Below are positions 1-64,000 of a stretch of 64,000 nt of DNA, piece by piece. Each line of letters begins with the position of its first letter. The stretch's first letter is position 1. Origin of the DNA: Actinomycetospora sp. NBRC 106378 (lineage in GTDB: Bacteria > Actinomycetota > Actinomycetes > Mycobacteriales > Pseudonocardiaceae); contig NZ_BSTT01000012.1 in NCBI RefSeq assembly GCF_030269685.1, positions 1-64,000 on the forward strand, read 5' to 3'. Made by a program: the position numbers and the translations under genes. Under the pieces are notes generated by a model. The model saw only the letters and a program-made list of their open reading frames with translations, did not search any database and was not told the DNA's origin.

Positions 1-1
1 G

Positions 2-118
2 GTCGCGGCCGAACTCAACGGCCGACCCCGCAAGACCCTCGGCTGGCGATCACCAGCCCGAGCCATGACCCAGCTACTGTCCGACCCACAAGCCACAGGT
101 GTTGCGTCGACCCCCTGA
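2..118 (+). mobile_element. 3' end of an IS30-family transposase gene (truncated by the window edge)
   Basis: Reading from base 2, the open frame gives ELNGRPRKTLGW followed by RSPARAMTQLL and stops with TGA at 116-118. The LNGRPRKTLGW signature near the C-terminus is typical of IS30-family transposases, whose DDE integrase domain would lie to the left, outside the window. Only 38 codons are visible, so it cannot be told whether the element is intact. The right inverted repeat should lie at or just after the stop codon, but it cannot be delimited without the left end. The next gene starts at 200. Confidence 0.8.
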
Positions 119-134
119 GCCCAAGGCCCACGGA

Positions 135-154
135 CCTGCCTCCCGTGACCCTCG
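135..154 (+). repeat. Half copy of the CCTGCC-N4-GTGAC-N-CTCG dyad element
   Basis: The 20-mer CCTGCCTCCCGTGACCCTCG matches the right arm of the dyad at 12424-12443 and, on the other strand, the left arms of the array at 43847-44055. No partner arm lies upstream; that position is occupied by the end of the IS30 element. Confidence 0.55.
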
Positions 155-199
155 TGGCCGGCGGGGCCCTTCGCACCAGGGGGGCGGGAGACTGCAGCC

Positions 200-892
200 G
201 TGTCCGGTGACGTGCTGCTCCTGTCGAACTCCCGCCCACCGGGTGGCGCCGAGCCGTTCTCGCACGCCCGCGAGGTGCTGACCGACCACCTCGACGGCCG
301 TGCCGTGTGGTTCGTGCCCTACGCGCGGGCCGACCACGACGCGTACGCCGCCTGGGCCCGCGACGCCCTGCGGCTCGACCTCCGACCGCTGCACCGCGAG
401 CCCGACCCTGCGGCCACCGCGGCCGCCGCCGAGGCCGTGTTCGTCGGCGGCGGGAACACGTTCCGACTGCTCCACGACGTGCGTCGGCTCGGGATCCTCG
501 ACGCCCTGCGCGGCAACGACGCCTGCCGCTACACCGGCAGCTCGGCCGGCACGAACCTCGCCTGCCCGACCGTGCGGACCACCAACGACATGCCCATCGT
601 CGACCCGGGCGGGCTCGACGCGCTCGGTCGCGTCCCGTTCCAGGTCAACCCGCACTACGTCGACTCGAACCCCACGAGCACGCACCAGGGCGAGACCCGC
701 GAGGAACGCATCCGGGAGTTCCACGAGGTCGACGCCACACCGGTCGTCGGGCTCCGCGAGGGCGCGTGGCTCCGCCGGACCGGCGACACGGTGACCCTCG
801 GCGGGAACACCGCGCGCCTGTTCCGCAGGGGCGAGGAGCCGACCGAGCTCGGACCGGGTACCGACCTCTCGTGGCTGATGATCTCCTCCTGA
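200..892 (+). CDS. pepE: Peptidase E (alpha-aspartyl dipeptidase, S51 family)
   Basis: A 230-residue cytoplasmic protein, the usual length for peptidase E, which hydrolyses dipeptides with N-terminal aspartate. The S51 nucleophile elbow GSSAG is at residues 113-117 (Ser115). The following NDMPIV segment (Asp130) and the NPHY motif (His152) fit the rest of the active site. GGGNTFRLL at 83-91 is also characteristic. The GTG start at 200 directly precedes the conserved LLLSNS strand; no strong Shine-Dalgarno is seen. The next gene starts 22 bases before this stop, so the two are translationally coupled, and the operon probably runs on to 5367. A role in peptide or amide nitrogen salvage is inferred from the neighbouring amidohydrolase. 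Confidence 0.88.
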   Translation: MSGDVLLLSNSRPPGGAEPFSHAREVLTDHLDGRAVWFVPYARADHDAYAAWARDALRLDLRPLHREPDPAATAAAAEAVFVGGGNTFRLLHDVRRLGILDALRGNDACRYTGSSAGTNLACPTVRTTNDMPIVDPGGLDALGRVPFQVNPHYVDSNPTSTHQGETREERIREFHEVDATPVVGLREGAWLRRTGDTVTLGGNTARLFRRGEEPTELGPGTDLSWLMISS

Positions 893-2088
893 CGAACGTC
901 CTCCCCCGCGGGCACGACGCCCCCGTCGACGTCCGCGTCGAGGACGGCCGCATCGCGGAGGTCGGGCCCGGCCTCACGGCCGCCGGGGTCACGGAGATCG
1001 ACGGCGGCGGCCGCCCCGTCCTCCCCGGGCTGGTCGAACCGCACCTGCACCTCGACAAGGCCCTGCTCGGAGGCGGCGACGGGACCCTCGCGGGCGCCGT
1101 GAACGCGACCGCCGAGGCCAAGGAGCACTTCACCCACGACGACGTCCTCGCCCGCGCCGACGACGTGCTGCGCCGGGCCCTCCGGCACGGGACGACCCTG
1201 GTCCGCACCCCCGTCGACATCGACCCCACCGTCGGCCTGACGAGCCTCGACGCCCTGCTCGAGCTGAAGGAGCGGTGGGCCGGGGCGGTCGAGCTGCAGG
1301 TCGTGGCCTTCCCGCAGGAGGGGATCGCCGCGCGGCCCGGCACCGACGACCTGCTGGTCGAGGCCCTGCGCCGCGGCGCCGACGTGATCGGCGGCTGCAG
1401 CTACGCCGAGGACGACGTCGAGGGCTGCCGCGAGCACGTCCGCCGGGTGTTCGACCTGGCCGCGCGCTTCGACGTCGACGTCGACGTGCACGCCGACTTC
1501 GCGGCCGGCCCGGACGACCCCCGGCACGCCCTCGCGACGTTCGTCGCCGACGTCACCGCCGAGCGCGGCTGGGGCGCCCGGACCACCCTCGGGCACGTCA
1601 CGACGATGGCCGGCCTCACCGCCGACACCCGGCGCCGGATCGTCGAGCGGCTGGCGGAGGCCGGGGTCGGCGTCGTCGTGCTGCCGCCGACGGACCTCTA
1701 CCTGCAGGGGAAGGCGGCGCCGGTGGCCGAGCTGCTCGACGCGGGGGTCGCGACGGCGCTCTCCAGCAACAACGTCCGCAACGCCTTCACCCCGTTCGGC
1801 ACCGTCGACATGCTCGACGTGACCCTGCTCGCCGCGCACACCCAGCCGTTCGGCACCGCGGAGGGGATCGACCGCCTGCTCGACCGGGTCACCGGCGGGG
1901 CGGCCGCCATGCTGAACGTGGGCGGCCACGACCTCTCGCCGTGCAGCCGCGCCGACCTCGTCGTGCTCGACGCGCCCGGCGCGGACCACCACACCGCCCT
2001 GCTCGACCGGGTCCCACGCCGCTTCGTGATCAGCGGCGGACGCCTCGTCGCCGAGACCGTGACGACGGCGACCCTGCACGCCGTCTAG
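871..2088 (+). CDS. Amidohydrolase of the cytosine deaminase type
   Basis: 405 residues from the GTG at 871, chosen because the metal-dependent hydrolase fold begins immediately (LLLTNVLP, then VEPHLHLDKALL with His58, His60 and Asp62). Later metal ligands are plausible at VHADF (about residue 208) and LGHVTTM. This HLHLDK version of the motif is typical of cytosine deaminase and related aminohydrolases that deaminate cyclic amidines. The C-terminal metal site, usually S/G-D-N, reads SSNNVRNAF here, so the expected Asp is Asn. This may mark a subfamily with altered chemistry, so the substrate is not assigned. It overlaps pepE by 22 bp and sits 20 bp before the oxidoreductase gene. Confidence 0.8.
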   Translation: MADDLLLTNVLPRGHDAPVDVRVEDGRIAEVGPGLTAAGVTEIDGGGRPVLPGLVEPHLHLDKALLGGGDGTLAGAVNATAEAKEHFTHDDVLARADDVLRRALRHGTTLVRTPVDIDPTVGLTSLDALLELKERWAGAVELQVVAFPQEGIAARPGTDDLLVEALRRGADVIGGCSYAEDDVEGCREHVRRVFDLAARFDVDVDVHADFAAGPDDPRHALATFVADVTAERGWGARTTLGHVTTMAGLTADTRRRIVERLAEAGVGVVVLPPTDLYLQGKAAPVAELLDAGVATALSSNNVRNAFTPFGTVDMLDVTLLAAHTQPFGTAEGIDRLLDRVTGGAAAMLNVGGHDLSPCSRADLVVLDAPGADHHTALLDRVPRRFVISGGRLVAETVTTATLHAV

Positions 2089-2108
2089 GTGCCCGCGATG
2101 ATGGGGAC

Positions 2109-5051
2109 ATGACCACCGCACCGATCCGCCCGGGAGCAGACGCGGAGCACTCCCTGCTCGCCCAGGAGCTCGCCGGAGCCGTCCGCGGATCGGTCCGCTT
2201 CGACACCGCGACGCGGGCGATGTGGTCGGCCGACTCGTCGAACTACCGGCACGTCCCGCTCGGCGTCGTCCAGCCCGTCGACGGCGACGACGTCGAGCGC
2301 GCCGTGGAGGTCTCGCGCCGCCACGGGGTGCCGCTGCTCCCCCTCGGCGCCCGCACGAGCATCTGCGGGCAGTCGGTCAACGAGGCCGTGGTCGTGGACT
2401 TCTCCCGGCACATGCGCCGGGTGCTGGAGATCGACCCGTCGTCGGGAACCGCGCGGGTGCAGCCCGGGACGGTGCTGGACGACCTGCGCGACGCCGGGCG
2501 GCCGCACGGCCTGACGTTCGGCCCGGACCCGTCGACCCACAACCGCTGCACGCTCGGTGGGATGATCGGCAACAACGCCTGCGGGTCGCACTCGGTGGCC
2601 TGGGGCAAGACCGTCGACAACGTCCGCGAGCTCGACGTCCTGCTCGCCGACGGCACGCGCATGCACGTCGGCGGCCCGATGGACGACGCCGCGATCGACG
2701 CCGCCGCACGCCGGCCCGGCAGCGAGGGCCGCGTCTACCGCGACCTGGTGGCGCTGCGCGACCGCGTAGGCGACGTCGTCCGCGCCGACACCCCCGACCT
2801 CACCCGCCGGGTCTCCGGCTACAACGTCGACCAGTTGCTGCCCGAGCACGGCTTCGACCTCGCGAAGGCGCTGGTCGGGACCGAGGGCACCTGCGTGACG
2901 ATCCTCGAGGCGACGGTGGACATGGTCACCTCGCCCCCGGTGCGCGCACTGGCCGTGCTGGGCTTCGAGGACGCCTACGCGGCGGCCGACCACGTGGTCC
3001 CGATCCGCGACCACGCGCCGCTGACGATCGAGGGGATGGACGTCGGCGTCATCGGCGCCCTGCGCGCCGCCCGCCCCGACGACCGCACGCACGAGGCCCT
3101 GCCGCGCGGCAAGGGCTGGCTCTACGTCGAGACCGGCGGCGAGACCCGCGGCGAGGCCCACGAGAAGGCCGAGGCGATCGCCAAGGAGATGGCCTGGGCC
3201 ACCGTCGACGCCAAGGTCGTCAGCGAGCCGAAGGCCATGCGGGCGCTGTGGAAGATCCGTGAGGACGGGTCGGGCATCGTCACCCGCGGCCCCGGTGGCG
3301 TCGAGGCGTGGCCGGGCTGGGAGGACGCCGCCGTCCAGCCGGCGAAGTTCGGCTCCTACCTGCGCGAGTTCGACGCCCTGCTCAGCAAGCACGGCCGCAC
3401 GGGCGCCTACTACGGGCACTTCGGTGACGGCTGCGTGCACGTCCGGATCGACTTCCAGCTGCTCACGACGGCGGGTCTGAAGAACTTCCGCGCGTTCCTC
3501 GAGGACGCGGCCGACCTCGCCGTCGCGCACGGCGGGTCGCTCTCCGGCGAGCACGGCGACGGGCAGGCGCGGGCAGAGCTGCTCTCCCGGATGTACTCGC
3601 CGACGATGATGGGGGCGTTCTCCGACTTCAAGGCCGCGTGGGACCCCGACGGGCGGATGAACCCGCACCGCGTGGTCGACCCGCCGAAGATCGACGAGGA
3701 CATCCGCGTCTTCATCGGGCAGCCGACGATCCCCACCCGCACGCAGCTCGACCTCATCCACGACGGCAACCCGGAGACCGGCTTCGCGTCGGCCACCCGG
3801 CGCTGCATCGGGGTCGCGAAGTGCATCACCGCGAGCGGCGGCGTGATGTGCCCGAGCTACCGCGTCACGGGCGAGGAGAAGCACTCGACCCGCGGCCGGG
3901 CGCGGCTGCTCTTCGAGATGGCGTCCGGGCAGACGGTGCCGGACGGCTGGCGGTCGGAGGAGGTCAACGACGCCCTCGACCTGTGCCTGAGCTGCAAGGG
4001 CTGCTCGCGGGACTGTCCCGTCGGCGTCGACATGGCGACCTACAAGACCGAGTTCCTCGCCCAGCACTACGCCGGGCGCGCGAAGGACCGCCCGCGGTCG
4101 CACTGGTCGATGGGCTGGCTGCCCGCCTGGCTCGCGATCACCTCGAAGATCCCGGGTGCGCCCCGCATCGCCAACGCGCTGGCGGCGAAGCCCACGCTCG
4201 CGTCGATCGCGAAGAAGGCCGGCGGCATCGCCCCGCAGCGCTCGATCCCGCCGTTCGCACCCAAGCCGCTGCGGCGACTGCTGGACGTCCGGAAGCACGC
4301 CGCCCGACCCGACGTCGGGAAGCGCATCCTCCTCTGGACCGACTCCTTCACCCCGGCGTTCGACCCCGAGCTCGCGATCGACGCGATCCGGGTGCTGGAG
4401 GCGCTCGGGTACCGCGTGGAGCTGCCGCAGAAGACCGTGTGCTGCGGTCTGACCTGGGTGACCACGGGGCAGGTGTCGGTGGCCCGGACGGTGATCGAGC
4501 GGTCGCTGGAGCGCATCCGGCCGTGGCTGGAGGACGGCGTGCCGATCGTGGGCCTGGAGCCCTCGTGCACCGCCGCGCTGCGGGGCGACTCGCTCAAGGT
4601 GCTGGGGCGCGACCACGACCTCGCGCAGGTGGCGTCGCGCTCGATCCGGACCTTCGCCGAGGTGCTCGCGGACCACACCGACGAGCTGGCCGAGCTCACC
4701 GACGGCGCGGAGCGGAAGGCCCTCGTCCAGATCCACTGCCACCAGTACGCCGAGCTGGGCACCGACGCCGACCGCGCCGTCATGGCGGCGCTCGGGGTGC
4801 AGGCCGACGTGCTCGACGAGGGCTGCTGCGGGCTCGCCGGCAACTTCGGCTTCGAGGACGGGCACTACGAGGTGTCGACGGCGTGCGCCGAGCGCGGCCT
4901 CATGCCGAAGGTGCGGGAGGCCTCCTCCGACACGACCGTCCTCGCCGACGGCTACTCGTGCCGGACCCAGATCCGCCAGCTCGACAACGCCGGGCACGAG
5001 CCGACCCACCTCGCGCGGCTCACCGCCCGCGCGCTGGGGCTGCGTGCGTAG
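2109..5051 (+). CDS. FAD-binding / 4Fe-4S oxidoreductase (GlcD-GlcF or D-lactate dehydrogenase type fusion)
   Basis: A 980-residue fusion. Residues about 30-280 form a PCMH-type FAD domain (LLPLGARTSICGQ, GGMIGNNACGSHS) followed by a FAD-oxidase C-terminal domain (GEHGDGQARAELL). Then come two ferredoxin-type clusters (CIGVAKC near residue 566; CLSCKGCSRDCP near 627) and a heterodisulfide-reductase-like part with two CCG motifs (CCGLTW near 778, CCGLAGNFG near 905). Proteins of this build oxidise 2-hydroxy acids such as D-lactate or glycolate and pass electrons to the respiratory chain at the membrane face. The ATG at 2109 is the first start before the fold. It belongs to the pepE operon and overlaps the next gene by 8 bp. 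Confidence 0.9.
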   Translation: MTTAPIRPGADAEHSLLAQELAGAVRGSVRFDTATRAMWSADSSNYRHVPLGVVQPVDGDDVERAVEVSRRHGVPLLPLGARTSICGQSVNEAVVVDFSRHMRRVLEIDPSSGTARVQPGTVLDDLRDAGRPHGLTFGPDPSTHNRCTLGGMIGNNACGSHSVAWGKTVDNVRELDVLLADGTRMHVGGPMDDAAIDAAARRPGSEGRVYRDLVALRDRVGDVVRADTPDLTRRVSGYNVDQLLPEHGFDLAKALVGTEGTCVTILEATVDMVTSPPVRALAVLGFEDAYAAADHVVPIRDHAPLTIEGMDVGVIGALRAARPDDRTHEALPRGKGWLYVETGGETRGEAHEKAEAIAKEMAWATVDAKVVSEPKAMRALWKIREDGSGIVTRGPGGVEAWPGWEDAAVQPAKFGSYLREFDALLSKHGRTGAYYGHFGDGCVHVRIDFQLLTTAGLKNFRAFLEDAADLAVAHGGSLSGEHGDGQARAELLSRMYSPTMMGAFSDFKAAWDPDGRMNPHRVVDPPKIDEDIRVFIGQPTIPTRTQLDLIHDGNPETGFASATRRCIGVAKCITASGGVMCPSYRVTGEEKHSTRGRARLLFEMASGQTVPDGWRSEEVNDALDLCLSCKGCSRDCPVGVDMATYKTEFLAQHYAGRAKDRPRSHWSMGWLPAWLAITSKIPGAPRIANALAAKPTLASIAKKAGGIAPQRSIPPFAPKPLRRLLDVRKHAARPDVGKRILLWTDSFTPAFDPELAIDAIRVLEALGYRVELPQKTVCCGLTWVTTGQVSVARTVIERSLERIRPWLEDGVPIVGLEPSCTAALRGDSLKVLGRDHDLAQVASRSIRTFAEVLADHTDELAELTDGAERKALVQIHCHQYAELGTDADRAVMAALGVQADVLDEGCCGLAGNFGFEDGHYEVSTACAERGLMPKVREASSDTTVLADGYSCRTQIRQLDNAGHEPTHLARLTARALGLRA

Positions 5052-5367
5052 ACCGGGCGTGTGGCGGTGGCTGGCCTACGCGTTCGGGGCCCGGCTGCCG
5101 GTGGCGTACGGGAACTGGGTGCTGCGGGACCTCACCGCCCGCACCTGGTTCCTGCGCCAGCTCGCACGGACCACGGTGCAGTGCCTGCCGGTGGCGCTGC
5201 TCGCGCTGCTGCCGGGACCGGGGTGGCTGCGGATCGCGCTGCCGTGCTTCGTGTGGTTCTCGGCGATGTTCATGGCCGCGATCTTCTCCCCGCTCATCCG
5301 GGAGAAGCGGCTCTACCAGCACGGGTTCATGCCCGAGATCGTGCTGGGTCGGGACGCGGAGCCCTGA
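5044..5367 (+). CDS. DUF5313 family small membrane protein
   Basis: 107 residues starting at a GTG that overlaps the preceding stop by 8 bp. The sequence RRPGVWRWLAYAFGARLP followed by NWVLRDLT, and the C-terminal EKRLYQHGFMPEIV, resemble the DUF5313 family of actinobacteria. Two hydrophobic stretches (about 50-65 and 69-88) suggest two membrane helices. Function unknown. Overlap points to co-translation with the upstream oxidoreductase. Its last 41 bp overlap the convergent TetR gene. Confidence 0.78.
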   Translation: MRRPGVWRWLAYAFGARLPVAYGNWVLRDLTARTWFLRQLARTTVQCLPVALLALLPGPGWLRIALPCFVWFSAMFMAAIFSPLIREKRLYQHGFMPEIVLGRDAEP

Positions 5368-5953
5368 TCGGCTCGTCCGCGAGCGGGATGCCGGCCACCA
5401 GTCGCGAGAGCATGGCGTCCAGTTCGTCGATGTAGCTGCTCGCCGCGCCGGCGTGGATCCGGGCGAGGGCGGCGTAGCGGGCCCCGACGACGACCCCGGC
5501 GAACAGCAGGACCTCGGGGTCGTCGGTGGGCCGGCCGATGCCGCGGGACACCATGCCCGCGATCTGCTCGACCCCGAAGGAGTTCCGCTCGCGCAGGATC
5601 GCGGCGATCTCGGGAACCGAGCGGGCGAGCTCCATGCGCACCTCCTCCAGGGCGCGGGCCTCGTCGTCGAGCGACCCGAACCCGCCGCGCACGATCAGCC
5701 GGACGGCCTCGAGCAGCGGGGTCCCGGCCGGGAGCTCGGCCGCGACCCCCTCCATCACGGGGTCGACGTCGTCGAACAGGACGACGTCCTCCTTCGTCGG
5801 GAAGTAGCGGAAGAACGTGCTGCGGCTGACCTCGGCCGCCGCGGCGATGTCGTCGACCGTGGTGGCGGCGTACCCGTGGTCGCGGAAGAGGCGCAGGGCG
5901 TGCCGCTGCAGCTCCGCGCGCGTGCGCTCCTTCTTCCGCTCCCGCAGGCCCAT
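5327..5953 (-). CDS. TetR/AcrR family transcriptional regulator
   Basis: 208 residues. The N-terminal helix-turn-helix (residues about 10-55, with TTVDDIAAAAEVSRSTFFRYFPTKEDVV) is classic TetR. The C-terminal half, which should bind an effector, has no recognisable specificity. It is divergently placed from the flavin monooxygenase at 6020 with 66 bp between the two starts. That spacer holds several GTGACAC/GTGTCAC half sites, so it most likely represses itself and the monooxygenase. Its 3' end overlaps the convergent DUF5313 gene by 41 bp. Confidence 0.92.
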   Translation of the reverse strand: MGLRERKKERTRAELQRHALRLFRDHGYAATTVDDIAAAAEVSRSTFFRYFPTKEDVVLFDDVDPVMEGVAAELPAGTPLLEAVRLIVRGGFGSLDDEARALEEVRMELARSVPEIAAILRERNSFGVEQIAGMVSRGIGRPTDDPEVLLFAGVVVGARYAALARIHAGAASSYIDELDAMLSRLVAGIPLADEPIRAPRPDPARSRA

Positions 5954-5960
5954 GCCGATG

Positions 5961-6019
5961 ATTGTGACACGAGAATTCTTTTGACACTCAGTACCACTTG
6001 AGGCGTAGTGTCACGAGTC
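5961..6019. promoter_or_regulatory. Divergent promoter region with GTGACAC / GTGTCAC half sites (probable TetR operator)
   Basis: GTGACAC at 5964-5970 and its complement GTGTCAC at 6008-6014 flank a third copy, TGACACTCA, at 5982-5990. TTGACA at 5981-5986 with CGTAGT at 6004-6009 (17-bp spacer) makes a plausible promoter for the monooxygenase whose transcript would begin at or very near the ATG at 6020, i.e. leaderless. The half sites overlap both elements, as expected of a repressor operator. Confidence 0.5.
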
Positions 6020-7435
6020 ATGGACGACGTGATCGTGGTGGGAGCAGGGCCGACCGGACTGACGGCGGCGATCGACCTGGCCCGGCGGGGAGTGGCGGTC
6101 CGGGTGCTCGAGGGCGCGGACGCCCCGCACCGCGGGTCGCGGGGGAAGGGCATGCAACCGCGCACCCTGGAGCTGCTCGACCAGCTCGGGGTGGCCGACC
6201 GGCTGGTGTCGCTGGGTTCGTTCGACCTCCCGTTCCGGCACCACGACGCCGACGGCTCGGTCCGGGACGCCCCCCGCAGCCCCGACCTCGACGCCGCGGC
6301 CGCGGACCCGACGACGCCGTGGCGGACCTCGCTGCTCATCCCGCAGTGGCGCACCGAGCAGGTGCTGCGCGAGCGCCTCGCCGAGGAGGGCGTCGAGATC
6401 TCCTACGGACGGCGGGTGGCGTCGCTCGCCCAGGACGACGAGGGCGTCGACGTGGTGCTCGACGACGGGTCGAGGCTGCGGTCCTCGTGGGTGATCGGCG
6501 CCGACGGCGGGTCCAGCACGGTGCGAAGGCAGCTCGGGGTGGGCTTCCTCGGGGAGACCCACGAGGAGGTGCGCCTGCTGCTCGGGGACGCGGAGATCGA
6601 CGGGCTGGACCGCGACCACTGGCACATGTGGGCGACCGAAGGACCCCTCGTGGGCTCCGGTGCGGTGTTCTTCGCACTCTGCCCGCTGCCCGCCACACCG
6701 ACGTGGCAGATCCAGATCGCGCACACGGACCCCGAGCGGCACGCCTCCCCGGAGCTGCTCACCGAGCTCGTCGAGGCCCTCGGCCCGCGGGTCCACGTGC
6801 GGCGGGTCGAGACCGCCTCGGACTGGCGGCTGAACGTGCGGATGGTCGACGACTACCGCGTCGGGCGGGTGTTCCTCGCCGGCGACGCCGCCCACGTCCA
6901 CTCGCCCGCCGGCGGGATGGGCATGAACACCGGGATCGGCGACGCGATCGACCTCGGCTGGAAGCTCGCTGCCGTCGTCCACGGGGCCGACCCGGCCCTG
7001 CTCGACTCCTACACCGCCGAACGCCTGCCGGTCGCCGTGCACGTCCTCGGCCTGTCTGGCGAGCTCACCGGACGGCAGGTGTTCTCCCGGACGCCCGAGC
7101 AGCTCCGCGACACCCGCGGCTTCGGGATCAGCTACCGCACCGTTCCGGACGACGGCCGTGGTCCGGTCGCGGGGGACCGGGCGCCGGACGCGCCGCTGGT
7201 GGGCGGGTCGACGCTCTTCCGGCGTCGTCGGGAGGCGGACTGGACGGTGCTGGCGTTCGGTGGTGCGGTCGAGGCACCCGACCTGCCCGGCGGCACCGTG
7301 CAGGTCCTCGACGCGGACGCCCTCGCGGCCGACGGGACGCTGCGTGAGGCCTACGGCGCCCGGGACGGGAGCGTCGTCGTGATCCGGCCGGACGGCTATG
7401 TCTGGTCGCGGGAGGAGGCCGCGCTGTCGGCGTGA
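6020..7435 (+). CDS. FAD-dependent aromatic monooxygenase (PheA/TfdB/PHBH-like)
   Basis: 471 residues from the ATG at 6020. It has the class A flavoprotein hydroxylase motifs: the dinucleotide fold GAGPTG at 8-13, a DG motif within VIGADGGSSTVR, and the GD motif RVFLAGDAAHVHSPAGGMGM. The C-terminal thioredoxin-like region is short. Such enzymes hydroxylate phenols, polyketides or antibiotics using NAD(P)H and O2. A GTG at 6008 would add four residues, but the promoter geometry favours 6020. Regulation by the divergent TetR protein is inferred. The substrate is unknown; the gene has no catabolic neighbours, which fits inducible detoxification. Confidence 0.9.
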   Translation: MDDVIVVGAGPTGLTAAIDLARRGVAVRVLEGADAPHRGSRGKGMQPRTLELLDQLGVADRLVSLGSFDLPFRHHDADGSVRDAPRSPDLDAAAADPTTPWRTSLLIPQWRTEQVLRERLAEEGVEISYGRRVASLAQDDEGVDVVLDDGSRLRSSWVIGADGGSSTVRRQLGVGFLGETHEEVRLLLGDAEIDGLDRDHWHMWATEGPLVGSGAVFFALCPLPATPTWQIQIAHTDPERHASPELLTELVEALGPRVHVRRVETASDWRLNVRMVDDYRVGRVFLAGDAAHVHSPAGGMGMNTGIGDAIDLGWKLAAVVHGADPALLDSYTAERLPVAVHVLGLSGELTGRQVFSRTPEQLRDTRGFGISYRTVPDDGRGPVAGDRAPDAPLVGGSTLFRRRREADWTVLAFGGAVEAPDLPGGTVQVLDADALAADGTLREAYGARDGSVVVIRPDGYVWSREEAALSA

Positions 7436-7995
7436 GATCCGGGCCAGGGGCCGGGCGCCGGGACGTCGTCCTGCTGGTGGGTGCGGGTGTCGTAGGCGAC
7501 GAGACCGCGGCGTTCGTAGTTCCGACGGGCGTGCGGACCGTCGAGCGTGCAGGTGTGCAGCCACACCCGACGGACCGGCGCGAGGTCCGGCCAGCGGGTG
7601 TCGAGCCGCCAGGCCTCGGTGAGGGCGCGCGTGAGCAGGTGACCACCGAAGCCGCGGCCGATCGCGTGCGGCAGGAGCCCGAACGACTCGATCTCGACCT
7701 CGCTGCCGCCTTCCGTCGGACGGGCCTGCAGCTCGGCGTACCCGGCGGGGGTGCCGCGGTGGTGGGCGACCCAGGTCTCCCGGCCCTCCTGGGTGACGTG
7801 GGCGTACCAGTCGTTCCACGTGAAGCCGAGCTTGTCGGTCCAGTGCCACGGCCCGCCCACGGCGGTGTCGAGGAAGCGGCTGAACTCCGGGGACGGCTCC
7901 TCGGCACGGACGACGTCGAGGGGGTCGGCCGGGGCAGCGGCCGGTCGGAGCCGGTCGGGAGAGGTCTGCTCGAGGTAGGTCGTGGTGACGAGCAC
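7396..7995 (-). CDS. GNAT family N-acetyltransferase
   Basis: 199 residues. The acetyl-CoA binding region is visible as VEIESFGLLPHAIGRGFGGHLLTRAL (about 100-125), with the RGFGGHLL version of the GNAT Q/RxxGxG/A motif, and a final NYERRGLVAYDTR strand typical of the fold. The aromatic-rich front (WHWTDKLGFTWNDWYAHV) probably shapes the substrate pocket. Acceptor unknown. It is convergent with the monooxygenase and overlaps its 3' end by 40 bp. It stands alone upstream of the hydrolase gene on the same strand. Confidence 0.85.
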   Translation of the reverse strand: MLVTTTYLEQTSPDRLRPAAAPADPLDVVRAEEPSPEFSRFLDTAVGGPWHWTDKLGFTWNDWYAHVTQEGRETWVAHHRGTPAGYAELQARPTEGGSEVEIESFGLLPHAIGRGFGGHLLTRALTEAWRLDTRWPDLAPVRRVWLHTCTLDGPHARRNYERRGLVAYDTRTHQQDDVPAPGPWPGSHADSAASSRDQT

Positions 7996-8007
7996 GGCGT
8001 CAGCCCA

Positions 8008-9471
8008 TCACGCGAACGGCACTCCTCCGGGATCGGGCGGGCAGACGGTGCCCTCGGGAGGCAGCCGGGTCGGGTCCAGCAGGTACGCGGCGGCCGTGTC
8101 GGTGGCGCAGCGGCTGGGGAGGTCGAGCGTGGTGTGGCCGAAGCCGTCGACCACGAGGAGGCGGGCGCCCGACAGCTGCCCGGCGGTCGCGCGGGCGTTC
8201 GACAGCGGCGTCTCCGGGTCGTCCCGGGAGTTGATGACGAGGGCCGGGGCCGGCAGGGGTGCGTTCCAGGGGCCGAGGTAGCGGTCGGGGTCGATCGCCG
8301 GCCAGTCGACGCAGGCCGCGGTGTTGAGCGCGACCGGGACCCCGAACAGCGGGTGTGCCGCCTGCTCGGCGGGCAGGAGGGCCGTCATCTGCTCCGCGGT
8401 CGGGGTGAGCACGTCCGTGCACTGGACGGCGAGGAACGGGGTGGAGTGCGGCGGCGCGCCGGCTGCGGGGTCGGGCACCGGGGTGACCGGAGCCGACGTC
8501 GGGAAGGCACGGGCGAGGCCGGTGAGGCGGCCGCCGGACTCCAGGGCCGTGCTCACCCGCTCGGCGAGCTGAGCAGAGGTGCCGGTGCGGGTCGCCGTGC
8601 CGACGGCGGCGGCGATCCGGGCGGCCGGATCGGGGTTCGCGGCGCACCGAGGCCCGGCGGCGGTGCAGGCGACCGCGAAGGCGTCGAGCGCCTCCTCGCG
8701 GGCCCGGGCGACCTGGGCGCGGACGTCGACGGGTCGGGTCGGGTCGGTCGTGCCGGCGTTCGCGACCAGGTCGAGCGCGCCGTCGACGACGAGCGCCCGC
8801 AGGCGCCCGGGGAAGAGGTTGGCGTACGTGGCGCCGAGGTAGGTGCCGTAGGAGTAGCCGTAGACGCTGATCGTCGGCTCGCCGAGGGCCTGGCGGAGGA
8901 GGTCGAGGTCGCGGGCGGCGTTCGCGGTCGAGAGGTGGCGCAGCACGTCGCCCGAGCCGGCCAGGCACGCCTGACCGATCGCCCGGGCGGACGCCCAGAA
9001 ACCGGCGGGGTCGGTGAGGGGTGAGCCGACAGGTCGGGCGGGTTCGCCGTCGTCCGGGCCGCACCGGACCTGGTCGACCCCGCGCGGTTGGAGCGCGAGG
9101 ACGTCCATGCGGGTGCGGACGCCGTCGAAGCGGCCGCTGAGCCGGCGCAGGCTCGACGTGCCGGGGGTGCCGGGTCCGCCGTAGTTCACGGCGACGGTGC
9201 CGACGCGGGCGACCGGGTCGAGGGCGGGCAGGCGCGTGACCTCGAGGGCGATCGTCGGGCCCGTGGGGAAGCGGTAGTCGAGGGGCGCCGTGAGCGTCGC
9301 GCACTGGAACGAGCCGCAGGGGCGCCAATCGAGGCGCGGGACGGCGGCGCTGCCGGTACCGAGGGGCGGGCCCGGCGTCGGGGACGGAGGACCCGTCGGC
9401 GTGCTCGGTTGCGCCGGCCCCGAGCACGCCGCGACGAGCAGCAGGAGGACGAGCCACAGCCGGGTGCGCAT
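8008..9471 (-). CDS. Secreted lipoprotein alpha/beta hydrolase, tripeptidyl aminopeptidase type (TAP-like C-terminus)
   Basis: 487 residues from the ATG at 9471. The N-terminus is a lipoprotein signal (MRTRLWLVLLLL, lipobox VAAC with Cys16) followed by a Pro/Thr-rich linker. The alpha/beta hydrolase core has the oxyanion segment VNYGGPGTPG (about 95-104), the nucleophile GYSYG (Ser207), an acidic residue at SRDDPETP, and His in GFGHTTLD. The end of the protein matches the TAP-like C-terminal domain of Streptomyces tripeptidyl aminopeptidases. A start further upstream would precede the signal peptide with unrelated sequence and is rejected. It probably trims N-terminal peptides outside the membrane. 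Divergent from grpB-like 9553. Confidence 0.9.
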   Translation of the reverse strand: MRTRLWLVLLLLVAACSGPAQPSTPTGPPSPTPGPPLGTGSAAVPRLDWRPCGSFQCATLTAPLDYRFPTGPTIALEVTRLPALDPVARVGTVAVNYGGPGTPGTSSLRRLSGRFDGVRTRMDVLALQPRGVDQVRCGPDDGEPARPVGSPLTDPAGFWASARAIGQACLAGSGDVLRHLSTANAARDLDLLRQALGEPTISVYGYSYGTYLGATYANLFPGRLRALVVDGALDLVANAGTTDPTRPVDVRAQVARAREEALDAFAVACTAAGPRCAANPDPAARIAAAVGTATRTGTSAQLAERVSTALESGGRLTGLARAFPTSAPVTPVPDPAAGAPPHSTPFLAVQCTDVLTPTAEQMTALLPAEQAAHPLFGVPVALNTAACVDWPAIDPDRYLGPWNAPLPAPALVINSRDDPETPLSNARATAGQLSGARLLVVDGFGHTTLDLPSRCATDTAAAYLLDPTRLPPEGTVCPPDPGGVPFA

Positions 9472-9552
9472 CGCGAGGAGTGGTAGCACGATCGAGCCGT
9501 GTCCTGCCGGTCCGGTGCCGCCGGCGAGCCGCCGGGGTGGGCCACCGAGGCG

Positions 9553-10062
9553 ATGCGGATCGCGGAGTACGACCCGAGATGGCCCGAGCTCGCGGCCGCG
9601 TACGCGTGCGAGGTCGAGGAGTTGTTCGCCGGACGCCTGTCCGGCGAGGTGGTCCACGTGGGCTCGACCGCCGTCCCGGGCCTGTCCGCCAAGCCGATCA
9701 TCGATCTCCAGGCCGTGTCGCCCGATCCTGCCTCAGCGCTTGAGGAGGTCGGCGACTCGGTGGAGGCGGCCGGTTGGCGGTTCGTGCCGCGGGAGCTCGA
9801 CCGCCGGCCGTGGCGGTGGTTCTTCGTCCGTGTCGACGCGGACGAGCGCGTGAGGCGCGCCCACCTGCACCTCATGGTCCCGGGCGAGGAGCGTTGGCAG
9901 CACCAGGTGCTCTTCCGCGACCGCCTGCGTGCGAGCGCGCGGCTCCGCGAGGAGTACGCGCAGGTCAAGGCTCGGGCGGCCGCGGACCACCGCGGTGACC
10001 GTGAGGCGTACGGGCACGCCAAGACACGATTCATCCTCGAGATCGTGCGGTCGTGTGGCTGA
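9553..10062 (+). CDS. GrpB/UPF0157 family protein (nucleotidyltransferase fold)
   Basis: 169 residues from the ATG at 9553. It begins IAEYDPRWPELAAAY and contains the family motif HVGSTAVPGLSAKPIIDL (about residues 34-51), as in GrpB/UPF0157 proteins, sometimes fused to CoaE. The GSTAVPG-x5-D-x-Q pattern resembles minimal nucleotidyltransferases. Biological role undefined. A GTG at 9499 would extend the frame by 18 residues, but the nearest purine-rich stretch lies about 20 bp upstream of it. GAGG sits 4 bp before 9553. It ends 8 bp before the convergent DUF222 gene. Confidence 0.83.
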   Translation: MRIAEYDPRWPELAAAYACEVEELFAGRLSGEVVHVGSTAVPGLSAKPIIDLQAVSPDPASALEEVGDSVEAAGWRFVPRELDRRPWRWFFVRVDADERVRRAHLHLMVPGEERWQHQVLFRDRLRASARLREEYAQVKARAAADHRGDREAYGHAKTRFILEIVRSCG

Positions 10063-10070
10063 CCCGCACG

Positions 10071-12314
10071 TCAGAACGGTGGGTCGTCGTCGTGGGGGTT
10101 CGGGGGTTGGTTCTGCTGTTGGCGTCTCCTCTGGTCGAGGTCAAGCAGGGTCTGTCGTTGGGCGTCGGTGAGGTGGCCGTGTTGGTCGGTGCGTGGCTGC
10201 CAGGGCCGCGTTGGGCGGGGTGCGGTGCGGGTGTCGGTGATGCCGGGGTCGAACCGGTCTCGTCTGACCGGTCGTAGGGGTCGGTAGGGGTCGGGTTCGA
10301 CGACGTGGTGGGTGCCGGTGGGGGCGGTCCATACGAACCGTCCGGGGCGGGTCTGGCGGACGGTCCAGCCGGAGGTCGGGTCGTGCTTGCGCAGGTGATC
10401 ACCCACGGAGAGGGGGCCGAGGTTGTCGGCCTGGGTGGGCCCACCCAATGTGTGGTCGTAGGTGTGGTCGATCGGGCAGGCCACGGCGGGAACGGTGCAC
10501 ATCGGGAATCGGCAGGTGCGGTCGCGGGCGTGGATCCAGCGGGTGAGCTCGGCGCCGGGGAACCGGTGGCCGGCCTCGCGGGTGCTGCGGCTCGGGTGCT
10601 CGCCGGATGGGCGTGCTCTCGCCCCGGCCAGCGCATTCGTGGCGCGGCGGGCGAGTTCGGCCCAGATCCCGATCAGCTGCCGCTCGGGGTCGAGGGTGTC
10701 GACCTCGCTGGTGTGGGCGGTCAGTTCGACGACCTGCCGCTGGTAGCGCGGGTCCGCACCGGGCCGGCGCGGAGCACGAACGAGCAGCACGTGCTCGAGG
10801 GCGCCGTCGGGGTCGTAGAGCAGGACCCGGAACTGGGCGCAGGTTCTCGCCCAGGCGGCGCGGTAGGCGTCCCAGCCGGTCAACGTGCCGGCGCCGACGC
10901 GGCCGTGGGCGCGTTGCAGCCCGAGCACGCACGCGAGGGTGGCGCGCAGCGTCGCGGGTGGGAACACCAGCCCGCGTTCGGTCCACCGCGCGGCCACGTC
11001 CGGCGGCGGCTCGGTGCTCGGCACCCGAGGATCGGGAGTGTCCGGTGGCGGCGGGTCCGGCTCAGGGTCCCCCGGCCGCCACCCCGGCGTTGAAGTCTCG
11101 TCTGAAGCTGGCGAGGGAGTGTCTGCGCACTCCGCGGTGGCTGCCACGAGTGTGTGGGCGCTTCCTCGACCCGCATCGGAGCGTTCGAATTGGCCACCGC
11201 CGTCGCTCGGGTGATCCACGCGACCAGGAGTGGAACCACCGTCGGAGGGGCCACCGTCGGAGGGGCCACCGTCGGAGGGGCCACCGTCGGAGGGGCCACC
11301 GTCGGAGGGGCCACCGTCGGAGGGGCCACCGCTGTCGTCCGGGCCAGCGCCAGAGGAGCCACTGTCGTCGGGACTGTCGTCGGGACTGTCGTCGGGCCCG
11401 TCGTCCGGCCCGTCGTCCGGCCCGTCGTCCGGGTCGTCGTCGTCCGGCCCGTCATCGGGGTCGGGGAGGTCGTCGAGGTCGGTCAGGTCGGCGAGGTCAT
11501 CGGTGGGGCCGGCGGGGGTGGTGAGGTCGAGGACGACCTGCTCGAGGACCGCGAGGTCGTCCGACCCGGCCGGGCAGCCGTGCAGCAGCCGCAGATACAC
11601 CTGCGCCTGCACCTTCGCCGGCCCCACCGAGTTGCCCGCCGCCTTGAGCTGAGACAGGGCCTCCTCGGCGACCGCGGCGATCCGCTCGAACGCCGGCACC
11701 GCCATCCCCGGATCCAAATCGAGCCCGTGGATCTCCGCCGCCCCCGACGGCGCGATCCGCGTCGACACCCGCGACCGCGCCACCGCCGCGTCCCGCCGGT
11801 TCTCCGCACCCAACGGGTCGACGTCCTTCACCGCGGCGGCGATCCGTTGCTGCAGCTCCCACACCCCGAGCTTCGGGGCCTGCGAGATCAGGGCGTCGAC
11901 CACCACCGTTGCCTGCTCGTCGGTGACATCGCGCAGCCCGGCGACGAATACCGCGGCCTTGGCGTGTTCCACCCGGCCCTCGCGCATCGCCTCCCCCAGC
12001 CGCGGCAGCCGCTCCAACGCCCCTTGCGCGGTCTCCAACCGCGACGCCGCCATCGCCACCGACCACCCCAGCCGGGCGGCGATCACCCGCGGGTCCGGCT
12101 CCGGCCACCGCTGCAGCGTGTCCGCGCGGGCCCGGGCCGTCTCCAGCATCCAGCACGCCCGCCGCCACTCGTCGTGCACCATCCGGGCCTGCCAGGCCAC
12201 CAGCCCGGCCTCGCACTCCTGCCCCACCGCATCCCGCGGGTCGGAGAACGGCACCGCCGGCGGCGGGGTGTCGAACACCCCGTCGCCCACCGCGAACGCC
12301 GCCTCCACCGCCAT
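10071..12314 (-). CDS. DUF222 / 13E12-repeat family protein with C-terminal HNH nuclease domain
   Basis: 747 residues from the ATG at 12314. A DUF222 domain (about residues 25-240) is followed by a long acidic linker of PDDG/SPDD and PSDGG repeats (about 275-385). Then comes a second conserved block and the HNH region (RDRTCRFPMCTVPAVACPIDHTYDHTLGGPTQADNLGPLSVGDHLRKH), with the zinc-type cysteines and the IDHT core. Members are multicopy in actinobacteria; their function is unclear, though a role after DNA damage has been proposed. A LexA-type box lies 4-19 bp upstream of the start and overlaps a TACAGT -10 element. A GTG 7 codons upstream is possible but would lie inside that box. Confidence 0.88.
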   Translation of the reverse strand: MAVEAAFAVGDGVFDTPPPAVPFSDPRDAVGQECEAGLVAWQARMVHDEWRRACWMLETARARADTLQRWPEPDPRVIAARLGWSVAMAASRLETAQGALERLPRLGEAMREGRVEHAKAAVFVAGLRDVTDEQATVVVDALISQAPKLGVWELQQRIAAAVKDVDPLGAENRRDAAVARSRVSTRIAPSGAAEIHGLDLDPGMAVPAFERIAAVAEEALSQLKAAGNSVGPAKVQAQVYLRLLHGCPAGSDDLAVLEQVVLDLTTPAGPTDDLADLTDLDDLPDPDDGPDDDDPDDGPDDGPDDGPDDSPDDSPDDSGSSGAGPDDSGGPSDGGPSDGGPSDGGPSDGGPSDGGPSDGGSTPGRVDHPSDGGGQFERSDAGRGSAHTLVAATAECADTPSPASDETSTPGWRPGDPEPDPPPPDTPDPRVPSTEPPPDVAARWTERGLVFPPATLRATLACVLGLQRAHGRVGAGTLTGWDAYRAAWARTCAQFRVLLYDPDGALEHVLLVRAPRRPGADPRYQRQVVELTAHTSEVDTLDPERQLIGIWAELARRATNALAGARARPSGEHPSRSTREAGHRFPGAELTRWIHARDRTCRFPMCTVPAVACPIDHTYDHTLGGPTQADNLGPLSVGDHLRKHDPTSGWTVRQTRPGRFVWTAPTGTHHVVEPDPYRPLRPVRRDRFDPGITDTRTAPRPTRPWQPRTDQHGHLTDAQRQTLLDLDQRRRQQQNQPPNPHDDDPPF
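11236..11325 (-). repeat. Six perfect 15-bp tandem repeats within the DUF222 gene
   Basis: The unit CCACCGTCGGAGGGG (plus-strand reading) occurs six times head to tail with no change. It encodes PSDGG on the minus strand. A looser 12-bp repeat encoding P-D-D-G/S follows at about 11366-11450. Unit length is a multiple of three, so gain or loss of copies keeps the frame and changes only linker length. Confidence 0.95.
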
Positions 12315-12317
12315 GAT

Positions 12318-12333
12318 TCGAACTGTAGTTCGC
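12318..12333 (-). promoter_or_regulatory. LexA-type SOS box in a leaderless promoter of the DUF222/HNH gene
   Basis: TCGAAC-TGTA-GTTCGC fits the actinobacterial SOS box (TCGAAC-N4-GTTCGA) at 11 of 12 arm positions. On the minus strand TACAGT falls within it and ends 7 bp before the ATG at 12314, so transcription would start at the ATG. Some 13E12-repeat genes of M. tuberculosis are reported to belong to the LexA regulon, which supports the reading. Confidence 0.7.
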
Positions 12334-12387
12334 ACCCCTGACAGTCACCGCGCACCGGAAAGCCCACGAAGCCCTGGTCGGAGACGG

Positions 12388-12443
12388 CGAGGTTCACACC
12401 AGGCAGGAAACCGGCCCCGGAAACCTGCCCCACGTGACACTCG
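12388..12443. repeat. REP-like imperfect dyad element
   Basis: Left arm CGAGGTTCACACCAGGCAGG (12388-12407) and right arm CCTGCCCCACGTGACACTCG (12424-12443) are inverted copies, mostly paired except for an inner N4 block, around a 16-bp spacer. The right arm is nearly identical (one mismatch) to an arm of the array beside dnaA. The element occupies the 157-bp gap between the DUF222 gene and the glycosyltransferase gene. Confidence 0.6.
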
Positions 12444-12492
12444 CGGCCACGAAAAGCGCCGAGACCGCCCACATCACGAAATGATCACGAAA

Positions 12493-14019
12493 TCACGCCA
12501 GGTTCCGCAGCTCCGGCCAGGCCTCGGCCCACGAGCGGGACGGAGTACAGACCGCGAGCAGGACCCGGTCGTTCACCGGCGTCACCCGTGGACCCACGTA
12601 CATCGGCAACAGCACGAGCCGACGGCAGAAGCGCGGGGCCCACTTCACGTCGCCGACGAGCAGCGCGTCGGCCGACCCCGGCGGCACGTCGAAGTACCCG
12701 AACCCGCGGTGCGTCGAGTACACCGGCGTCGGCAGGCCGAACCGCGGCCCCTCGTGCTCCAACGCCGCCGCGTACCAGTACGAGTAGGCCACCACCACGG
12801 TCCCGGGCGGCAGGGCGTGCCACTGCCGCGCCACCCCGGCGGCGAACTCGGGCCAGCCGACCTGGCCCATCGTCTCGAACTCGGTCGGTGCCCGCCACGA
12901 CGCCGGCCCGAACGGGAGGACCCACAGCACCGTCAGCACCGCCGAGACCACGACCGCCGCCGGGTGGACCGCCCAACGCCACCACACCCGCCGTCGGGAA
13001 CGGGGCAGGGCACAGAAGGCGACCGCGCCCGCCGCGATGAGCACCGCGTAGAGACCCGACAGGTAGTAGGGCCGCCCGCCCGCGGCCAGCAGCACCGCCG
13101 TGACCGTCAACGAGGCCCACCCGAACGACCGCCACGGTGCGAGCGGCGGGTGGCGCAGCAGCGCCCACGCCCCGAGCAGCACGAGCACCGCGCCCGGCGC
13201 GAGCCCCGCGTAGTAGAGGGCCCGCGGCAGGAACTGCCACCGGTCCCCGAACAGCGACGACTCCCCGGCCACGACCGACCCCATGTGCAGCTGCGGCCAG
13301 CCGTGGCGGGCCTGCCAGACGAGGGTCGGGACCGTCGAGGCCGCGGCGAGCCCCGTTCCCGCCCACAGCGACGGTCGGCCGAACAACCGCCGGGGCCCGG
13401 ACACCGCCACCCCGACCACGAGTGCCCCGAGCAGCACGACGATCAGCACCTTGTCGAACAGCGCCACCGCGACGACGAGCCCGAGCCCGAGCAGCAGGCG
13501 GTCGTCGGCGGCGCCGTCGCGCTCCTGACGCAGCCATCGGGCGAGCAGCCACAGCGCCGTCGCCCAGCACACCGGGTCGACGGTCGAGGTCGCGAGCAGG
13601 TGGCCGGTCGCGAGCAGGTACGGGCTGATCGCGGTGACCGCCGTGGCGAGCACCTGGGCGCGCCGGCCGCCGCCGAACTCCCGGGCGAGCAGGGCGGCGA
13701 CGACGGTCCCGACGGCGGTCAGCACCGTCGCCGGCAGCCGGAGGACGACGAGGTTCCCGGGCGCCAGGTGGTCGAGCAGGGCCGCGAGCAGGGGCAGCAA
13801 CGGCGGTTGGTCGGCGTACCCGGTGCTCGGCCGCGCGCCGGCGGACAGGAAGTAGTACTCGTCGCCGAACCACCCGTAGCGCGCGGAGACCACCCCGAGC
13901 AGGACGGCGACCGCCGCCGCGACCGCGAGGACCGGTCCCCGGGCGAAGGGCGCGAGGGCCGGGCGGACCGTGGGCGGGGGGAGCCCCAGACCGAGACCGC
14001 GGGCGGGTGTCGTCGTCAT
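12493..14019 (-). CDS. Glycosyltransferase family 39-type polytopic membrane protein
   Basis: 508 residues. After a short Pro-rich head comes a first membrane helix (about 30-46) and the diagnostic loop YGWFGDEYYFLSAGARPSTGYADQPP, whose Asp-Glu pair is the metal/catalytic site of GT39/ArnT-like enzymes that use polyprenyl-phosphate sugars. About ten further hydrophobic segments follow, then a soluble C-terminal domain (about 390-508) outside the membrane. It likely adds a sugar to a protein or envelope lipid; donor and acceptor are unknown. The ATG start gives the GFGDEYY loop at the expected distance. It is divergent from the restriction endonuclease gene (71 bp apart). Confidence 0.87.
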   Translation of the reverse strand: MTTTPARGLGLGLPPPTVRPALAPFARGPVLAVAAAVAVLLGVVSARYGWFGDEYYFLSAGARPSTGYADQPPLLPLLAALLDHLAPGNLVVLRLPATVLTAVGTVVAALLAREFGGGRRAQVLATAVTAISPYLLATGHLLATSTVDPVCWATALWLLARWLRQERDGAADDRLLLGLGLVVAVALFDKVLIVVLLGALVVGVAVSGPRRLFGRPSLWAGTGLAAASTVPTLVWQARHGWPQLHMGSVVAGESSLFGDRWQFLPRALYYAGLAPGAVLVLLGAWALLRHPPLAPWRSFGWASLTVTAVLLAAGGRPYYLSGLYAVLIAAGAVAFCALPRSRRRVWWRWAVHPAAVVVSAVLTVLWVLPFGPASWRAPTEFETMGQVGWPEFAAGVARQWHALPPGTVVVAYSYWYAAALEHEGPRFGLPTPVYSTHRGFGYFDVPPGSADALLVGDVKWAPRFCRRLVLLPMYVGPRVTPVNDRVLLAVCTPSRSWAEAWPELRNLA

Positions 14020-14090
14020 CCCGCCCCCATCGGTCCCACCTCGTGTCCTTCCGAACGTAGCGGGTGGCCCACCTGGGACACTGACCGACC

Positions 14091-14867
14091 GTGGAGCTCA
14101 CGCACAGCTGGTCGCAGGCCGTGCCGGGCGGATCACTGGGTGTGCTCGCGGAGCTGGCCGCGCGCTACGAGCTGCGCGAGACCCGCAACGCCGCGGCGAT
14201 CCTGGCCGCGACCGCGCCGGAGGAGTTCGGTGAGCTCTGCGCGGTGCTCGCGGCGTTCGCCCTGACGACCGTCGACCTCATCGAGGCCGGCGGGAACGAG
14301 TCCAAGCTGGCCGCCCGGCTCAACGCCGACTTCCGGTCCCGGGGCTGGCGGGAGGGCCGGGTCGACACGGTGGTGCGCTCGGTGCTGCAGGTCCAGCCGT
14401 GGGCCCCGGCGGGCGAGCACGAGGTCGTCGAGCGCACCGACGAGGTGCGCAACGAGGGCTACAAGGTCGACAACGTGAAGGGACGGGTCGCGCTGGACGT
14501 CGAGTGGAACGCCAAGGACGGCAACCTCGACCGGGACATCGGCGCCTACCGGAGCCTCTACGACGCGGGCCTCATCGACGGCGCGGTGCTGCTGACCCGC
14601 ACCCACGACGACCTGCGCGACCTCGCCCGGCGCCTCTCGCGCGCGGCGGGCCAGAGCGACGAGCAGGTCCGCAGCCGCTTCTCCACCTCGACGACGACGC
14701 ACCTGGGCAAGCTCGAGTCCCGCATGACGCGGGGGGACGCCGGGGGATGCCCGCTGCTCGCGGTCGCCGTCAGCGCCCGCTGCTTCGTTCCCGACGCCGG
14801 GTCGGTGCCGGCCGGGTGGGCAGGTCACCGGTCCGACCAGCCGGTGCTCGAGGGGTGGTCCGGATGA
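14091..14867 (+). CDS. BglII/BstYI-family type II restriction endonuclease
   Basis: 258 residues. The central segment EGYKVDNVKGRVALDVEW followed by NAKDGNLDRDIGAYR and IDGAVLLTRT resembles the BglII/BstYI endonuclease family, which cuts GATC-containing sites. In BglII the catalytic set is Asp...Glu-x-Gln; here the plausible counterparts are Asp127, Glu138 and Asn140, with Lys142 nearby, so the last position differs. The GTG at 14091 opens directly into the fold. It shares the ATGA overlap with a downstream adenine methyltransferase gene, the usual arrangement for a restriction-modification pair. Recognition site not determinable from sequence; GATC core is inferred from family only. Confidence 0.8.
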   Translation: MELTHSWSQAVPGGSLGVLAELAARYELRETRNAAAILAATAPEEFGELCAVLAAFALTTVDLIEAGGNESKLAARLNADFRSRGWREGRVDTVVRSVLQVQPWAPAGEHEVVERTDEVRNEGYKVDNVKGRVALDVEWNAKDGNLDRDIGAYRSLYDAGLIDGAVLLTRTHDDLRDLARRLSRAAGQSDEQVRSRFSTSTTTHLGKLESRMTRGDAGGCPLLAVAVSARCFVPDAGSVPAGWAGHRSDQPVLEGWSG

Positions 14868-15637
14868 GTCCACAGGACGACGGACCGAGACTGTCGGACC
14901 CCCTCGCTACCGTGCCGCCCGTGACCGCACCGCCGCTCGACACCCCGTCCGCGACGCCGCCCGCCCCTGCCGTGCGCGCTGCCCGCCGCGCCGACCCGCT
15001 GCGGGCCGACGTCACGCCGGTCGAGGCCGTCCCGCTGCCGACGGTCGAGGGCGGTTGGCCCTGCGTGCTCGCCGACCCGCCGTGGCGGTTCACCAACCGC
15101 ACGGGCAAGGTCGCGCCGGAGCACCGCCGGCTCGACCGCTACGACACGATGACCGCCCCGGAGATCGCGGCGCTGCCGGTCGCCGACGTGGTCGCCGCCA
15201 ACGCCCACCTCTACCTGTGGGTGCCGAACGCCCTGCTCCCCGAGGGCCTCGCGGTGATGCAGGGCTGGGGCTTCCGCTACGTCTCGAACCTGGTCTGGGC
15301 CAAGCGCCGCAAGGACGGCGGACCGGACGGGCGCGGGGTCGGCTTCTACTTCCGCAACGTCACCGAGCTGATCCTGTTCGGCGTGCGCGGGTCCATGCGC
15401 ACCCTCCCGCCGGCCCGCCGCCAGGTGAACATGATCGAGACCGTGAAGCGGGAGCACTCACGCAAGCCCGACGAGGCCTACGCGTTGATCGAGGAGTGCT
15501 CGCCGGGGCCCTACCTCGAGATGTTCGCGCGCTACCCGCGGCCGGGCTGGACGGTGTGGGGGGCGGAGTCGGCCGAGGACGTCGTCCCGCGGGGGCGCCA
15601 GTACCCCGCCTACCGCTCGGCCTCGGAGCCGAGTTGA
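14864..15637 (+). CDS. MT-A70 family DNA adenine-N6 methyltransferase (modification subunit)
   Basis: 257 residues. An unstructured Pro/Ala-rich head of about 60 residues precedes the MT-A70 domain, with the catalytic DPPW at 71-74, then LYLWVPNALLPEGLAVMQ, and the SAM/target region KREHSRKPDEAY. These are adenine-N6 methyltransferases; bacterial members act on DNA. The ATG at 14864 overlaps the endonuclease stop by 4 bp. A GTG at 14921 would remove 19 disordered residues and cannot be excluded. With the upstream gene it forms a two-gene type II system in which methylation protects the host site. Confidence 0.85.
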   Translation: MSPQDDGPRLSDPLATVPPVTAPPLDTPSATPPAPAVRAARRADPLRADVTPVEAVPLPTVEGGWPCVLADPPWRFTNRTGKVAPEHRRLDRYDTMTAPEIAALPVADVVAANAHLYLWVPNALLPEGLAVMQGWGFRYVSNLVWAKRRKDGGPDGRGVGFYFRNVTELILFGVRGSMRTLPPARRQVNMIETVKREHSRKPDEAYALIEECSPGPYLEMFARYPRPGWTVWGAESAEDVVPRGRQYPAYRSASEPS

Positions 15638-15644
15638 CGTCAAT

Positions 15645-15679
15645 TTGACAGCGCGTCACCCCAACGCGCTAAGGGTGAC
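15645..15679 (+). promoter_or_regulatory. Candidate promoter with GTCACCC/GGGTGAC dyad before the small HTH gene
   Basis: TTGACA at 15645-15650 and GCTAAG at 15668-15673 have a 17-bp spacer. A perfect 7-bp inverted repeat, GTCACCC (15655-15661) and GGGTGAC (15673-15679), overlaps the promoter and may be an operator. No factor is assigned. The rest of the 138-bp gap holds nothing else I recognise. Confidence 0.4.
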
Positions 15680-15775
15680 CACGTTCCGTCGTTCGGACGC
15701 CAATTCCGACCGTTGAGCCCTCATTTGCTGGCAAGTTCTGGCGCTCGGCCGCCACTCTCGGTGAGAATGCGGCGC

Positions 15776-16003
15776 ATGACGAAGACCCCCGACCTGGCGC
15801 GCAACCAGCGGGTGACCGGCCCCGAGCGCGAGAAGTTGTCCGGCGAGCTGCTGAAGCGCTACGAGAAGGGCGCCAGCATCCGCGAGATCTGCGCCGACAC
15901 CGGGTACAGCATCGGCCGGGTGCGCCGTCTGCTCGTGGACGCGGGTGTGGAGTTCCGCGGCCGCGGCGGCACGCACGGACGGGCGCGCAAGAAGGCCGAG
16001 TAG
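15776..16003 (+). CDS. Small helix-turn-helix protein of the actinobacterial RGRGG-tail type
   Basis: 75 residues. The pattern RVTGPEREKLSGELLKRYEKGASIREICADTGYSIGRVRRLL is a single helix-turn-helix, followed by GVEFRGRGGTHGRARKKAE, a basic tail. Small proteins of this kind (KRYxxGxSIRxLAxxTG...RGRGG) are widespread and conserved in actinobacteria and are presumed DNA-binding regulators; none of the targets is known to me. The ATG at 15776 is 10 bp after GTGAG. An ATG three codons upstream has no room for a ribosome site. A hairpin follows the stop. Confidence 0.8.
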   Translation: MTKTPDLARNQRVTGPEREKLSGELLKRYEKGASIREICADTGYSIGRVRRLLVDAGVEFRGRGGTHGRARKKAE

Positions 16004-16006
16004 ACC

Positions 16007-16028
16007 GGGGCCGGCCGCAGTCGGCCCC
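16007..16028 (+). terminator. Hairpin after the small HTH gene
   Basis: GGGGCCG (16007-16013) pairs with CGGCCCC (16022-16028) across an 8-nt loop, immediately after the stop at 16003 and before the convergent gene stop at 16042. No U-tract, as is common in very GC-rich genomes. Confidence 0.45.
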
Positions 16029-16041
16029 GCGCCCGCCGGGG

Positions 16042-16557
16042 TCAGTGGCGGAGACGGTTGAGCAGGTTGAAGCCGTACTTCAGCCCGACGTCGAGCCGGG
16101 ACCCGTCGGCCGGCAGCAGGCCGAGCTGCCGCGCGAACTGCATCTGGTCGAAGACGACGAAGTTCGACACGATCTTCCCGCCGCGCACGGTGAAGTGGTC
16201 GACACCGTCGAGGTCGAGGCGTGCCCCGGTCGGTTCCACGCCCTCGAGCGCCGCTCCGGTGTGCGTCCCGGTGAGGGTCCAGCGCACGAAGACCTGCTCG
16301 CCCTCCTCGACCATGGCCTGCATCGTCAGCGTCGCGTCGGGCACGGCCGTGAACAGCCGCTCGAAGTAGCCCTCGATCTCCGCGGCGCCCCGGTAGGTCG
16401 CCGTGGGCATCCGCTCGCGCGTCTCGTCGGTCCAGACCGCGCGCAGGGGCGCCGCAGTGTGGGTGTTGAGCACGTCGAAGGTCCAGCGCACGACCTCGCC
16501 GGGGGTGGCGTCAGCACCGGGCGGCGTGGGGGCGGGCGGACCGGCGCTGCGCGACAT
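16042..16557 (-). CDS. SnoaL/NTF2-like fold protein (ester cyclase or dehydratase-like)
   Basis: 171 residues. A Pro-rich head of about 18 residues precedes a cone-shaped NTF2-like fold: VVRWTFDVLNTH, TYRGAAEIEGYFERLFTAVPDA, VRWTLTGTHTGA and the HFTVRGGKIVSNFVVFDQ strand, which is the hallmark of the SnoaL/polyketide-cyclase superfamily. Catalytic residues vary widely in this fold, so the reaction is not assigned. It is transcribed alone, convergent with the small HTH gene. Confidence 0.8.
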   Translation of the reverse strand: MSRSAGPPAPTPPGADATPGEVVRWTFDVLNTHTAAPLRAVWTDETRERMPTATYRGAAEIEGYFERLFTAVPDATLTMQAMVEEGEQVFVRWTLTGTHTGAALEGVEPTGARLDLDGVDHFTVRGGKIVSNFVVFDQMQFARQLGLLPADGSRLDVGLKYGFNLLNRLRH

Positions 16558-16664
16558 GGCAGCGAACCTAGGGCCGAACCGCGACGACCGCGCGACGGCA
16601 GCACGACGGCCGGACGAGGGCCGGACGAGGGCCGGAGACTCGTCGCGGGTGGACGGAGCGGGAA

Positions 16665-17285
16665 GTGGGCACCTGCGCGCCCATGAGCTCCCAGACCCTC
16701 GCCCAGTGGGTGTCCGCCATCGGCAGCGCCGGATCCCTGCTGGGGTTCGCCGCCTACGTCTGGATCATGCTGCTGAACCGCAAGGACCAGGTCGAGGTGC
16801 GGCAGGAGCAGCAGGCCCAGGGGGTCACGGCCTGGTTGGACGACGGCGCGCGGCACGACCGCGACGAGGGCACGGGAGACGCAGCGGAGCGGAGCTCGAC
16901 CAGCGACTACGTGCTGTGCGTCCACAACGGCGGCGACTCGCCCGTCTTCAACGTCCGCTGCCTGTTCTCGCTGCCCTCCAGCGAGGACCAGCACGCGGTC
17001 GAGCTCGCGCTGCTGCCGCCGCGGCACGACGCGGTGCGGTCGCTGCCGTTCGGGGCCGACGACGTGTCACGGGAGGAGCTGTACTCGGCGCCGGCGGTGC
17101 CCGAGATGCGCTTCACCGACTCGCACGGGACGCACTGGGGCCGCGACGGTCACGGGCAGCTGCACCGCGTGGAGAACCGCGGGGTGCGGCGGCGCCCGGA
17201 GCACCGGTCGACCGAGGAGACCGGGCGCGACGACTCCGACTGGGAGACCGCACACCGGGAGCGGACCGGAGCCACCCGATCCTGA
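16665..17285 (+). CDS. Hypothetical membrane-anchored protein
   Basis: 206 residues from a GTG at 16665, preceded by GGAG with a 6-bp spacing; an ATG at 16683 lacks such a site. One N-terminal membrane helix (WVSAIGSAGSLLGFAAYVWIML, about residues 15-36), then a basic and Gln-rich cytoplasmic stretch (RKDQVEVRQEQQAQ). A soluble domain with strands such as DYVLCVHNGGDSPVFNVRC follows, and a charged tail. No family recognised. The 3' end enters a 15-bp tandem repeat and faces the metallo-hydrolase gene. Confidence 0.65.
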   Translation: MGTCAPMSSQTLAQWVSAIGSAGSLLGFAAYVWIMLLNRKDQVEVRQEQQAQGVTAWLDDGARHDRDEGTGDAAERSSTSDYVLCVHNGGDSPVFNVRCLFSLPSSEDQHAVELALLPPRHDAVRSLPFGADDVSREELYSAPAVPEMRFTDSHGTHWGRDGHGQLHRVENRGVRRRPEHRSTEETGRDDSDWETAHRERTGATRS

Positions 17286-17324
17286 GCTGACCGGTCCTGA
17301 GCTGACCGGTCCTGAGCTAACCGG
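17280..17324. repeat. Three 15-bp tandem repeats between convergent stop codons
   Basis: TCCTGAGCTGACCGG occurs at 17280-17294 and 17295-17309, with a third copy at 17310-17324 differing at one base. The TGA in the first copy ends the membrane-protein gene; the changed base in the third copy creates the TAG that ends the minus-strand hydrolase. Loss of copies would move both ends. Confidence 0.9.
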
Positions 17325-18180
17325 CGGGCAGGAACACCGAGCACGCGTCGAAGACGGCCTCGCGGACCTCGTCGCCGTCACAGTCGCGGGCCGCCCGGAC
17401 CTGCACCGTCGGGTCACCGGTGACGAGCCGGTCGAACGCCACGGCCACCTCGTGCAGGTACCGCGGCTCCGCCACCCCACGCCCGAAGTGCGACATCGCG
17501 ACCAGCGACACGTCGTCCGCCAGTGCCGCGAGCCGGCCGGTCGACGCGGCGAAGGCGGGCAGGTCGCACTCGGGCGCCTGGGCGTAGATCGGCCCGGTGT
17601 TGACGGTGTCGCCCGCGAACAGGACGCCGTCGCGGTCGTCGAGCAGGCAGAGCGAGTCGGGGCTGTGCCCCGGCGTGTGCAGCACCGTGAGGGTGCGCCC
17701 GCCCAGGTCCAGGACGTCGCCGTCGGCCAGCGGCTCGGGGTCGGGACCCGGCGGCGGGCCGGGCTCCACCCAGCGCTCGATGTCGTCGGGCAGCGGGCGG
17801 GGGTCGGAGTCGGCGGAGAGCAGGTGGAAGTACCGGGCGTCGAGCTCCCGGTAGGCCGCCACGGCGGCGAGCACCTCCCGCATCCACCCCAGGTAGGAGG
17901 CGCGCTCGGCCGCGGACGGCCGCTCCACCGCACCGAAGGCCGCGACGCGGGCGAACTCGCCGTTGCCGCCGACGTGGTCGAGATGCGCGTGGGTGTTCAC
18001 CACGTCCACGGGGAGCGGGCACACCGCCTCGACCGCCGGACGGATCGGGGCCACCCCGAGCCCGGTGTCGACGAGCACGGCCCGGTCGCGCCCGGCGACC
18101 AGCCAGGAGTTGACGTGCGAGGGCTCCGCGACCAGCCACACGTCCGGGGCGACCGGTCGGAGGTGGAACCAGCCGCTCAC
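17317..18180 (-). CDS. Metallo-beta-lactamase fold hydrolase
   Basis: 287 residues. The zinc motif is THAHLDHVGG (about residues 73-82), with further ligands in LHTPGHSPDS, the Asp of GDTVN, and a C-terminal SHFGRG His. An internal insertion, about residues 90-150 (ASYLGWMREVLAAVAAYREL and on), probably forms the substrate lid. It could hydrolyse thioesters, lactones or phosphodiesters; the substrate is not assigned. The GTG start at 18180 overlaps the map stop by 4 bp (GTGA), so the two are coupled. Confidence 0.85.
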   Translation of the reverse strand: MSGWFHLRPVAPDVWLVAEPSHVNSWLVAGRDRAVLVDTGLGVAPIRPAVEAVCPLPVDVVNTHAHLDHVGGNGEFARVAAFGAVERPSAAERASYLGWMREVLAAVAAYRELDARYFHLLSADSDPRPLPDDIERWVEPGPPPGPDPEPLADGDVLDLGGRTLTVLHTPGHSPDSLCLLDDRDGVLFAGDTVNTGPIYAQAPECDLPAFAASTGRLAALADDVSLVAMSHFGRGVAEPRYLHEVAVAFDRLVTGDPTVQVRAARDCDGDEVREAVFDACSVFLPAG

Positions 18181-18959
18181 AGCTCGGTGAGGATCCGCGG
18201 TCCGTCCGGGGTGATGGCGACCGTGTGCTCGACGTGCGCGGCCCGGCTGCCGTCGGCGGTGCGCAGGGTCCAGCCGTCGGGGTCGTGGCGGTAGTCGTCC
18301 TCGCCGCCGCGGTGCAGCATCGGCTCGATCGCGATGACGAGGCCGGGCTCGAGGCGCATGCCCTTGCCACGGCGACCCTCGTTGGGGACGTGCGGCTGCT
18401 CGTGCATGGCACGTCCGATGCCGTGACCGCCGTGGTCGGCGAGCATCCCGTAGCCCGCGGGCCGGGCGACCCCGGCGATCGCGGCGCCGACGTCGCCGAG
18501 CGTGTTGCCCTTCCGAGCGGCGGCGATGCCCGCGTACAGCGCGCGCTCGGTGGTGTCGATGAGGGCGAGGTCGCCCGGGTCGGCGTTCCCCACCACGTAG
18601 CTGACGGCGGCGTCGCCGCACCAGCCCTCGACGAAGGCGCCGATGTCGATGCTCACGAGGTCGCCGTCGGCGAGGCGGTAGGAACCGGGGATCGCGTGGA
18701 CCACCGCGTCGTTGACGCTCGCGCAGATGACGCCCGGGTAGGGCGAGGGCGCGAACCGCGGGTGGTAGTCGAGGAACGCGGGCTTCGCGCCGTGGTCGTT
18801 CATCACGTCGTGCGCGACGGTGTCGAGCTCCTTCAACGTCACGCCCGGCGCGCTCGCCGTCCGCACCGCGTCCAGGCAGCGCGCGACGACCCGGCCGGCC
18901 GCACGCATCAGCTCGATCTCGGCGGGCTTCTTCAGCTCGATGGTCACGCGTCGTCTCAC
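18177..18959 (-). CDS. map: Type I methionine aminopeptidase
   Basis: 260 residues, the size of a type I MetAP, which removes the initiator methionine from nascent proteins in the cytoplasm. The five metal ligands of the pita-bread fold are visible: Asp in SIDIGAF, Asp in GWCGDAA, His in GHGIGRAMHEQP, Glu in IAIEPML and Glu in VEHTVAI. The substrate His is at PSPYPG...VVHAIP. The GTG at 18959 precedes RRRVTIELKKPAEIELMR; a second GTG four codons later is possible. No SH3-binding or zinc-finger extension. The upstream region carries a large inverted repeat with DnaA-box-like sequences. Actinobacteria often have two map genes; which one this is cannot be told. Confidence 0.95.
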   Translation of the reverse strand: MRRRVTIELKKPAEIELMRAAGRVVARCLDAVRTASAPGVTLKELDTVAHDVMNDHGAKPAFLDYHPRFAPSPYPGVICASVNDAVVHAIPGSYRLADGDLVSIDIGAFVEGWCGDAAVSYVVGNADPGDLALIDTTERALYAGIAAARKGNTLGDVGAAIAGVARPAGYGMLADHGGHGIGRAMHEQPHVPNEGRRGKGMRLEPGLVIAIEPMLHRGGEDDYRHDPDGWTLRTADGSRAAHVEHTVAITPDGPRILTEL

Positions 18960-18995
18960 CGTCGCGACAGTAGCCCGCGACCGGCACCCCGGCCC

Positions 18996-19081
18996 GAATC
19001 ACACCGGTGTGCTTCATCCACACTGTGGACAGCCGCTGTGGATGAACTACACCGGTGTCATTCGGTCCCCACTGTGGACAA
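18996..19081. repeat. 27-bp imperfect inverted repeat with ACACCGGTGT palindromes and DnaA-box-like sequences
   Basis: Arms at 18996-19022 and 19037-19063 match at 24 of 27 positions around a 14-bp spacer. Each arm contains the perfect palindrome ACACCGGTGT (19001-19010; 19049-19058) and a box TCATCCACA (19014-19022; complement at 19037-19045). The spacer holds CTGTCCACA (complement, 19024-19032), and a perfect TTGTCCACA follows (complement, 19073-19081). It lies between the divergent starts of map (18959) and the SDR gene (19160). Confidence 0.75.
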
Positions 19082-19159
19082 CTCCTGGGGACAACCGGTG
19101 TGACCAGCGACCAGGCGGGCCCGCGTTCCTCCCCGCGATGGCCGGGGGACCCGACGGGC

Positions 19160-19924
19160 ATGGGTCGATTCACCGGCAAGGTCGTCATCGTCACCGGCGG
19201 GGGTTCCGGCATCGGGGCGGCCGCCGCCCACCGGTTTGCCGCGGACGGCGCCACCGTCGTGGTCGCCGGCCGGTCGCAGGACAAGCTCGACAAGACCGTG
19301 GCCGACGCCCCGGCGGGGTCCACCGTCGTCGCGAAGGCCTGCGACACCTCCGACGAGCAGGCGATCACGCACCTGGTCGACGAGGTCGCGCGCGAGCACG
19401 GCCGCCTCGACACGCTGGTCAACAACGCGGCGATCGCCCGCCCCGGCACCGTCGCCGACCTCGACGCCGACACCTGGCGCGAGGTCATGGCGACCGACGT
19501 CGACGGCGTCTTCTACGCCTCGAAGGCCGCGATCGACCATCTGAAGGCGACGCGCGGCAGCATCGTCAACGTCGGCTCCGTGTCCGGGCTCGGGGGCGAC
19601 TGGGGCATGGCCGCCTACAACGCCGCCAAGGGCGCGGTGGTCAACCTGACCAACGCCATGGCCCTCGACCACGGCGCCGACGGCGTCCGCGTCAACGCCG
19701 TGCACCCCTCGCTCACCGCCACGGACATGAGCGAGGGCATCCGCGAGGACGACGACGTCATGGCGAAGTTCCGGGACCGGATCCCGTTCGGGCGCCCCGC
19801 CGAGCCGGCCGAGGTCGGCGACGTCATCGCCTTCCTGGCCAGCGACGACGCCCGCTTCGTCTCCGGGGCCCACGTGCCGGTCGACGGCGGGCTGGGCGCC
19901 TCCAACGGCCAGCCCCGGATGTGA
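19160..19924 (+). CDS. Short-chain dehydrogenase/reductase (classical SDR)
   Basis: 254 residues. TGGGSGIG (about 12-19) binds NAD(P), NNAA (about 87-90) is the structural motif, and the active site is Ser in NVGSVSG with YNAAK (Tyr and Lys). The C-terminal GAHVPVDGG is typical of the FabG-like group. The basic/Arg character after the first strand (VVVAGRSQDKLD) suggests NADP(H). Substrate unknown. The ATG at 19160 is favoured; the frame upstream runs through the repeat region and is not coding-like. Its stop is 4 bp from the end of the convergent monooxygenase gene. Confidence 0.9.
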   Translation: MGRFTGKVVIVTGGGSGIGAAAAHRFAADGATVVVAGRSQDKLDKTVADAPAGSTVVAKACDTSDEQAITHLVDEVAREHGRLDTLVNNAAIARPGTVADLDADTWREVMATDVDGVFYASKAAIDHLKATRGSIVNVGSVSGLGGDWGMAAYNAAKGAVVNLTNAMALDHGADGVRVNAVHPSLTATDMSEGIREDDDVMAKFRDRIPFGRPAEPAEVGDVIAFLASDDARFVSGAHVPVDGGLGASNGQPRM

Positions 19925-19928
19925 CCGC

Positions 19929-21401
19929 CTAGGACGACACCTTCCGCTCGCCGGGCTCCAACCACACGTACTCGGAGGGATCGATCGCCTCGGTCGCCTT
20001 CTCGTACTCGAGCATGTAGCCCGGCCAGTTGGTGATGATCCGGCCGCTCTCGTCGCGGTACCAGGAGTCGCACGCCTGCCAGGCCGTGCCCTCGAACCGG
20101 GACTGCACCTCGGCGTCGGAGGCCGCCTCGACCTCGGGGCGGACCTCCGCGGCGGCCGCCCCGCGCCGGTCGGCCTCCTGCAGGGCCGTCCGCACGTACC
20201 GCGCCTGCGACTCCAGGTAGACGATGATCGAGCCGCCCGAGGTGTTCGTGTTCGGGCCGTACATGACGAACAGGTTCGGGAAGCCGGGAACGGTCATCCC
20301 GAGGTGGGCGTGGGGCCCGTCGGACCACGCCTCCCGCAGCGAGCGGCCCTCCCGACCGTGGATCTCCATGGGGAACATGAAGCTCGTCGTCCGGAAGCCC
20401 GTGCCCCAGATGATCGTGTCGACCTCGTGGAGCCGGCCGTCCTTCGTCCGGACCCCGGTCGGCTCGATGCGCTCGACGGAGTCGGTGACGACCTCGACGT
20501 TGTCGCGCTGCAGCGCCGGCAGCCAGTACGAGCTGAACAGCACGCGCTTGCACCCGAAGGTGTAGTCCGGCCACACCTTCCGACGAACCTCGGGGTCGCG
20601 CAGCTGGTGACGCATGAAGATCTGCGACTTGAGCTTGAGCACCGGCCCCACGGTCCGCGGGTTCCGGATCGACGCGGTCAGCGACTCCAGGTAGAGCCGC
20701 TTGAGACCCCACCTCCGCAGGCGCTGCACACCGGGGACCTTGATCAGGCGCTGCACCGAGCGCGGGTAGGGCAGGTTCTTGCGCGGCAGGAACCAGTTCC
20801 CGGTGCGCTGGAAGACCGACAGCTTCCCGACGACGGGTGCGATGGCCGGGACGAACTGCACCGCGCTCGCGCCGGTGCCGATCACGGCGACCTTCCGGCC
20901 CGTCAGGTCGTGGTCGTGGTCCCACTGCGCCGAGTGGAACTCCGTGCCCGCGAAGTCCTCGCGGCCGGGGATGCCGGGGATGGAGGGCTGCGCGAGCTGG
21001 CCGGTCGCGACGACGACGGCGTCGGCGGTGTACTCGTCACCCTGCTCGGTCTCGACGCGCCACAGGGTGGCCTCGTCGTCCCAGCGGCAGGCCGTGACCT
21101 TCGTGTCCGTCCGCACCAGCCCGTCCACGGAGTACTCCCGGGCGACGTCGCGCAGGTACTCGAGGATCTCCTCCTGTGGGGAGCAGAGCCGCGACCACGA
21201 CCGCTTCTGCGCGAACGAGTACGAGTACAGGTGGCTCGGCACGTCGCAGGCCGCGCCGGGATAGGTGTTGGCGAGCCACGTCCCGCCGATGCCGGGGGCG
21301 GCATCGAGGATCGTGACGTCCGTGTAGCCGTGGGCGCGCAGCTCGATGGCCGCCCCGATCCCGCCGAATCCCGCTCCGATGACGACGACGCGTCTGCCCA
21401 T
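19929..21401 (-). CDS. Flavin-containing Baeyer-Villiger-type monooxygenase
   Basis: 490 residues from the ATG at 21401. The N-terminal FAD motif is GAGFGG (8-13), the Baeyer-Villiger fingerprint FxGxxxHxxxW is present as FAGTEFHSAQWD (about 150-161), and the NADPH-binding GTGASA follows. This type inserts oxygen into ketones or oxidises heteroatoms in a soluble one-component enzyme. The frame extends upstream, but without a domain, so 21401 is chosen. Neighbours (SDR convergent, DCC protein divergent) do not define the substrate, although an SDR/BVMO pair would suit alcohol-to-ketone-to-ester oxidation. Confidence 0.9.
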   Translation of the reverse strand: MGRRVVVIGAGFGGIGAAIELRAHGYTDVTILDAAPGIGGTWLANTYPGAACDVPSHLYSYSFAQKRSWSRLCSPQEEILEYLRDVAREYSVDGLVRTDTKVTACRWDDEATLWRVETEQGDEYTADAVVVATGQLAQPSIPGIPGREDFAGTEFHSAQWDHDHDLTGRKVAVIGTGASAVQFVPAIAPVVGKLSVFQRTGNWFLPRKNLPYPRSVQRLIKVPGVQRLRRWGLKRLYLESLTASIRNPRTVGPVLKLKSQIFMRHQLRDPEVRRKVWPDYTFGCKRVLFSSYWLPALQRDNVEVVTDSVERIEPTGVRTKDGRLHEVDTIIWGTGFRTTSFMFPMEIHGREGRSLREAWSDGPHAHLGMTVPGFPNLFVMYGPNTNTSGGSIIVYLESQARYVRTALQEADRRGAAAAEVRPEVEAASDAEVQSRFEGTAWQACDSWYRDESGRIITNWPGYMLEYEKATEAIDPSEYVWLEPGERKVSS

Positions 21402-21459
21402 GTGGTCGAGCTCCTCGCTCCGCCTACGGCCGTGGTGGCGGGCCCGTACGCTAGCAGTC

Positions 21460-21840
21460 ATGGCTGACGGTTTGCTCGTTTTCGACGGCCGGTGCGGATT
21501 CTGCACCCGCAGCGTCGGCTGGGTCCGCGCCCTGGACCGCCGGGGCCGGATCGAGCTGCGCCCCTACCAGGAGCCCGGCGTACCGGAATCCATCGGCACC
21601 GACGCCGCCACCTGCAGCGAGGCCGTCCAGTGGCGGGGCCCCGACGGGGTCCGCCTCGAGGGCGCGGCCGCGGTCAACGCCGTGCTCGACACCGTGACCG
21701 GCTCCCGCCTCCCCTCGACCGTGTACCGCGCGACGGCGGGCGTGCAGGAGCGGGTCTACCAGTGGGTCGCCGACCACCGCGGCCGCTTCCCGGGCATGAC
21801 GCCGTACTGCGAGTCGCACCCTGCGGAGTGCGCGAGCTAG
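21460..21840 (+). CDS. DCC family (DUF393) thiol-disulfide oxidoreductase-like protein
   Basis: 126 residues. It starts VFDGRCGFCTRSVGWVRALD, where D-G-x-C-x-x-C is the defining motif of the DCC family, a predicted thioredoxin-like group. RIELRPYQEPG and the later VYRATAGVQERVYQWVADHRGRFPG are also typical. Biochemical role not established. The ATG at 21460 is divergent from the monooxygenase (58 bp apart). The last 4 bp overlap the convergent amidase stop. Confidence 0.85.
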   Translation: MADGLLVFDGRCGFCTRSVGWVRALDRRGRIELRPYQEPGVPESIGTDAATCSEAVQWRGPDGVRLEGAAAVNAVLDTVTGSRLPSTVYRATAGVQERVYQWVADHRGRFPGMTPYCESHPAECAS

Positions 21841-23186
21841 ACGGTCAGGGCCGCCTGCACCTGGCCCGCCACCGACATGAGCAGCGCGTCGCGCCCGGGC
21901 GCGGCCGCCAGCTGCACGGCGGCGGGGAGGGCGGCGCCGGTGTCGACGGGCAGCGTCACGGCCGGCTGGCCGGTGTGGTTGTACAGCGGGGTGTGTCCGT
22001 AGAAGCGGCCCATGGCGGTCAGGGTCAGCAGCCCGTTGCGTTCGGGCGACCCCCACCGGTCGACCAGCGGCGCCGTCCCCCGCATCGTCGGCGTGAGCAG
22101 CACGTCGACGTCGTCGAGCTGGTCGAGCAGCCGGTCGCCGAGCCGCCGGCCGTGGGCCTGCGCGGCCGCCACCACCGACTCCGGGATCAGCGAACCCGCC
22201 CGCACGAGGTCCCGGATCCGCGGCTCGAGACGCTCCGGGTGGTCGGCCCCGGCCGCCGCGTCCGCGAGCCCCCGGAGCATCCGCGTCACGACGGCGAGCG
22301 CGGCCGCCTGCGCGCGGTCCGGCCGCATCCGCACGGGGACGACGCGATGTCCCGCCGCGGCGAGCCGGTCGGCGACCACCCGGACCGCGCCCGCGACGTA
22401 CGGGTCCAGCCGCTGCGGCGGCGCCACGGGCAGCGGGTCGACGGCCACCCCGACCCGCAGCCGGCCGGGTTCGACGTCGAGGGCCGCCCGCAGCGAGGTC
22501 CCGAACGACCCGACCGCGTCGTAGAACGAGGCGGCGAGCGCCAGGTCCCGCGTCAGGCATCCCGGCGTCGCGAGCCCGCGCCAGCCGCCCGAGCCCGGCA
22601 CCGTGCCCGTCGTCGGCTTGAACCCCGGGAGGCCGCAGCAGGCGGCCGGGATGCGGATCGACCCGGCGCCGTCGCTCGCGGTCGCGAGCTCGACCACGCC
22701 CGCGGCGACCGCCGCCGCCGACCCGCCCGACGAGCCGCCGGGGGTGTGCCCGAGGGCGAGCGGGTTGCGCGTGACGCCGTGCGCGGCGGAGTCGGTGACG
22801 CCGAAGGCGGCGAGCTCGGGCAGCGTCGTGCGCCCGATCGGCACCATCCCGGCCCGGCGGGTCGCCGCGAGGAAGGGGTCGTCGGCCGCCTCCGCCGTCG
22901 TGAAGGCCCGGCCGCCCCAGCCGGTGACCTCCCCGGCGCCGCCCACGTCGTCCTTGAGCGCGATCGGCAGGCCGCGCAGCGGCGGCTCCCCCGAGACCGT
23001 GGCGGGCGCGTCCTCGACGATCGAGACGAACGCGTTCAGCGTCGGCTGGGTCTCGTGAGCGCGGCGGATAGCGCTGCGGACGGCGTCGGGGACGACATCG
23101 GGGGCGGGCACGCGCGGCACGCTAGCGGCATCGGCGCGGCGCGCATCGCCCGACCGAGACCCTGCCGGACGGGACGAACCGGGCAT
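21837..23186 (-). CDS. Amidase (amidase signature family)
   Basis: 449 residues. The Ser-cisSer-Lys triad is visible: Lys in LPIALKDDVGG (about 75-85), the Gly/Ser-rich signature TPGGSSGGSAAAVAAGVVELATASDGAGSIRIPA, and the FKPTTGTVP strand. Such enzymes hydrolyse amides; GatA itself is excluded because no gatB/gatC neighbours are present and the C-terminus differs. The ATG at 23186 gives an Arg/Ala-rich head of about 25 residues, so a downstream GTG may be used instead. Confidence 0.87.
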   Translation of the reverse strand: MPGSSRPAGSRSGDARRADAASVPRVPAPDVVPDAVRSAIRRAHETQPTLNAFVSIVEDAPATVSGEPPLRGLPIALKDDVGGAGEVTGWGGRAFTTAEAADDPFLAATRRAGMVPIGRTTLPELAAFGVTDSAAHGVTRNPLALGHTPGGSSGGSAAAVAAGVVELATASDGAGSIRIPAACCGLPGFKPTTGTVPGSGGWRGLATPGCLTRDLALAASFYDAVGSFGTSLRAALDVEPGRLRVGVAVDPLPVAPPQRLDPYVAGAVRVVADRLAAAGHRVVPVRMRPDRAQAAALAVVTRMLRGLADAAAGADHPERLEPRIRDLVRAGSLIPESVVAAAQAHGRRLGDRLLDQLDDVDVLLTPTMRGTAPLVDRWGSPERNGLLTLTAMGRFYGHTPLYNHTGQPAVTLPVDTGAALPAAVQLAAAPGRDALLMSVAGQVQAALTV

Positions 23187-23195
23187 AATGGCCGT

Positions 23196-23492
23196 GTGAG
23201 GTGGTGGAGCACACCGGCGCTGGTGGCGGTGGCGGTCGTCCTCGTGCTGGCCGCCGCGATGGTGGAGTTCGCCCTGCTCCGCCAGGCGTCGACGGGTCCC
23301 GCCCCCGCCCCGGTCACGCTGGTGGTGCCGGTCGAGGCCGATCCGGCCACGACTCCCCGTCCGGCACCGGTGACCGGATGTGATCTGGGTAACATCGGTC
23401 CATGGGCATCCACCTCAACCCCTACCTGCACTTCGGCGACTCCGCCCGGGCGGCCATGGAGTTCTACCGGGACGTCCTCGGCGGCACGCTGA
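23196..23492 (+). CDS. Possible small membrane-anchored protein
   Basis: 98 codons from a GTG at 23196. The first 30 residues (RWWSTPALVAVAVVLVLAAA then MVEFALL) form a clear signal anchor, followed by a Pro/Ala-rich linker. The last 30 codons overlap the start of the VOC gene in another frame and look non-native, so the true reading could be a fragment. No family recognised. Divergent from the amidase. Confidence 0.4.
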   Translation: MRWWSTPALVAVAVVLVLAAAMVEFALLRQASTGPAPAPVTLVVPVEADPATTPRPAPVTGCDLGNIGPWASTSTPTCTSATPPGRPWSSTGTSSAAR

Positions 23493-23812
23493 ACGTCATG
23501 ACCTTCGGCGACATGGGGGCCGAGGGCCCCGAGGCGACGCAGGTGATGCACGCCCAGCTCGAGACCGAGCAGGGCATCGTGCTGATGGCCTCCGACACCC
23601 CGCCCGGGATGGACCGGCCGACCGGGTCCGGGATCTCGGTGAGCCTCTCGGGCGACCAGCGCGACGCCCTGCGCGGGTACTTCGAGCGGCTCGCCGCCGA
23701 CGGCACCGTCTCCGTCCCGCTGGAGAAGCAGATGTGGGGCGACGAGTTCGGGCAGTGCACCGACCGGTTCGGGGTGACCTGGCTGGTCAACATCGCCCAG
23801 CCGCAGGGCTGA
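23402..23812 (+). CDS. VOC superfamily protein, PhnB type
   Basis: 136 residues. It starts IHLNPYLHFGDSARAAMEFYRDVLGG and ends GVTWLVNIAQ, the pattern of the PhnB-like branch of the glyoxalase/bleomycin-resistance fold (paired beta-alpha-beta-beta-beta modules). Typical members have unclear ligand or metal chemistry; residues usual for glyoxalase I metal binding are only partly present. The ATG at 23402 starts the fold. The MFS gene follows 28 bp later on the same strand. Confidence 0.87.
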   Translation: MGIHLNPYLHFGDSARAAMEFYRDVLGGTLNVMTFGDMGAEGPEATQVMHAQLETEQGIVLMASDTPPGMDRPTGSGISVSLSGDQRDALRGYFERLAADGTVSVPLEKQMWGDEFGQCTDRFGVTWLVNIAQPQG

Positions 23813-23840
23813 TCGCCGTCGGGACTGGTGTGATGGGGGC

Positions 23841-25013
23841 GTGAACGACGGCGAGGCGCGCACCGTGGCGCGGGGCGCGATCCTCCCGCTCTACGCGGCC
23901 GGGTTCGTCACCGCGTTCGGCTCGCACGGCATCGCGGCCAACCTCGCGTTCACCGGCGACCTCGGCGGGCAGCTGATCGCCCTCGGCATCCTGCTCGCGC
24001 TCTACGACGGCGCGGAGATCGTGCTCAAGCCGGTCTTCGGGGCGCTCGCCGACCGGGTGGGTCTGCGGCCGGTCCTCCTCGGCGGCCTCTTCGCCTTCGC
24101 CCTGGCGTCGGCGGCGTTCGTCCTGGTCGGGAACCCGGCCCTGCTCGGCGTGGCCCGCTTCGCCCAGGGCGCGGCCGCGGCCGCGTTCTCCCCGTCGGCG
24201 GGCGCTCTCATCGGCCGCATCGCCCCGCCGACGGGGCAGGGACGCGCCTTCGGCGGGTACGGCGCCTGGAAGGGCCTCGGCTACACCGCCGGTCCCCTGC
24301 TCGGCGGCGTGCTGGTGGCCGCCGGCGGCTACCCGCTGCTCTTCACGGTGCTGACGGTGCTCGCGATCGCGGTCTTCGTCTGGACCGTGATCGTCGTGCC
24401 CGACCCGCCGCCGCTGCCCCGCCGCCGACAGGGGCTCGGCCGGGCGCTGCGCGGGCTCGCCGACCCGGGGTTCCTCCCCCCGACCCTCGCCCTCGCCTCC
24501 AGCGCCGCCGCCCTGTCCTGCGGCGTGGGCTTCCTGCCGCTGGTCGGGGTCGCCGACGGGCTCTCCCCGATCGCGACCGGCGCGGCGGTCTCGGTGCTCG
24601 CCGTCGTCGCGGCGGTGACCCAGCCGCTCGTCGGGCGGCTCCGCGACGCGGGCCGCCTCGCCGACCGGACCGCGCTCGTCGTCGGGACCCTCCTGACGGC
24701 GGTCGGGCTCGCCGTCCCCGCGGTCCTCGGCCACCTGGCGGGCCTGCTCGTCGCCGCGGCCGTCATCGGGATCGGCACCGCCGTCATCACCCCGGTCGCG
24801 TTCGCGGTCCTCGCCGCGTGGAGCCCGCCCGAGCGGATCGGGCAGACGATGGGCTCGGCCGAGATCGGGCGCGAGATCGGCGAGGCCGGCGGGCCGTTCC
24901 TCACCGGGGTGCTCGCCGCCGCGTTCGGCCTGGGCGGGGGCTTCCTCGGGATCGCCGTGCTCGTCGCGCTCACCGCGGTCGGGGGCCTGCGGGTCCGCCG
25001 CCGCGCGGCCTGA
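23841..25013 (+). CDS. MFS transporter
   Basis: 390 residues with about 12 predicted membrane helices. The cytoplasmic loop between helices 2 and 3 reads GALADRVGLRPVLLGG, the MFS signature A. The size and the absence of a long central loop suggest a drug/proton antiporter or small-solute exporter. GTG start at 23841. The stop overlaps the IclR-regulator start by 1 bp (TGATG), so the two are translationally coupled. Confidence 0.87.
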   Translation: MNDGEARTVARGAILPLYAAGFVTAFGSHGIAANLAFTGDLGGQLIALGILLALYDGAEIVLKPVFGALADRVGLRPVLLGGLFAFALASAAFVLVGNPALLGVARFAQGAAAAAFSPSAGALIGRIAPPTGQGRAFGGYGAWKGLGYTAGPLLGGVLVAAGGYPLLFTVLTVLAIAVFVWTVIVVPDPPPLPRRRQGLGRALRGLADPGFLPPTLALASSAAALSCGVGFLPLVGVADGLSPIATGAAVSVLAVVAAVTQPLVGRLRDAGRLADRTALVVGTLLTAVGLAVPAVLGHLAGLLVAAAVIGIGTAVITPVAFAVLAAWSPPERIGQTMGSAEIGREIGEAGGPFLTGVLAAAFGLGGGFLGIAVLVALTAVGGLRVRRRAA

Positions 25014-25756
25014 TGGCCCGGTCCGACTCCGGCGAGTCGGTGCTCGAGCGGGTCGTCCGCGTCCTCGAGGCCTTCACCCCCGAGGCACCCGCCCTCGCCG
25101 TCACCGAGATCGCCCGCCGCGCCGACCTCCCGACGACGACGGCCTCCCGCCTGGTCGCGGAGCTCGTCGGACACGGCCTGCTCGTGCGCGACGAGGGCCG
25201 CGTCCGGGTCGGCACGCGGCTCTGGGAGCTCGGGGCCCGGGCGTCGTCCACCCTGTCGTTGCGCGAGACCGCGATGCCGGTGCTCGAGGACCTGCACCGC
25301 GCGGTCGGCCACCACGCCCAGCTCGGGGTCCTCGACGGCGCCGAGGTGCTCTTCGTCGAGCGGCTCTCCGCCGACCGCGCGGTGATCAACCTGACCCGGA
25401 TCGCGGCGCGGCTCCCGCTGCACGCCTCGTCGTCGGGCCTGGTCCTGCTCGCGTTCGCGTCGACGACGCTGCAGGAGCGCGTCCTCGCCCGCCCGCTGGT
25501 CGGTTTCACGCGGAACACGATCACCGACCCCGGGGTGCTGCGGACCCGCCTCGCGGAGGTCCGGGAGCGGGGCGTCGCCCTCTGCCCCGGCTACATCCAC
25601 CTCGACGCGACCGGGGTCGCCGTGCCGGTGCGCGACGGGGCCGGACACGTGGTGGTGGCGGTGTCCGTGGTCGTCCCGAACGACGGCGAGGCGGCCCGGA
25701 CCGTGCCCGCCCTGACCGAGGCGGCACGCCGGATCCGGGACCGGCTGGCCCGTTGA
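25013..25756 (+). CDS. IclR family transcriptional regulator
   Basis: 247 residues. N-terminal winged helix (SVLERVVRVLEAFT, then LAVTEIARRADLPTTTASRLVAELVGHGLLVRD) and a C-terminal effector domain (LHASSSGLVLLAFAST, GVALCPGYIHLDATGVAVPV) as in IclR proteins, which commonly sense aromatic or organic acids. Start overlaps the MFS stop. Placed between a transporter and a P450 system, it probably controls this catabolic run; no operator is evident in the 49-bp gap before 25806. Confidence 0.92.
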   Translation: MARSDSGESVLERVVRVLEAFTPEAPALAVTEIARRADLPTTTASRLVAELVGHGLLVRDEGRVRVGTRLWELGARASSTLSLRETAMPVLEDLHRAVGHHAQLGVLDGAEVLFVERLSADRAVINLTRIAARLPLHASSSGLVLLAFASTTLQERVLARPLVGFTRNTITDPGVLRTRLAEVRERGVALCPGYIHLDATGVAVPVRDGAGHVVVAVSVVVPNDGEAARTVPALTEAARRIRDRLAR

Positions 25757-25805
25757 ACGGGCCGGAGCTTCCGGTGCGACCGGTCGGTTCCGCACGCTGC
25801 ACGGC

Positions 25806-26726
25806 ATGACCTCGCTGGTGGTGACCGCCACGGACGTCGTCGCCGACGGCGTCGTCGCCCTCACCCTCGCCCGTCCCGACGGCGGGCGGCTCCCGGACTG
25901 GACGCCCGGCGCCCACGTCGACCTCACCCTCGGCTCCGGGGAGACGCGGCAGTACTCGCTGTGCGGGGACCGGTGGGACCCGTCGTCGTACCGGGTGGCG
26001 GTCCTGCGTGAGCCGGACGGGCGGGGCGGCTCGCGCTACGTCCACGACGTGCTGCGGGCGGGCGACCGGGTGGAGCTCGGCGGGCCGCGCAACCACTTCC
26101 CGCTCGTGCCGGCCGCGCGGTACCGGTTCGTGGCGGGCGGCATCGGCGTCACGCCGCTGCTCCCGATGATCGCCGCCGCCGAGGTCCTCGGGGCGGACTT
26201 CTCGCTGCTCTACGGCGGACGCCGCCGGGCCTCGATGGCGTTCCTCGACGAGCTCCCGGCCGCCCGGACCACCGTGGTGCCGCAGGACGAGCAGGGCCTG
26301 CTCCCGCTGGCGTCGTGGCTCGGGACCGTGGACGACGAGACCGTGGTCTACGCCTGCGGCCCCGGTCCCCTGCTCGACGCCGTGTCCGGGCTGGTGCCGG
26401 CCGACCGCCTGCGCACCGAACGGTTCACCACCACCGAGATCGCCGCCCCGGTCCGCGACGCGCCCTTCACCGTCGACCTCGCGCGCACCGGCGTCACGCT
26501 CACCGTCGACGCGTCGGTCTCCGTCCTCGACGCGGCCCGCCGGGCCGGGGCGACGACGCTGTCGTCCTGCGAGCGCGGGACCTGCGGGACCTGCGAGACG
26601 ACGGTGCTCGCGGGCATTCCCGACCACCGCGACCAGGTCCTCGCCGACCACGAACGCGCCGCGGGCGACTGCATGCTGCCCTGCGTCTCGCGCGCCGCCT
26701 CCGACCACCTCGTCCTGGACCTGTGA
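25806..26726 (+). CDS. Phthalate-dioxygenase-reductase/VanB-type oxidoreductase with C-terminal 2Fe-2S ferredoxin
   Basis: 306 residues. FMN/FAD-binding barrel (TPGAHVDLTLGSGETRQYSLCGD, about 33-55), NAD-binding part (RFVAGGIGVTPLLPMI, YACGPGPLLD) and a plant-type 2Fe-2S domain (CERGTCGTC from about residue 255, with the last Cys in DCMLPC). This order, reductase then ferredoxin, is that of PDR/VanB enzymes. Its stop overlaps the P450 start by 1 bp, so it is very likely the electron donor for that P450, a one-protein redox partner. Confidence 0.92.
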   Translation: MTSLVVTATDVVADGVVALTLARPDGGRLPDWTPGAHVDLTLGSGETRQYSLCGDRWDPSSYRVAVLREPDGRGGSRYVHDVLRAGDRVELGGPRNHFPLVPAARYRFVAGGIGVTPLLPMIAAAEVLGADFSLLYGGRRRASMAFLDELPAARTTVVPQDEQGLLPLASWLGTVDDETVVYACGPGPLLDAVSGLVPADRLRTERFTTTEIAAPVRDAPFTVDLARTGVTLTVDASVSVLDAARRAGATTLSSCERGTCGTCETTVLAGIPDHRDQVLADHERAAGDCMLPCVSRAASDHLVLDL

Positions 26727-27937
26727 TGACCACTGCCGCTGCCACCCTTCCCAGCACCGACATCGACCCCTTCTCCGTCGAGGTCCTCACCGACCCGCTG
26801 CCGTTCCAGGCCGCACTGCGCGACGCCGGCCCGGTCCAGTACCTCGCGGCCCACGACCTCTACGCGATGGGCCGCTACGCCGAGGTCCGGGCCGCGCTGA
26901 CCGACTGGCAGCGCTTCTGCTCCTCGGCCGGCGTCGGGCTGTCGAACTTCCGCCGCGAGAAGCCGTGGCGGCCACCGTCGTTGCTGCTCGAGGCGGATCC
27001 GCCCCACCACGACGCCCCGCGCCGCGTCCTCTCCTCGATCCTCGGGCCCCGCGCACTGCGCCGGTGGCGGGACCGGTGGTTCGCGGCGGCCGTCGAGCAC
27101 GTCGACGCCCTGCTCGGGACGACCGGCGGCCCGGTCGAGGTCGACGGCATGACCGCGCTCGCCGAGGCGTTCCCGCTGCGGGTCTTCCCGGACGCGGTGG
27201 GCATCGCCCGCGAGGGCCGCGAGCACCTGCTGCCCTACGGCGAGTACCTGTTCAACGCGTTCGGGCCGCACAACGAGCTGGTCGCGGCCGGCGCGGTGGA
27301 GGCCGGGGAGCACGCTGCCTGGGTGAACGGGCAGTGCACCCGGGAGACGCTCGCCGACGAGGGCTTCGGGGCCGACATCTGGGCCGCCGCCGACCGCGGA
27401 GACCTGTCCGTCGAGCAGGCCCCGCTGGTGGTGCGCTCCCTCCTGTCCGCCGGCGTCGACACCACCGTGCACGGCCTCGGCTGGGTGCTGCACGGGCTGG
27501 CCACGCACCCGGACCAGTGGTCGGTCTACCGCGCCGACCCGTCCCGACATCGGGTGTGCTTCGACGAGGCGGTCCGCTGGGGCTCCCCGGTGCAGACCTT
27601 CTTCCGCACCGCCGAGGTCGACGTGCCGGTCGGGGACGCGGTCGTGCCGGAGGGGTCGAAGGTCCTCCTCTACCTCGGGTCGGCCAACCACGACCCCCGG
27701 CACTGGGACACCCCCGAGCGCTTCGACCTGGCCCACGACCCGTCGGGCCACGTGGGGTTCGGGTTCGGCCTGCACCAGTGCGTGGGCCAGCACGTCGCCC
27801 GCCTGGAGGCCGACGCCCTCCTCGCCGCCCTGGCCGACCGGGTGGAGCGCATCGAGCCGGCGGGCGAGCCGGTGCGCCGGGCGAACAACACGATGCGGGA
27901 GTGGGCGTCGCTGCCGCTGCGGCTGCACCCGCGTTGA
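26726..27937 (+). CDS. Cytochrome P450 (CYP199-like)
   Basis: 403 residues. I-helix SAGVDTT (about 240), ExxR region within FDEAVRW, and the haem loop FGFGLHQCVG with Cys352. The sequence LLEADPPHHDAPRRVLSSILGPRAL and the pairing with a PDR-type reductase resemble the CYP199 group, which O-demethylates para-substituted benzoates; that substrate range is inference only. The ATG overlaps the reductase stop by 1 bp. Part of the MFS-IclR-reductase-P450 run. Confidence 0.92.
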   Translation: MTTAAATLPSTDIDPFSVEVLTDPLPFQAALRDAGPVQYLAAHDLYAMGRYAEVRAALTDWQRFCSSAGVGLSNFRREKPWRPPSLLLEADPPHHDAPRRVLSSILGPRALRRWRDRWFAAAVEHVDALLGTTGGPVEVDGMTALAEAFPLRVFPDAVGIAREGREHLLPYGEYLFNAFGPHNELVAAGAVEAGEHAAWVNGQCTRETLADEGFGADIWAAADRGDLSVEQAPLVVRSLLSAGVDTTVHGLGWVLHGLATHPDQWSVYRADPSRHRVCFDEAVRWGSPVQTFFRTAEVDVPVGDAVVPEGSKVLLYLGSANHDPRHWDTPERFDLAHDPSGHVGFGFGLHQCVGQHVARLEADALLAALADRVERIEPAGEPVRRANNTMREWASLPLRLHPR

Positions 27938-28016
27938 GCACCTCCCCCCGTGGCAGGAAAGCGTCGTTGCTGTCATCCAGCGCCAGGTTCGCCACATCGT
28001 CGCGGTCGATATTCCT

Positions 28017-28037
28017 GAGCGATCGCTCCAGTAGTCT
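28017..28037 (+). promoter_or_regulatory. Operator-like palindrome and -10 element before the SMR-TetR operon
   Basis: GAGCGATCGCTC (28017-28028) is a perfect 12-bp palindrome. TAGTCT (28032-28037) fits TANNNT and ends 7 bp before the GTG at 28045, suggesting a leaderless transcript. The palindrome would lie across the spacer, where a repressor such as the TetR protein of the same operon could bind. Confidence 0.45.
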
Positions 28038-28044
28038 GGACGGC

Positions 28045-28371
28045 GTGTGGATCTGGCTCGCGGTCGCGATCGCCGCCGAGGTCGCGGGGACGGTGTCGCT
28101 GAAGCTCGCGGACGGGTTCAGCCGACCCGTCCCGTCGATCGTCGTGGTCGTCGTGTACCTGCTCGCCTTCTACTCGCTCTCGCAGGCGTTGACGCGGGGG
28201 CTGCCGGTCGGGGTGGCGTACGGGATATGGGCCGCCACCGGGGTCGCCGCGATCGCGATCATCGGCACGCTGTTCCTCGGCGAGACCCTGACGTGGGTGC
28301 AGGTCGGCGGCATCGGCCTGGTGATCGCCGGCGTGCTGGCCCTCGAGCTCGGCGGCGCGCACGGTGGCTGA
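28045..28371 (+). CDS. Small multidrug resistance (SMR) family transporter
   Basis: 108 residues with four membrane helices. It begins VWIWLAVAIAAEVAGTVSLKLADGF, which holds the essential membrane Glu of EmrE/SugE-type proton antiporters. LPVGVAYGIWAATGVAAIAIIG and the GETLTWVQVGGIGLVIAGV end are also diagnostic. It exports cationic compounds as a dimer. The GTG at 28045 is set by the start of helix 1. Overlaps the TetR gene by 8 bp. Confidence 0.92.
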   Translation: MWIWLAVAIAAEVAGTVSLKLADGFSRPVPSIVVVVVYLLAFYSLSQALTRGLPVGVAYGIWAATGVAAIAIIGTLFLGETLTWVQVGGIGLVIAGVLALELGGAHGG

Positions 28372-28903
28372 CCCGATCACCGACGGTCGACGCCGCCGGG
28401 GCGCCACCCGCCGTCGGGAACTCCTCGACGCCACCCTGCGGGTGATCGCCCGCGACGGACCGGGCGGGGTGAGCCAGCGTCGCGTGGCCGACGAGGCGGG
28501 CGTGCCGCCGAGCGCGGTGCTCTACCACTTCGCGTCGGTGGACGACCTGCTCGTCAGCACCCTCGCCGAGGTGAACGACCGCTACGTCGCCGCCCTCGAC
28601 GCCGTCTCCACCCCCGAGGCGCTCGCCGCCGTGATCGCGGCCTCCGACCGGGCGGCCCTCGTCGCCGAGTACGACCTGTTCCTGCTCGCCGCCCGCCGCG
28701 ACGACCTGCGCGGCGAGGTTGCCCGGTGGGAGACCACCCTGACCGGGCTGGCGACGCGACTCGGAGCGCCGGAGCCGGACCTCCTGGTCGCCGTCGTCAA
28801 CGGCCTCTGGCTGCAGGCCGCGCTGGCCGACCTCGACGTGGCGTCGGTCCTGCGGGTGCTCCGGAGTGCGGTGCGGTGGAGACAAGGGGAATCGAACCCC
28901 TAA
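28364..28903 (+). CDS. TetR family regulator of the SMR pump
   Basis: 179 residues. HTH: RRRELLDATLRVIARDGPGGVSQRRVADEAGVPPSAVLYHFASVDDLL (about 17-63). The C-terminal domain is short. GTG start inside the SMR gene (8-bp overlap), so the pump and repressor are co-expressed. The last 9 codons lie on the complement of the tRNA-Ala gene: its TAA is within the tRNA sequence, giving a 27-bp antisense overlap. Confidence 0.88.
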   Translation: MADPITDGRRRRGATRRRELLDATLRVIARDGPGGVSQRRVADEAGVPPSAVLYHFASVDDLLVSTLAEVNDRYVAALDAVSTPEALAAVIAASDRAALVAEYDLFLLAARRDDLRGEVARWETTLTGLATRLGAPEPDLLVAVVNGLWLQAALADLDVASVLRVLRSAVRWRQGESNP

Positions 28904-28949
28904 CCCCCGCCTTGCAAAGGCGGTGCTCTGCCAATTGAGCTATGTCCCC
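28877..28949 (-). tRNA. tRNA-Ala (anticodon TGC)
   Basis: 73 nt. The cloverleaf reads on the minus strand: acceptor GGGGACA paired with TGTCTCC (one G-U), D arm with AGCTCAATTGGCAGAGC, anticodon stem CCGCC/GGCGG with loop TTTGCAA (anticodon TGC), T arm GGGGTTCGATTCCCC, discriminator A. CCA is not encoded. In related genomes this tRNA lies next to tRNA-Ile downstream of gyrA; here 2.9 kb of other genes separate them. Confidence 0.97.
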
Positions 28950-28960
28950 GTGAGAGAGGG

Positions 28961-29077
28961 CTACGACGCGCGGGTCGCCTCGCGCCAGACCTCCGCCGCC
29001 GGCCGCTCCTGCTGCTTGCGCCGGACGAGGTGGGCCACCCCGAACGCCGCCGCAACGATCACGACCAGCTTCTTCAC
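28961..29077 (-). CDS. DLW-39 family small protein
   Basis: 38 residues: a hydrophobic helix ([17 protein letters not shown]) followed by [20 protein letters not shown]. This KKLLVLVAAAAG...W..ATD layout is that of the DLW-39 proteins usually found beside the gyrA-tRNA-Ile-tRNA-Ala cluster of actinobacteria. The GTG at 29077 is preceded by GGAGGC. Function unknown, probably membrane-associated. It lies 11 bp upstream of tRNA-Ala on the same strand. Confidence 0.82.
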
Positions 29078-29161
29078 GCCTCCACGCTAGCAGCCGCGCG
29101 GCGGGCCGTTCTGCGATAGGACTCCCGGGAGGACGACGGGGTCTCGACAGTGGGAGGGGTC

Positions 29162-30343
29162 ATGGCGCACGCCTACGTGGTGGGCACGTTCGACACGAAG
29201 GGCGACGAGCTGCACTACGTCGCCGACGCGATCCGGGCCGCGGGCCACGAGGTGACCACCGTCGACGTCGGGACCTCGGATCCCGACGCACGGCGGGCCG
29301 ACGTCACGCCGGCCGACATCGCCGACCGGACCGCGTTCACCGGCGACCGTGGCACCGCGGTGGCGGCGATGGCCGACGCGCTGGAGCGGTGGCTGCCCGA
29401 ACGGCACCCGGACGGCGTGATCGGGCTCGGTGGCTCCGGCGGCACCGCGCTCATCACCCCCGCGCTGCAGCGGCTGCCGGTCGGCGTGCCGAAGATCGTG
29501 GTCTCGACGGTCGCCTCCGGGAACACGGCGCCCTACGTCGGGTCGGCCGACATCACGCTCATGTACTCGGTCACCGACGTGGCCGGGCTCAACCGCATCA
29601 GCCGGGTGGTGCTGTCGAACGCCGCGCACGCCCTCGCCGGCGCCCTCGCGGCGCCGCCGGTCGAGGCCGTGGACAAGCCGGCGCTGGGGCTGACGATGTT
29701 CGGGGTCACGACGCCCTGCGTCACGGCCGTGACCGAGCAGCTCGCCGACGACTACGACTGCCTGGTCTTCCACGCCACCGGCACCGGCGGGCGGGCGATG
29801 GAGAAGCTCGTCGACGACGGCCTGGTCGCAGGCGTCGTCGACGTGTCCACCACCGAGATCGCCGACCTCGTCGCGGGCGGGATCATGGCCGCCACCCCCG
29901 ACCGGCTCGGGGCGATCGCCCGACGACGGGTCCCGTGGGTCGGCAGCGTCGGCGCGCTCGACATGGTCAACTTCGGGGCGCCGGACACCGTCCCCGAGCG
30001 CTACCGCGGCCGGACCCTCTACGAGCACAACGCCCAGGTGACCCTGATGCGCACCACGCCCGACGAGTGCCGGGAGGCCGCCCGGTTCCTCGCCGCCGGC
30101 CTGAACGCCTGCGAGGGCCCGGTGCGTCTGGTCTTCCCGACGGCGGGTGTCTCGGCCCTCGACGTCGCCGGCGGTCCCTTCGCCGACCCGGAGGCGACCG
30201 CGGCCCTGCTCGACACTCTGCGCTCCGAACTGCAGCAGACCACCGGACGGCGTCTCGTCGAGACCGATCTGCACGTCAACGACCCGGCGTTCGCGGCGAC
30301 GCTGGTGGAGAACCTTCACGAGGTCATGGGAGGAGACGCATGA
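29162..30343 (+). CDS. Tm-1-like ATP-binding domain protein (UPF0261)
   Basis: 393 residues. It begins [21 protein letters not shown] and has [36 protein letters not shown] and [21 protein letters not shown], which are hallmarks of UPF0261. This family is homologous to the N-terminal half of tomato Tm-1, an ATP-binding inhibitor of tobamovirus RNA replication; the bacterial function is unknown. ATG chosen because GGAGGGG lies 4 bp before it; a GTG 4 codons upstream is possible. It shares an ATGA overlap with the next gene, which corresponds to the other half of Tm-1. Confidence 0.9.
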
Positions 30344-31170
30344 GTCGTCAGGAGATCGTGGAGCGGTTGCGCGAGAAGGTCGGGCGGGGTGAACCGATCG
30401 TCGGCGGCGGCGCCGGAACCGGATTGTCGGCCCGCTGCGAGGAGGCGGGTGGGATCGATCTCATCGTCATCTACAACTCGGGCCGCTATCGGATGGCGGG
30501 CCGTGGATCGCTCGCCGGCCTGCTCGCGTACGGCAACGCGAACGAGATCGTGGTCGAGATGGCGGCCGAAGTGCTGCCGGTGGTGCGGCACACACCGGTG
30601 CTCGCGGGCGTGAACGGCACCGACCCGTTCATGCTGCGCGACCGATTCCTGCGCGAACTCGCCGACCTGGGCTTCGCCGGAATCCAGAACTTCCCGACCG
30701 TCGGGCTCATCGACGGCACCTTCCGCGCCAATCTCGAGGAGACCGGGATGGGGTTCGCGCACGAGGTGGACCTCGTCGCCGCCGCCCGGGCGCACGACCT
30801 GCTCACGACGCCCTACGTCTTCTCGAGCGACGACGCCCGGGCGATGGCCCGGGCCGGCGCGGACGTCGTCGTCTGCCACATGGGCCTCACGACGGGCGGT
30901 TCGATCGGCGCCGAGACCGCGAAGTCGCTCGACGACTGCGTGGCGCTGACCGACGAATGGGCCGCCGCGGCGCGCGAGGTGCGCGACGACGTCCTGGTGC
31001 TCGTCCACGGCGGACCCGTCTCGTCCCCCGCCGACGCGGCCTACGTGCTGGAGCGCGCCACGACCTGTCACGGTTTCTACGGCGCCAGCAGCATGGAACG
31101 CCTCCCCACCGAGGAGGCACTCACCGCGCGCACCCGTGAATTCACCGCACTACGCCTGGGAGGGAACTGA
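30340..31170 (+). CDS. TIM-barrel protein of the PEP hydrolase/Tm-1 C-terminal family
   Basis: 276 residues. [43 protein letters not shown], then [40 protein letters not shown] and [14 protein letters not shown] mark the TIM-barrel family annotated as phosphoenolpyruvate hydrolase-like and found as the C-terminal half of Tm-1. Start overlaps the Tm-1-like stop by 4 bp. The pair is present as separate coupled genes in bacteria and as one fused protein in plants and fungi. Substrate not known with confidence. Confidence 0.9.
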
Positions 31171-31378
31171 GTTCATCGGGTGGACTACCGGGTCGGACAG
31201 GTATCGAGTGTGATCCCGACGACCCGGGATGCCGGTGGGCGCCAATTGCGCGCCACTGTCGGGTGAAGTACCCCCGGTCGCTCGCGCGGTGCGGAATTCT
31301 TGCTAACGTGAATACGTCGGAAGTCATTTCCGGCCCCATTCCCCCGCGCGACCCGTCAAGACCGAGGAGTACCGCCAG

Positions 31379-31795
31379 ATGGCTCAGAAGACCGTCGTCA
31401 CGTTGGTGGACGACCTGACCGGCGAGGAGTCCGAGGACATCACCACCGTCGAGTTCGCTCTCGACGGCGTGACCTACGAGATCGACCTCGACGACAAGAA
31501 CAGCGCCGGGCTGCGGGACACGCTCGCGCAGTACGTCGCGGCCGCGCGACGTACCGGGGGACGTCGCGCCGGCTCGGCCGGCAACGGTCGACGCCGTTCC
31601 GGCGGCGCGGGGACGGGGACGCCGCGGGCGACCTCGCCCGGGGGGTACGACCGCGAGACGTCCAAGCAGATCCGCGAGTGGGCCCGGACCGAGGGCTTCG
31701 AGGTGTCCGACCGGGGCCGCGTCCCGAACAACGTCGTCGAGGCGTGGGAGGCCCGCGGCAAGAACGGCACCACGGCGGCCGCGTTCTCCGGCTGA
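31379..31795 (+). CDS. lsr2: Lsr2 family nucleoid-associated protein
   Basis: 138 residues. N-terminal dimerisation part (QKTVVTLVDDLTGEESEDI, TVEFALDGVTYEIDL), a long Gly/Arg/Ser linker, and the C-terminal DNA-binding domain with the minor-groove hook DRGRVPNNVVEAW. Lsr2 silences AT-rich, often horizontally acquired DNA. The ATG is preceded by GAGGAG. The 208-bp upstream region is AT-richer than its surroundings and has a CGGAA-N5-TTCCG dyad at 31318-31332 and a TAACGT element at 31304-31309. This may be one of several lsr2 paralogues. Confidence 0.95.
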   Translation: MAQKTVVTLVDDLTGEESEDITTVEFALDGVTYEIDLDDKNSAGLRDTLAQYVAAARRTGGRRAGSAGNGRRRSGGAGTGTPRATSPGGYDRETSKQIREWARTEGFEVSDRGRVPNNVVEAWEARGKNGTTAAAFSG

Positions 31796-31818
31796 CCGGC
31801 GACTGACCGCCGAACGTC

Positions 31819-31851
31819 GACGGGCCCCGGAGCATGGCTCCGGGGCCCGTC
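31819..31851. terminator. Strong hairpin between lsr2 and tRNA-Ile
   Basis: GACGGGCCCCGGAGC (31819-31833) and its perfect complement (31837-31851) form a 15-bp stem with a 3-nt loop. It lies 24 bp after the lsr2 stop and 18 bp past the end of the convergent tRNA-Ile, so it may serve both. No U-tract. Confidence 0.75.
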
Positions 31852-31868
31852 GGCGTGTCTGCAGGGGG

Positions 31869-31942
31869 TGGGCCCAGATGGATTTGAACCATCGACCTCG
31901 TCGTTATCAGCGACGCGCTCTAACCAACTGAGCTATGGGCCC
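31869..31942 (-). tRNA. tRNA-Ile (anticodon GAT)
   Basis: 74 nt on the minus strand. Acceptor GGGCCCA/TGGGCCC, D arm AGCTCAGTTGGTTAGAGC, anticodon loop TGATAAC (GAT), T arm with GGTTCAAATCC, discriminator A, no encoded CCA. It lies 55 bp downstream of the DUF3566 gene, as in other actinobacterial gyrA regions. Confidence 0.97.
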
Positions 31943-31997
31943 GAACGGTGACGAGGTTACCGGAGGGTGTCCGGCCGCCCCGCCACCGGGGTCGGCT

Positions 31998-32846
31998 CTA
32001 GTCGCGCTCCGAGAGCGTGACCTCGATGCCGCCCGCCACGTCGGCGGAGATGTTGTAGATGAACGCCGACACGCTGGCCAACGCGGTGAACAGGATCGTG
32101 TTCACCACCCCGACGATGGCCGCCACGCCGAACACGCCGCCCGCGGTGATCAGCTGGCCACCGCCGCCGCCGGCGTCGGAGGTGAGGTCCTGGTAGGTGC
32201 CGTTGAGCTGCGCCCAGACGCCCATGCCGTCGAGCACGGCGTAGAGCACACCGACCGCGAACATCCACACGAAGAACAGCGCCACGCCCAGTACGAGGGC
32301 GAGCTTGAGCACCGACCACGGGTCGAACCGCTTGACCTGCAGGCTGGCCCGCCGCGGGACCTTCCCGCGAGAGGGCCGGGCGGTCAGGGGCTCGTCGTCG
32401 TCGAGGGGCGCGTCGAAGTCGGGCTCCGGCTCCGGGCGCGAGCCCGTCCGCATGCCGAGCTGCTCCGGCGAGAGCTGGTTCGTGGGAGCGTCGATGAGGG
32501 CCGTCGACGTCCGCCGGCCCTGCGCCGACCCCGGTCCCTCGGGCCGGGGCGACCCGGTCGCGGGCGTGCCGGCGGTCGGCGCCGCGCTCCCGCCGGTGGG
32601 CAGCGGGCCGGTCGGCGGACGGCGGTCCGCGACCGGGGCCGACGCGGGAGCAGCGCCCTCGCGGCCCTCGGGAGCGGACTCCGACGACCCGCGGGCGCCC
32701 GCGCGCTGCCAGGGCGGCGGCGGGCCGCCGGCCCGCTGGCCGCCCGGGCCCGACCCGCCCGCCGGGGACGAGTCGTCGCCGGTCGCGCTCGTGACGACCG
32801 TGTCCTCGGCGGACCCGCCGCTCTTGCTCTCGTCCGGTGTGCTCAC
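31998..32846 (-). CDS. DUF3566 transmembrane protein downstream of gyrA
   Basis: 282 residues. A low-complexity Gly/Pro/Ser-rich cytoplasmic head (about 1-165) precedes the DUF3566 domain: VKRFDPWSVLKLALVLGVALFFVWMFAVGVLYAVLDGMGVW, a first helix, then ITAGGVFGVAAIVGVVNTILFTALASVSAFIYN, a second, and a short VTLSERD tail. The family lies directly after gyrA in most actinobacteria. Its role is unknown. 55 bp separate it from gyrA, so it is probably co-transcribed. Confidence 0.93.
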   Translation of the reverse strand: MSTPDESKSGGSAEDTVVTSATGDDSSPAGGSGPGGQRAGGPPPPWQRAGARGSSESAPEGREGAAPASAPVADRRPPTGPLPTGGSAAPTAGTPATGSPRPEGPGSAQGRRTSTALIDAPTNQLSPEQLGMRTGSRPEPEPDFDAPLDDDEPLTARPSRGKVPRRASLQVKRFDPWSVLKLALVLGVALFFVWMFAVGVLYAVLDGMGVWAQLNGTYQDLTSDAGGGGGQLITAGGVFGVAAIVGVVNTILFTALASVSAFIYNISADVAGGIEVTLSERD

Positions 32847-32901
32847 GTGGCTCGTTCCGTCGTCAGGGAGGTCGGGGCGGGTCCGGGTGTGGCCCGGCTC
32901 G

Positions 32902-35415
<2,514 letters not shown>

Positions 35416-35653
35416 GCGGTGTCCACTCCACTCCTGGGCGCCCCCGGGGCGCGGCCGGTCACCGCGTCGAACACATCAGGGGCGTGCCCGTCCGCCGGAC
35501 GCCGACACGCCGGGTCCGACACCCCCGATTCTACCGAGCGCGGCGACGATCACGTGGGCGCCCCGCGGGAATCCGCGCCGGTCAGGACGGGGACGACGCC
35601 CGCACCCCTGCGCCGTCGTCGGGACGGCCGACCGGCTCGCGGCGGGGGTGCGG

Positions 35654-36397
35654 TCAGGGGAGGGTCAGCACCCGTTCCGCCGGGAGGAAGCAGACGTTGC
35701 GCCGGCCGTCGTCGGCGTGGCGCGGGAGCCAGGCTCCCCGCCAGGTCCGGGCGAGGTAGTCCCGCTCCGCGAGGTCCTCGACCACCGCGGCCACCGTGGT
35801 GCCGAAGCGCGCCAGGTGACGGTCCTCGAGCTCGAGCATCAGCACGGGGCGGAGGCTCTCCAGCGTCTTCGCCCCACCGGCGAGCAGCGTCGCCTCGGCG
35901 CCCTCGATGTCGGCCTTCACGAGGTCGAGCCGGTCGAGCTCCAGGTCGGCGACCAGCTCGTCGAGCGTCGACACGGTCACCGGGACCTCGTCGTGGCGGG
36001 CGAACTCGGCGTTCGAGCCCAGCCCGTCCGCACCCGTCGTCAGGAAGGCGCGGCCGTGGACCGGCAGGAGGTGACGGCGGGGCAGGGACAGCGCGCCGGT
36101 GCCCGGGACCGCCCCGAGGGCGGTGCGGTGCACGGTGACGTGCTCCGCCCCCAGCAGCGCGCGGGCGGCACCGACGAAGCGGGCGGGACCGGGCTGCGGC
36201 TCGACGGCGTGCACGCGGCCCTGCGGACCGACCAGTCCGGCGAGGGTCCAGGTGTAGAGACCGAACTCCGCGCCGACGTCGACGCACACCGACCCGGGCC
36301 CCACGAACTCCGCGAGGCCGACGACCTCGTCCTCGAGGAACCAGGCGTGCGGCGCGACCGTCCGCAGCAGTCGGCTCAACCCAGCGGTGGTGTCCAC
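35654..36397 (-). CDS. FkbM family methyltransferase
   Basis: 247 residues. SAM-binding motif I is VCVDVGAEFGLYTWTLAGLVG (about residues 36-56), then VHAVEPQPGPARFVGAARALLG, and the FkbM motif DLVKADIEGAEATLLAGG with strand LMLELEDRHL. FkbM enzymes O-methylate hydroxyl groups of polyketides, sugars or lipids; the acceptor is unknown. It lies between gyrB and gyrA, same strand, 105 bp after the gyrB stop. Nothing around it suggests a pathway, so I read it as an insertion into the gyr operon. Confidence 0.88.
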   Translation of the reverse strand: MDTTAGLSRLLRTVAPHAWFLEDEVVGLAEFVGPGSVCVDVGAEFGLYTWTLAGLVGPQGRVHAVEPQPGPARFVGAARALLGAEHVTVHRTALGAVPGTGALSLPRRHLLPVHGRAFLTTGADGLGSNAEFARHDEVPVTVSTLDELVADLELDRLDLVKADIEGAEATLLAGGAKTLESLRPVLMLELEDRHLARFGTTVAAVVEDLAERDYLARTWRGAWLPRHADDGRRNVCFLPAERVLTLP

Positions 36398-36460
36398 TGC
36401 GCCGCACCCTTCCCTCCGGCGCGTCCGGACGGACGCACCGGGGGGAGGGTAGCGATCGAC

Positions 36461-36474
36461 GTTTCCCGTGGAAC
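36461..36474. promoter_or_regulatory. Degenerate parS-like 14-mer
   Basis: GTTTCCCGTGGAAC differs at one base from the site GTTTCACGTGGAAC at 49142. The mismatch removes the central CACGTG. It lies between gyrB and the FkbM gene. ParB binding is possible but weaker. Confidence 0.35.
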
Positions 36475-36502
36475 GTCAGACGTCCCCCGACGCCGCGCTC
36501 GC

Positions 36503-38605
<2,103 letters not shown>

Positions 38606-38723
38606 TCAGCGCGTCGCAGAGCGCCTGGGCGCGTCGGGGGAGGGTCCTGACGGCGGGTCGGGCGGTCGCCAGGCCCCTGGGCGCGGTCAACGGGCGCTGA
38701 GAGCGCCTGGACCGGCCGCGGGC

Positions 38724-39593
38724 TCAGCCGTACGTGTCCCGGGGTCCGCGGCCGGACACGTGGCGCGGACCCCGCCGCCAGCTCGGCGCCGTCGGGCCGT
38801 GGATGCGCATCGCCTTCACGACGCCGGGTCCGAGGCCCGCCGCGATGCGCCCGAGGAGCTGGCGCTGCAGCAGCCGCAGCTGGGTCGCCCACGCCGTCGA
38901 GTCGGCCTGGACGGTGAGCTCGCCGTCGCGCAGCGCGGTCGGGGTGGCGTGCTCGGCCACCTCCGGGCCGACCAGCTCGGCCCAGCGCCCGAACACCGAG
39001 CCGTTCGCCAGCCGGGGTGCCCAGCCCCGCTGTGTGGAGAGCCGGGACGCGAGCCGGCCGAGGGTCTGCGGGTCGCGGTCGTCGGCGCCCGGGCCCGACC
39101 ACCGGCGGCGCCGGCGGCGGGTCTGGTCCGCCGGTTCGCGGCGTGCGGCCCGCCGCGGCCGGCCCGGGGTCACCCCCCGTTCGGCCTGCCGGGCCCGGGC
39201 GGCGTCCAGCGCGGCGCGGGCGATGTCGCTGCCGCGCGGGCGGTCGGGGTCTGCCCCGTGTGGGTCCGCCTCACCGCGCTCGATCGGCTCGTCGTCCCGG
39301 GCACCCTCCGTGGTGGCCGTTGCTCCGGTCGGGGCGCCGCGCGGGCCGAGCCGGGCGGGCGGGAGGACGACCGGGTCCGTCTCCGTATCCGGGGTGTGGA
39401 CGGCGAGTTCCGTGACGTCGAGCAGCCCCTGCAGGTCATCCCCCGGATCCGGGCGGCCACGGCGTCCCGGTCGGCGCCTCGACCCCGAGTTGTCCACAGC
39501 ATCCACAGGTCTGTCCCCAGCTTCCCGGCCGTCTTCACCGATTCGGCTCACCAGGATCCACCCCGGTCGTCCGTCACGACGCGACACCGTCAC
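38724..39593 (-). CDS. dciA: DciA-type DUF721 protein (helicase loading/replication)
   Basis: 289 residues. A long charged, disordered head (about 1-190, with runs of Arg) and a C-terminal DUF721 domain: [73 protein letters not shown]. DciA proteins work with the replicative helicase DnaB in bacteria that lack DnaC. The GTG at 39593 overlaps the recF stop by 20 bp, which fits translational coupling, but an internal start is possible because the head is weakly conserved. Three DnaA-box-like sequences lie within its 5' part. Confidence 0.85.
39490..39519. promoter_or_regulatory. Cluster of three DnaA-box-like sequences inside dciA
   Basis: TTGTCCACA (39490-39498, the consensus of high-GC actinobacteria), GCATCCACA (39499-39507, directly adjoining) and CTGTCCCCA (39511-39519), all in the same orientation within 30 bp. 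They lie in the disordered 5' part of dciA and may bind DnaA. Confidence 0.55.
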
Positions 39594-40743
39594 GCACGGT
39601 GCCTGCCTCGATCACATAGCGTGTGCCATTCAGGACGGACGGCACGTCGTCGTCCACGGCCGCCGTCACGAGCACCTGTTCGGCCCGGGCGGCGGTCCGC
39701 GCGAGGGCGTCCCGGCGCCGCGCGTCGAGCTCGGCGAAGACGTCGTCGAGCACCAGGATCGGCTCCGAGCCCTCCTCGCGGAGCAGCTCGAACCCGCCGA
39801 GGCGCAGGGCGAGGGCGAGCGCCCAGGACTCGCCGTGGCTCGCGAAGCCCTTCGCCGGGCCCTCCCCGAGGCTGAGGTCGAGCTCGTCGCGGTGCGGGCC
39901 CACGAGGCACACCCCGCGCTCGATCTCCTGGTCCCGACGCCGGCCGATCTCCTCGAGCAGCGCCACCTCCACCGCGGCGGCCAGCTCCGCGTGCGCGGCG
40001 CCGCCGGTCACGTCGTCCTGCCCGTCGGCGGTGCCCGCCAGCTCGTCGACCGCGGCCACCTTGGAGCGGTAGCGCGCGCCGACCGGGACCGACTCCGGCG
40101 CGACCGCCGCGTACGCGGCCGTGACGTGCGGGGCCAGCGCCGCAGCGAGCTGGATGCGTCCCGCGGTGAGGGCGGCCCCGGCGCGCGCGAGGTGGGCGTC
40201 CCAGACCTCGAGCGTGCTCGTGTCGCCGCGGGCGTGCCGGGCGGTCTTGAGCAGGGCCGACCGCTGCCGGAGCACCTTCTCGTAGTCGGCCCGGACGCCC
40301 GCCCAGCGCGGCGCGCGGGCCACCAGCAGCTCGTCGAGGAACCCGCGGCGCTCCCCGGGGTCGCCCCGGACCAGCGCGAGGTCCTCGGGGGCGAACACGA
40401 CCGTACGGACGATCCCCAGGATGTCCCGGGCCCGCGTCACCGGGGACCGGTTCACCCGGGCCCGGTTGGCCTTGCCCGGCTGGATCTCGACCTGGACGGT
40501 CAGTTCCCGCCCGTCGTTGACCACCGTGGCGCGAACCTGGGCGGCGGCCGCGCCCCGCCGCACGAGCGGTGCATCGGACGACACCCGGTGCGAGCCGAGG
40601 GTGGCCAGGTACCCGACGGCCTCCACGAGGTTCGTCTTCCCCTGGCCGTTCGCCCCGACCAGCACCGACACCCCGGGGGAGAACGTCAGGTCGGCCTGCG
40701 CCCACGACCGGAAGTCGGTGACCGACAGCTCCCTCACGTACAT
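39574..40743 (-). CDS. recF: DNA replication and repair protein RecF
   Basis: 389 residues. SMC-like ATPase: Walker [10 protein letters not shown] (30-38), ABC signature region [13 protein letters not shown], Walker [13 protein letters not shown]. It binds at gaps and helps RecOR load RecA. The ATG at 40743 is chosen because [14 protein letters not shown] is the conserved start; upstream sequence in the frame is not conserved-looking. It is followed by dciA with a 20-bp overlap and preceded by gnd (62 bp). Confidence 0.97.
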
Positions 40744-40805
40744 CGGTGCTCCCCTCGCTCCGCCCGGGTCGTCCTCGGTGTCGCTCCGCTCCCGGGCGGC
40801 GCGGC

Positions 40806-41717
40806 TCAGCCGCCGGTGGGCGGCTCGTTCGCGGCCTCGCCCGCCTTGTGCACGGCGTGGCCCCCGAACTGGGCGCGCAGCGCGGCCACGGCCTTCATCG
40901 CGGGTGAGTCGGTCTGCCGCGAGGCGAAGCGGGCGAACAGGGCCGCCGAGATCACCGGGAGCGGCACGGCGTGCACGATGGCCTCGTCGACCGTCCACCG
41001 GCCCTCGCCGGAGTCCTCGGCGTATCCGGTGATCTGGTCGAGGTGCGGGTCGGCCTCCAGCGCGAGGACCATGAGGTCGAGCAGCCAGCTCCGGACGACC
41101 GTGCCCCGGCTCCACGCCTTCATCACGGCGCCGACGTCGGTGACCGGGCCGCCGGCGCTGAGCAGCTCGTATCCCTCGGCGTAGGCCTGCATCAGGCCGT
41201 ACTCCACGCCGTTGTGCACCATCTTCGCGTAGTGCCCCGCCCCGACCGGACCGGCGTGGGCGAAGCCCTCCTCGCGCGGTCCCTCCGGGCGCAGCGCGTC
41301 GAACACCGGCATGAGGCGCTCGATGTCCTCGTCGGAGCCGCCCGCCATGAGGCCGTAGCCCTCGGTGCGGCCCCAGACGCCGCCGGAGACGCCGCAGTCC
41401 GCGTAGTGGATCCCGTGGGCGTTGAGGCGCTCTGCGTGCACGGTGTCGTCGGTGAACCGGCTGTTCCCGCCGTCGACCACGAGGTCACCGGACTCCAGCA
41501 GCCCGGCGAGGCTCTCCACCGTCGAGTGGGTGGGGTCGCCGGACGGCACCATCAGCCAGACCGTCCGCGGCGCCTCGAGGGCCTTCACCAGCTCCTCGAG
41601 GGACTGCACGTCCCCGGAGCCGTCGTTCGCGTACCCGACGACCTCGTGACCGGCGGCACGGAGCCGCTCGGCCATGTTGCCGCCCATCCGACCGAGCCCG
41701 ACCATTCCCAGCTGCAC
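40806..41717 (-). CDS. gnd: 6-phosphogluconate dehydrogenase, short (GndA/YqeC) type
   Basis: 303 residues. N-terminal NAD(P)-binding GLGRMGGNM (7-15), [10 protein letters not shown], then the substrate motif [20 protein letters not shown] and [21 protein letters not shown]. It oxidatively decarboxylates 6-phosphogluconate to ribulose 5-phosphate. The short type is about 300 residues rather than 470 and is often NAD-linked; cofactor use is inferred. It lies between dnaN and recF, as in many actinobacteria. Confidence 0.95.
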
Positions 41718-41830
41718 CGCGATCCGCTCCCTTGTCCCGTGACGTGGGGTCGAGCTCCGCTGCGTCTCCCCCGGCGTGGCCGTCCGCGTCTCCTACCCCG
41801 GATCGGGGTCCGTCATCGCAGGGCGTCCGA

Positions 41831-43051
41831 TCAGCCGGGGAGGCGCACCGGCATCAACAGGTAGAGGTAACCCGGCCGGGGCTCGGGCAACGAGGCGTCC
41901 GTCTCGGGACCCGGCTCCACCGCCGTCGCACCCTGGCCGGCGGTCTCGTCCTCGGACGCGCCCTCGCCGGGTGCACCGGCCGGACGGAGCAGGGCGGGCC
42001 GGCTCGGCGTGGTGAACGACAGGTGTGCGTGGTCGGCACCGAGCGCCCCGAGCCCGTCGAGCAGGTAGCCCGGGTTGAAGGCGATCGTCAGCGGCTCCCC
42101 CGCGAACGAGCAGGGCAGCTGCTCCTCGGCGCTGCCCTCGTCGTCGCCGCCCGCGGTCAGCCGCAGCGAGCCCTCGTCGAACTCGAGCCGCACCTGCGTG
42201 CCGCGCTCGGCGACCAGCGAGACGCGCTTGATGGCGTCGACCAGCGGCCCGATCTCGACGACCGCCGCCGAGGTGTGCTCCTTCGGCAGGAGCTGGCGGT
42301 AGCGCGGGAACTCGGCGTCGAGCAGGCGGGTGGTCGACCGGCGTCCGCCGCCGGACAGGCCGAGCAGACTGTCGCCGCGTCCCAGGGCGAGCTCGACGGT
42401 GCCGCCCGCCGACGTCAGCGTCTTGGCCGCCTCGGACAGGGTGCGCGCCGGGGCGAGGATCGCGGTGGGCTCGCCGTCGGCCGACGCCGGGTTCTCCCCG
42501 GGCTCCCAGGTGAACTCGCGGACCGCGAGCCGGAAGCGGTCGGTGGCGGCCATCGTCAGCGCGGAGCCGTCGATCTCGACGCGGATGCCGGTGAGCATCG
42601 GCAGCGTGTCGTCCCGACCCGCGGCCACGGCGACCTGCGAGACGGCGCGGGCGAAAACGTCGGGGGCGAGCTCCCCGACCACCGGGGGCATCTCCGGCAG
42701 TTGCGGGTAGTCCTCGGCGGACATCGTCGGCAGGCTGAAGCGCGCGTTGCCACAGCTCAGGGCGGCGCGCGGCCCGTCGACGGTGAGATCGACCGGATGC
42801 GGCGGGAGCGACTTGGTGATGTCGGCCAGCAGCCGCCCGGACACCAGGGCCCGGCCGCCGTCGCCGATCATCGCCGGCACCTCGACCCGGGCGGAGACCT
42901 CGTAGTCGAACCCCGAGACGGTGAGCGTGCCCTCGTCGGACGCGTCGAGCAGGACGCCGCCGAGGACCGGGACGGGCGCCCGGCTGGGCAGGCTGCGCGC
43001 GACGAAGGCCACCGCGTCGGCGAAGGCGTCGCGCTCCACGCGGAACTTCAT
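41831..43051 (-). CDS. dnaN: DNA polymerase III beta subunit (sliding clamp)
   Basis: 406 residues, from ATG at 43051 ([21 protein letters not shown]). Three clamp domains of about 120 residues; C-terminus [12 protein letters not shown] is the conserved clamp end. It tethers polymerase to DNA as a dimer ring. Between the last domain strands and that end there is an acidic/Gly/Pro insert of about 35 residues ([12 protein letters not shown] and on), which lengthens the protein relative to the usual 370-380. The spacer upstream is the presumed oriC. About 115 bp separate it from gnd. Confidence 0.97.
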
Positions 43052-43202
43052 CGGTGGGTCTCCTGACGTCGGGTCGGGTGCCCGCCGCGGCTCCCAGGCC
43101 GTGTCGGCCCCGGATCCGGGCAGGTCGTCACGGTAGAGCCTGCCAGGGGGGTCCGACACTCCGGCCCTGTGCAGCGCCGGACGGCGCGAACGCTCCCCAA
43201 CC

Positions 43203-43240
43203 CCTGTTTTGAGAGGGATCTCTTCAAGAGAGAGAACAGG
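43203..43240. other. AT-richer segment with nested inverted repeats (possible unwinding element or dnaN promoter)
   Basis: CCTGTT (43203-43208) and AACAGG (43235-43240) bracket a segment that contains TCTCTT-C-AAGAGA (43219-43231 approximately). It is the only marked drop in GC within the spacer and lies about 150 bp upstream of dnaN. It may be the DNA unwinding element; alternatively it is the dnaN promoter region. Confidence 0.4.
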
Positions 43241-43845
43241 AATGACAGTAGGTCCTGTGGGCAGTGTGGAGCACTGCCGTCGATGCAGGTCGGGCGCTCC
43301 GGACCCGTGTGGAGCGACGGGGTCGGTGCGTGCCCGGATCCGGGGACGGATCGGCGTGTCAGGTGGACGGAGGCCGGGCACCCGCCTCCACCCACCCCTC
43401 CGTCCACCCGTGCGGGCCGGCTGTCCACAGACTTGTCCCCAGCTGTGGGTCGATCGGGAGTCGAACGATCGCGCAGCGCGACGACGCCACGATGAGCGGC
43501 GATCGTGCCGCGGGCGCCGGACGAGCGGTCACGCCGATCGTGTCCGCGTGTCGCCCTCTCCGAGCACCTGTGTCCAGATTTCGCTCACGCTGTGTCCGGA
43601 TCGGGGTGCCGACGGGCGCGCAGCGTGGTCGCACGGCCGTGGCCGGTCGTGGCGCGCGGTGGCCGGTCGGTCCGACGTCCCCGGGCGTCGACGGTGCTCG
43701 CGCCGGTGTGGATTCACCGCACGGACGTGCCGGGACGGCGTCGAGGTCCACCGGATCGGAGGAGCGACCCGGGCGGTCGTCCCGGGCGGCGGGGGCCTAG
43801 ACGGTCACTCCGGGCCGCGGGTGGCCCGGGCGTCCAGCCCGAGCG

Positions 43846-44091
43846 GCGAGGGTGACGTGGGGCAGGCGAGTGGGGCAGGCGGGCTGCCTGATGTGACTCT
43901 CGAGCCAGGCCGCGGGGTGGCCCGGGTGGTCACCACGAGCGGCGAGGGTGACGTGGGGCAGGCGGACGGGGCCGCCGGGATGCCTGATGTGCCCCTCGGG
44001 CCGGCCGCCGGAACCCGGGCGGTCACCCCGAGCCGCGAGGGTCACGTGGGGCAGGCGGGCGGGGCAGGCGGGCTGCCTGATGTGACCCTCG
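43846..44091. repeat. Three tandem 93-96-bp units, each an imperfect dyad (REP-like array)
   Basis: Anchors GCGAGGGTGAC/GTCAC-GTGG-GGCAGGC begin at 43846, 43942 and 44035; TGCCTGATGTG begins at 43885, 43981 and 44074. Each unit has a left arm (CGAGGGT-S-AC-N4-GGCAGG) and an inverted right arm (GCTGCC-N4-GTGAC-N-CTCG); arms of the third unit match at 17 of 21 positions. A further partial unit may precede at 43804-43845. The last unit ends 36 bp before the dnaA stop codon. Spacing is a multiple of three, so frames stay open, but this is not taken as coding. Confidence 0.8.
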
Positions 44092-44126
44092 GCCGGGCCG
44101 CGGCAGCACCCGCCGTCGGGAAGCCG

Positions 44127-45812
44127 TCAGCTGCGCGCGCGCTGCTTGATACGCGCGGTGAGCTCCTGGACCTGCTCGTAGGTCCGGCGGCGCTCCGCCA
44201 TCTCCTTGCGGATCTTCTTGTCCGCGTGCATGACCGTCGTGTGGTCGCGGTTGCCGAACATCTGCCCGATCCGGGGCAGGGACAGGTCCGTGAGCTCGCG
44301 GCACAGGTACATGGCGATCTGCCGGGAGAGGGCGAGGGCCTTGGTCTTGCCCGGCCCGGTGAGGTCGTCGATCGAGACGCCGTAGAACTCCGCCGTGACC
44401 GCCATGATCGTGGGCGCGGTGATCTCGGACTGCCGCGAGTCGGGGATGAGGTCGCGCAGCACGATCTCGGCGAGCTGCAGGTCGATCGGCTGCCGGTTGA
44501 GCGAGGCGAACGCGGTGACGCGGATCAGCGCGCCCTCGAGCTCGCGGATGTTGCGCTCGATCCGGTCCGCGATGAACTCCAGGACCTCCGGCGGCGCGGC
44601 CATCCGCTCGCCGGCCGCCTTCTTGCGCAGGATCGCGATGCGCGTCTCGAGCTCGGGCGGCTGGATGTCGGTGATCAGGCCCCACTCGAACCGCGTGCGC
44701 AGCCGGTCCTCGAGGGTCTCCAGGCGCTTCGGCGGCCGGTCGGAGGAGACCACGATCTGCTTGTTCGCATTGTGGAGGGTGTTGAAGGTGTGGAAGAACT
44801 CCTCCTGGGTTCCCTCCTTGCCCTCCAGGAACTGGATGTCGTCCACGAGCAGCACGTCGACGTCGCGATAGCGCCGCTGGAAGGCCACCTTGCGGTCGTC
44901 GCGCAGGGAGTTGATGAAGTCGTTGGTGAACTCCTCGGTCGACACGTACCGCACCCGCATGCCGGAGAAGAGCCGCTGGGCGTAGTGCCCGACGGCGTGC
45001 AGCAGGTGCGTCTTGCCGAGACCGGAGTCGCCCCAGACGAACAGCGGGTTATAGGCGCGGGCCGGCGCCTCCGCGACCGCGACCGCCGCCGCGTGGGCGA
45101 AGCGGTTGGAGGCGCCGATGACGAAGGTGTCGAAGAGGTACTTCTCGTTCAGCCGGGTCTGGGAGCGGGGCGCACCGCGCGCGCCGTCGCCGGGGATCTC
45201 CGGCTCGGGGCGGCTCGGCGGGGCCGCGGTGCGGCCGGGCGGGCTCCAGATCTCGTGGACAGCGGCGAGGCCGTCACGGACCTCGTCGACCTCCTCCTCC
45301 GGGTGCGAGCGGTCGGGATTGTGGGTCACCCTCCCGACGCCCGCGGCGGCCGCGATCGCGTCGGCCCGGTGCGAGCGCTCGCCGGTGAGGTAGCCGGTGT
45401 CGGGGCCGCCGTCGTCGTAGGCGGGCCGGGAGTACCCGTCGCCCGCGTACGGCTCGGGCGCCGGCGCCGACAGCCGCGGCAGCGGGGAGGTCTCGGGGCC
45501 GGTGCCCTGGTCGCCTCCCGAGCGGGCGCTGTGGTCGACCCGGACGGCGAGCTGCACCGGGCGGCCGATGCGCCGCGAGAGGGCGTCGACGATGGGGTCG
45601 CGCAGCGCCCGCTCGATGGCCTCCTTGGCGAACTCGCTCGGCGCGGCCAGCAGGGCGGTGTCGTCGAGCAGCCCCAGCGGCCGGGTGACACGGATCCAGG
45701 CACGTTGCTGGGCCGAGAGCGGGGCCCGGTCGGCCGGGTCGGTCGACGGGCTGGTGAGTTCCAGGACCACGTCTGCCCACGTCTGGTCGAGGTCGGAGAG
45801 CTGATCCGTCAC
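44127..45812 (-). CDS. dnaA: Chromosomal replication initiator protein DnaA
   Basis: 561 residues. Domain I (about 1-90), a long Pro/Gly-rich domain II (about 95-225, longer than in E. coli), AAA+ domain III with Walker [10 protein letters not shown] (about 258-266) and Walker [10 protein letters not shown], and the domain IV DNA-binding helix-turn-helix [15 protein letters not shown] (about 518-532). It opens oriC and loads the helicase. The GTG at 45812 gives [19 protein letters not shown]; upstream sequence in the frame has other composition. It ends in KQRARS next to the dyad array. Confidence 0.98.
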
Positions 45813-46310
45813 TCGGTGCCCTCCCCTGACTTCCGATCCCGGGCGCGCGCGTCCACAGGCCTGTCCACAACTGTGCACGACGACGGGTCGCCGATCGCGC
45901 GGGCCCCCGCCCCCGGGGTCCGCACCGATTGCTGCTGTCCGCTCCGGCCCGGTCTGCTGACGGCCCCGTCCGCTGCGCCCTCCGCACGTGGGCCCTCGGC
46001 GCCGGTCGCCCGGCGGTGCCCGATCCGTCGTGGGGGTGCCGGACGCTAACAAGGCGGCCCACCGGCCCACAACCTCCGGGAGGTCCCGACGCCGTCGAGG
46101 CCGCCGACCCCGCCGCCCATCATGATCCCCGGCCTCGCGGAGGACCTCGAGGCGGGGCCGGGTCGGGGGGCGCCCCGGGGACTGGGCTACGCTGGCCATG
46201 ACCGGATCCGGGTCCGTCGTCCCAGGAAATCGTCCTGGGCGTCTCGGCGTGCCCCGGAACACCCGCGCTCCCCCACGACCAGGGGTGAGCCGACGCAGGA
46301 GTTCTCAGTC
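45813..46310. other. dnaA-rpmH intergenic region with two DnaA-box-like sequences
   Basis: Nearly 500 bp between divergent dnaA and rpmH. GCGTCCACA (45849-45857) and CTGTCCACA (45861-45869) lie about 37-57 bp upstream of the dnaA start, in position for autoregulation. CTACGCT near 46189-46195 may be part of the rpmH promoter. The rest shows no gene; a Gly/Pro-rich open frame on the plus strand ahead of rpmH is rejected. Confidence 0.5.
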
Positions 46311-46454
46311 GTGGCCAAGGGCAAGCGCACGTTCCAGCCGAACAACCGTCGTCGGTCGAAGACCCACGGCTTCCGGCTGCGCATGTCGACGCGCGCCGGC
46401 CGTGCGGTGCTGGCGAACCGCCGCCGCAAGGGCCGCGCCGAGCTCTCGGCCTGA
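46311..46454 (+). CDS. rpmH: 50S ribosomal protein L34
   Basis: 47 residues, [20 protein letters not shown] then [26 protein letters not shown]: the complete L34 protein. GTG start with GGAG about 9 bp upstream. First gene of the rpmH-rnpA-yidD-yidC-jag-rsmG-parAB run. Confidence 0.98.
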
Positions 46455-46485
46455 TCCTCCGCGCCGAGCCGGTCGAGGTCCGTGC

Positions 46486-46854
46486 GTGCTGCCCCCGGCA
46501 CACCGCGTCCGTCGACCCGACGACTTCCGGCTCGTCCTGCGCCGTGGGCGCAAGGCGGGTCGTCGTCGGTTGTCGGTGCACGCGCTCACGCCCGCCGAGG
46601 CGACCGGCCCCGCGCGGGCCGGTTTCGTCGTGGGGCGGGCCGTGGGGAACTCCGTCGAGCGGCACCGCATCACCCGTCGACTGCGCCACCTGGTGGCGGA
46701 CCGGCTCGACGCCCTCCCGCCGGGGACCGTGATCGTCGTCCGGGCGCACCCGCCGGCGGCGGGGTCGACGACGGCGGAACTGGCCGACGACCTCGACGCC
46801 GCGCTGCGGCGCCTGGAGCTCCGACCGCGGCTCGCCGTGGTCCCCTCGGCCTGA
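46486..46854 (+). CDS. rnpA: Ribonuclease P protein component
   Basis: 122 residues. It begins [25 protein letters not shown] and carries the RNR motif region [19 protein letters not shown], which binds RNase P RNA. The holoenzyme cuts 5' leaders from tRNA precursors. GTG start at 46486, 31 bp after rpmH; an alternative upstream GTG is in another frame. Confidence 0.95.
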
Positions 46855-46982
46855 CCGCGTCGTCGCCGTGTCTCCCGACCTCGGTGCGCGTCCCGGACCC
46901 GATCCGGCCGGAGTCCTCGCTCCGGGTCGTCGGCACGGGCACCATGGACGGGGACGGTGCGGGACGTGACGAGAGGGACGAC

Positions 46983-47348
46983 GTGACCGAGTCCGGGACG
47001 GGACCGGAGGCCGCGGGTACACCGCGACCCGCGGCACCGGCCCGTGCGCTGATCGGCGTCCTGCGCTTCTACCAGCGGTGGATCTCCCCGATGTTCCTGC
47101 CGCACTGCCGCTTCCACCCCACCTGCAGCGCGTACGCCGTCGAGGCGTTGCGCGTGCACGGCCTGCTGCGTGGAACCGTTCTCACCGTCGTGCGACTGCT
47201 GAAGTGCGCGCCCTGGCACCCTGGTGGCCTGGACCCCGTGCCCCCGCGTCGTCGTCGTCGCCCGGAGACCCCGGAGACCTCTGACTCCGGACGCACCGCC
47301 CCCCGGGGAGCCGGAGCCCCCACCAGCGAGGAGCAAGCGTCGTGCTGA
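46983..47348 (+). CDS. yidD: Membrane protein insertion efficiency factor YidD
   Basis: 121 residues. The family core is [44 protein letters not shown], with the CRFxPTCSxYA motif and the following [18 protein letters not shown] at 46983 has GAGAGGG at a 5-bp spacing and is preferred over an ATG at 46944 without one. It assists YidC-dependent insertion at the membrane. Its last 7 bp overlap yidC. The tail after residue 95 is Arg/Pro-rich and unlike other YidDs. Confidence 0.93.
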
Positions 47349-48448
47349 ACTTCATCTACTACCCGGTGTCGGCCATCCTGTGGTTCTGGCACAAGGTGTT
47401 CGGGTTCGTCCTGGGCGCCGACAACGGGTTCGCGTGGGCGCTCTCGGTCATCTTCCTGGTCTTCACGCTGCGGGCGCTGCTGTTCAAGCCGTTCGTCAGT
47501 CAGGTCCGCTCGATGCGGAAGATGCAGGAGTTCCAGCCGCAGATCAAGAAGCTGCAGGAGAAGTACAAGAACGACCGGCAGAAGCTCGCGGAGGAGATGC
47601 AGAAGCTCCAGAAGGAGCACGGCGTCAACCCGCTGGGTGGCTGTCTGCCGGTCCTGGTGCAGGTCCCGGTCTTCATCGGTCTGTTCCACGTGCTGCGCGG
47701 CTTCCGGACCGACTACGCCTACAACTACGTCTTCAGCTACGCCGACATCGTCTCGTTCGACAACTCGACGCTCTTCGGGGCGAAGCTGTCCGACGCGATC
47801 AGCGGCAACCTGCAGGCGGTCGGCTCCTTCTCGCTGAACTTCGGCAACTTCAACGCCCACGTCATCCCGGTGGCCCTGCCGCTGATGATCATCGCCAGCG
47901 TGGCGACCCACTTCACCGCGCGCGTCTCGGCGGCCCACCAGTCGCCGGCCGCGGCCGCGAACCCGCAGGCCGCGATCATGCAGAAGCTGACGATGTGGCT
48001 GTTCCCGCTCGGCGTCCTCGTGTTCGGTGTCTTCTTCCCGATCGCGATCCTCCTGTACTGGCTCTCCAACAACTCCTGGACGCTGGCCCAGCAGTACTTC
48101 GTCTACAGCCGGATCGCCAAGGAGGAGGCCGAGCAGCGCGCCCAGGCCGCGGCCCAGCGTGACCTGCTCGCCCCGAGGCCGGGCCAGAAGCCGACCCGGT
48201 CCGCCTCGAACGGCCACACCGCGCCGGTGGACGAGGAGCCCGTGGACGCCCCCGTGGACGCGCCGGCCGAGTCCGCTCCGAGCAAGCCGCGCCCGGGAGC
48301 CCGTCCGGTGTCGGGCAAGAGCAGCGGACGAGCGGCACCCGGCAAGGTGAACTCCGGGGCGGCGAAGAACGGCGGAGCCCCGAAGAACCGTGGGTCGGCC
48401 CAGGTCGCGTCGTCCCGCCCGGGCAAGAAGTCCAAGAAGCGTCGCTGA
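47342..48448 (+). CDS. yidC: Membrane protein insertase YidC (Oxa1 family)
   Basis: 368 residues. Five hydrophobic segments with the insertase core between about 30 and 250 ([18 protein letters not shown] with the positively charged groove Arg, then [21 protein letters not shown], and [22 protein letters not shown]). The 110-residue C-terminal tail is rich in Lys/Arg/Ala/Pro and ends GKKSKKRR, as expected for ribosome contact. No large periplasmic P1 domain, so it is Gram-positive-type. GTG start overlaps yidD. Confidence 0.96.
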
Positions 48449-48575
48449 CACGGCGGGTCCGTCCCGTCCCCAGCACCCACCGACCACCACCCGGTGGCCG
48501 TGCCTCGCCCCAAGAGGATCGGCGCCCGGGACCGGAGGGGTCGCACCACGCGGCCCCGGCGAGAGGAGACAAGCC

Positions 48576-49124
48576 GTGTCCGAGACCCTGGAGTCGGACG
48601 GCCGGGCCGGAGACAACGAGGCCCCGGTCGCGCCGGAGGGCGGTGGCGCGTCCCCGCAGGACGTCCTCGTCCGCGAGGGCGACATCGCCGGTGACTACCT
48701 CGAGCGGTTGCTCGACATCCTCGACTTCGACGGCGACATCGATCTCGACGTCGAGGCCGGCCGCGCGATCGTCAGCATCGACGGTGGCAAGGACCTCGAG
48801 AAGCTCGTCGGGCAGCGGGGCGACGTCCTCGAGGCGCTGCAGGAGCTGACCCGGCTCGCCGTCCAGCAGTCGACCGGGACGCGCAACCGCCTCATGCTCG
48901 ACATCGCGGGCTGGCGCTCGCACCGTCGGTCCGAGCTCACGGACCTGGGCCGGCGGACGGCGGAGGAGGTCCGCGACTCCGGCGAGAGCCAGAAGATGCG
49001 CCCGATGACCCCGTTCGAGCGCAAGATCGTCCACGACGCGGTGGCGACCGTCGAGGGCGTCCACAGCGAGAGCGAGGGCGAGGAGCCCCGCCGTCGCGTG
49101 GTCGTGCTGCCCGGCCGGTCGTGA
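48576..49124 (+). CDS. jag: Jag/KhpB family RNA-binding protein (KH-R3H)
   Basis: 182 residues. A charged head of about 35 residues, a KH-like domain (GRAIVSIDGGKDLEKLVGQRGDVLEALQELTRLAVQQ) and an R3H domain (MTPFERKIVHDAVATVEGVHSESEGEEPRRRVVVLP). It binds RNA and is linked to envelope and translation control in other bacteria. The GTG at 48576 follows GAGAGGAG by about 9 bp. Located between yidC and rsmG as usual. A parS site lies 17 bp after its stop. Confidence 0.95.
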   Translation: MSETLESDGRAGDNEAPVAPEGGGASPQDVLVREGDIAGDYLERLLDILDFDGDIDLDVEAGRAIVSIDGGKDLEKLVGQRGDVLEALQELTRLAVQQSTGTRNRLMLDIAGWRSHRRSELTDLGRRTAEEVRDSGESQKMRPMTPFERKIVHDAVATVEGVHSESEGEEPRRRVVVLPGRS

Positions 49125-49141
49125 TCCTCGGAGCCGTCGCC

Positions 49142-49155
49142 GTTTCACGTGGAAC
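49142..49155. promoter_or_regulatory. parS: parS centromere site 1
   Basis: GTTTCACGTGGAAC, one change from the palindrome GTTTCACGTGAAAC bound by ParB in actinobacteria. Lies in the 43-bp gap between jag and rsmG, about 3.3 kb from the dnaA start. Confidence 0.88.
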
Positions 49156-49167
49156 GGGCGACCGGTC

Positions 49168-49893
49168 GTGACACTCGGGGAACAGGACCGGCTCGACGGT
49201 CCGTCCTCGCCGACCCCCGAGGCCGTCGAGCTCTTCGGCGACGCCCTGCCGCGAGCGGTCCGGTTCGCCGAGCTGCTGGCCGGCCCGGGGCGCGAGCAGG
49301 GTGTCATCGGCCCGCGGGAACTCCCGCGGCTGTGGAACCGACACCTGGTGAACTCCGCCTGGGTCGGCTCGGTGATCCCGCCGGACGCCACCGTCGTCGA
49401 CATCGGCTCGGGCGCGGGTCTGCCCGGCATCCCGCTCGCCCTCGCCCGACCCGACCTCCGCATCACGCTGCTGGAGCCGATGGCCCGCCGCGTCGCGTGG
49501 CTCGAGGAGGTCGTGGCGGCCCTGGAGCTCGACGTGGTCGTGCGTCGCGGCCGGGCCGAGGAGCGCGAGACCCGGCGAGTGGTGGGCGAGTCGGACGTCG
49601 CCACGGCGCGCGCGGTGGCACCGCTGGGTCGCCTCGCGGCATGGTGTCTCCCCCTCGTGCGGCCGGGTGGGACACTGGCGGCGCTCAAGGGAGCCAGCGC
49701 TCAGGACGAGGTGCGGCGCGACGCCGTGGACCTCCGGGCGGCGGGCGGCGGCGACGTCGAGGTCGTCACCACCGGCGCGGGAGACGCACTGACGCACATC
49801 GTGGTGGTACATCGGACGGAACGGCGGACTGCTGCCGGATCCGGTCCCGGTGGTGGACGCCGTGGTCGTGGCAGGAAGGATCGATCCTCGTGA
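49168..49893 (+). CDS. rsmG: 16S rRNA (guanine527-N7)-methyltransferase RsmG
   Basis: 241 residues. Class I SAM fold with VVDIGSGAGLPGIPLALARPDLRITLLEPMARRVAWLEEVV (about 72-112), the gid signature ATARAVAPLGRL and GTLAALKG. Methylates G527 of 16S rRNA. An Arg/Gly tail (about 220-241) is unusual. The GTG at 49168 lies 13 bp after parS 1. Overlaps parA by 4 bp. Confidence 0.95.
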   Translation: MTLGEQDRLDGPSSPTPEAVELFGDALPRAVRFAELLAGPGREQGVIGPRELPRLWNRHLVNSAWVGSVIPPDATVVDIGSGAGLPGIPLALARPDLRITLLEPMARRVAWLEEVVAALELDVVVRRGRAEERETRRVVGESDVATARAVAPLGRLAAWCLPLVRPGGTLAALKGASAQDEVRRDAVDLRAAGGGDVEVVTTGAGDALTHIVVVHRTERRTAAGSGPGGGRRGRGRKDRSS

Positions 49894-50939
49894 CCGAAGG
49901 ACATGCCGTTCCACGTGAAACGCGCCCACGGGCCGACCGTGGCAGCGCGGAGAAGGTCCGGGAGGCCGTGAGCGAGGCGGTCTCCACGGTCGGGGCCGGC
50001 GTCCTGGGCGCGGGTGAGGTGATCTACGGCGACGGGGGTGGGATGACGCCCATCGCCGAGGAGGCCGCCCGCGCCGCCCGGGTCCTGCACCCCGAGGACC
50101 ACCGGATGCCGCGACCGAGCCGGCGCCGGGTGATCACCGTCGCCAACCAGAAGGGCGGCGTCGGCAAGACGACGAGCACGGTCAATCTGGCCGCGGCGCT
50201 CGCGCTGCACGGCGCCCGGGTCCTCGTGGTCGACCTCGACCCGCAGGGCAACGCGAGCACCGCGCTGGGGGTCGACCACCGCAGCGGGACGCCGTCCATC
50301 TACGAGGTCCTCATCGGCGAGCTCACGCTCGACCAGGCCGCACAGGTCTGCGACCGCTCCTCCGATCTGCTCTGCGTGCCCGCCACCATCGACCTGGCCG
50401 GTGCCGAGATCGAGCTCGTGTCGATGATGAACCGGGAGTCCCGGCTGCGGCAGGCACTCTCCGACGAGGCCCTCGACCGCCTCGACGTCGACTACGTGCT
50501 CGTCGACTGCCCGCCGTCGCTGGGCCTGCTCACGCTCAACGCGATGGTGGCCGCCCCCGAGGTGCTCATCCCGATCCAGTGCGAGTACTACGCGCTCGAG
50601 GGGCTCAGCCAGCTGCTCAACAACATCGGGCTGGTGCAGTCCCACCTCAACCCGCGGCTGCACGTCTCGACGATCCTGCTCACCATGTACGACGGCCGCA
50701 CCAAGCTCGCGGACCAGGTGACGCACGAGGTACGGACCCACTTCGGCGACCTCGTCCTGCGCACGGTCATCCCGCGCAGCGTGAAGGTCAGCGAGGCGCC
50801 GGGCTTCGGCCAGACCGTGCTCACCTACGACCCGGGCTCGCGCGGAGCGATGAGCTACCTCGACGCCGCCCGCGAGTTCGCGATGCGGGCCGCGGTCGCC
50901 GAGCAGCGGGCCGGCGCGAACGCGGGTGAGCGGTCGTGA
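49890..50939 (+). CDS. parA: Chromosome partition ATPase ParA/Soj
   Basis: 349 residues from the GTG at 49890, which overlaps the rsmG stop. A basic/disordered head of about 80 residues precedes the deviant Walker A KGGVGKT (88-94; [20 protein letters not shown]). Then come [21 protein letters not shown] and [19 protein letters not shown]. It forms ATP-dependent gradients that move ParB-parS. The long head is not needed for the ATPase; a start close to residue 74 is possible. It overlaps parB by 4 bp and carries parS site 2 within codons 7-11. Confidence 0.95.
49908..49921. promoter_or_regulatory. parS: parS centromere site 2 (inside parA)
   Basis: GTTCCACGTGAAAC is the exact reverse complement of site 1, 753 bp away. 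It lies near the 5' end of parA. Confidence 0.88.
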
Positions 50940-51991
50940 CCGAACGACGCGGAGGACTCGGACGCGGCCTGGCCGCGCTCATCCCCACCGGTCCCCCGGA
51001 CGCCGGCGACACCCGACCCGGCGTCGGGACCCGGGCCGCGGACGTGGTGATCGGCCAGCGCTCCCGCCCGGAGGTCCCGACGACGGCGACCGCTACGGGT
51101 TCGCCGGCCACGGCGGCGTCCGACGGCGGCACCGTCGCGGGCGCCGTGTACCGCGAGGTGCGGGTGGACGGCATCCGCGCCAACCCGCGCCAGCCCCGGT
51201 CGGTGTTCGACGAGGAGGCGCTCGCCGAGCTCGAGCACTCCGTCCGGGAGTTCGGGCTGCTGCAGCCCATCGTCGTCCGGGAGCTGGACGACCCGATCTC
51301 CGGTGACGCCGGGGTGGAGGTCACCCACGAGCTCGTCATGGGAGAGCGGCGGTGGCGCGCCGCCCAGCGGGCCGGGCTGACCCACATCCCGGCCATCGTG
51401 CGGAAGACGTCGGACGACGACCTGCTGCGCGACGCCCTGCTGGAGAACATCCACCGGGTCCAGCTGAACCCGCTGGAGGAGGCGGCCGCCTACCAGCAGC
51501 TGCTGACCGAGTTCGCCGTGACGCACGAGCAGCTGGCCGACCGCATCGGCCGGAGCCGACCGGCGATCACCAACACCATCCGGCTGCTGCGTCTCCCGGT
51601 CGCGGTCCAGCGCCGGGTCGCTGCCGGGGTGCTCTCGGCGGGTCATGCCCGGGCGCTGCTCGGGATGGACGACCCGGCGGCCCAGGAGGAGCTCGCGGCG
51701 CGGATCGTCGCCGAGGGCCTGTCGGTGCGCGCCGCCGAGGAGGCCGTGACCCTCGCCCGTGGCGAGAAGGAGCCGGCCGCGAAGCGCCGCTCCCCCGCAC
51801 GCAAGCTGCACGCCCCGGGTCTCCAGGATCTCGCGGAGCGGCTGTCCGACGCCTACGACACGCGCGTCAAGGTCGAACTGGGCCAGCGCAAGGGTCGGAT
51901 CGTCGTGGAGTTCGGATCCGTGGACGATCTGGAGCGCATCGCGGCGCTGATGAACCAGAAGGGGCTCCCGGGCCCCTCACCCTCGGAGTGA
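50936..51991 (+). CDS. parB: Chromosome partition protein ParB/Spo0J
   Basis: 351 residues. N-terminal ParA-contact segment ([15 protein letters not shown]), then a ParB/CTPase domain with [33 protein letters not shown] and [21 protein letters not shown]. The [41 protein letters not shown] and a C-terminal dimer domain follow. It binds the parS sites nearby and spreads. GTG at 50936 overlaps parA by 4 bp. A perfect palindrome follows its stop. Confidence 0.97.
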
Positions 51992-52003
51992 TCGTTCGGG
52001 GCC

Positions 52004-52041
52004 GCAGCGGCGATCTCAGGGCGCCCTGAGATCGCCGCTGC
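52004..52041. terminator. 38-bp perfect palindrome between convergent parB and ddl-like
   Basis: GCAGCGGCGATCTCAGGGC (52004-52022) is followed directly by its exact complement (52023-52041). It lies 12 bp after the parB stop and 9 bp before the minus-strand stop at 52051. It is placed to end transcription from both sides. Confidence 0.8.
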
Positions 52042-52050
52042 GCTCGACGG

Positions 52051-53013
52051 TCAGCCGGACCGCTCGGACGACCGACGTACGGCTCGCTCCACGAGCAGCC
52101 CGAACACCTCGCCGACGTCGCGCCCGGCGGCCCCGATCGCTCGCGGCAGCAGCGAGGTCTCGGTGAGTCCCGGCGACACGTTCACCTCGAGGACCTGGAC
52201 CCGCCCGTCGCGGTCGACGATCGCATCGGTGCGGGAGAGGTCGCGCAGCCCGAGGGCGCGGTGCGCGGCTACCGCGGTCTCCGCGACCCGGGCCGCCACC
52301 GCCGCGCCGAGCCGGGCCGGACAGTGGAAGCGCGTCAGGCCCGCGGTGTAGCGGGCGGTGTAGTCGTAGACGCCGTTCTCCGCCTCCACCTCCACCGCGG
52401 GCAGGGCGACCGGGCCGTCGCCGGTGTCGATCACCGAGACCGCGAGCTCGACCCCGTCGACGAAGCGTTCTACGAGGACGGTCTCGGAGTAGGCGAGCGC
52501 CCCGACCATCGCCGAGGGCAGCTCCGCGGCGTCCCGCACGACCTGGGCGCCGAGCGCGGAGCCCCCCTGGTCGGGCTTGAGCATCAGCGGCAGCCCGAGC
52601 CGGGCCACGAGGGCGTCCAGGACGGCACCGGCGCCGAGCTCGCGGAACGTGGCGTGCGGCAGCGCCACCCACTCCGGGGTGTCGAGCCCGGCGCGCGTCA
52701 GCTCCGCCTTCGCGCTGGGCTTGTCGTGCGCGCGCCGGCACGCCCGCCCGTCGGTGCCGACGAACGGCACCCCCAGCAGCTCGAGGACGCTCTGCACCGC
52801 CCCGTTCTCGCCCTCGCCGCCGTGCAGCGCGACGACGACCGCGTCCGGCCGGGTGTCGCGCAGGCGCCCGAGCAGGGCGGCGTCGGTGTCCCACTCGTCG
52901 ACCGTGGCGCCCGCGTCGCGCAGCTCGGCCGCGATCCGGCGGCCGGACCGCAGCGACACGTCACGCTCGTGGGAGAGGCCGCCGGCGAGGACGGCGACGG
53001 TGCGGTCGATCAC
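52051..53013 (-). CDS. D-alanine-D-alanine ligase (ATP-grasp)
   Basis: 320 residues. N-terminal motif ALHGGEGENGAVQSVLELLGVPFVGTDG (the family usually has GEDG), ATP-grasp part LMLKPDQGGSALGAQVV, and the metal motif QVLEVNVSPGLTETSLLPRAIGAAG. It joins two D-alanines for peptidoglycan. Length and motifs fit Ddl, but a second, canonical ddl may exist elsewhere, so the symbol is left open. GTG start at 53013, just after the aminotransferase gene on the same strand (47 bp). Confidence 0.85.
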   Translation of the reverse strand: MIDRTVAVLAGGLSHERDVSLRSGRRIAAELRDAGATVDEWDTDAALLGRLRDTRPDAVVVALHGGEGENGAVQSVLELLGVPFVGTDGRACRRAHDKPSAKAELTRAGLDTPEWVALPHATFRELGAGAVLDALVARLGLPLMLKPDQGGSALGAQVVRDAAELPSAMVGALAYSETVLVERFVDGVELAVSVIDTGDGPVALPAVEVEAENGVYDYTARYTAGLTRFHCPARLGAAVAARVAETAVAAHRALGLRDLSRTDAIVDRDGRVQVLEVNVSPGLTETSLLPRAIGAAGRDVGEVFGLLVERAVRRSSERSG

Positions 53014-53060
53014 GACCCCGGACCCTAGTCCGGGGTCGCGATCCGCCGTCGGGAAGGGAC

Positions 53061-54452
53061 TCAGGCGGTGTCGACGGAGGGGGCCTGCGGCCCCGGGGTC
53101 CCCGACGACGGGCGGGCACCGGTCCCCGAGAGCCCGAAGGTGCGCAGCACCTCGAGCTCGCCGTCCAGGACCCCCGCCAGGCGTCGCACGCCCTCGACGA
53201 TGCGCTCGGGCGGCGGGTAGCAGAACGACAGGCGCATGTGGCGGGCGCCGGAGCCGTCCGCGTGGAACCCGGTGCCCGACGCGTAGGCGACCCGGGCCGA
53301 GATCGCGCGGGGCAGCATCGCGCGGGTGTCGACGCCCTCGGGGACCGTCGCCCACACGAAGAACCCGCCGCGCGGCCGCGTCCAGCGGCACCCGTCGGGC
53401 AGATGGGTCTCGAGGGCGCCCAGCATCGCCTCGCAGCGCTCGCGGTACATCTCGCGGAACGACTTCACGAGGCTGCGCCAGTCGTGCGTGGCGAGGTAGC
53501 GGGAGACGACGAGCTGGGTGAACGCCGGCGGGCACAAGGTGGCCGACTCCGCGGCCAGCACGAGCTTGTCCCGGATGCCGTGGGGGGCGAGCGCCCAGCC
53601 GACCCGCAGGCCCGAGGCGAAGATCTTGGAGAACGAACCGAGATAGACGACGTTCTCCGGGTCCAGCGAGCGCAGCGAGGGGTACGTCTGCCCGTCGAAG
53701 CCGAGCAGACCGTAGGGGTTGTCCTCGACGATGAGCACGCCGTACCGGCGGCACAGCTCGACGACCTCGCCCCGGCGGTCCGGCGCCAGCGAGACACCGA
53801 CCGGGTTGTGGAAGTTGGGCACCGTGTAGAGGAACTTCGCGCGCCGGCCCTCGCGGGCGAGCCGCTGCAGGGCCTCCTCCAGCGCCGCCGGCACGAGTCC
53901 GTCGTCGTCCATGGCGACGTGCCGGACCTCGGCCTGGTAGGCGGCGAACGAGCCCAGCGCCCCGACGTAGGAGGGCGACTCGGCGAGCACGACGTCACCC
54001 GGGTCGACGAACAGCCGCGTGAGCATGTCCAGCGCCGACTGCGAGCCGACCGTGACCACCACGTCGTCGGGGGCGAATCCGCCCGTCGCCGACAGTGAGC
54101 CGGCCTCGAAGGCCATGACCTCACCGATCTGCTCGCGCAGCACCGGCACACCCTGCGCGGACCCGTACTGCAGCGCCCCCTGGCCCTCCGTGGCGACCAG
54201 GCGGCCCACCTCGACGGCCAGCGAGTCCAGCGGCAGCGCCGCGAGGTTCGGCATGCCGCCGGCCAGCGAGACCACCTCGGGGCGGCTCGCCACGGCGAAC
54301 AGCGCCCGGATCTCCGAGGCGGTCATGCCCGTGGTCCGCGCGGCGTAGCGGTCGAGGTGGGGATCGCCGGTGGACCCTGCCGCCGCGCCCGCCGCCGCCG
54401 CGCCGGCCCCGGGGAGGGCATCGGGTCGGGGGACGGGGGACGTCGGCGTCAT
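53061..54452 (-). CDS. PLP-dependent aminotransferase (class I/II, MocR-type fold without HTH)
   Basis: 463 residues from the ATG at 54452. Disordered Ala/Gly head (about 1-40), then the fold-type I core: VSLAGGMPNLAALP, QYGSAQGVPVLREQIGEVM, TVPNFHNPVGVSLAPDRR, and the PLP lysine in GSFSKIF (about residue 276). It resembles 2-aminoadipate or valine-pyruvate-type aminotransferases; the substrate is not assigned. It probably shares a transcript with the downstream ligase, hinting at amino-acid supply for the wall, which is inference. Confidence 0.87.
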   Translation of the reverse strand: MTPTSPVPRPDALPGAGAAAAGAAAGSTGDPHLDRYAARTTGMTASEIRALFAVASRPEVVSLAGGMPNLAALPLDSLAVEVGRLVATEGQGALQYGSAQGVPVLREQIGEVMAFEAGSLSATGGFAPDDVVVTVGSQSALDMLTRLFVDPGDVVLAESPSYVGALGSFAAYQAEVRHVAMDDDGLVPAALEEALQRLAREGRRAKFLYTVPNFHNPVGVSLAPDRRGEVVELCRRYGVLIVEDNPYGLLGFDGQTYPSLRSLDPENVVYLGSFSKIFASGLRVGWALAPHGIRDKLVLAAESATLCPPAFTQLVVSRYLATHDWRSLVKSFREMYRERCEAMLGALETHLPDGCRWTRPRGGFFVWATVPEGVDTRAMLPRAISARVAYASGTGFHADGSGARHMRLSFCYPPPERIVEGVRRLAGVLDGELEVLRTFGLSGTGARPSSGTPGPQAPSVDTA

Positions 54453-54632
54453 CAGCGACTCTCCGTGATCATGTTCACGACGGGATCGTCGCGACTCTAC
54501 GCGTCGTACCCGCACGTCCCGGAGCGAGCGTCGTCACGCCGCGGGTCGACCATCCGCCGCTCCACCCGCCCCGGTGCCCGATCACCCGACCAGACCGCCC
54601 GTATTGTGATCAGGAGACGCGGGAGAGTACGC

Positions 54633-55385
54633 ATGCCAACGTCGGGTGGAGACGCAGCGTCGCGCAGCTCCGGGCCCGGTTCCGTGCGGAGACCCAGAAC
54701 GGGAGTGTCGGTGTCGCGAGAGTGCGTCGGGATCACCCTCGACAACATCGAGGAGCTGCCCAAGGGCTGTCGTCGATGCGTCTACTGGGAGCTCCCCCCG
54801 CACCTGGGCAGCCAGGCCGAGGAGTTCGGCACCCTCGAACTGGAGAAGGAGGCGTGGGTCTCCGGCGTCCTGCTCGAGTGGGGCTCGTGCGGGCGGATCG
54901 CCCACGTCGACGGCGTCCCGGCCGGCTACGCCTTCTACGCCCCGCCCGCCGCGGTCCCGCGGGCCGCGGCGTTCCCCACCGCTCCGGTGGGCGCGGACGC
55001 GATCCTGCTGTGCGGCCTGCACGTGGTGCCGGACTTCGCCGAGGTGGGGATCGGGCGCCTGCTGGTGCAGGACGTCGTCCGGGACCTCTCCCGCCGCGGG
55101 GTGAAGGCCCTCGAGGCGTTCGGGGACGCCGCGGCCCGACCGCGGGGCGAGGCGCACGGCCGGACCGCGGAGGACACCCCGAGCTGCGTGCTGCCCGCCG
55201 CGTTCCTGCGGGCCGTCGGCTTCAAGACGGTCGCCCCGCACCACCGTTGGCCGCGCCTGCGCCTCGAGATGCGCACCGGGTTCTCCTGGAAGGAGGACGT
55301 CGAGGCGGCCATCGCCCAGCTCCTCGGCTCGGTGACGGTCACGACGGCGCCCGCCGCTCCGGTGGGCGCCCCGGCGTCCCGCTAG
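54633..55385 (+). CDS. GNAT family acetyltransferase (Rv3916c-like)
   Basis: 250 residues from the ATG at 54633 (GGGAGAG 5 bp before). A short disordered head, then GITLDNIEELPKGCRRCVYWELPPHL and LLCGLHVVPDFAEVGIGRLLVQDVVRDLSRRGVKALEAFGD, which is the GNAT acetyl-CoA motif. A conserved protein at this place next to parB occurs in mycobacteria (Rv3916c). Acceptor unknown. A strong hairpin follows. Confidence 0.82.
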   Translation: MPTSGGDAASRSSGPGSVRRPRTGVSVSRECVGITLDNIEELPKGCRRCVYWELPPHLGSQAEEFGTLELEKEAWVSGVLLEWGSCGRIAHVDGVPAGYAFYAPPAAVPRAAAFPTAPVGADAILLCGLHVVPDFAEVGIGRLLVQDVVRDLSRRGVKALEAFGDAAARPRGEAHGRTAEDTPSCVLPAAFLRAVGFKTVAPHHRWPRLRLEMRTGFSWKEDVEAAIAQLLGSVTVTTAPAAPVGAPASR

Positions 55386-55401
55386 GCACCCCGGCGACAC
55401 C

Positions 55402-55460
55402 CCTCGAACGAACGGCACTTTCGCAGCATCTATGTGCGCGAGAGTGCCGTTCGTTCGGGG
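55402..55460. terminator. Long hairpin between convergent GNAT and cwlM
   Basis: CGAACGAACGGCACTTTCGC (55405-55424) and its complement with one mismatch (55438-55457) form a 20-bp stem with a 13-nt loop; flanks add about three more pairs. It ends the GNAT gene and cwlM (stop at 55464). Confidence 0.7.
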
Positions 55461-55463
55461 AGG

Positions 55464-56624
55464 TCAGGCCCCGATCGGACTGCCTTCCTCGCGCTGGAGG
55501 ATGTCGGAGAACGTGAACGTGCCGGTCGGCTTGTCGTTCTGGCCGAGCAGGTAGAGCCGCTTCACCGCGACGAGGATCCCCTCGGCGACCACGTCACGGA
55601 AGGCCGGATCCAGCAGGGCCGCCCGGTCGGAGGCGTTCGTCAGGTACCCGATCTCGACCCGCACGGCCGGCATCCGGGTCAGGCGCAGGAGCTCCCACGG
55701 CCGCGGGTGCACGCCGCAGTCGGTCATCCGGGTGCGGGCGAGCAGCTCGCGGTGGATGTAGCCCGCGAGGGCCTCCCCGACCGTCGACGTGGCGCCCGTC
55801 CCGGTGCCGAAGTGGAAGGCGGCCAGCCCGTTCGCGGCCGGGCTGGGGTTCGCGTCGACGTGCAGCGAGAGCACCACGTCGGCGCCGGCGGAGTTCGCGA
55901 ACGCCGCCCGCTCGGAGTCGCTCGGGCAGTCCTGCGGACCGTGCGAGAGCAGGGCCTCCATACCCGCGGCGGACATGCGGCCCTCGAGCCGGCGGGCGAT
56001 GTCGGAGACCAGACCGGCCTCGGTGACGTCGCCGATCGCACCGCCCGGGTGCGACCCGCCGTGACCCGGATCGATCACGATGCGCTTGCCGGACAGGCGC
56101 GGCCCGGCCCGGTGGAGGCGCTCCTGCTCCCGCAGCAGGCCCGGACGGCCCCCGGTGACCTTGCGGCCCAGGTAGCCGAGGTGACGCAGCGTGCGAGGGC
56201 CGCAGATGCCGTCGGGGGCCATGCCGTAGTCACGCTGGAAGCTGCGCAGCGCCTGCTCGGTCTGACGGCCGAACGCGCCGTCGGCGCGCCCCGAGTCGTA
56301 TCCCAGCTCCAGCAGGCGCTCCTGGAGGGCGAAGACGTCGTCCCCGGTCATCATGTTCGTCATCTGCAGGCACAGCATGCGGTCGCCCAGCGACCAGCGG
56401 GCGTCCCGCAGCGCGCGGTAGGTCGCGGGGCCGACGACACCGTCGGTGATCAGGCCCCGGTTCTGCTGGAAGGCGCGGACCGCGTCCTCGAGCGCGTGGT
56501 CGAACAGCGCGGTGTCGAAGACGGCGTGCGCCGCGTCGGCGGGCTCGAGCAGGCCCAGGCCCTCGAGCGCTGCGCGGACCTCGGCGACCGCCGGACCGGT
56601 GTCGCCGCGGCTGAGCAGCTGCAT
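55464..56624 (-). CDS. cwlM: CwlM-type N-acetylmuramoyl-L-alanine amidase homologue
   Basis: 386 residues. Two peptidoglycan-binding repeats (about 8-65 and 85-145), then an amidase_3 domain with zinc ligands in IDPGHGGSHPGG, the Glu of EAGL, SLHVD and the catalytic Glu in RVEIGYLTN. No signal peptide. Mycobacterial CwlM is cytoplasmic and, when phosphorylated by PknB near its C-terminal TGTFTF segment, activates MurA. The same TGTFTF is here, near residues 368-373, so this regulatory role is likely shared. ATG at 56624. Confidence 0.92.
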   Translation of the reverse strand: MQLLSRGDTGPAVAEVRAALEGLGLLEPADAAHAVFDTALFDHALEDAVRAFQQNRGLITDGVVGPATYRALRDARWSLGDRMLCLQMTNMMTGDDVFALQERLLELGYDSGRADGAFGRQTEQALRSFQRDYGMAPDGICGPRTLRHLGYLGRKVTGGRPGLLREQERLHRAGPRLSGKRIVIDPGHGGSHPGGAIGDVTEAGLVSDIARRLEGRMSAAGMEALLSHGPQDCPSDSERAAFANSAGADVVLSLHVDANPSPAANGLAAFHFGTGTGATSTVGEALAGYIHRELLARTRMTDCGVHPRPWELLRLTRMPAVRVEIGYLTNASDRAALLDPAFRDVVAEGILVAVKRLYLLGQNDKPTGTFTFSDILQREEGSPIGA

Positions 56625-56830
56625 TCGGTTGCTCCCGTCCTGTCCCGGTCACTCACGCGGTGAGCCCGACCCTCGCCCAGGCGGCAACGGTGTCGCACCG
56701 CCGACGTGTCGCAGTCGGTTTCACCCGAGCCTCATTGTGCCCTGCCGCCCCGCACACACCCGGCATCGGGCCCGTGCCGGAGGGTCACGGTTCGGAACCG
56801 GCCGACCCCCCGCCCACCTCCGGACACGAC

Positions 56831-56865
56831 GACGCCGGGCCCGGACGAGGTCCGGACCCGGCGTC
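56831..56865. terminator. Hairpin downstream of trxA
   Basis: GACGCCGGGCCCGGAC (56831-56846) and its complement with one mismatch (56850-56865) form a 16-bp stem with a 3-nt loop, 17 bp after the trxA stop. The rest of the 258-bp gap up to the cwlM start shows no gene. Confidence 0.7.
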
Positions 56866-56882
56866 GGGAGCGTGCGGACGGC

Positions 56883-57209
56883 TCAGGCGAGCACGTCGGA
56901 GAGGTCGTTGAGCAGCGCGGCCTTCGGCTTCGCGCCCACGATCTGCTTCACCGGCTTGCCACCCTGGAACACGATCATGGTCGGGATCGACATGACCTGG
57001 TAGTCCCGCGCGGTCGCCTGGTTCTGGTCGATGTCCAGCTTGGCGACGGTGATCTTGTCACCGTGCTCCTGGGCGATCTCCTCCAGCACCGGGGCGACCA
57101 TCTTGCACGGACCGCACCAGGTCGCCCAGAAGTCGACGACGACCGGCTTGTCGCTGTTCAGCACCTCGTCCGAGAACGTGGAATCGGTGACATTGATGGG
57201 GCTGCCCAT
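56883..57209 (-). CDS. trxA: Thioredoxin
   Basis: 108 residues. VVVDFWATWCGPCKMVAPVLEEIA has the redox CGPC (about 32-35); the cis-Pro is in VMSIPTMIVF. It reduces cytoplasmic disulfides. Only 36 bp after trxB. Ends at a terminator. Confidence 0.97.
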   Translation of the reverse strand: MGSPINVTDSTFSDEVLNSDKPVVVDFWATWCGPCKMVAPVLEEIAQEHGDKITVAKLDIDQNQATARDYQVMSIPTMIVFQGGKPVKQIVGAKPKAALLNDLSDVLA

Positions 57210-57245
57210 GGGGGGCTCCTCCTCGGGTGGACGGATCGGGACGGG

Positions 57246-58259
57246 TCAGGACGCCGGGACGGCGTCGAGCTCGGGGGTGAGCTCGGTGCCGGCGCCGGGC
57301 TTCGGCGACGTGTCCGGGACGGACGTGGCCGGGTTCTCGGCGAGCCAGCGCTCGGCGTCGATCGAGGCCGTGCAGCCGCTGCCGGCGGCGGTGATGGCCT
57401 GCTGGTAGGTCTTGTCGGTGAGGTCGCCGCAGGCGAACACCCCCGACAGGTTCGTGTAGGTGCTCGGGTGCGCGACGTGCACGTAGCCCTCGTCGTCGAG
57501 GTCGACCTGGCCGGTGACGAGCTCGGACCGCGGGTCGTGGCCGATCGCCACGAACATCCCGGTCGCCTCCAGGCTCTCCTCCTCGCCGGTCACCGTGTCG
57601 CGCAGCCGCACACCGGTGACGGAGTTCTCGCCGAGGACCTCGGTCACGACGGCGTTGGTCCGGAACCGGATCTTCTCGTTGGCGCGGGCGCGCTCCAGCA
57701 TGATCCCGGAGGCGCGGAACTCCTCGCGACGGTGCACGATCGTCACCGATCGGGCGAACCGGGTGAGGAAGGTGGCCTCCTCCATCGCCGAGTCGCCGCC
57801 GCCGACGACCACGATGTCGTGGTCGCGGAAGAAGAAGCCGTCGCAGGTGGCACAGGCGGAGACGCCGTGGCCCAGCAGCCGCTCCTCGCCGGGCACGCCG
57901 ACGTAGCGCGGCGCGGAGCCCATCGCGAGGATCACGGCGCGGGCGGAGTGCCGCTCCTTGCCGACCGAGACGGTCTTGACGTCACCGGAGAGGTCCAGCC
58001 CGTCGACGTCCGCGGGGCGCAGGTCCGCACCGAAGCGCTCGGCCTGGCGACGCATCTGGTCCATCAGCTCGGGGCCCATGATGCCCTCGACGAAGCCGGG
58101 ATAGTTCTCGACCTCGGTGGTGGTCATGAGCGCACCGCCGAACTGGCTGCCCTCGAAGACCACGACGTCGAGCTGGGCCCGGGCCGCATAGGTCGCCGCG
58201 GTGTACCCCGCCGGTCCGGAACCCACGATGATCACGTCGTGGATGGTCTGCTCACTCAC
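57246..58259 (-). CDS. trxB: Thioredoxin reductase
   Basis: 337 residues from a GTG at 58259, which places [19 protein letters not shown] at the usual distance. A GTG at 58298 would add 13 residues; no clear ribosome site separates them. FAD motif, the CATC redox pair (about 138-141), [10 protein letters not shown] for NADPH and [22 protein letters not shown] are all present. It regenerates thioredoxin at NADPH cost. It is upstream of trxA in an operon below sigM, as in mycobacteria. Confidence 0.95.
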
Positions 58260-58317
58260 GTCCGCTGAAACGTCGCCCACCGCCCCAGGATTCCCCACCG
58301 GCTGTCGTCCACCCCAC

Positions 58318-58995
58318 TCACCCGCCCACCGTCACGTCCCCGAGGGTGTCCGGCGACCCCGGCGCGCACGCCGGACCGACCACGAGCAGCCGGAACACCG
58401 CGGCCCGCCCGGTGGCGACGACGTAGAGCGTCCCGGGCCGGCCGTCGAGGACGACGGCCCGACTGCCGACGGGGACGGTGCCGGCGGGCAGGCCGTGCGC
58501 GACGAAGCAGGCCGCCCGCGCGGCGGGGTCGGCGTTCCCGTCCCGGCCCCCCAGGCCCGCGCGGAGCGCCTGCGGCAGGTCCGCCGAGGTCAGGACGACG
58601 GGCTCCGGCGTCGGGGACGGCGCCGGGGCCGCGGTCGGTGTGGGTGGCCCGGCCGGGTCCGCGCCGAGCACGACGACGGCGAGCACGGCCGCCGCCGCGG
58701 CCGTCCCGACCACCGCGGCGGCGACCCACCGCCGCCGGAGCGGCGTGACCCGCGGGGCCGCCCCGGCGGCCCGTTCGGCGGCCCGTTCGTCGGCCACCGC
58801 GGCCAGCAGGGACGCGGTCAGGCCCTCGGGGGCCGTCGGCCGGGGGGCGGCGGCGAGGTCGGCCCGCGTGCGGTCGAGGGCGGCGAAGAGCTCCTCCTCG
58901 CCGGGCCGGGGGGACGCTCCGGCGCCGTGGCGCTCGGCCGCGTCCGGGGCGACCCCGCGGTCCCCGTCGCGGGCGCCGGACGCCGGCTCGGTCAT
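58318..58995 (-). CDS. Membrane anti-sigma factor, probable SigM antagonist
   Basis: 225 residues. A cytoplasmic part of about 90 residues ([18 protein letters not shown]) is followed by one helix ([23 protein letters not shown], about 90-112) and an extracytoplasmic domain. It overlaps sigM by 4 bp and matches the location of Rv3912, the anti-SigM of M. tuberculosis. It contains no zinc HxxxCxxC motif in its cytoplasmic part. Confidence 0.82.
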
Positions 58996-59651
58996 CGGTC
59001 TCCTCCTGACGGGCTGCGCACCTGGCCTCCCGGGGCTTGGACGCCGCCGGGGGCCGGATCGTTCCCGACGATCCTCGCCGCCGGCCCGGCCGGATCCGCG
59101 GCGGTGTCGTACTCCGGGCGCAGGTGGCCGAGCAGCTGGGCGAGGCGGTACCGGCCCCGGGCGGCCCGGCTCTTCACCGTGCCCTCCTTGATCTCGAGCA
59201 CCGCGGCGGCCTCCGCCACCGTCATGCCCTCCATGTCGACGAGCACGACCGCGGCACGCTGCGCGAGCGGCAGGCGTCCCAGCGCCTCCTCCACGGCGAG
59301 CACGCGCTCGCGGTCGAGGATCGGGTCCCGGTGCAGCGGCACGTCGACGGCGTCGGTGAGCGGCTCGGCGGTGCGGGTCCTACGGCGCCGCAGCCGGTCG
59401 AGGCTCGAGTTGTGGACGATCCGGTGCAGCCAGGTGTTGACGGTGGCCTCGCCGCGCCAGCGGGACGCGTTGCGGTACGCCGAGATCAGGGCCTCCTGCA
59501 CCACGTCCGACGCATCGTGCGAGTCGCGCAGGATGCGGGTGGCGAACGCCCAGAGCCGGTCGGAGTAGCGCCGGACGAGCTCGGGGAACGCGGACGGGTC
59601 CCCGGCGACGTGCGCGGCGAGCAGCGCCTCGTCGGAGCGCGTGTCGTCCAC
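58992..59651 (-). CDS. sigM: ECF RNA polymerase sigma factor SigM
   Basis: 219 residues. Region 2 (LVRRYSDRLWAFATRILRDSHDASDVVQEALISAYRNASRWRGEATVNTWLHRIVHNSSLDRLR) and region 4 (LGRLPLAQRAAVVLVDMEGMTVAEAAAVLEIKEGTVKSRAARGRYRL) are clear. Location above trxBA and below murJ matches mycobacterial SigM. The C-terminal tail (about 180-219) is disordered. ATG at 59651. Confidence 0.93.
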   Translation of the reverse strand: MDDTRSDEALLAAHVAGDPSAFPELVRRYSDRLWAFATRILRDSHDASDVVQEALISAYRNASRWRGEATVNTWLHRIVHNSSLDRLRRRRTRTAEPLTDAVDVPLHRDPILDRERVLAVEEALGRLPLAQRAAVVLVDMEGMTVAEAAAVLEIKEGTVKSRAARGRYRLAQLLGHLRPEYDTAADPAGPAARIVGNDPAPGGVQAPGGQVRSPSGGDR

Positions 59652-59729
59652 GTTCCGGGACGCTAGGCGGCCGGTCCGCGGGGCAGGGGCGGTTCGGGGA
59701 AACCGGGACCGCCCGCCTCGACCGGGGGC

Positions 59730-61634
59730 TCAGCTGCCCCCGATCACCGTCACCTCGGCGATCTCGCTGGCGTACTGGCCGTCGGTCTGGCCGAGCGCCG
59801 TGATCCAGACCAGCAGGTTCGACGTCGGGGCCCCGGCCTGCAGGGGGATCGTGAGGGTGTCGCCGGACACGGTGCCCGAGCCGAGCAGCTGGGTCTGCGC
59901 CAGCGGCAGGTTCGGGGCGGCTGCCGAGCGGACCTCGATCGTGGTGCCCGGGCTCGGCGACCGGACGATGACCTGGGTGGGGCGGCTGGGCGTCCGGAAG
60001 GTCGTCATGAGGCCGATGCCCGGCTTCAGCGCCGGGAACTGCTGCCGGTAGTCCGAGGTCGACCAGGTGGTCGAGGGGTCGTTGTCCGCCGCACGGCCGA
60101 CGCGATCGGGGTTGTCCGGGTTCCCCGAGGGGTCGTACACCGCGATGCTGGCGAGCTGCACCGGTCCGCTCGCGGCCGCCGGGGCCGTCGCGGGGGCGGA
60201 TGCCTGGCTCTGCGACGGAGCGGGTGCGGGCGCCGCGGAGGTCGGGATCACCAGGGGCGGCCCCGACGACGGCCCGCCGCCGAGCAGCGACACCGCCTGG
60301 AACGCCACGAACGCGACGATCGCCAGCACGGCGACCACCAGCAGCGTGACCCCGATCCGCAGTTTCCGGCGGGTGTCGGGGTCGGCGCGCTCGCCGTCCT
60401 CGTCGTCGGGGTGCCAGACCGCGCCGTCGTCGTCGGCGAGCTGGACCCCGTCCTCGGTGAGGGGCAGGAGCACGCCGTCGTCCTCGGCGCCCTCGCGCAG
60501 CTGGCGGACGAGGCCGTGCACGGCGGCGGCGGTGCGGATGCCCCCGGTGGCGTCGAGCGTGCGGTCGACCAGCGCCGCGAGCCCGACGGGCAGGGCGGGG
60601 CGCAGGTCGCGCACCGGGGCGACGGCGCCCGCGGAGGTCCGCGGGGCGGCGGTCAGGCCGGCCGGGGTGGACCCGTCGGTCGAGGGCCAGCGCCCGGTGA
60701 GCAGCAGGTAGAGGATCGCGCCGAGGCCACGCACGTCGTCGTCGACCTCGGCGTCGCCGCGCGGCATCGGGAAGGCGAGCCGGGCGTTGGCGCGAGCCGT
60801 GACCCGGACGCGCTGCGGGTGGTCGAGCCCGAGCACGAGCCCCGCCCGGTGGGCGTCCGCGACCGCCTGCGCCAACGGCTCGACGACGCGCAGGGCGGCA
60901 CTCGGCGAGAGCGGCCCGCCGGCGACGAGCTCGGCGAGGTCGCGTCCCGGGGTCCACTCCGCGACCGCGGCGCCCAGGACGCCCGCGGGCAGGCGGCTCG
61001 AGCCGGGCTGGATGACGTCCAGGACGCGGGCGGCGTGGCGGTGGGCGAAGTGCGCGGACCGCGTCGCCCGGGAGAGGGCCGAGGAGGCGCGCGCGTCGGC
61101 CTGCCAGCCGCCGACCAGCAGCGTCATGGCGACGTCGCGCTCGAGCGTGGTGTCGCGGGCCTTCCACAGGGCGGCGTCGGCGGCCCGGTCGCGCCCGACC
61201 TCCGCGACGAGGCGGTAGCGGTCGGCGATGACGGTGCCCGGCACGAGCGCCCCGCGCGGGCCGACCGGGATCGGTCCCGACGACGGCGGGCGCGGGCCCG
61301 GCGGCGGGGTCGCCCTGCGGGTGCCGCGGGCGGGGGTGGCCGTACGACCACCCGTGCCGCCCCGGCGGGCGCCCTCGGGCAGGAAGGTGGTCGGGCCGTC
61401 GATGCCCGGCGCTCCCGCCACGGGCGGCACAGCCGTGGTCGGGGCCTCGACCGCGGGCTCGTCGGGGTGGTCGGGCCCGGCGGGCGTCCCGCTCGTCCCG
61501 TTCGCCCCGTTCGTGGCGGCGGATGCGTCCGGCTCCGCGGGCGCGACGACCTCGGTCGGGTCGGCGATCGCGCCGGACCCCGTGCGCGCGGCGGACGGGC
61601 TCGGCACGCGGCGTGCGCTCACCGCCTCGTCCAC
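59730..61634 (-). CDS. Membrane pseudokinase with extracytoplasmic discoidin-like domain (equivalent of the MviN C-terminal part)
   Basis: 634 residues from the GTG at 61634, preceded by GGAGGT at 7 bp. A disordered head (about 1-140), then a protein-kinase fold, IADRYRLVAEVGRDRAADAALWKARDTTLERDVAMTLL, in which the ATP-binding Lys (VAxK) is replaced by Thr and HRD/DFG are absent (AHRAGLVLGLDH), so it is catalytically dead. One helix follows (IGVTLLVVAVLAIVAFVAF, about 453-471), then a Pro/Ala linker and a jelly-roll domain (LASIAVYDPSGNPDNPDRVG). In mycobacteria this is fused to MurJ as MviN and recruits FhaA; here it is a separate gene 188 bp downstream of murJ. Confidence 0.87.
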   Translation of the reverse strand: MDEAVSARRVPSPSAARTGSGAIADPTEVVAPAEPDASAATNGANGTSGTPAGPDHPDEPAVEAPTTAVPPVAGAPGIDGPTTFLPEGARRGGTGGRTATPARGTRRATPPPGPRPPSSGPIPVGPRGALVPGTVIADRYRLVAEVGRDRAADAALWKARDTTLERDVAMTLLVGGWQADARASSALSRATRSAHFAHRHAARVLDVIQPGSSRLPAGVLGAAVAEWTPGRDLAELVAGGPLSPSAALRVVEPLAQAVADAHRAGLVLGLDHPQRVRVTARANARLAFPMPRGDAEVDDDVRGLGAILYLLLTGRWPSTDGSTPAGLTAAPRTSAGAVAPVRDLRPALPVGLAALVDRTLDATGGIRTAAAVHGLVRQLREGAEDDGVLLPLTEDGVQLADDDGAVWHPDDEDGERADPDTRRKLRIGVTLLVVAVLAIVAFVAFQAVSLLGGGPSSGPPLVIPTSAAPAPAPSQSQASAPATAPAAASGPVQLASIAVYDPSGNPDNPDRVGRAADNDPSTTWSTSDYRQQFPALKPGIGLMTTFRTPSRPTQVIVRSPSPGTTIEVRSAAAPNLPLAQTQLLGSGTVSGDTLTIPLQAGAPTSNLLVWITALGQTDGQYASEIAEVTVIGGS

Positions 61635-61822
61635 CCCGTCACCTCCGGGTTCGCCCCACCCGTGCCACCGCTCCCACGGGGGAGCACGTGACCGTGAGAC
61701 TACGGGACACGGGGTCCCCCGTCGTGGACGCAGGCCCGCGCGCGACACCTGTCACGGCGGCGCAACCCGTCCGTGCGCGGGTCCGGCCGGCCCGGACCCC
61801 ACGGCAGCCGGTCGGGACCCCG

Positions 61823-64000
61823 TCAGCGGCCGACGAGCCGGCGCAGCCGCGACACCACCGGGTCGAGTTCGGGCACCCGCAGCAGGCGCATCGCGACCAC
61901 GAGCACCAGCAGCGAGACGATGCCGCCGACCCCCACGGTGAGCCACGCCCGGCCCACCGCGCTGCCCCCGGGCACTACCCGTTCGAGCAGGGTCACGAGC
62001 AGCACCGCGACGAGCACCGCCATCACCGAGGCCAGCCCGGTGAGCAGCATCGTCCGCAGCACCCGGCGGGTGTCGAGCCGCCCGAGACGGATGCGCAGCC
62101 ACACGTCGCCGACGACCATTCCGACGACGAAACCGAACGCGTTGACGGCGGCGAGCCCGAGGACGACCTGGTCGGGGGACAGCAGGACGGGGCACAGGTA
62201 GGCCAGCGGCACCTTGACCACCGTCATCACGACCATGATCAACGTCGGGGTGCGGGCGTCGGCCATCGCGTAGAAGACGCGCAGCTGCAGCATGGTCACG
62301 GCCATCGGGAGGAGTCCGAACGCCGAGGCGGACAGCGTCATGCCCAGCGTGGCGGCCGACGCGCCCCCCGAGCGGCCCAGCGAGAACATCGCGACGCCGA
62401 GCTGGGAACCGAAGACGGTGAGGATGGCGCTGACGGGCAGCAGCGTGACCGTGGACAGGCGGGAGCCGAGCGACAGGTCGGCGACCACCTGGTCCAGTCG
62501 CCCGTTCGCGGCGGCCGCGCTCATCCGGGGCATGAGGGCGGTCAGCAGGGACACGCCCAGCACGCCGTAGGGCACCTGGATCAGGAGCCAGGCGTTCGAG
62601 TACACCGACGGGCCGCCGGGGTCGGCGGAGAAGGCGACGCGCAGGATCGCGGTGAGCCCGATCTGCGAGATCACCACGTAGCCGATCACCCACGCGGCGA
62701 GCCCGCCGAACGCGGTGAGCCGCGGGTCCCAGCCGAAGCGCCAGCGCCAGCGGAACCCGGTGCGCCGCATGGCGGGCAGCATCACGACCGCCTGCAGGAC
62801 GATGCCCAGCGTGCTCCCGAGGCCGACCACGAGGAGCTGGGTCGTCGAGATCCCGCCGTCGGGTGGGCTCGGCAGGAACCAGTAGACGGTCAGCGCCGCC
62901 AGCACGACGACGTTGTTGAGCACGGGGGCCCACGCCGCCGGCCCGAAGACCGCACGGGCGTTGAGGATCGCCCCGAACAGCGCGCCCATGCCGTAGAAGA
63001 AGATCTGCGGCAGCAGGAGGTAGGCGAAGTCGGTGGCCAGCGGCCGGTAGGCCTCGTTCTCGATGTAGGGCAGGACCAGCAGCGGGGCCGCAATCGTGGC
63101 GATCGCGGTCGCCACCAGCAGCGACACCGCCGCACCGGAGAGCAGCTTCTGGGCGAAGGCGTCCCCGTCGTCGCCGTCCTCCTTGGCCGCGCGGACCAGC
63201 ACGGGGATGACGACGCTGGTCAGGACCCCGCCGAGCAGCAGCTCGAAGATGATGTTGGGCAGCGTGTTCGCGATCTGGAACGCGCTGCCGACCAGCTCGA
63301 GGCCGATCGTCGCGGCCAGCGCGAGGGTGCGCAGGAAGCCGGTCAGGCGGCTGACGAGGGTCGCCACCGCCATCCCGCCCGAGGCCTTGACGAGGGACGA
63401 GTCGTCGCGGTCGTCGCTCGGGGCGCGCGGCGCGGGGACCGCGGGGGCGTCCTGCTCGAGCGGCGGGCGCGGCAGCAGGACGGTCTCGTCGCGCGAGTCG
63501 CCCACCGTCCACGAGGCCAGTGGCGCGGCGCGCACGGTCGCGGCGTCGGCGCCGGGCAGCGCTCCGAGCCGGGTCGTGGCCTCCTCGACGCGCGCCGGCG
63601 GGCGCCCGGTGTGCGGGCGCTCCTCGACCGGCAGTGCCCGCGCGGGGACGGTGACGGCGTCGCGCGCGGCGATCGGTCGGGTGGCCCCGGGATCGGGTGC
63701 GCGTGGTCCGGGGGGTGATCCGGGCGGTGGTCCGGGCTGTCCCGACGGCATCGGGCCGGGGGACGGCGTGGGGCCCGGCATCGGTGCGGCGCCGAGCGGC
63801 GGCACGGCGGCCCGGGGGGTGGCCGACGGCTCGTGATCACCGGGCGTCCTCGGCGGCGGGCCGGGTCGGGCCGGCGCCGAGGGTGCCCAACGATCGGGTT
63901 CGTGGGTGGGGACCGCGCCCGACGGCGCGACGGGCGGCCCGGGTCGTCCGGGCGGACCGGGCCGGCCCGCGTGCGGTGGCGCGCCGTGCGGGACGGCGGG
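61823..64000 (-). CDS. murJ: Lipid II flippase MurJ (MviN family), 5' end beyond the window
   Basis: At least 14 hydrophobic helices starting at about SLVKASGGMAVATLVSRLTGFLRTLALA, with the MurJ motifs NTLPNIIFELLLGGVLTSVVIPVLV and PYGVLGVSLLTALMPRMS. It flips lipid II across the membrane. The frame stays open to the right edge with a Pro-rich head (about 180 residues from the edge to the first helix), typical of actinobacterial MurJ. A GTG at 63805 is the first start inside the window but has no ribosome site, so the true start is probably beyond 64000. The protein ends VSRLRRLVGR without the pseudokinase part. Confidence 0.9.
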   Translation of the reverse strand, partial: PAVPHGAPPHAGRPGPPGRPGPPVAPSGAVPTHEPDRWAPSAPARPGPPPRTPGDHEPSATPRAAVPPLGAAPMPGPTPSPGPMPSGQPGPPPGSPPGPRAPDPGATRPIAARDAVTVPARALPVEERPHTGRPPARVEEATTRLGALPGADAATVRAAPLASWTVGDSRDETVLLPRPPLEQDAPAVPAPRAPSDDRDDSSLVKASGGMAVATLVSRLTGFLRTLALAATIGLELVGSAFQIANTLPNIIFELLLGGVLTSVVIPVLVRAAKEDGDDGDAFAQKLLSGAAVSLLVATAIATIAAPLLVLPYIENEAYRPLATDFAYLLLPQIFFYGMGALFGAILNARAVFGPAAWAPVLNNVVVLAALTVYWFLPSPPDGGISTTQLLVVGLGSTLGIVLQAVVMLPAMRRTGFRWRWRFGWDPRLTAFGGLAAWVIGYVVISQIGLTAILRVAFSADPGGPSVYSNAWLLIQVPYGVLGVSLLTALMPRMSAAAANGRLDQVVADLSLGSRLSTVTLLPVSAILTVFGSQLGVAMFSLGRSGGASAATLGMTLSASAFGLLPMAVTMLQLRVFYAMADARTPTLIMVVMTVVKVPLAYLCPVLLSPDQVVLGLAAVNAFGFVVGMVVGDVWLRIRLGRLDTRRVLRTMLLTGLASVMAVLVAVLLVTLLERVVPGGSAVGRAWLTVGVGGIVSLLVLVVAMRLLRVPELDPVVSRLRRLVGR

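Follow-up and report, generated by a model that had tools for sequence, protein, structure and literature searches.

A lineage-specific family of extragenic dyads with unlike arms, a replication-strand bias and phased spacing in Actinomycetospora

Results

A tandem dyad array beside dnaA

The window analysed here is a stretch of 64,000 nucleotides from Actinomycetospora sp. NBRC 106378 (contig NZ_BSTT01000012.1, positions 1 to 64,000). It contains dnaN (41831..43051, minus strand; gene call and Pfam) and dnaA (44127..45812, minus strand; Pfam Bac_DnaA), with a tandem array at 43804-44126 in which three 93-bp units span 43825-44106 at spacings of 96 and 93 bp. Each unit holds one 56-bp dyad, CGAG-N10-GGCAG-N18-CTGCC-N10-CTCG, with inverted 19-bp arms. 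The dyads lie at 43847..43902, 43943..43998 (one mismatch to the pattern) and 44036..44091; the plus strand is the better-folding strand in all three, with wobble scores (described below) of +5, +4 and +3. Because dnaA ends at 44127 on the minus strand, the last arm is 35 bp from its stop. Two sites at 43421..43441 (plus strand), towards dnaN from the array, match TTGTCCACA, the DnaA box consensus, with one mismatch each.

The array had been described in a sequence-only reading as three tandem units with inverted arms, which the coordinates above bear out; its adjacency to dnaA also stands, at 35 rather than 36 bp. That reading saw a constant core with a variable four-base block, and this is correct, except that each arm has two variable blocks and that 'GTGAC' is not constant beyond its GT. 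The constant part of the arm is CTGCC-N4-GT-N4-CTCG, and the element as a whole forms a 56-bp dyad whose layout hardly varies.

Both further copies that had been named in the window are also real. A single dyad of the same family lies at 12388..12443 between two minus-strand genes (minus strand, wobble score -4), and a lone right half-site lies at 136..154 (plus strand). In the related genome G005 the junction matching the former also carries a dyad, and the place matching the latter carries a whole one. Each of the two arm consensuses has six matches in the window at up to three mismatches, against 0.12 and 0.02 expected; one of these 12 matches, at 37801, is probably due to chance. At the start of the contig, an open frame ends at window position 118, 17 bp before the half-site, and by eye its end resembles an IS30-type transposase; its 38 residues have no Pfam match. 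Since the matching place in G005 holds a whole dyad, an insertion sequence may have landed in the dyad here. Dyads also lie about 100-2300 bp from the ends of several other contigs of this genome (C5, C8, C15, C18 and C21; loci L045, L052, L070, L074 and L077).

A dispersed family confined to one subclade

The genome of the window (G000; 6.31 Mb, 52 contigs) contains 165 dyads at up to one mismatch, against two in a reversed-pattern control, and 73 perfect dyads against none. Counts were made at this threshold because a search at up to three mismatches is swamped by chance (308 against 235 in the control). BLAST of the array against the genome returned 67 matches at E<=10, many of them weak. 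The suggestion of a dispersed element is thereby upheld: the copies are paired, intergenic and arranged in tandem arrays, and they number well above the five or so below which the idea would fall.

For closer analysis we used 127 dyads in 75 arrays (up to two mismatches), a working set drawn from DNA around known places rather than from the whole genome; 58 of 185 raw matches were dropped, all with more than two mismatches. Three lone dyads in the set (L059 1579, L068 4487 and L071 1696) are probably chance matches, and they are included in the arm-word, gene-placement and covariation counts and excluded from the gap contrast. The sampled arrays comprise 36 single, 30 double and 8 triple dyads and one of seven. 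Facing arm pairs fall almost entirely at one distance: the 35-39 bp bin holds 115 of them, the bins next to it one at most. The element consists of two 19-bp half-sites in inverted orientation, set 37 bp apart in most copies and 36 or 38 bp apart in a few. The outer block CGAG/CTCG is present in 95-100%, partly by choice, since the search used this block.

Within the genus, dyads at up to one mismatch are numerous in G005 (176) and G000, with fewer in G009 (52), G002 (39), G017 (28), G010 (13) and G006 (4); the remaining eleven of 18 genomes have 0-2, and the controls 0-4. Perfect dyads occur in 12 of 248 family genomes searched (15 of the genus): 77 in G005, 73 in G000, 23 in G009, 9 in G002, 3 in G017 and 2 in G010, plus one each in six genomes outside the genus, a level at which the reversed control also matches single genomes. 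By DnaA identity the dyad-rich genomes are nearest relatives at 92-96%, with the others at 86-89% (fragments aside). Perfect dyads in numbers are thus restricted to one subclade of the genus. Searches of plasmid and phage collections returned nothing. The closest named dnaA loci point to the Pseudonocardiales.

Sites and orientations shared between species

At the dnaA site, G000 and G005 each have three dyads, at different spacing; G002 has one degenerate dyad and G017 has two of a variant form. The remaining 13 of the 17 genus genomes compared (own genome included, G012 not among them) have none. The array had been placed within the presumed oriC, with the question of whether it affects the origin. 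Since 13 of 17 genomes lack it in the dnaA-dnaN gap, which in them is merely shorter, the array is not part of the conserved origin, and an effect on the origin is not supported. The dnaA array is an ordinary member of a large lineage-bound dyad family, not a special part of the origin.

G000 and G005 are syntenic over 177 kb around the origin at 80-92% identity. Of seven G000 sites there, counting the half-site at 136 and setting aside a three-mismatch match at 159590, five are bordered by conserved DNA on both sides, and G005 has an element at each of them; the sites at 90735 and 152325 lie within stretches absent from G005. Beyond the window, a gene for a MarR-like regulator (by eye; contig C12, 90228-90896) has two dyads on its 3' side, and the gene and its dyads are absent from G005 as a block. 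Forty G005 dyad regions were also compared: 22 fall on sampled G000 loci, all of them junctions with dyad arms in both genomes, 17 have no judgeable G000 counterpart and one is a short chance match (L222).

Identity was measured at 22 sites, namely 18 of the 22 shared loci (without L205, L207, L213 and L224) and four near the origin. It is 95.5% in the core, a value partly due to choosing matches by the core, 69% in the Y word, 61% in the loop, 56% in the X word and 51% in the flanks (the two variable words of each arm are named by the layout CTGCC-Y4-GT-X4-CTCG). Orientation agrees at 17 orthologous sites, disagrees at one and is undecided at four, and copy number often differs. Sites and orientation are therefore kept between the two species while the flanks are saturated, a new observation for this family.

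The junction between a DNA-polymerase-delta-like gene and the S20 gene shows how the elements change between species. Members of the subclade carry dyads with species-specific words there (G017; also G006 and G010, where the outer blocks have changed, in G010 on both sides), spaced by 93 bp in G000, 83 bp in G005, G017 and G006, and 82 bp in G010, where looser copies lie at distances of 59 and 146 as well. By eye, G009 has one degenerate dyad and G002 is degenerate too. Among nine outer genomes compared at this junction, three (G003, G007 and G012) have a different palindrome, GTCAGCGANGNCACTTCGCTGAC. At up to two mismatches it has 49 matches in G013, 47 in G007, 46 in G012, 40 in G014, 29 in G003, 26 in G006 and 16 in G015, few in G011 (6), G001 (4) and G000 (1), and none in G002, G004, G005, G008, G009, G010, G016 and G017. 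These counts sum both strands, with some places counted twice, and the reversed control gives 0 throughout. With 4 dyads and 26 such matches, G006 therefore holds both palindrome families. The second palindrome (L285-L289) is dispersed mostly in outer species of the genus, in species-specific variants. TGATC precedes the dyads at L258 and L260 (G006 and G010), resembling by eye the TGATC before some outer-species palindromes at this junction.

Unlike arms within each dyad

In many dyads the Y word of one arm is TGGT or TGGC and that of the opposite arm YCAC. The two arms have identical three-base Y words in 9 of 127 dyads against 25.1 (s.d. 4.0) expected, though tandem copies are not independent. 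Pair statistics in the window's own genome gave no significant positive Watson-Crick covariation in the 18-bp middle, and covariation in the words is negative, with z down to -5.6. An RNA hairpin maintained by covariation was considered and is not supported by the pair statistics.

Because the words are kept unlike, one strand pairs through G.T wobbles while the other meets A.C clashes. Among 56 polar dyads, one from each locus, 51 have the A-left strand as the more stable one. Mean fold z is -2.68 and -2.15 for the two strands, compared with -0.13 for nearby DNA. Arms kept unlike, so that one strand folds better through wobbles, are a property of these dyads that we describe here for the first time.

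The better-folding strand and the direction of replication

Arrays were scored by which strand carries the wobbles, with fold energy as a second score. The G005 genome is one contig of 6.17 Mb, in which dnaA lies at 4.54 Mb and the binned GC skew changes sign near 1.2 Mb; one bin, at 2.4-2.8 Mb, departs from this pattern. Of 78 arrays in two samples, 74 could be scored by wobble (4 ties), and in 54 of these the strand with the wobbles is the template of the lagging strand (p 9.6e-5); fold energy places 57 of 78 the same way (p 5.6e-5). With the terminus set elsewhere, the wobble counts are 53/74 and 51/74. Arrays with an absolute mean score of at least 2 show the bias more strongly (39 of 46; p 1.8e-6), and it appears in each type of gap: 29/37 convergent, 21/31 co-directional, 6/7 divergent and 2/3 edge, with ties decided by energy. 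Weaker biases are obtained from the A/B class of the first dyad (45/66; p 0.004) and from the X words alone (31/46; p 0.026).

The bias was first noticed in the first G005 sample (37 of 46 at a score of at least 1). The second sample, of 40 stretches, four of them placed on already known matches, gives 14 of 23 at an absolute score of at least 1 (p 0.4), 9 of 11 at 2 or more (p 0.065) and 6 of 6 at 3 or more, and on its own it therefore supports the bias for clearly polar arrays only. Copies within an array run head to tail: of the 29 first-sample arrays with more than one dyad, 23 have dyads of one sign throughout.

On the dnaA-bearing contigs of G017, G009, G002 and G010, 13 of 14 scorable dyads agree with the rule, with one tie (13 of 15 by energy); one dyad was taken per array where several were listed, and the five left out also agree. 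Arrays of related genomes are not independent, as orientation is inherited at shared sites. On the window's contig outside the dnaA array, the dyads at 12388, 150180, 152325 and 152419 agree and those at 90735 and 90828 disagree, two of six scorable, and 117655 is undecided. The dnaA array itself lies to the right of the DnaA-box-like sites and fits the rule if forks start there. This lagging-template bias of the folding strand, in G005 and on the origin contigs of four relatives, is the second new property of the family. Composition skew was rejected as its cause, as the flanking DNA has a skew of just -0.05 to 0; the middle of left-replichore dyads shares some skew (loops -0.10 and -0.13).

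Spacings cluster near whole helical turns

Neighbouring dyads in G000 are most often 83 bp (15 cases) or 92-94 bp (16) apart, followed by 103-105 (3), 123-124 (3) and 73 (1); other spacings are 84, 85, 89, 91, 95, 96, 99 and beyond 135 bp. For 43 non-redundant G000 spacings below 135 bp the vector length R is 0.78 at a period of 10.2 bp, and none of 20000 jittered sets is as high. In G005, 41 spacings give R 0.80 (0 of 10000 jittered sets). Eleven spacings from other genomes (67 and 81-84) are weakly phased, with 455 of 10000 jittered sets as high. Off-phase spacings exist (78, 85, 89, 96, 99 and 133), one of them within the dnaA array. Spacers differ little from shuffled ones in likeness (0.40 against 0.35 at 27 bp, 0.39 against 0.39 at 37 bp, and 0.43 against 0.36 for the four of 38 bp). 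Clustering of spacings at 83, 93, about 104 and about 124 bp, approximately whole helical turns, across unrelated spacers is likewise new. The clustering may mean that the axes of the dyads tend to point the same way, or that two unit lengths have been inherited, readings that the data separate only in part.

The phasing points to double-stranded DNA rather than to single strands. In a possible but tentative explanation, a dimeric protein (nucleoid-structuring, gyrase-attracting or fork-related) would bind the inverted half-sites as a double-stranded bipartite site; arrays would put the dyad axes on one face of the helix, and the unlike arms would give a direction relative to the fork. The phased spacings of 73, 83, 92-94, 103-105 and 123-124 bp dominate in both G000 and G005, with spacers hardly more alike than shuffled ones; this dominance, the lack of positive covariation in the dyad middle and the core kept at orthologous sites amid flanks at 51% identity are consistent with it. 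So is the joint change of both outer blocks in G010, at one junction, which a stem explains equally. However, duplex sites alone explain neither the replication-strand bias of the better-folding strand nor the species-specific words; phasing is weak in the eleven spacings from other genomes, off-phase spacings occur, and inheritance of two unit lengths could account for the two main modes.

Placement relative to genes

With gene calls from a simple codon-usage caller, the 75 G000 arrays fall in 34 co-directional, 30 convergent and 6 divergent gaps, at 3 edges and inside 2 called genes; the same number, 2 of 75, overlap a called gene by more than 60 bp. Among gaps of 60-1500 bp, and without the three probable chance dyads, 30 of the 49 convergent gaps hold dyads, compared with 32 of the 131 co-directional and 6 of the 63 divergent ones (Fisher p 8e-9 for convergent against divergent, 7e-6 for convergent against co-directional). 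As the gaps come mostly from loci chosen around dyads, the contrast is meaningful, not the fraction. A similar preference of published REPs for convergent and 3' positions is described in passages of PMC3733652.

Such placement, together with the fact that both strands fold better than shuffles, would suit RNA elements, that is, bidirectional terminators or stabilisers of mRNA 3' ends between convergent genes. We consider this unlikely. Orientation relative to the neighbouring gene shows no clear bias in G000 (18 against 13, 3 undecided), and in G005 the wobble strand is the sense strand in 18 of 31 co-directional arrays, compared with 21 of 31 for the replication rule. On the question raised by the sequence-only reading, whether the array affects dnaA mRNA ends, the strand data give no preference to an element that works only when read along with its gene. 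Pairing covariation is lacking as well, and by eye one junction has a hairpin of its own next to the dyads.

Searches for an associated enzyme

At E<=0.1, none of the 18 genus genomes has a match to the REP transposase family PF01797 (RAYT), against 8 of 14 control genomes; at E<=1 the window's own genome has none either, against 10 of 14 controls. The REP-associated tyrosine transposase that the sequence-only reading proposed to look for is thus not found among these genomes, and its label 'REP-like' is borne out for the dispersed, intergenic, paired family and fails for the enzyme. No conserved GTAG or CGTC foot occurs within 40 bp on either side of the 127 dyads. The integron integrase model TIGR02249 has no match over its cut-off in the 18 genomes, with one weaker C-terminal match in each, probably XerC/D. 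Rfam gave two matches in window 42900-44400, both far below the gathering score.

Ten proteins beside selected arrays include no transposase; nine belong to ordinary families (cytochrome, transporter, replication, ribosomal and similar) and one has no family. Inverted ends, dispersed copies and a patchy species range would fit a MITE, the remnant of an insertion sequence with abutting end repeats moved by a DDE transposase, but no transposase is found beside these arrays and target-site duplication gives no signal in 36 single dyads and two k=2 matches among 54 tests on the outer flanks of 39 arrays, which, even though old insertions could have lost the duplication, makes this origin very improbable.

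Discussion

The family resembles the REP and REPIN elements of E. coli and Pseudomonas in its more than 100 extragenic palindromic copies, its inverted doublets at constant distance, its conserved internal mismatches and its convergent and 3' positions. The anatomy and placement of those elements are described in passages of PMC3733652, PMC3116915 and PMC8266576, the last of which states that E. coli REPs need internal mismatches. Our dyads differ in that the foot is CGAG/CTCG rather than GTAG or CGTC, no RAYT was found in the genus, and the dyad middle shows no compensatory pairing in the window's own genome, the joint outer-block change of G010, at one junction, being the exception. They also have variable words between constant blocks, a replication-strand bias and phased spacing. 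As the tests of the GTAG/CGTC foot, the RAYT and the compensatory stem fail, we do not file the family as REP. Like the BIMEs of E. coli, the dyads form tandem clusters at regular spacing, but they run head to tail where BIMEs alternate.

A strand-specific hairpin tied to the lagging template also recalls the ends of IS200/IS605 elements, members of which insert into the lagging template according to the part of PMC6006769 covered. In contrast to these, the dyads come with no visible gene, no Y1 transposase found and no known left and right end. Likeness extends further to a folded single strand in which unpaired bases decide the strand, as in integron attC sites, although no integrase exceeds the cut-off in the 18 genomes. 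IntI is named beside REP in a passage of PMC8266576.

Neither a replication-strand bias of REPs, in the portions of the open-access literature searched (PMC12306157, PMC3733652, PMC3116915, PMC8266576 and PMC6006769), nor phased REP spacing, in the REP passages compared, was encountered; nor was such a dyad family in this order, in a search that covered the same kind of source, with subscription journals outside its scope.

Our preferred reading, to which we give a probability of roughly one half, is a REP/REPIN-like lineage-specific family without RAYT that acts through single-stranded hairpins at the replication fork. The blocks CGAG, AC/GT and GGCAG, all constant, can pair with their mirror images, with the words between them kept unlike. 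A putative reader protein, not a recognisable Y1 tyrosine transposase, would most likely recognise the folded single strand where it serves as template of the lagging strand at the fork, in the manner of IS200/IS605 ends and REPs. Recognition of the hairpin would spread, renew and orient copies, and the elements would then persist at the 3' ends of genes. Beyond the observations themselves, we infer that a protein reads the single strand, that this protein causes the spread, and that the spacing reflects protein bound to one side of the duplex. Against the reading count the missing PF01797 match in 18 genomes, the ten proteins beside selected arrays, among which no substitute enzyme was identified, the lack of a clear target duplication, the second G005 sample, significant for strongly polar arrays only, and the two disagreeing dyads on the window's contig. 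Given the strand bias, recognition of single-stranded DNA at the fork leads among the mechanisms considered, and the helical phasing keeps duplex binding open as an alternative.

A fuller version of the single-strand reading is more speculative. A putative protein would read folded lagging-strand DNA through the variable words, spread and re-write the dyads in concert, and set them by replication direction and helical phase, all without a known REP transposase; related species would use other word sets or, at a shared junction, an unrelated dyad family.

The portions of the literature covered link REP elements to RAYT enzymes. A large family with no RAYT found and with a bias to the lagging template in several species would imply either a second kind of enzyme that acts on folded single-stranded DNA or upkeep by other means. 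Because the word sets change between species, the reader protein may be found by co-variation with them, and the bias and the phasing give clear and cheap tests.
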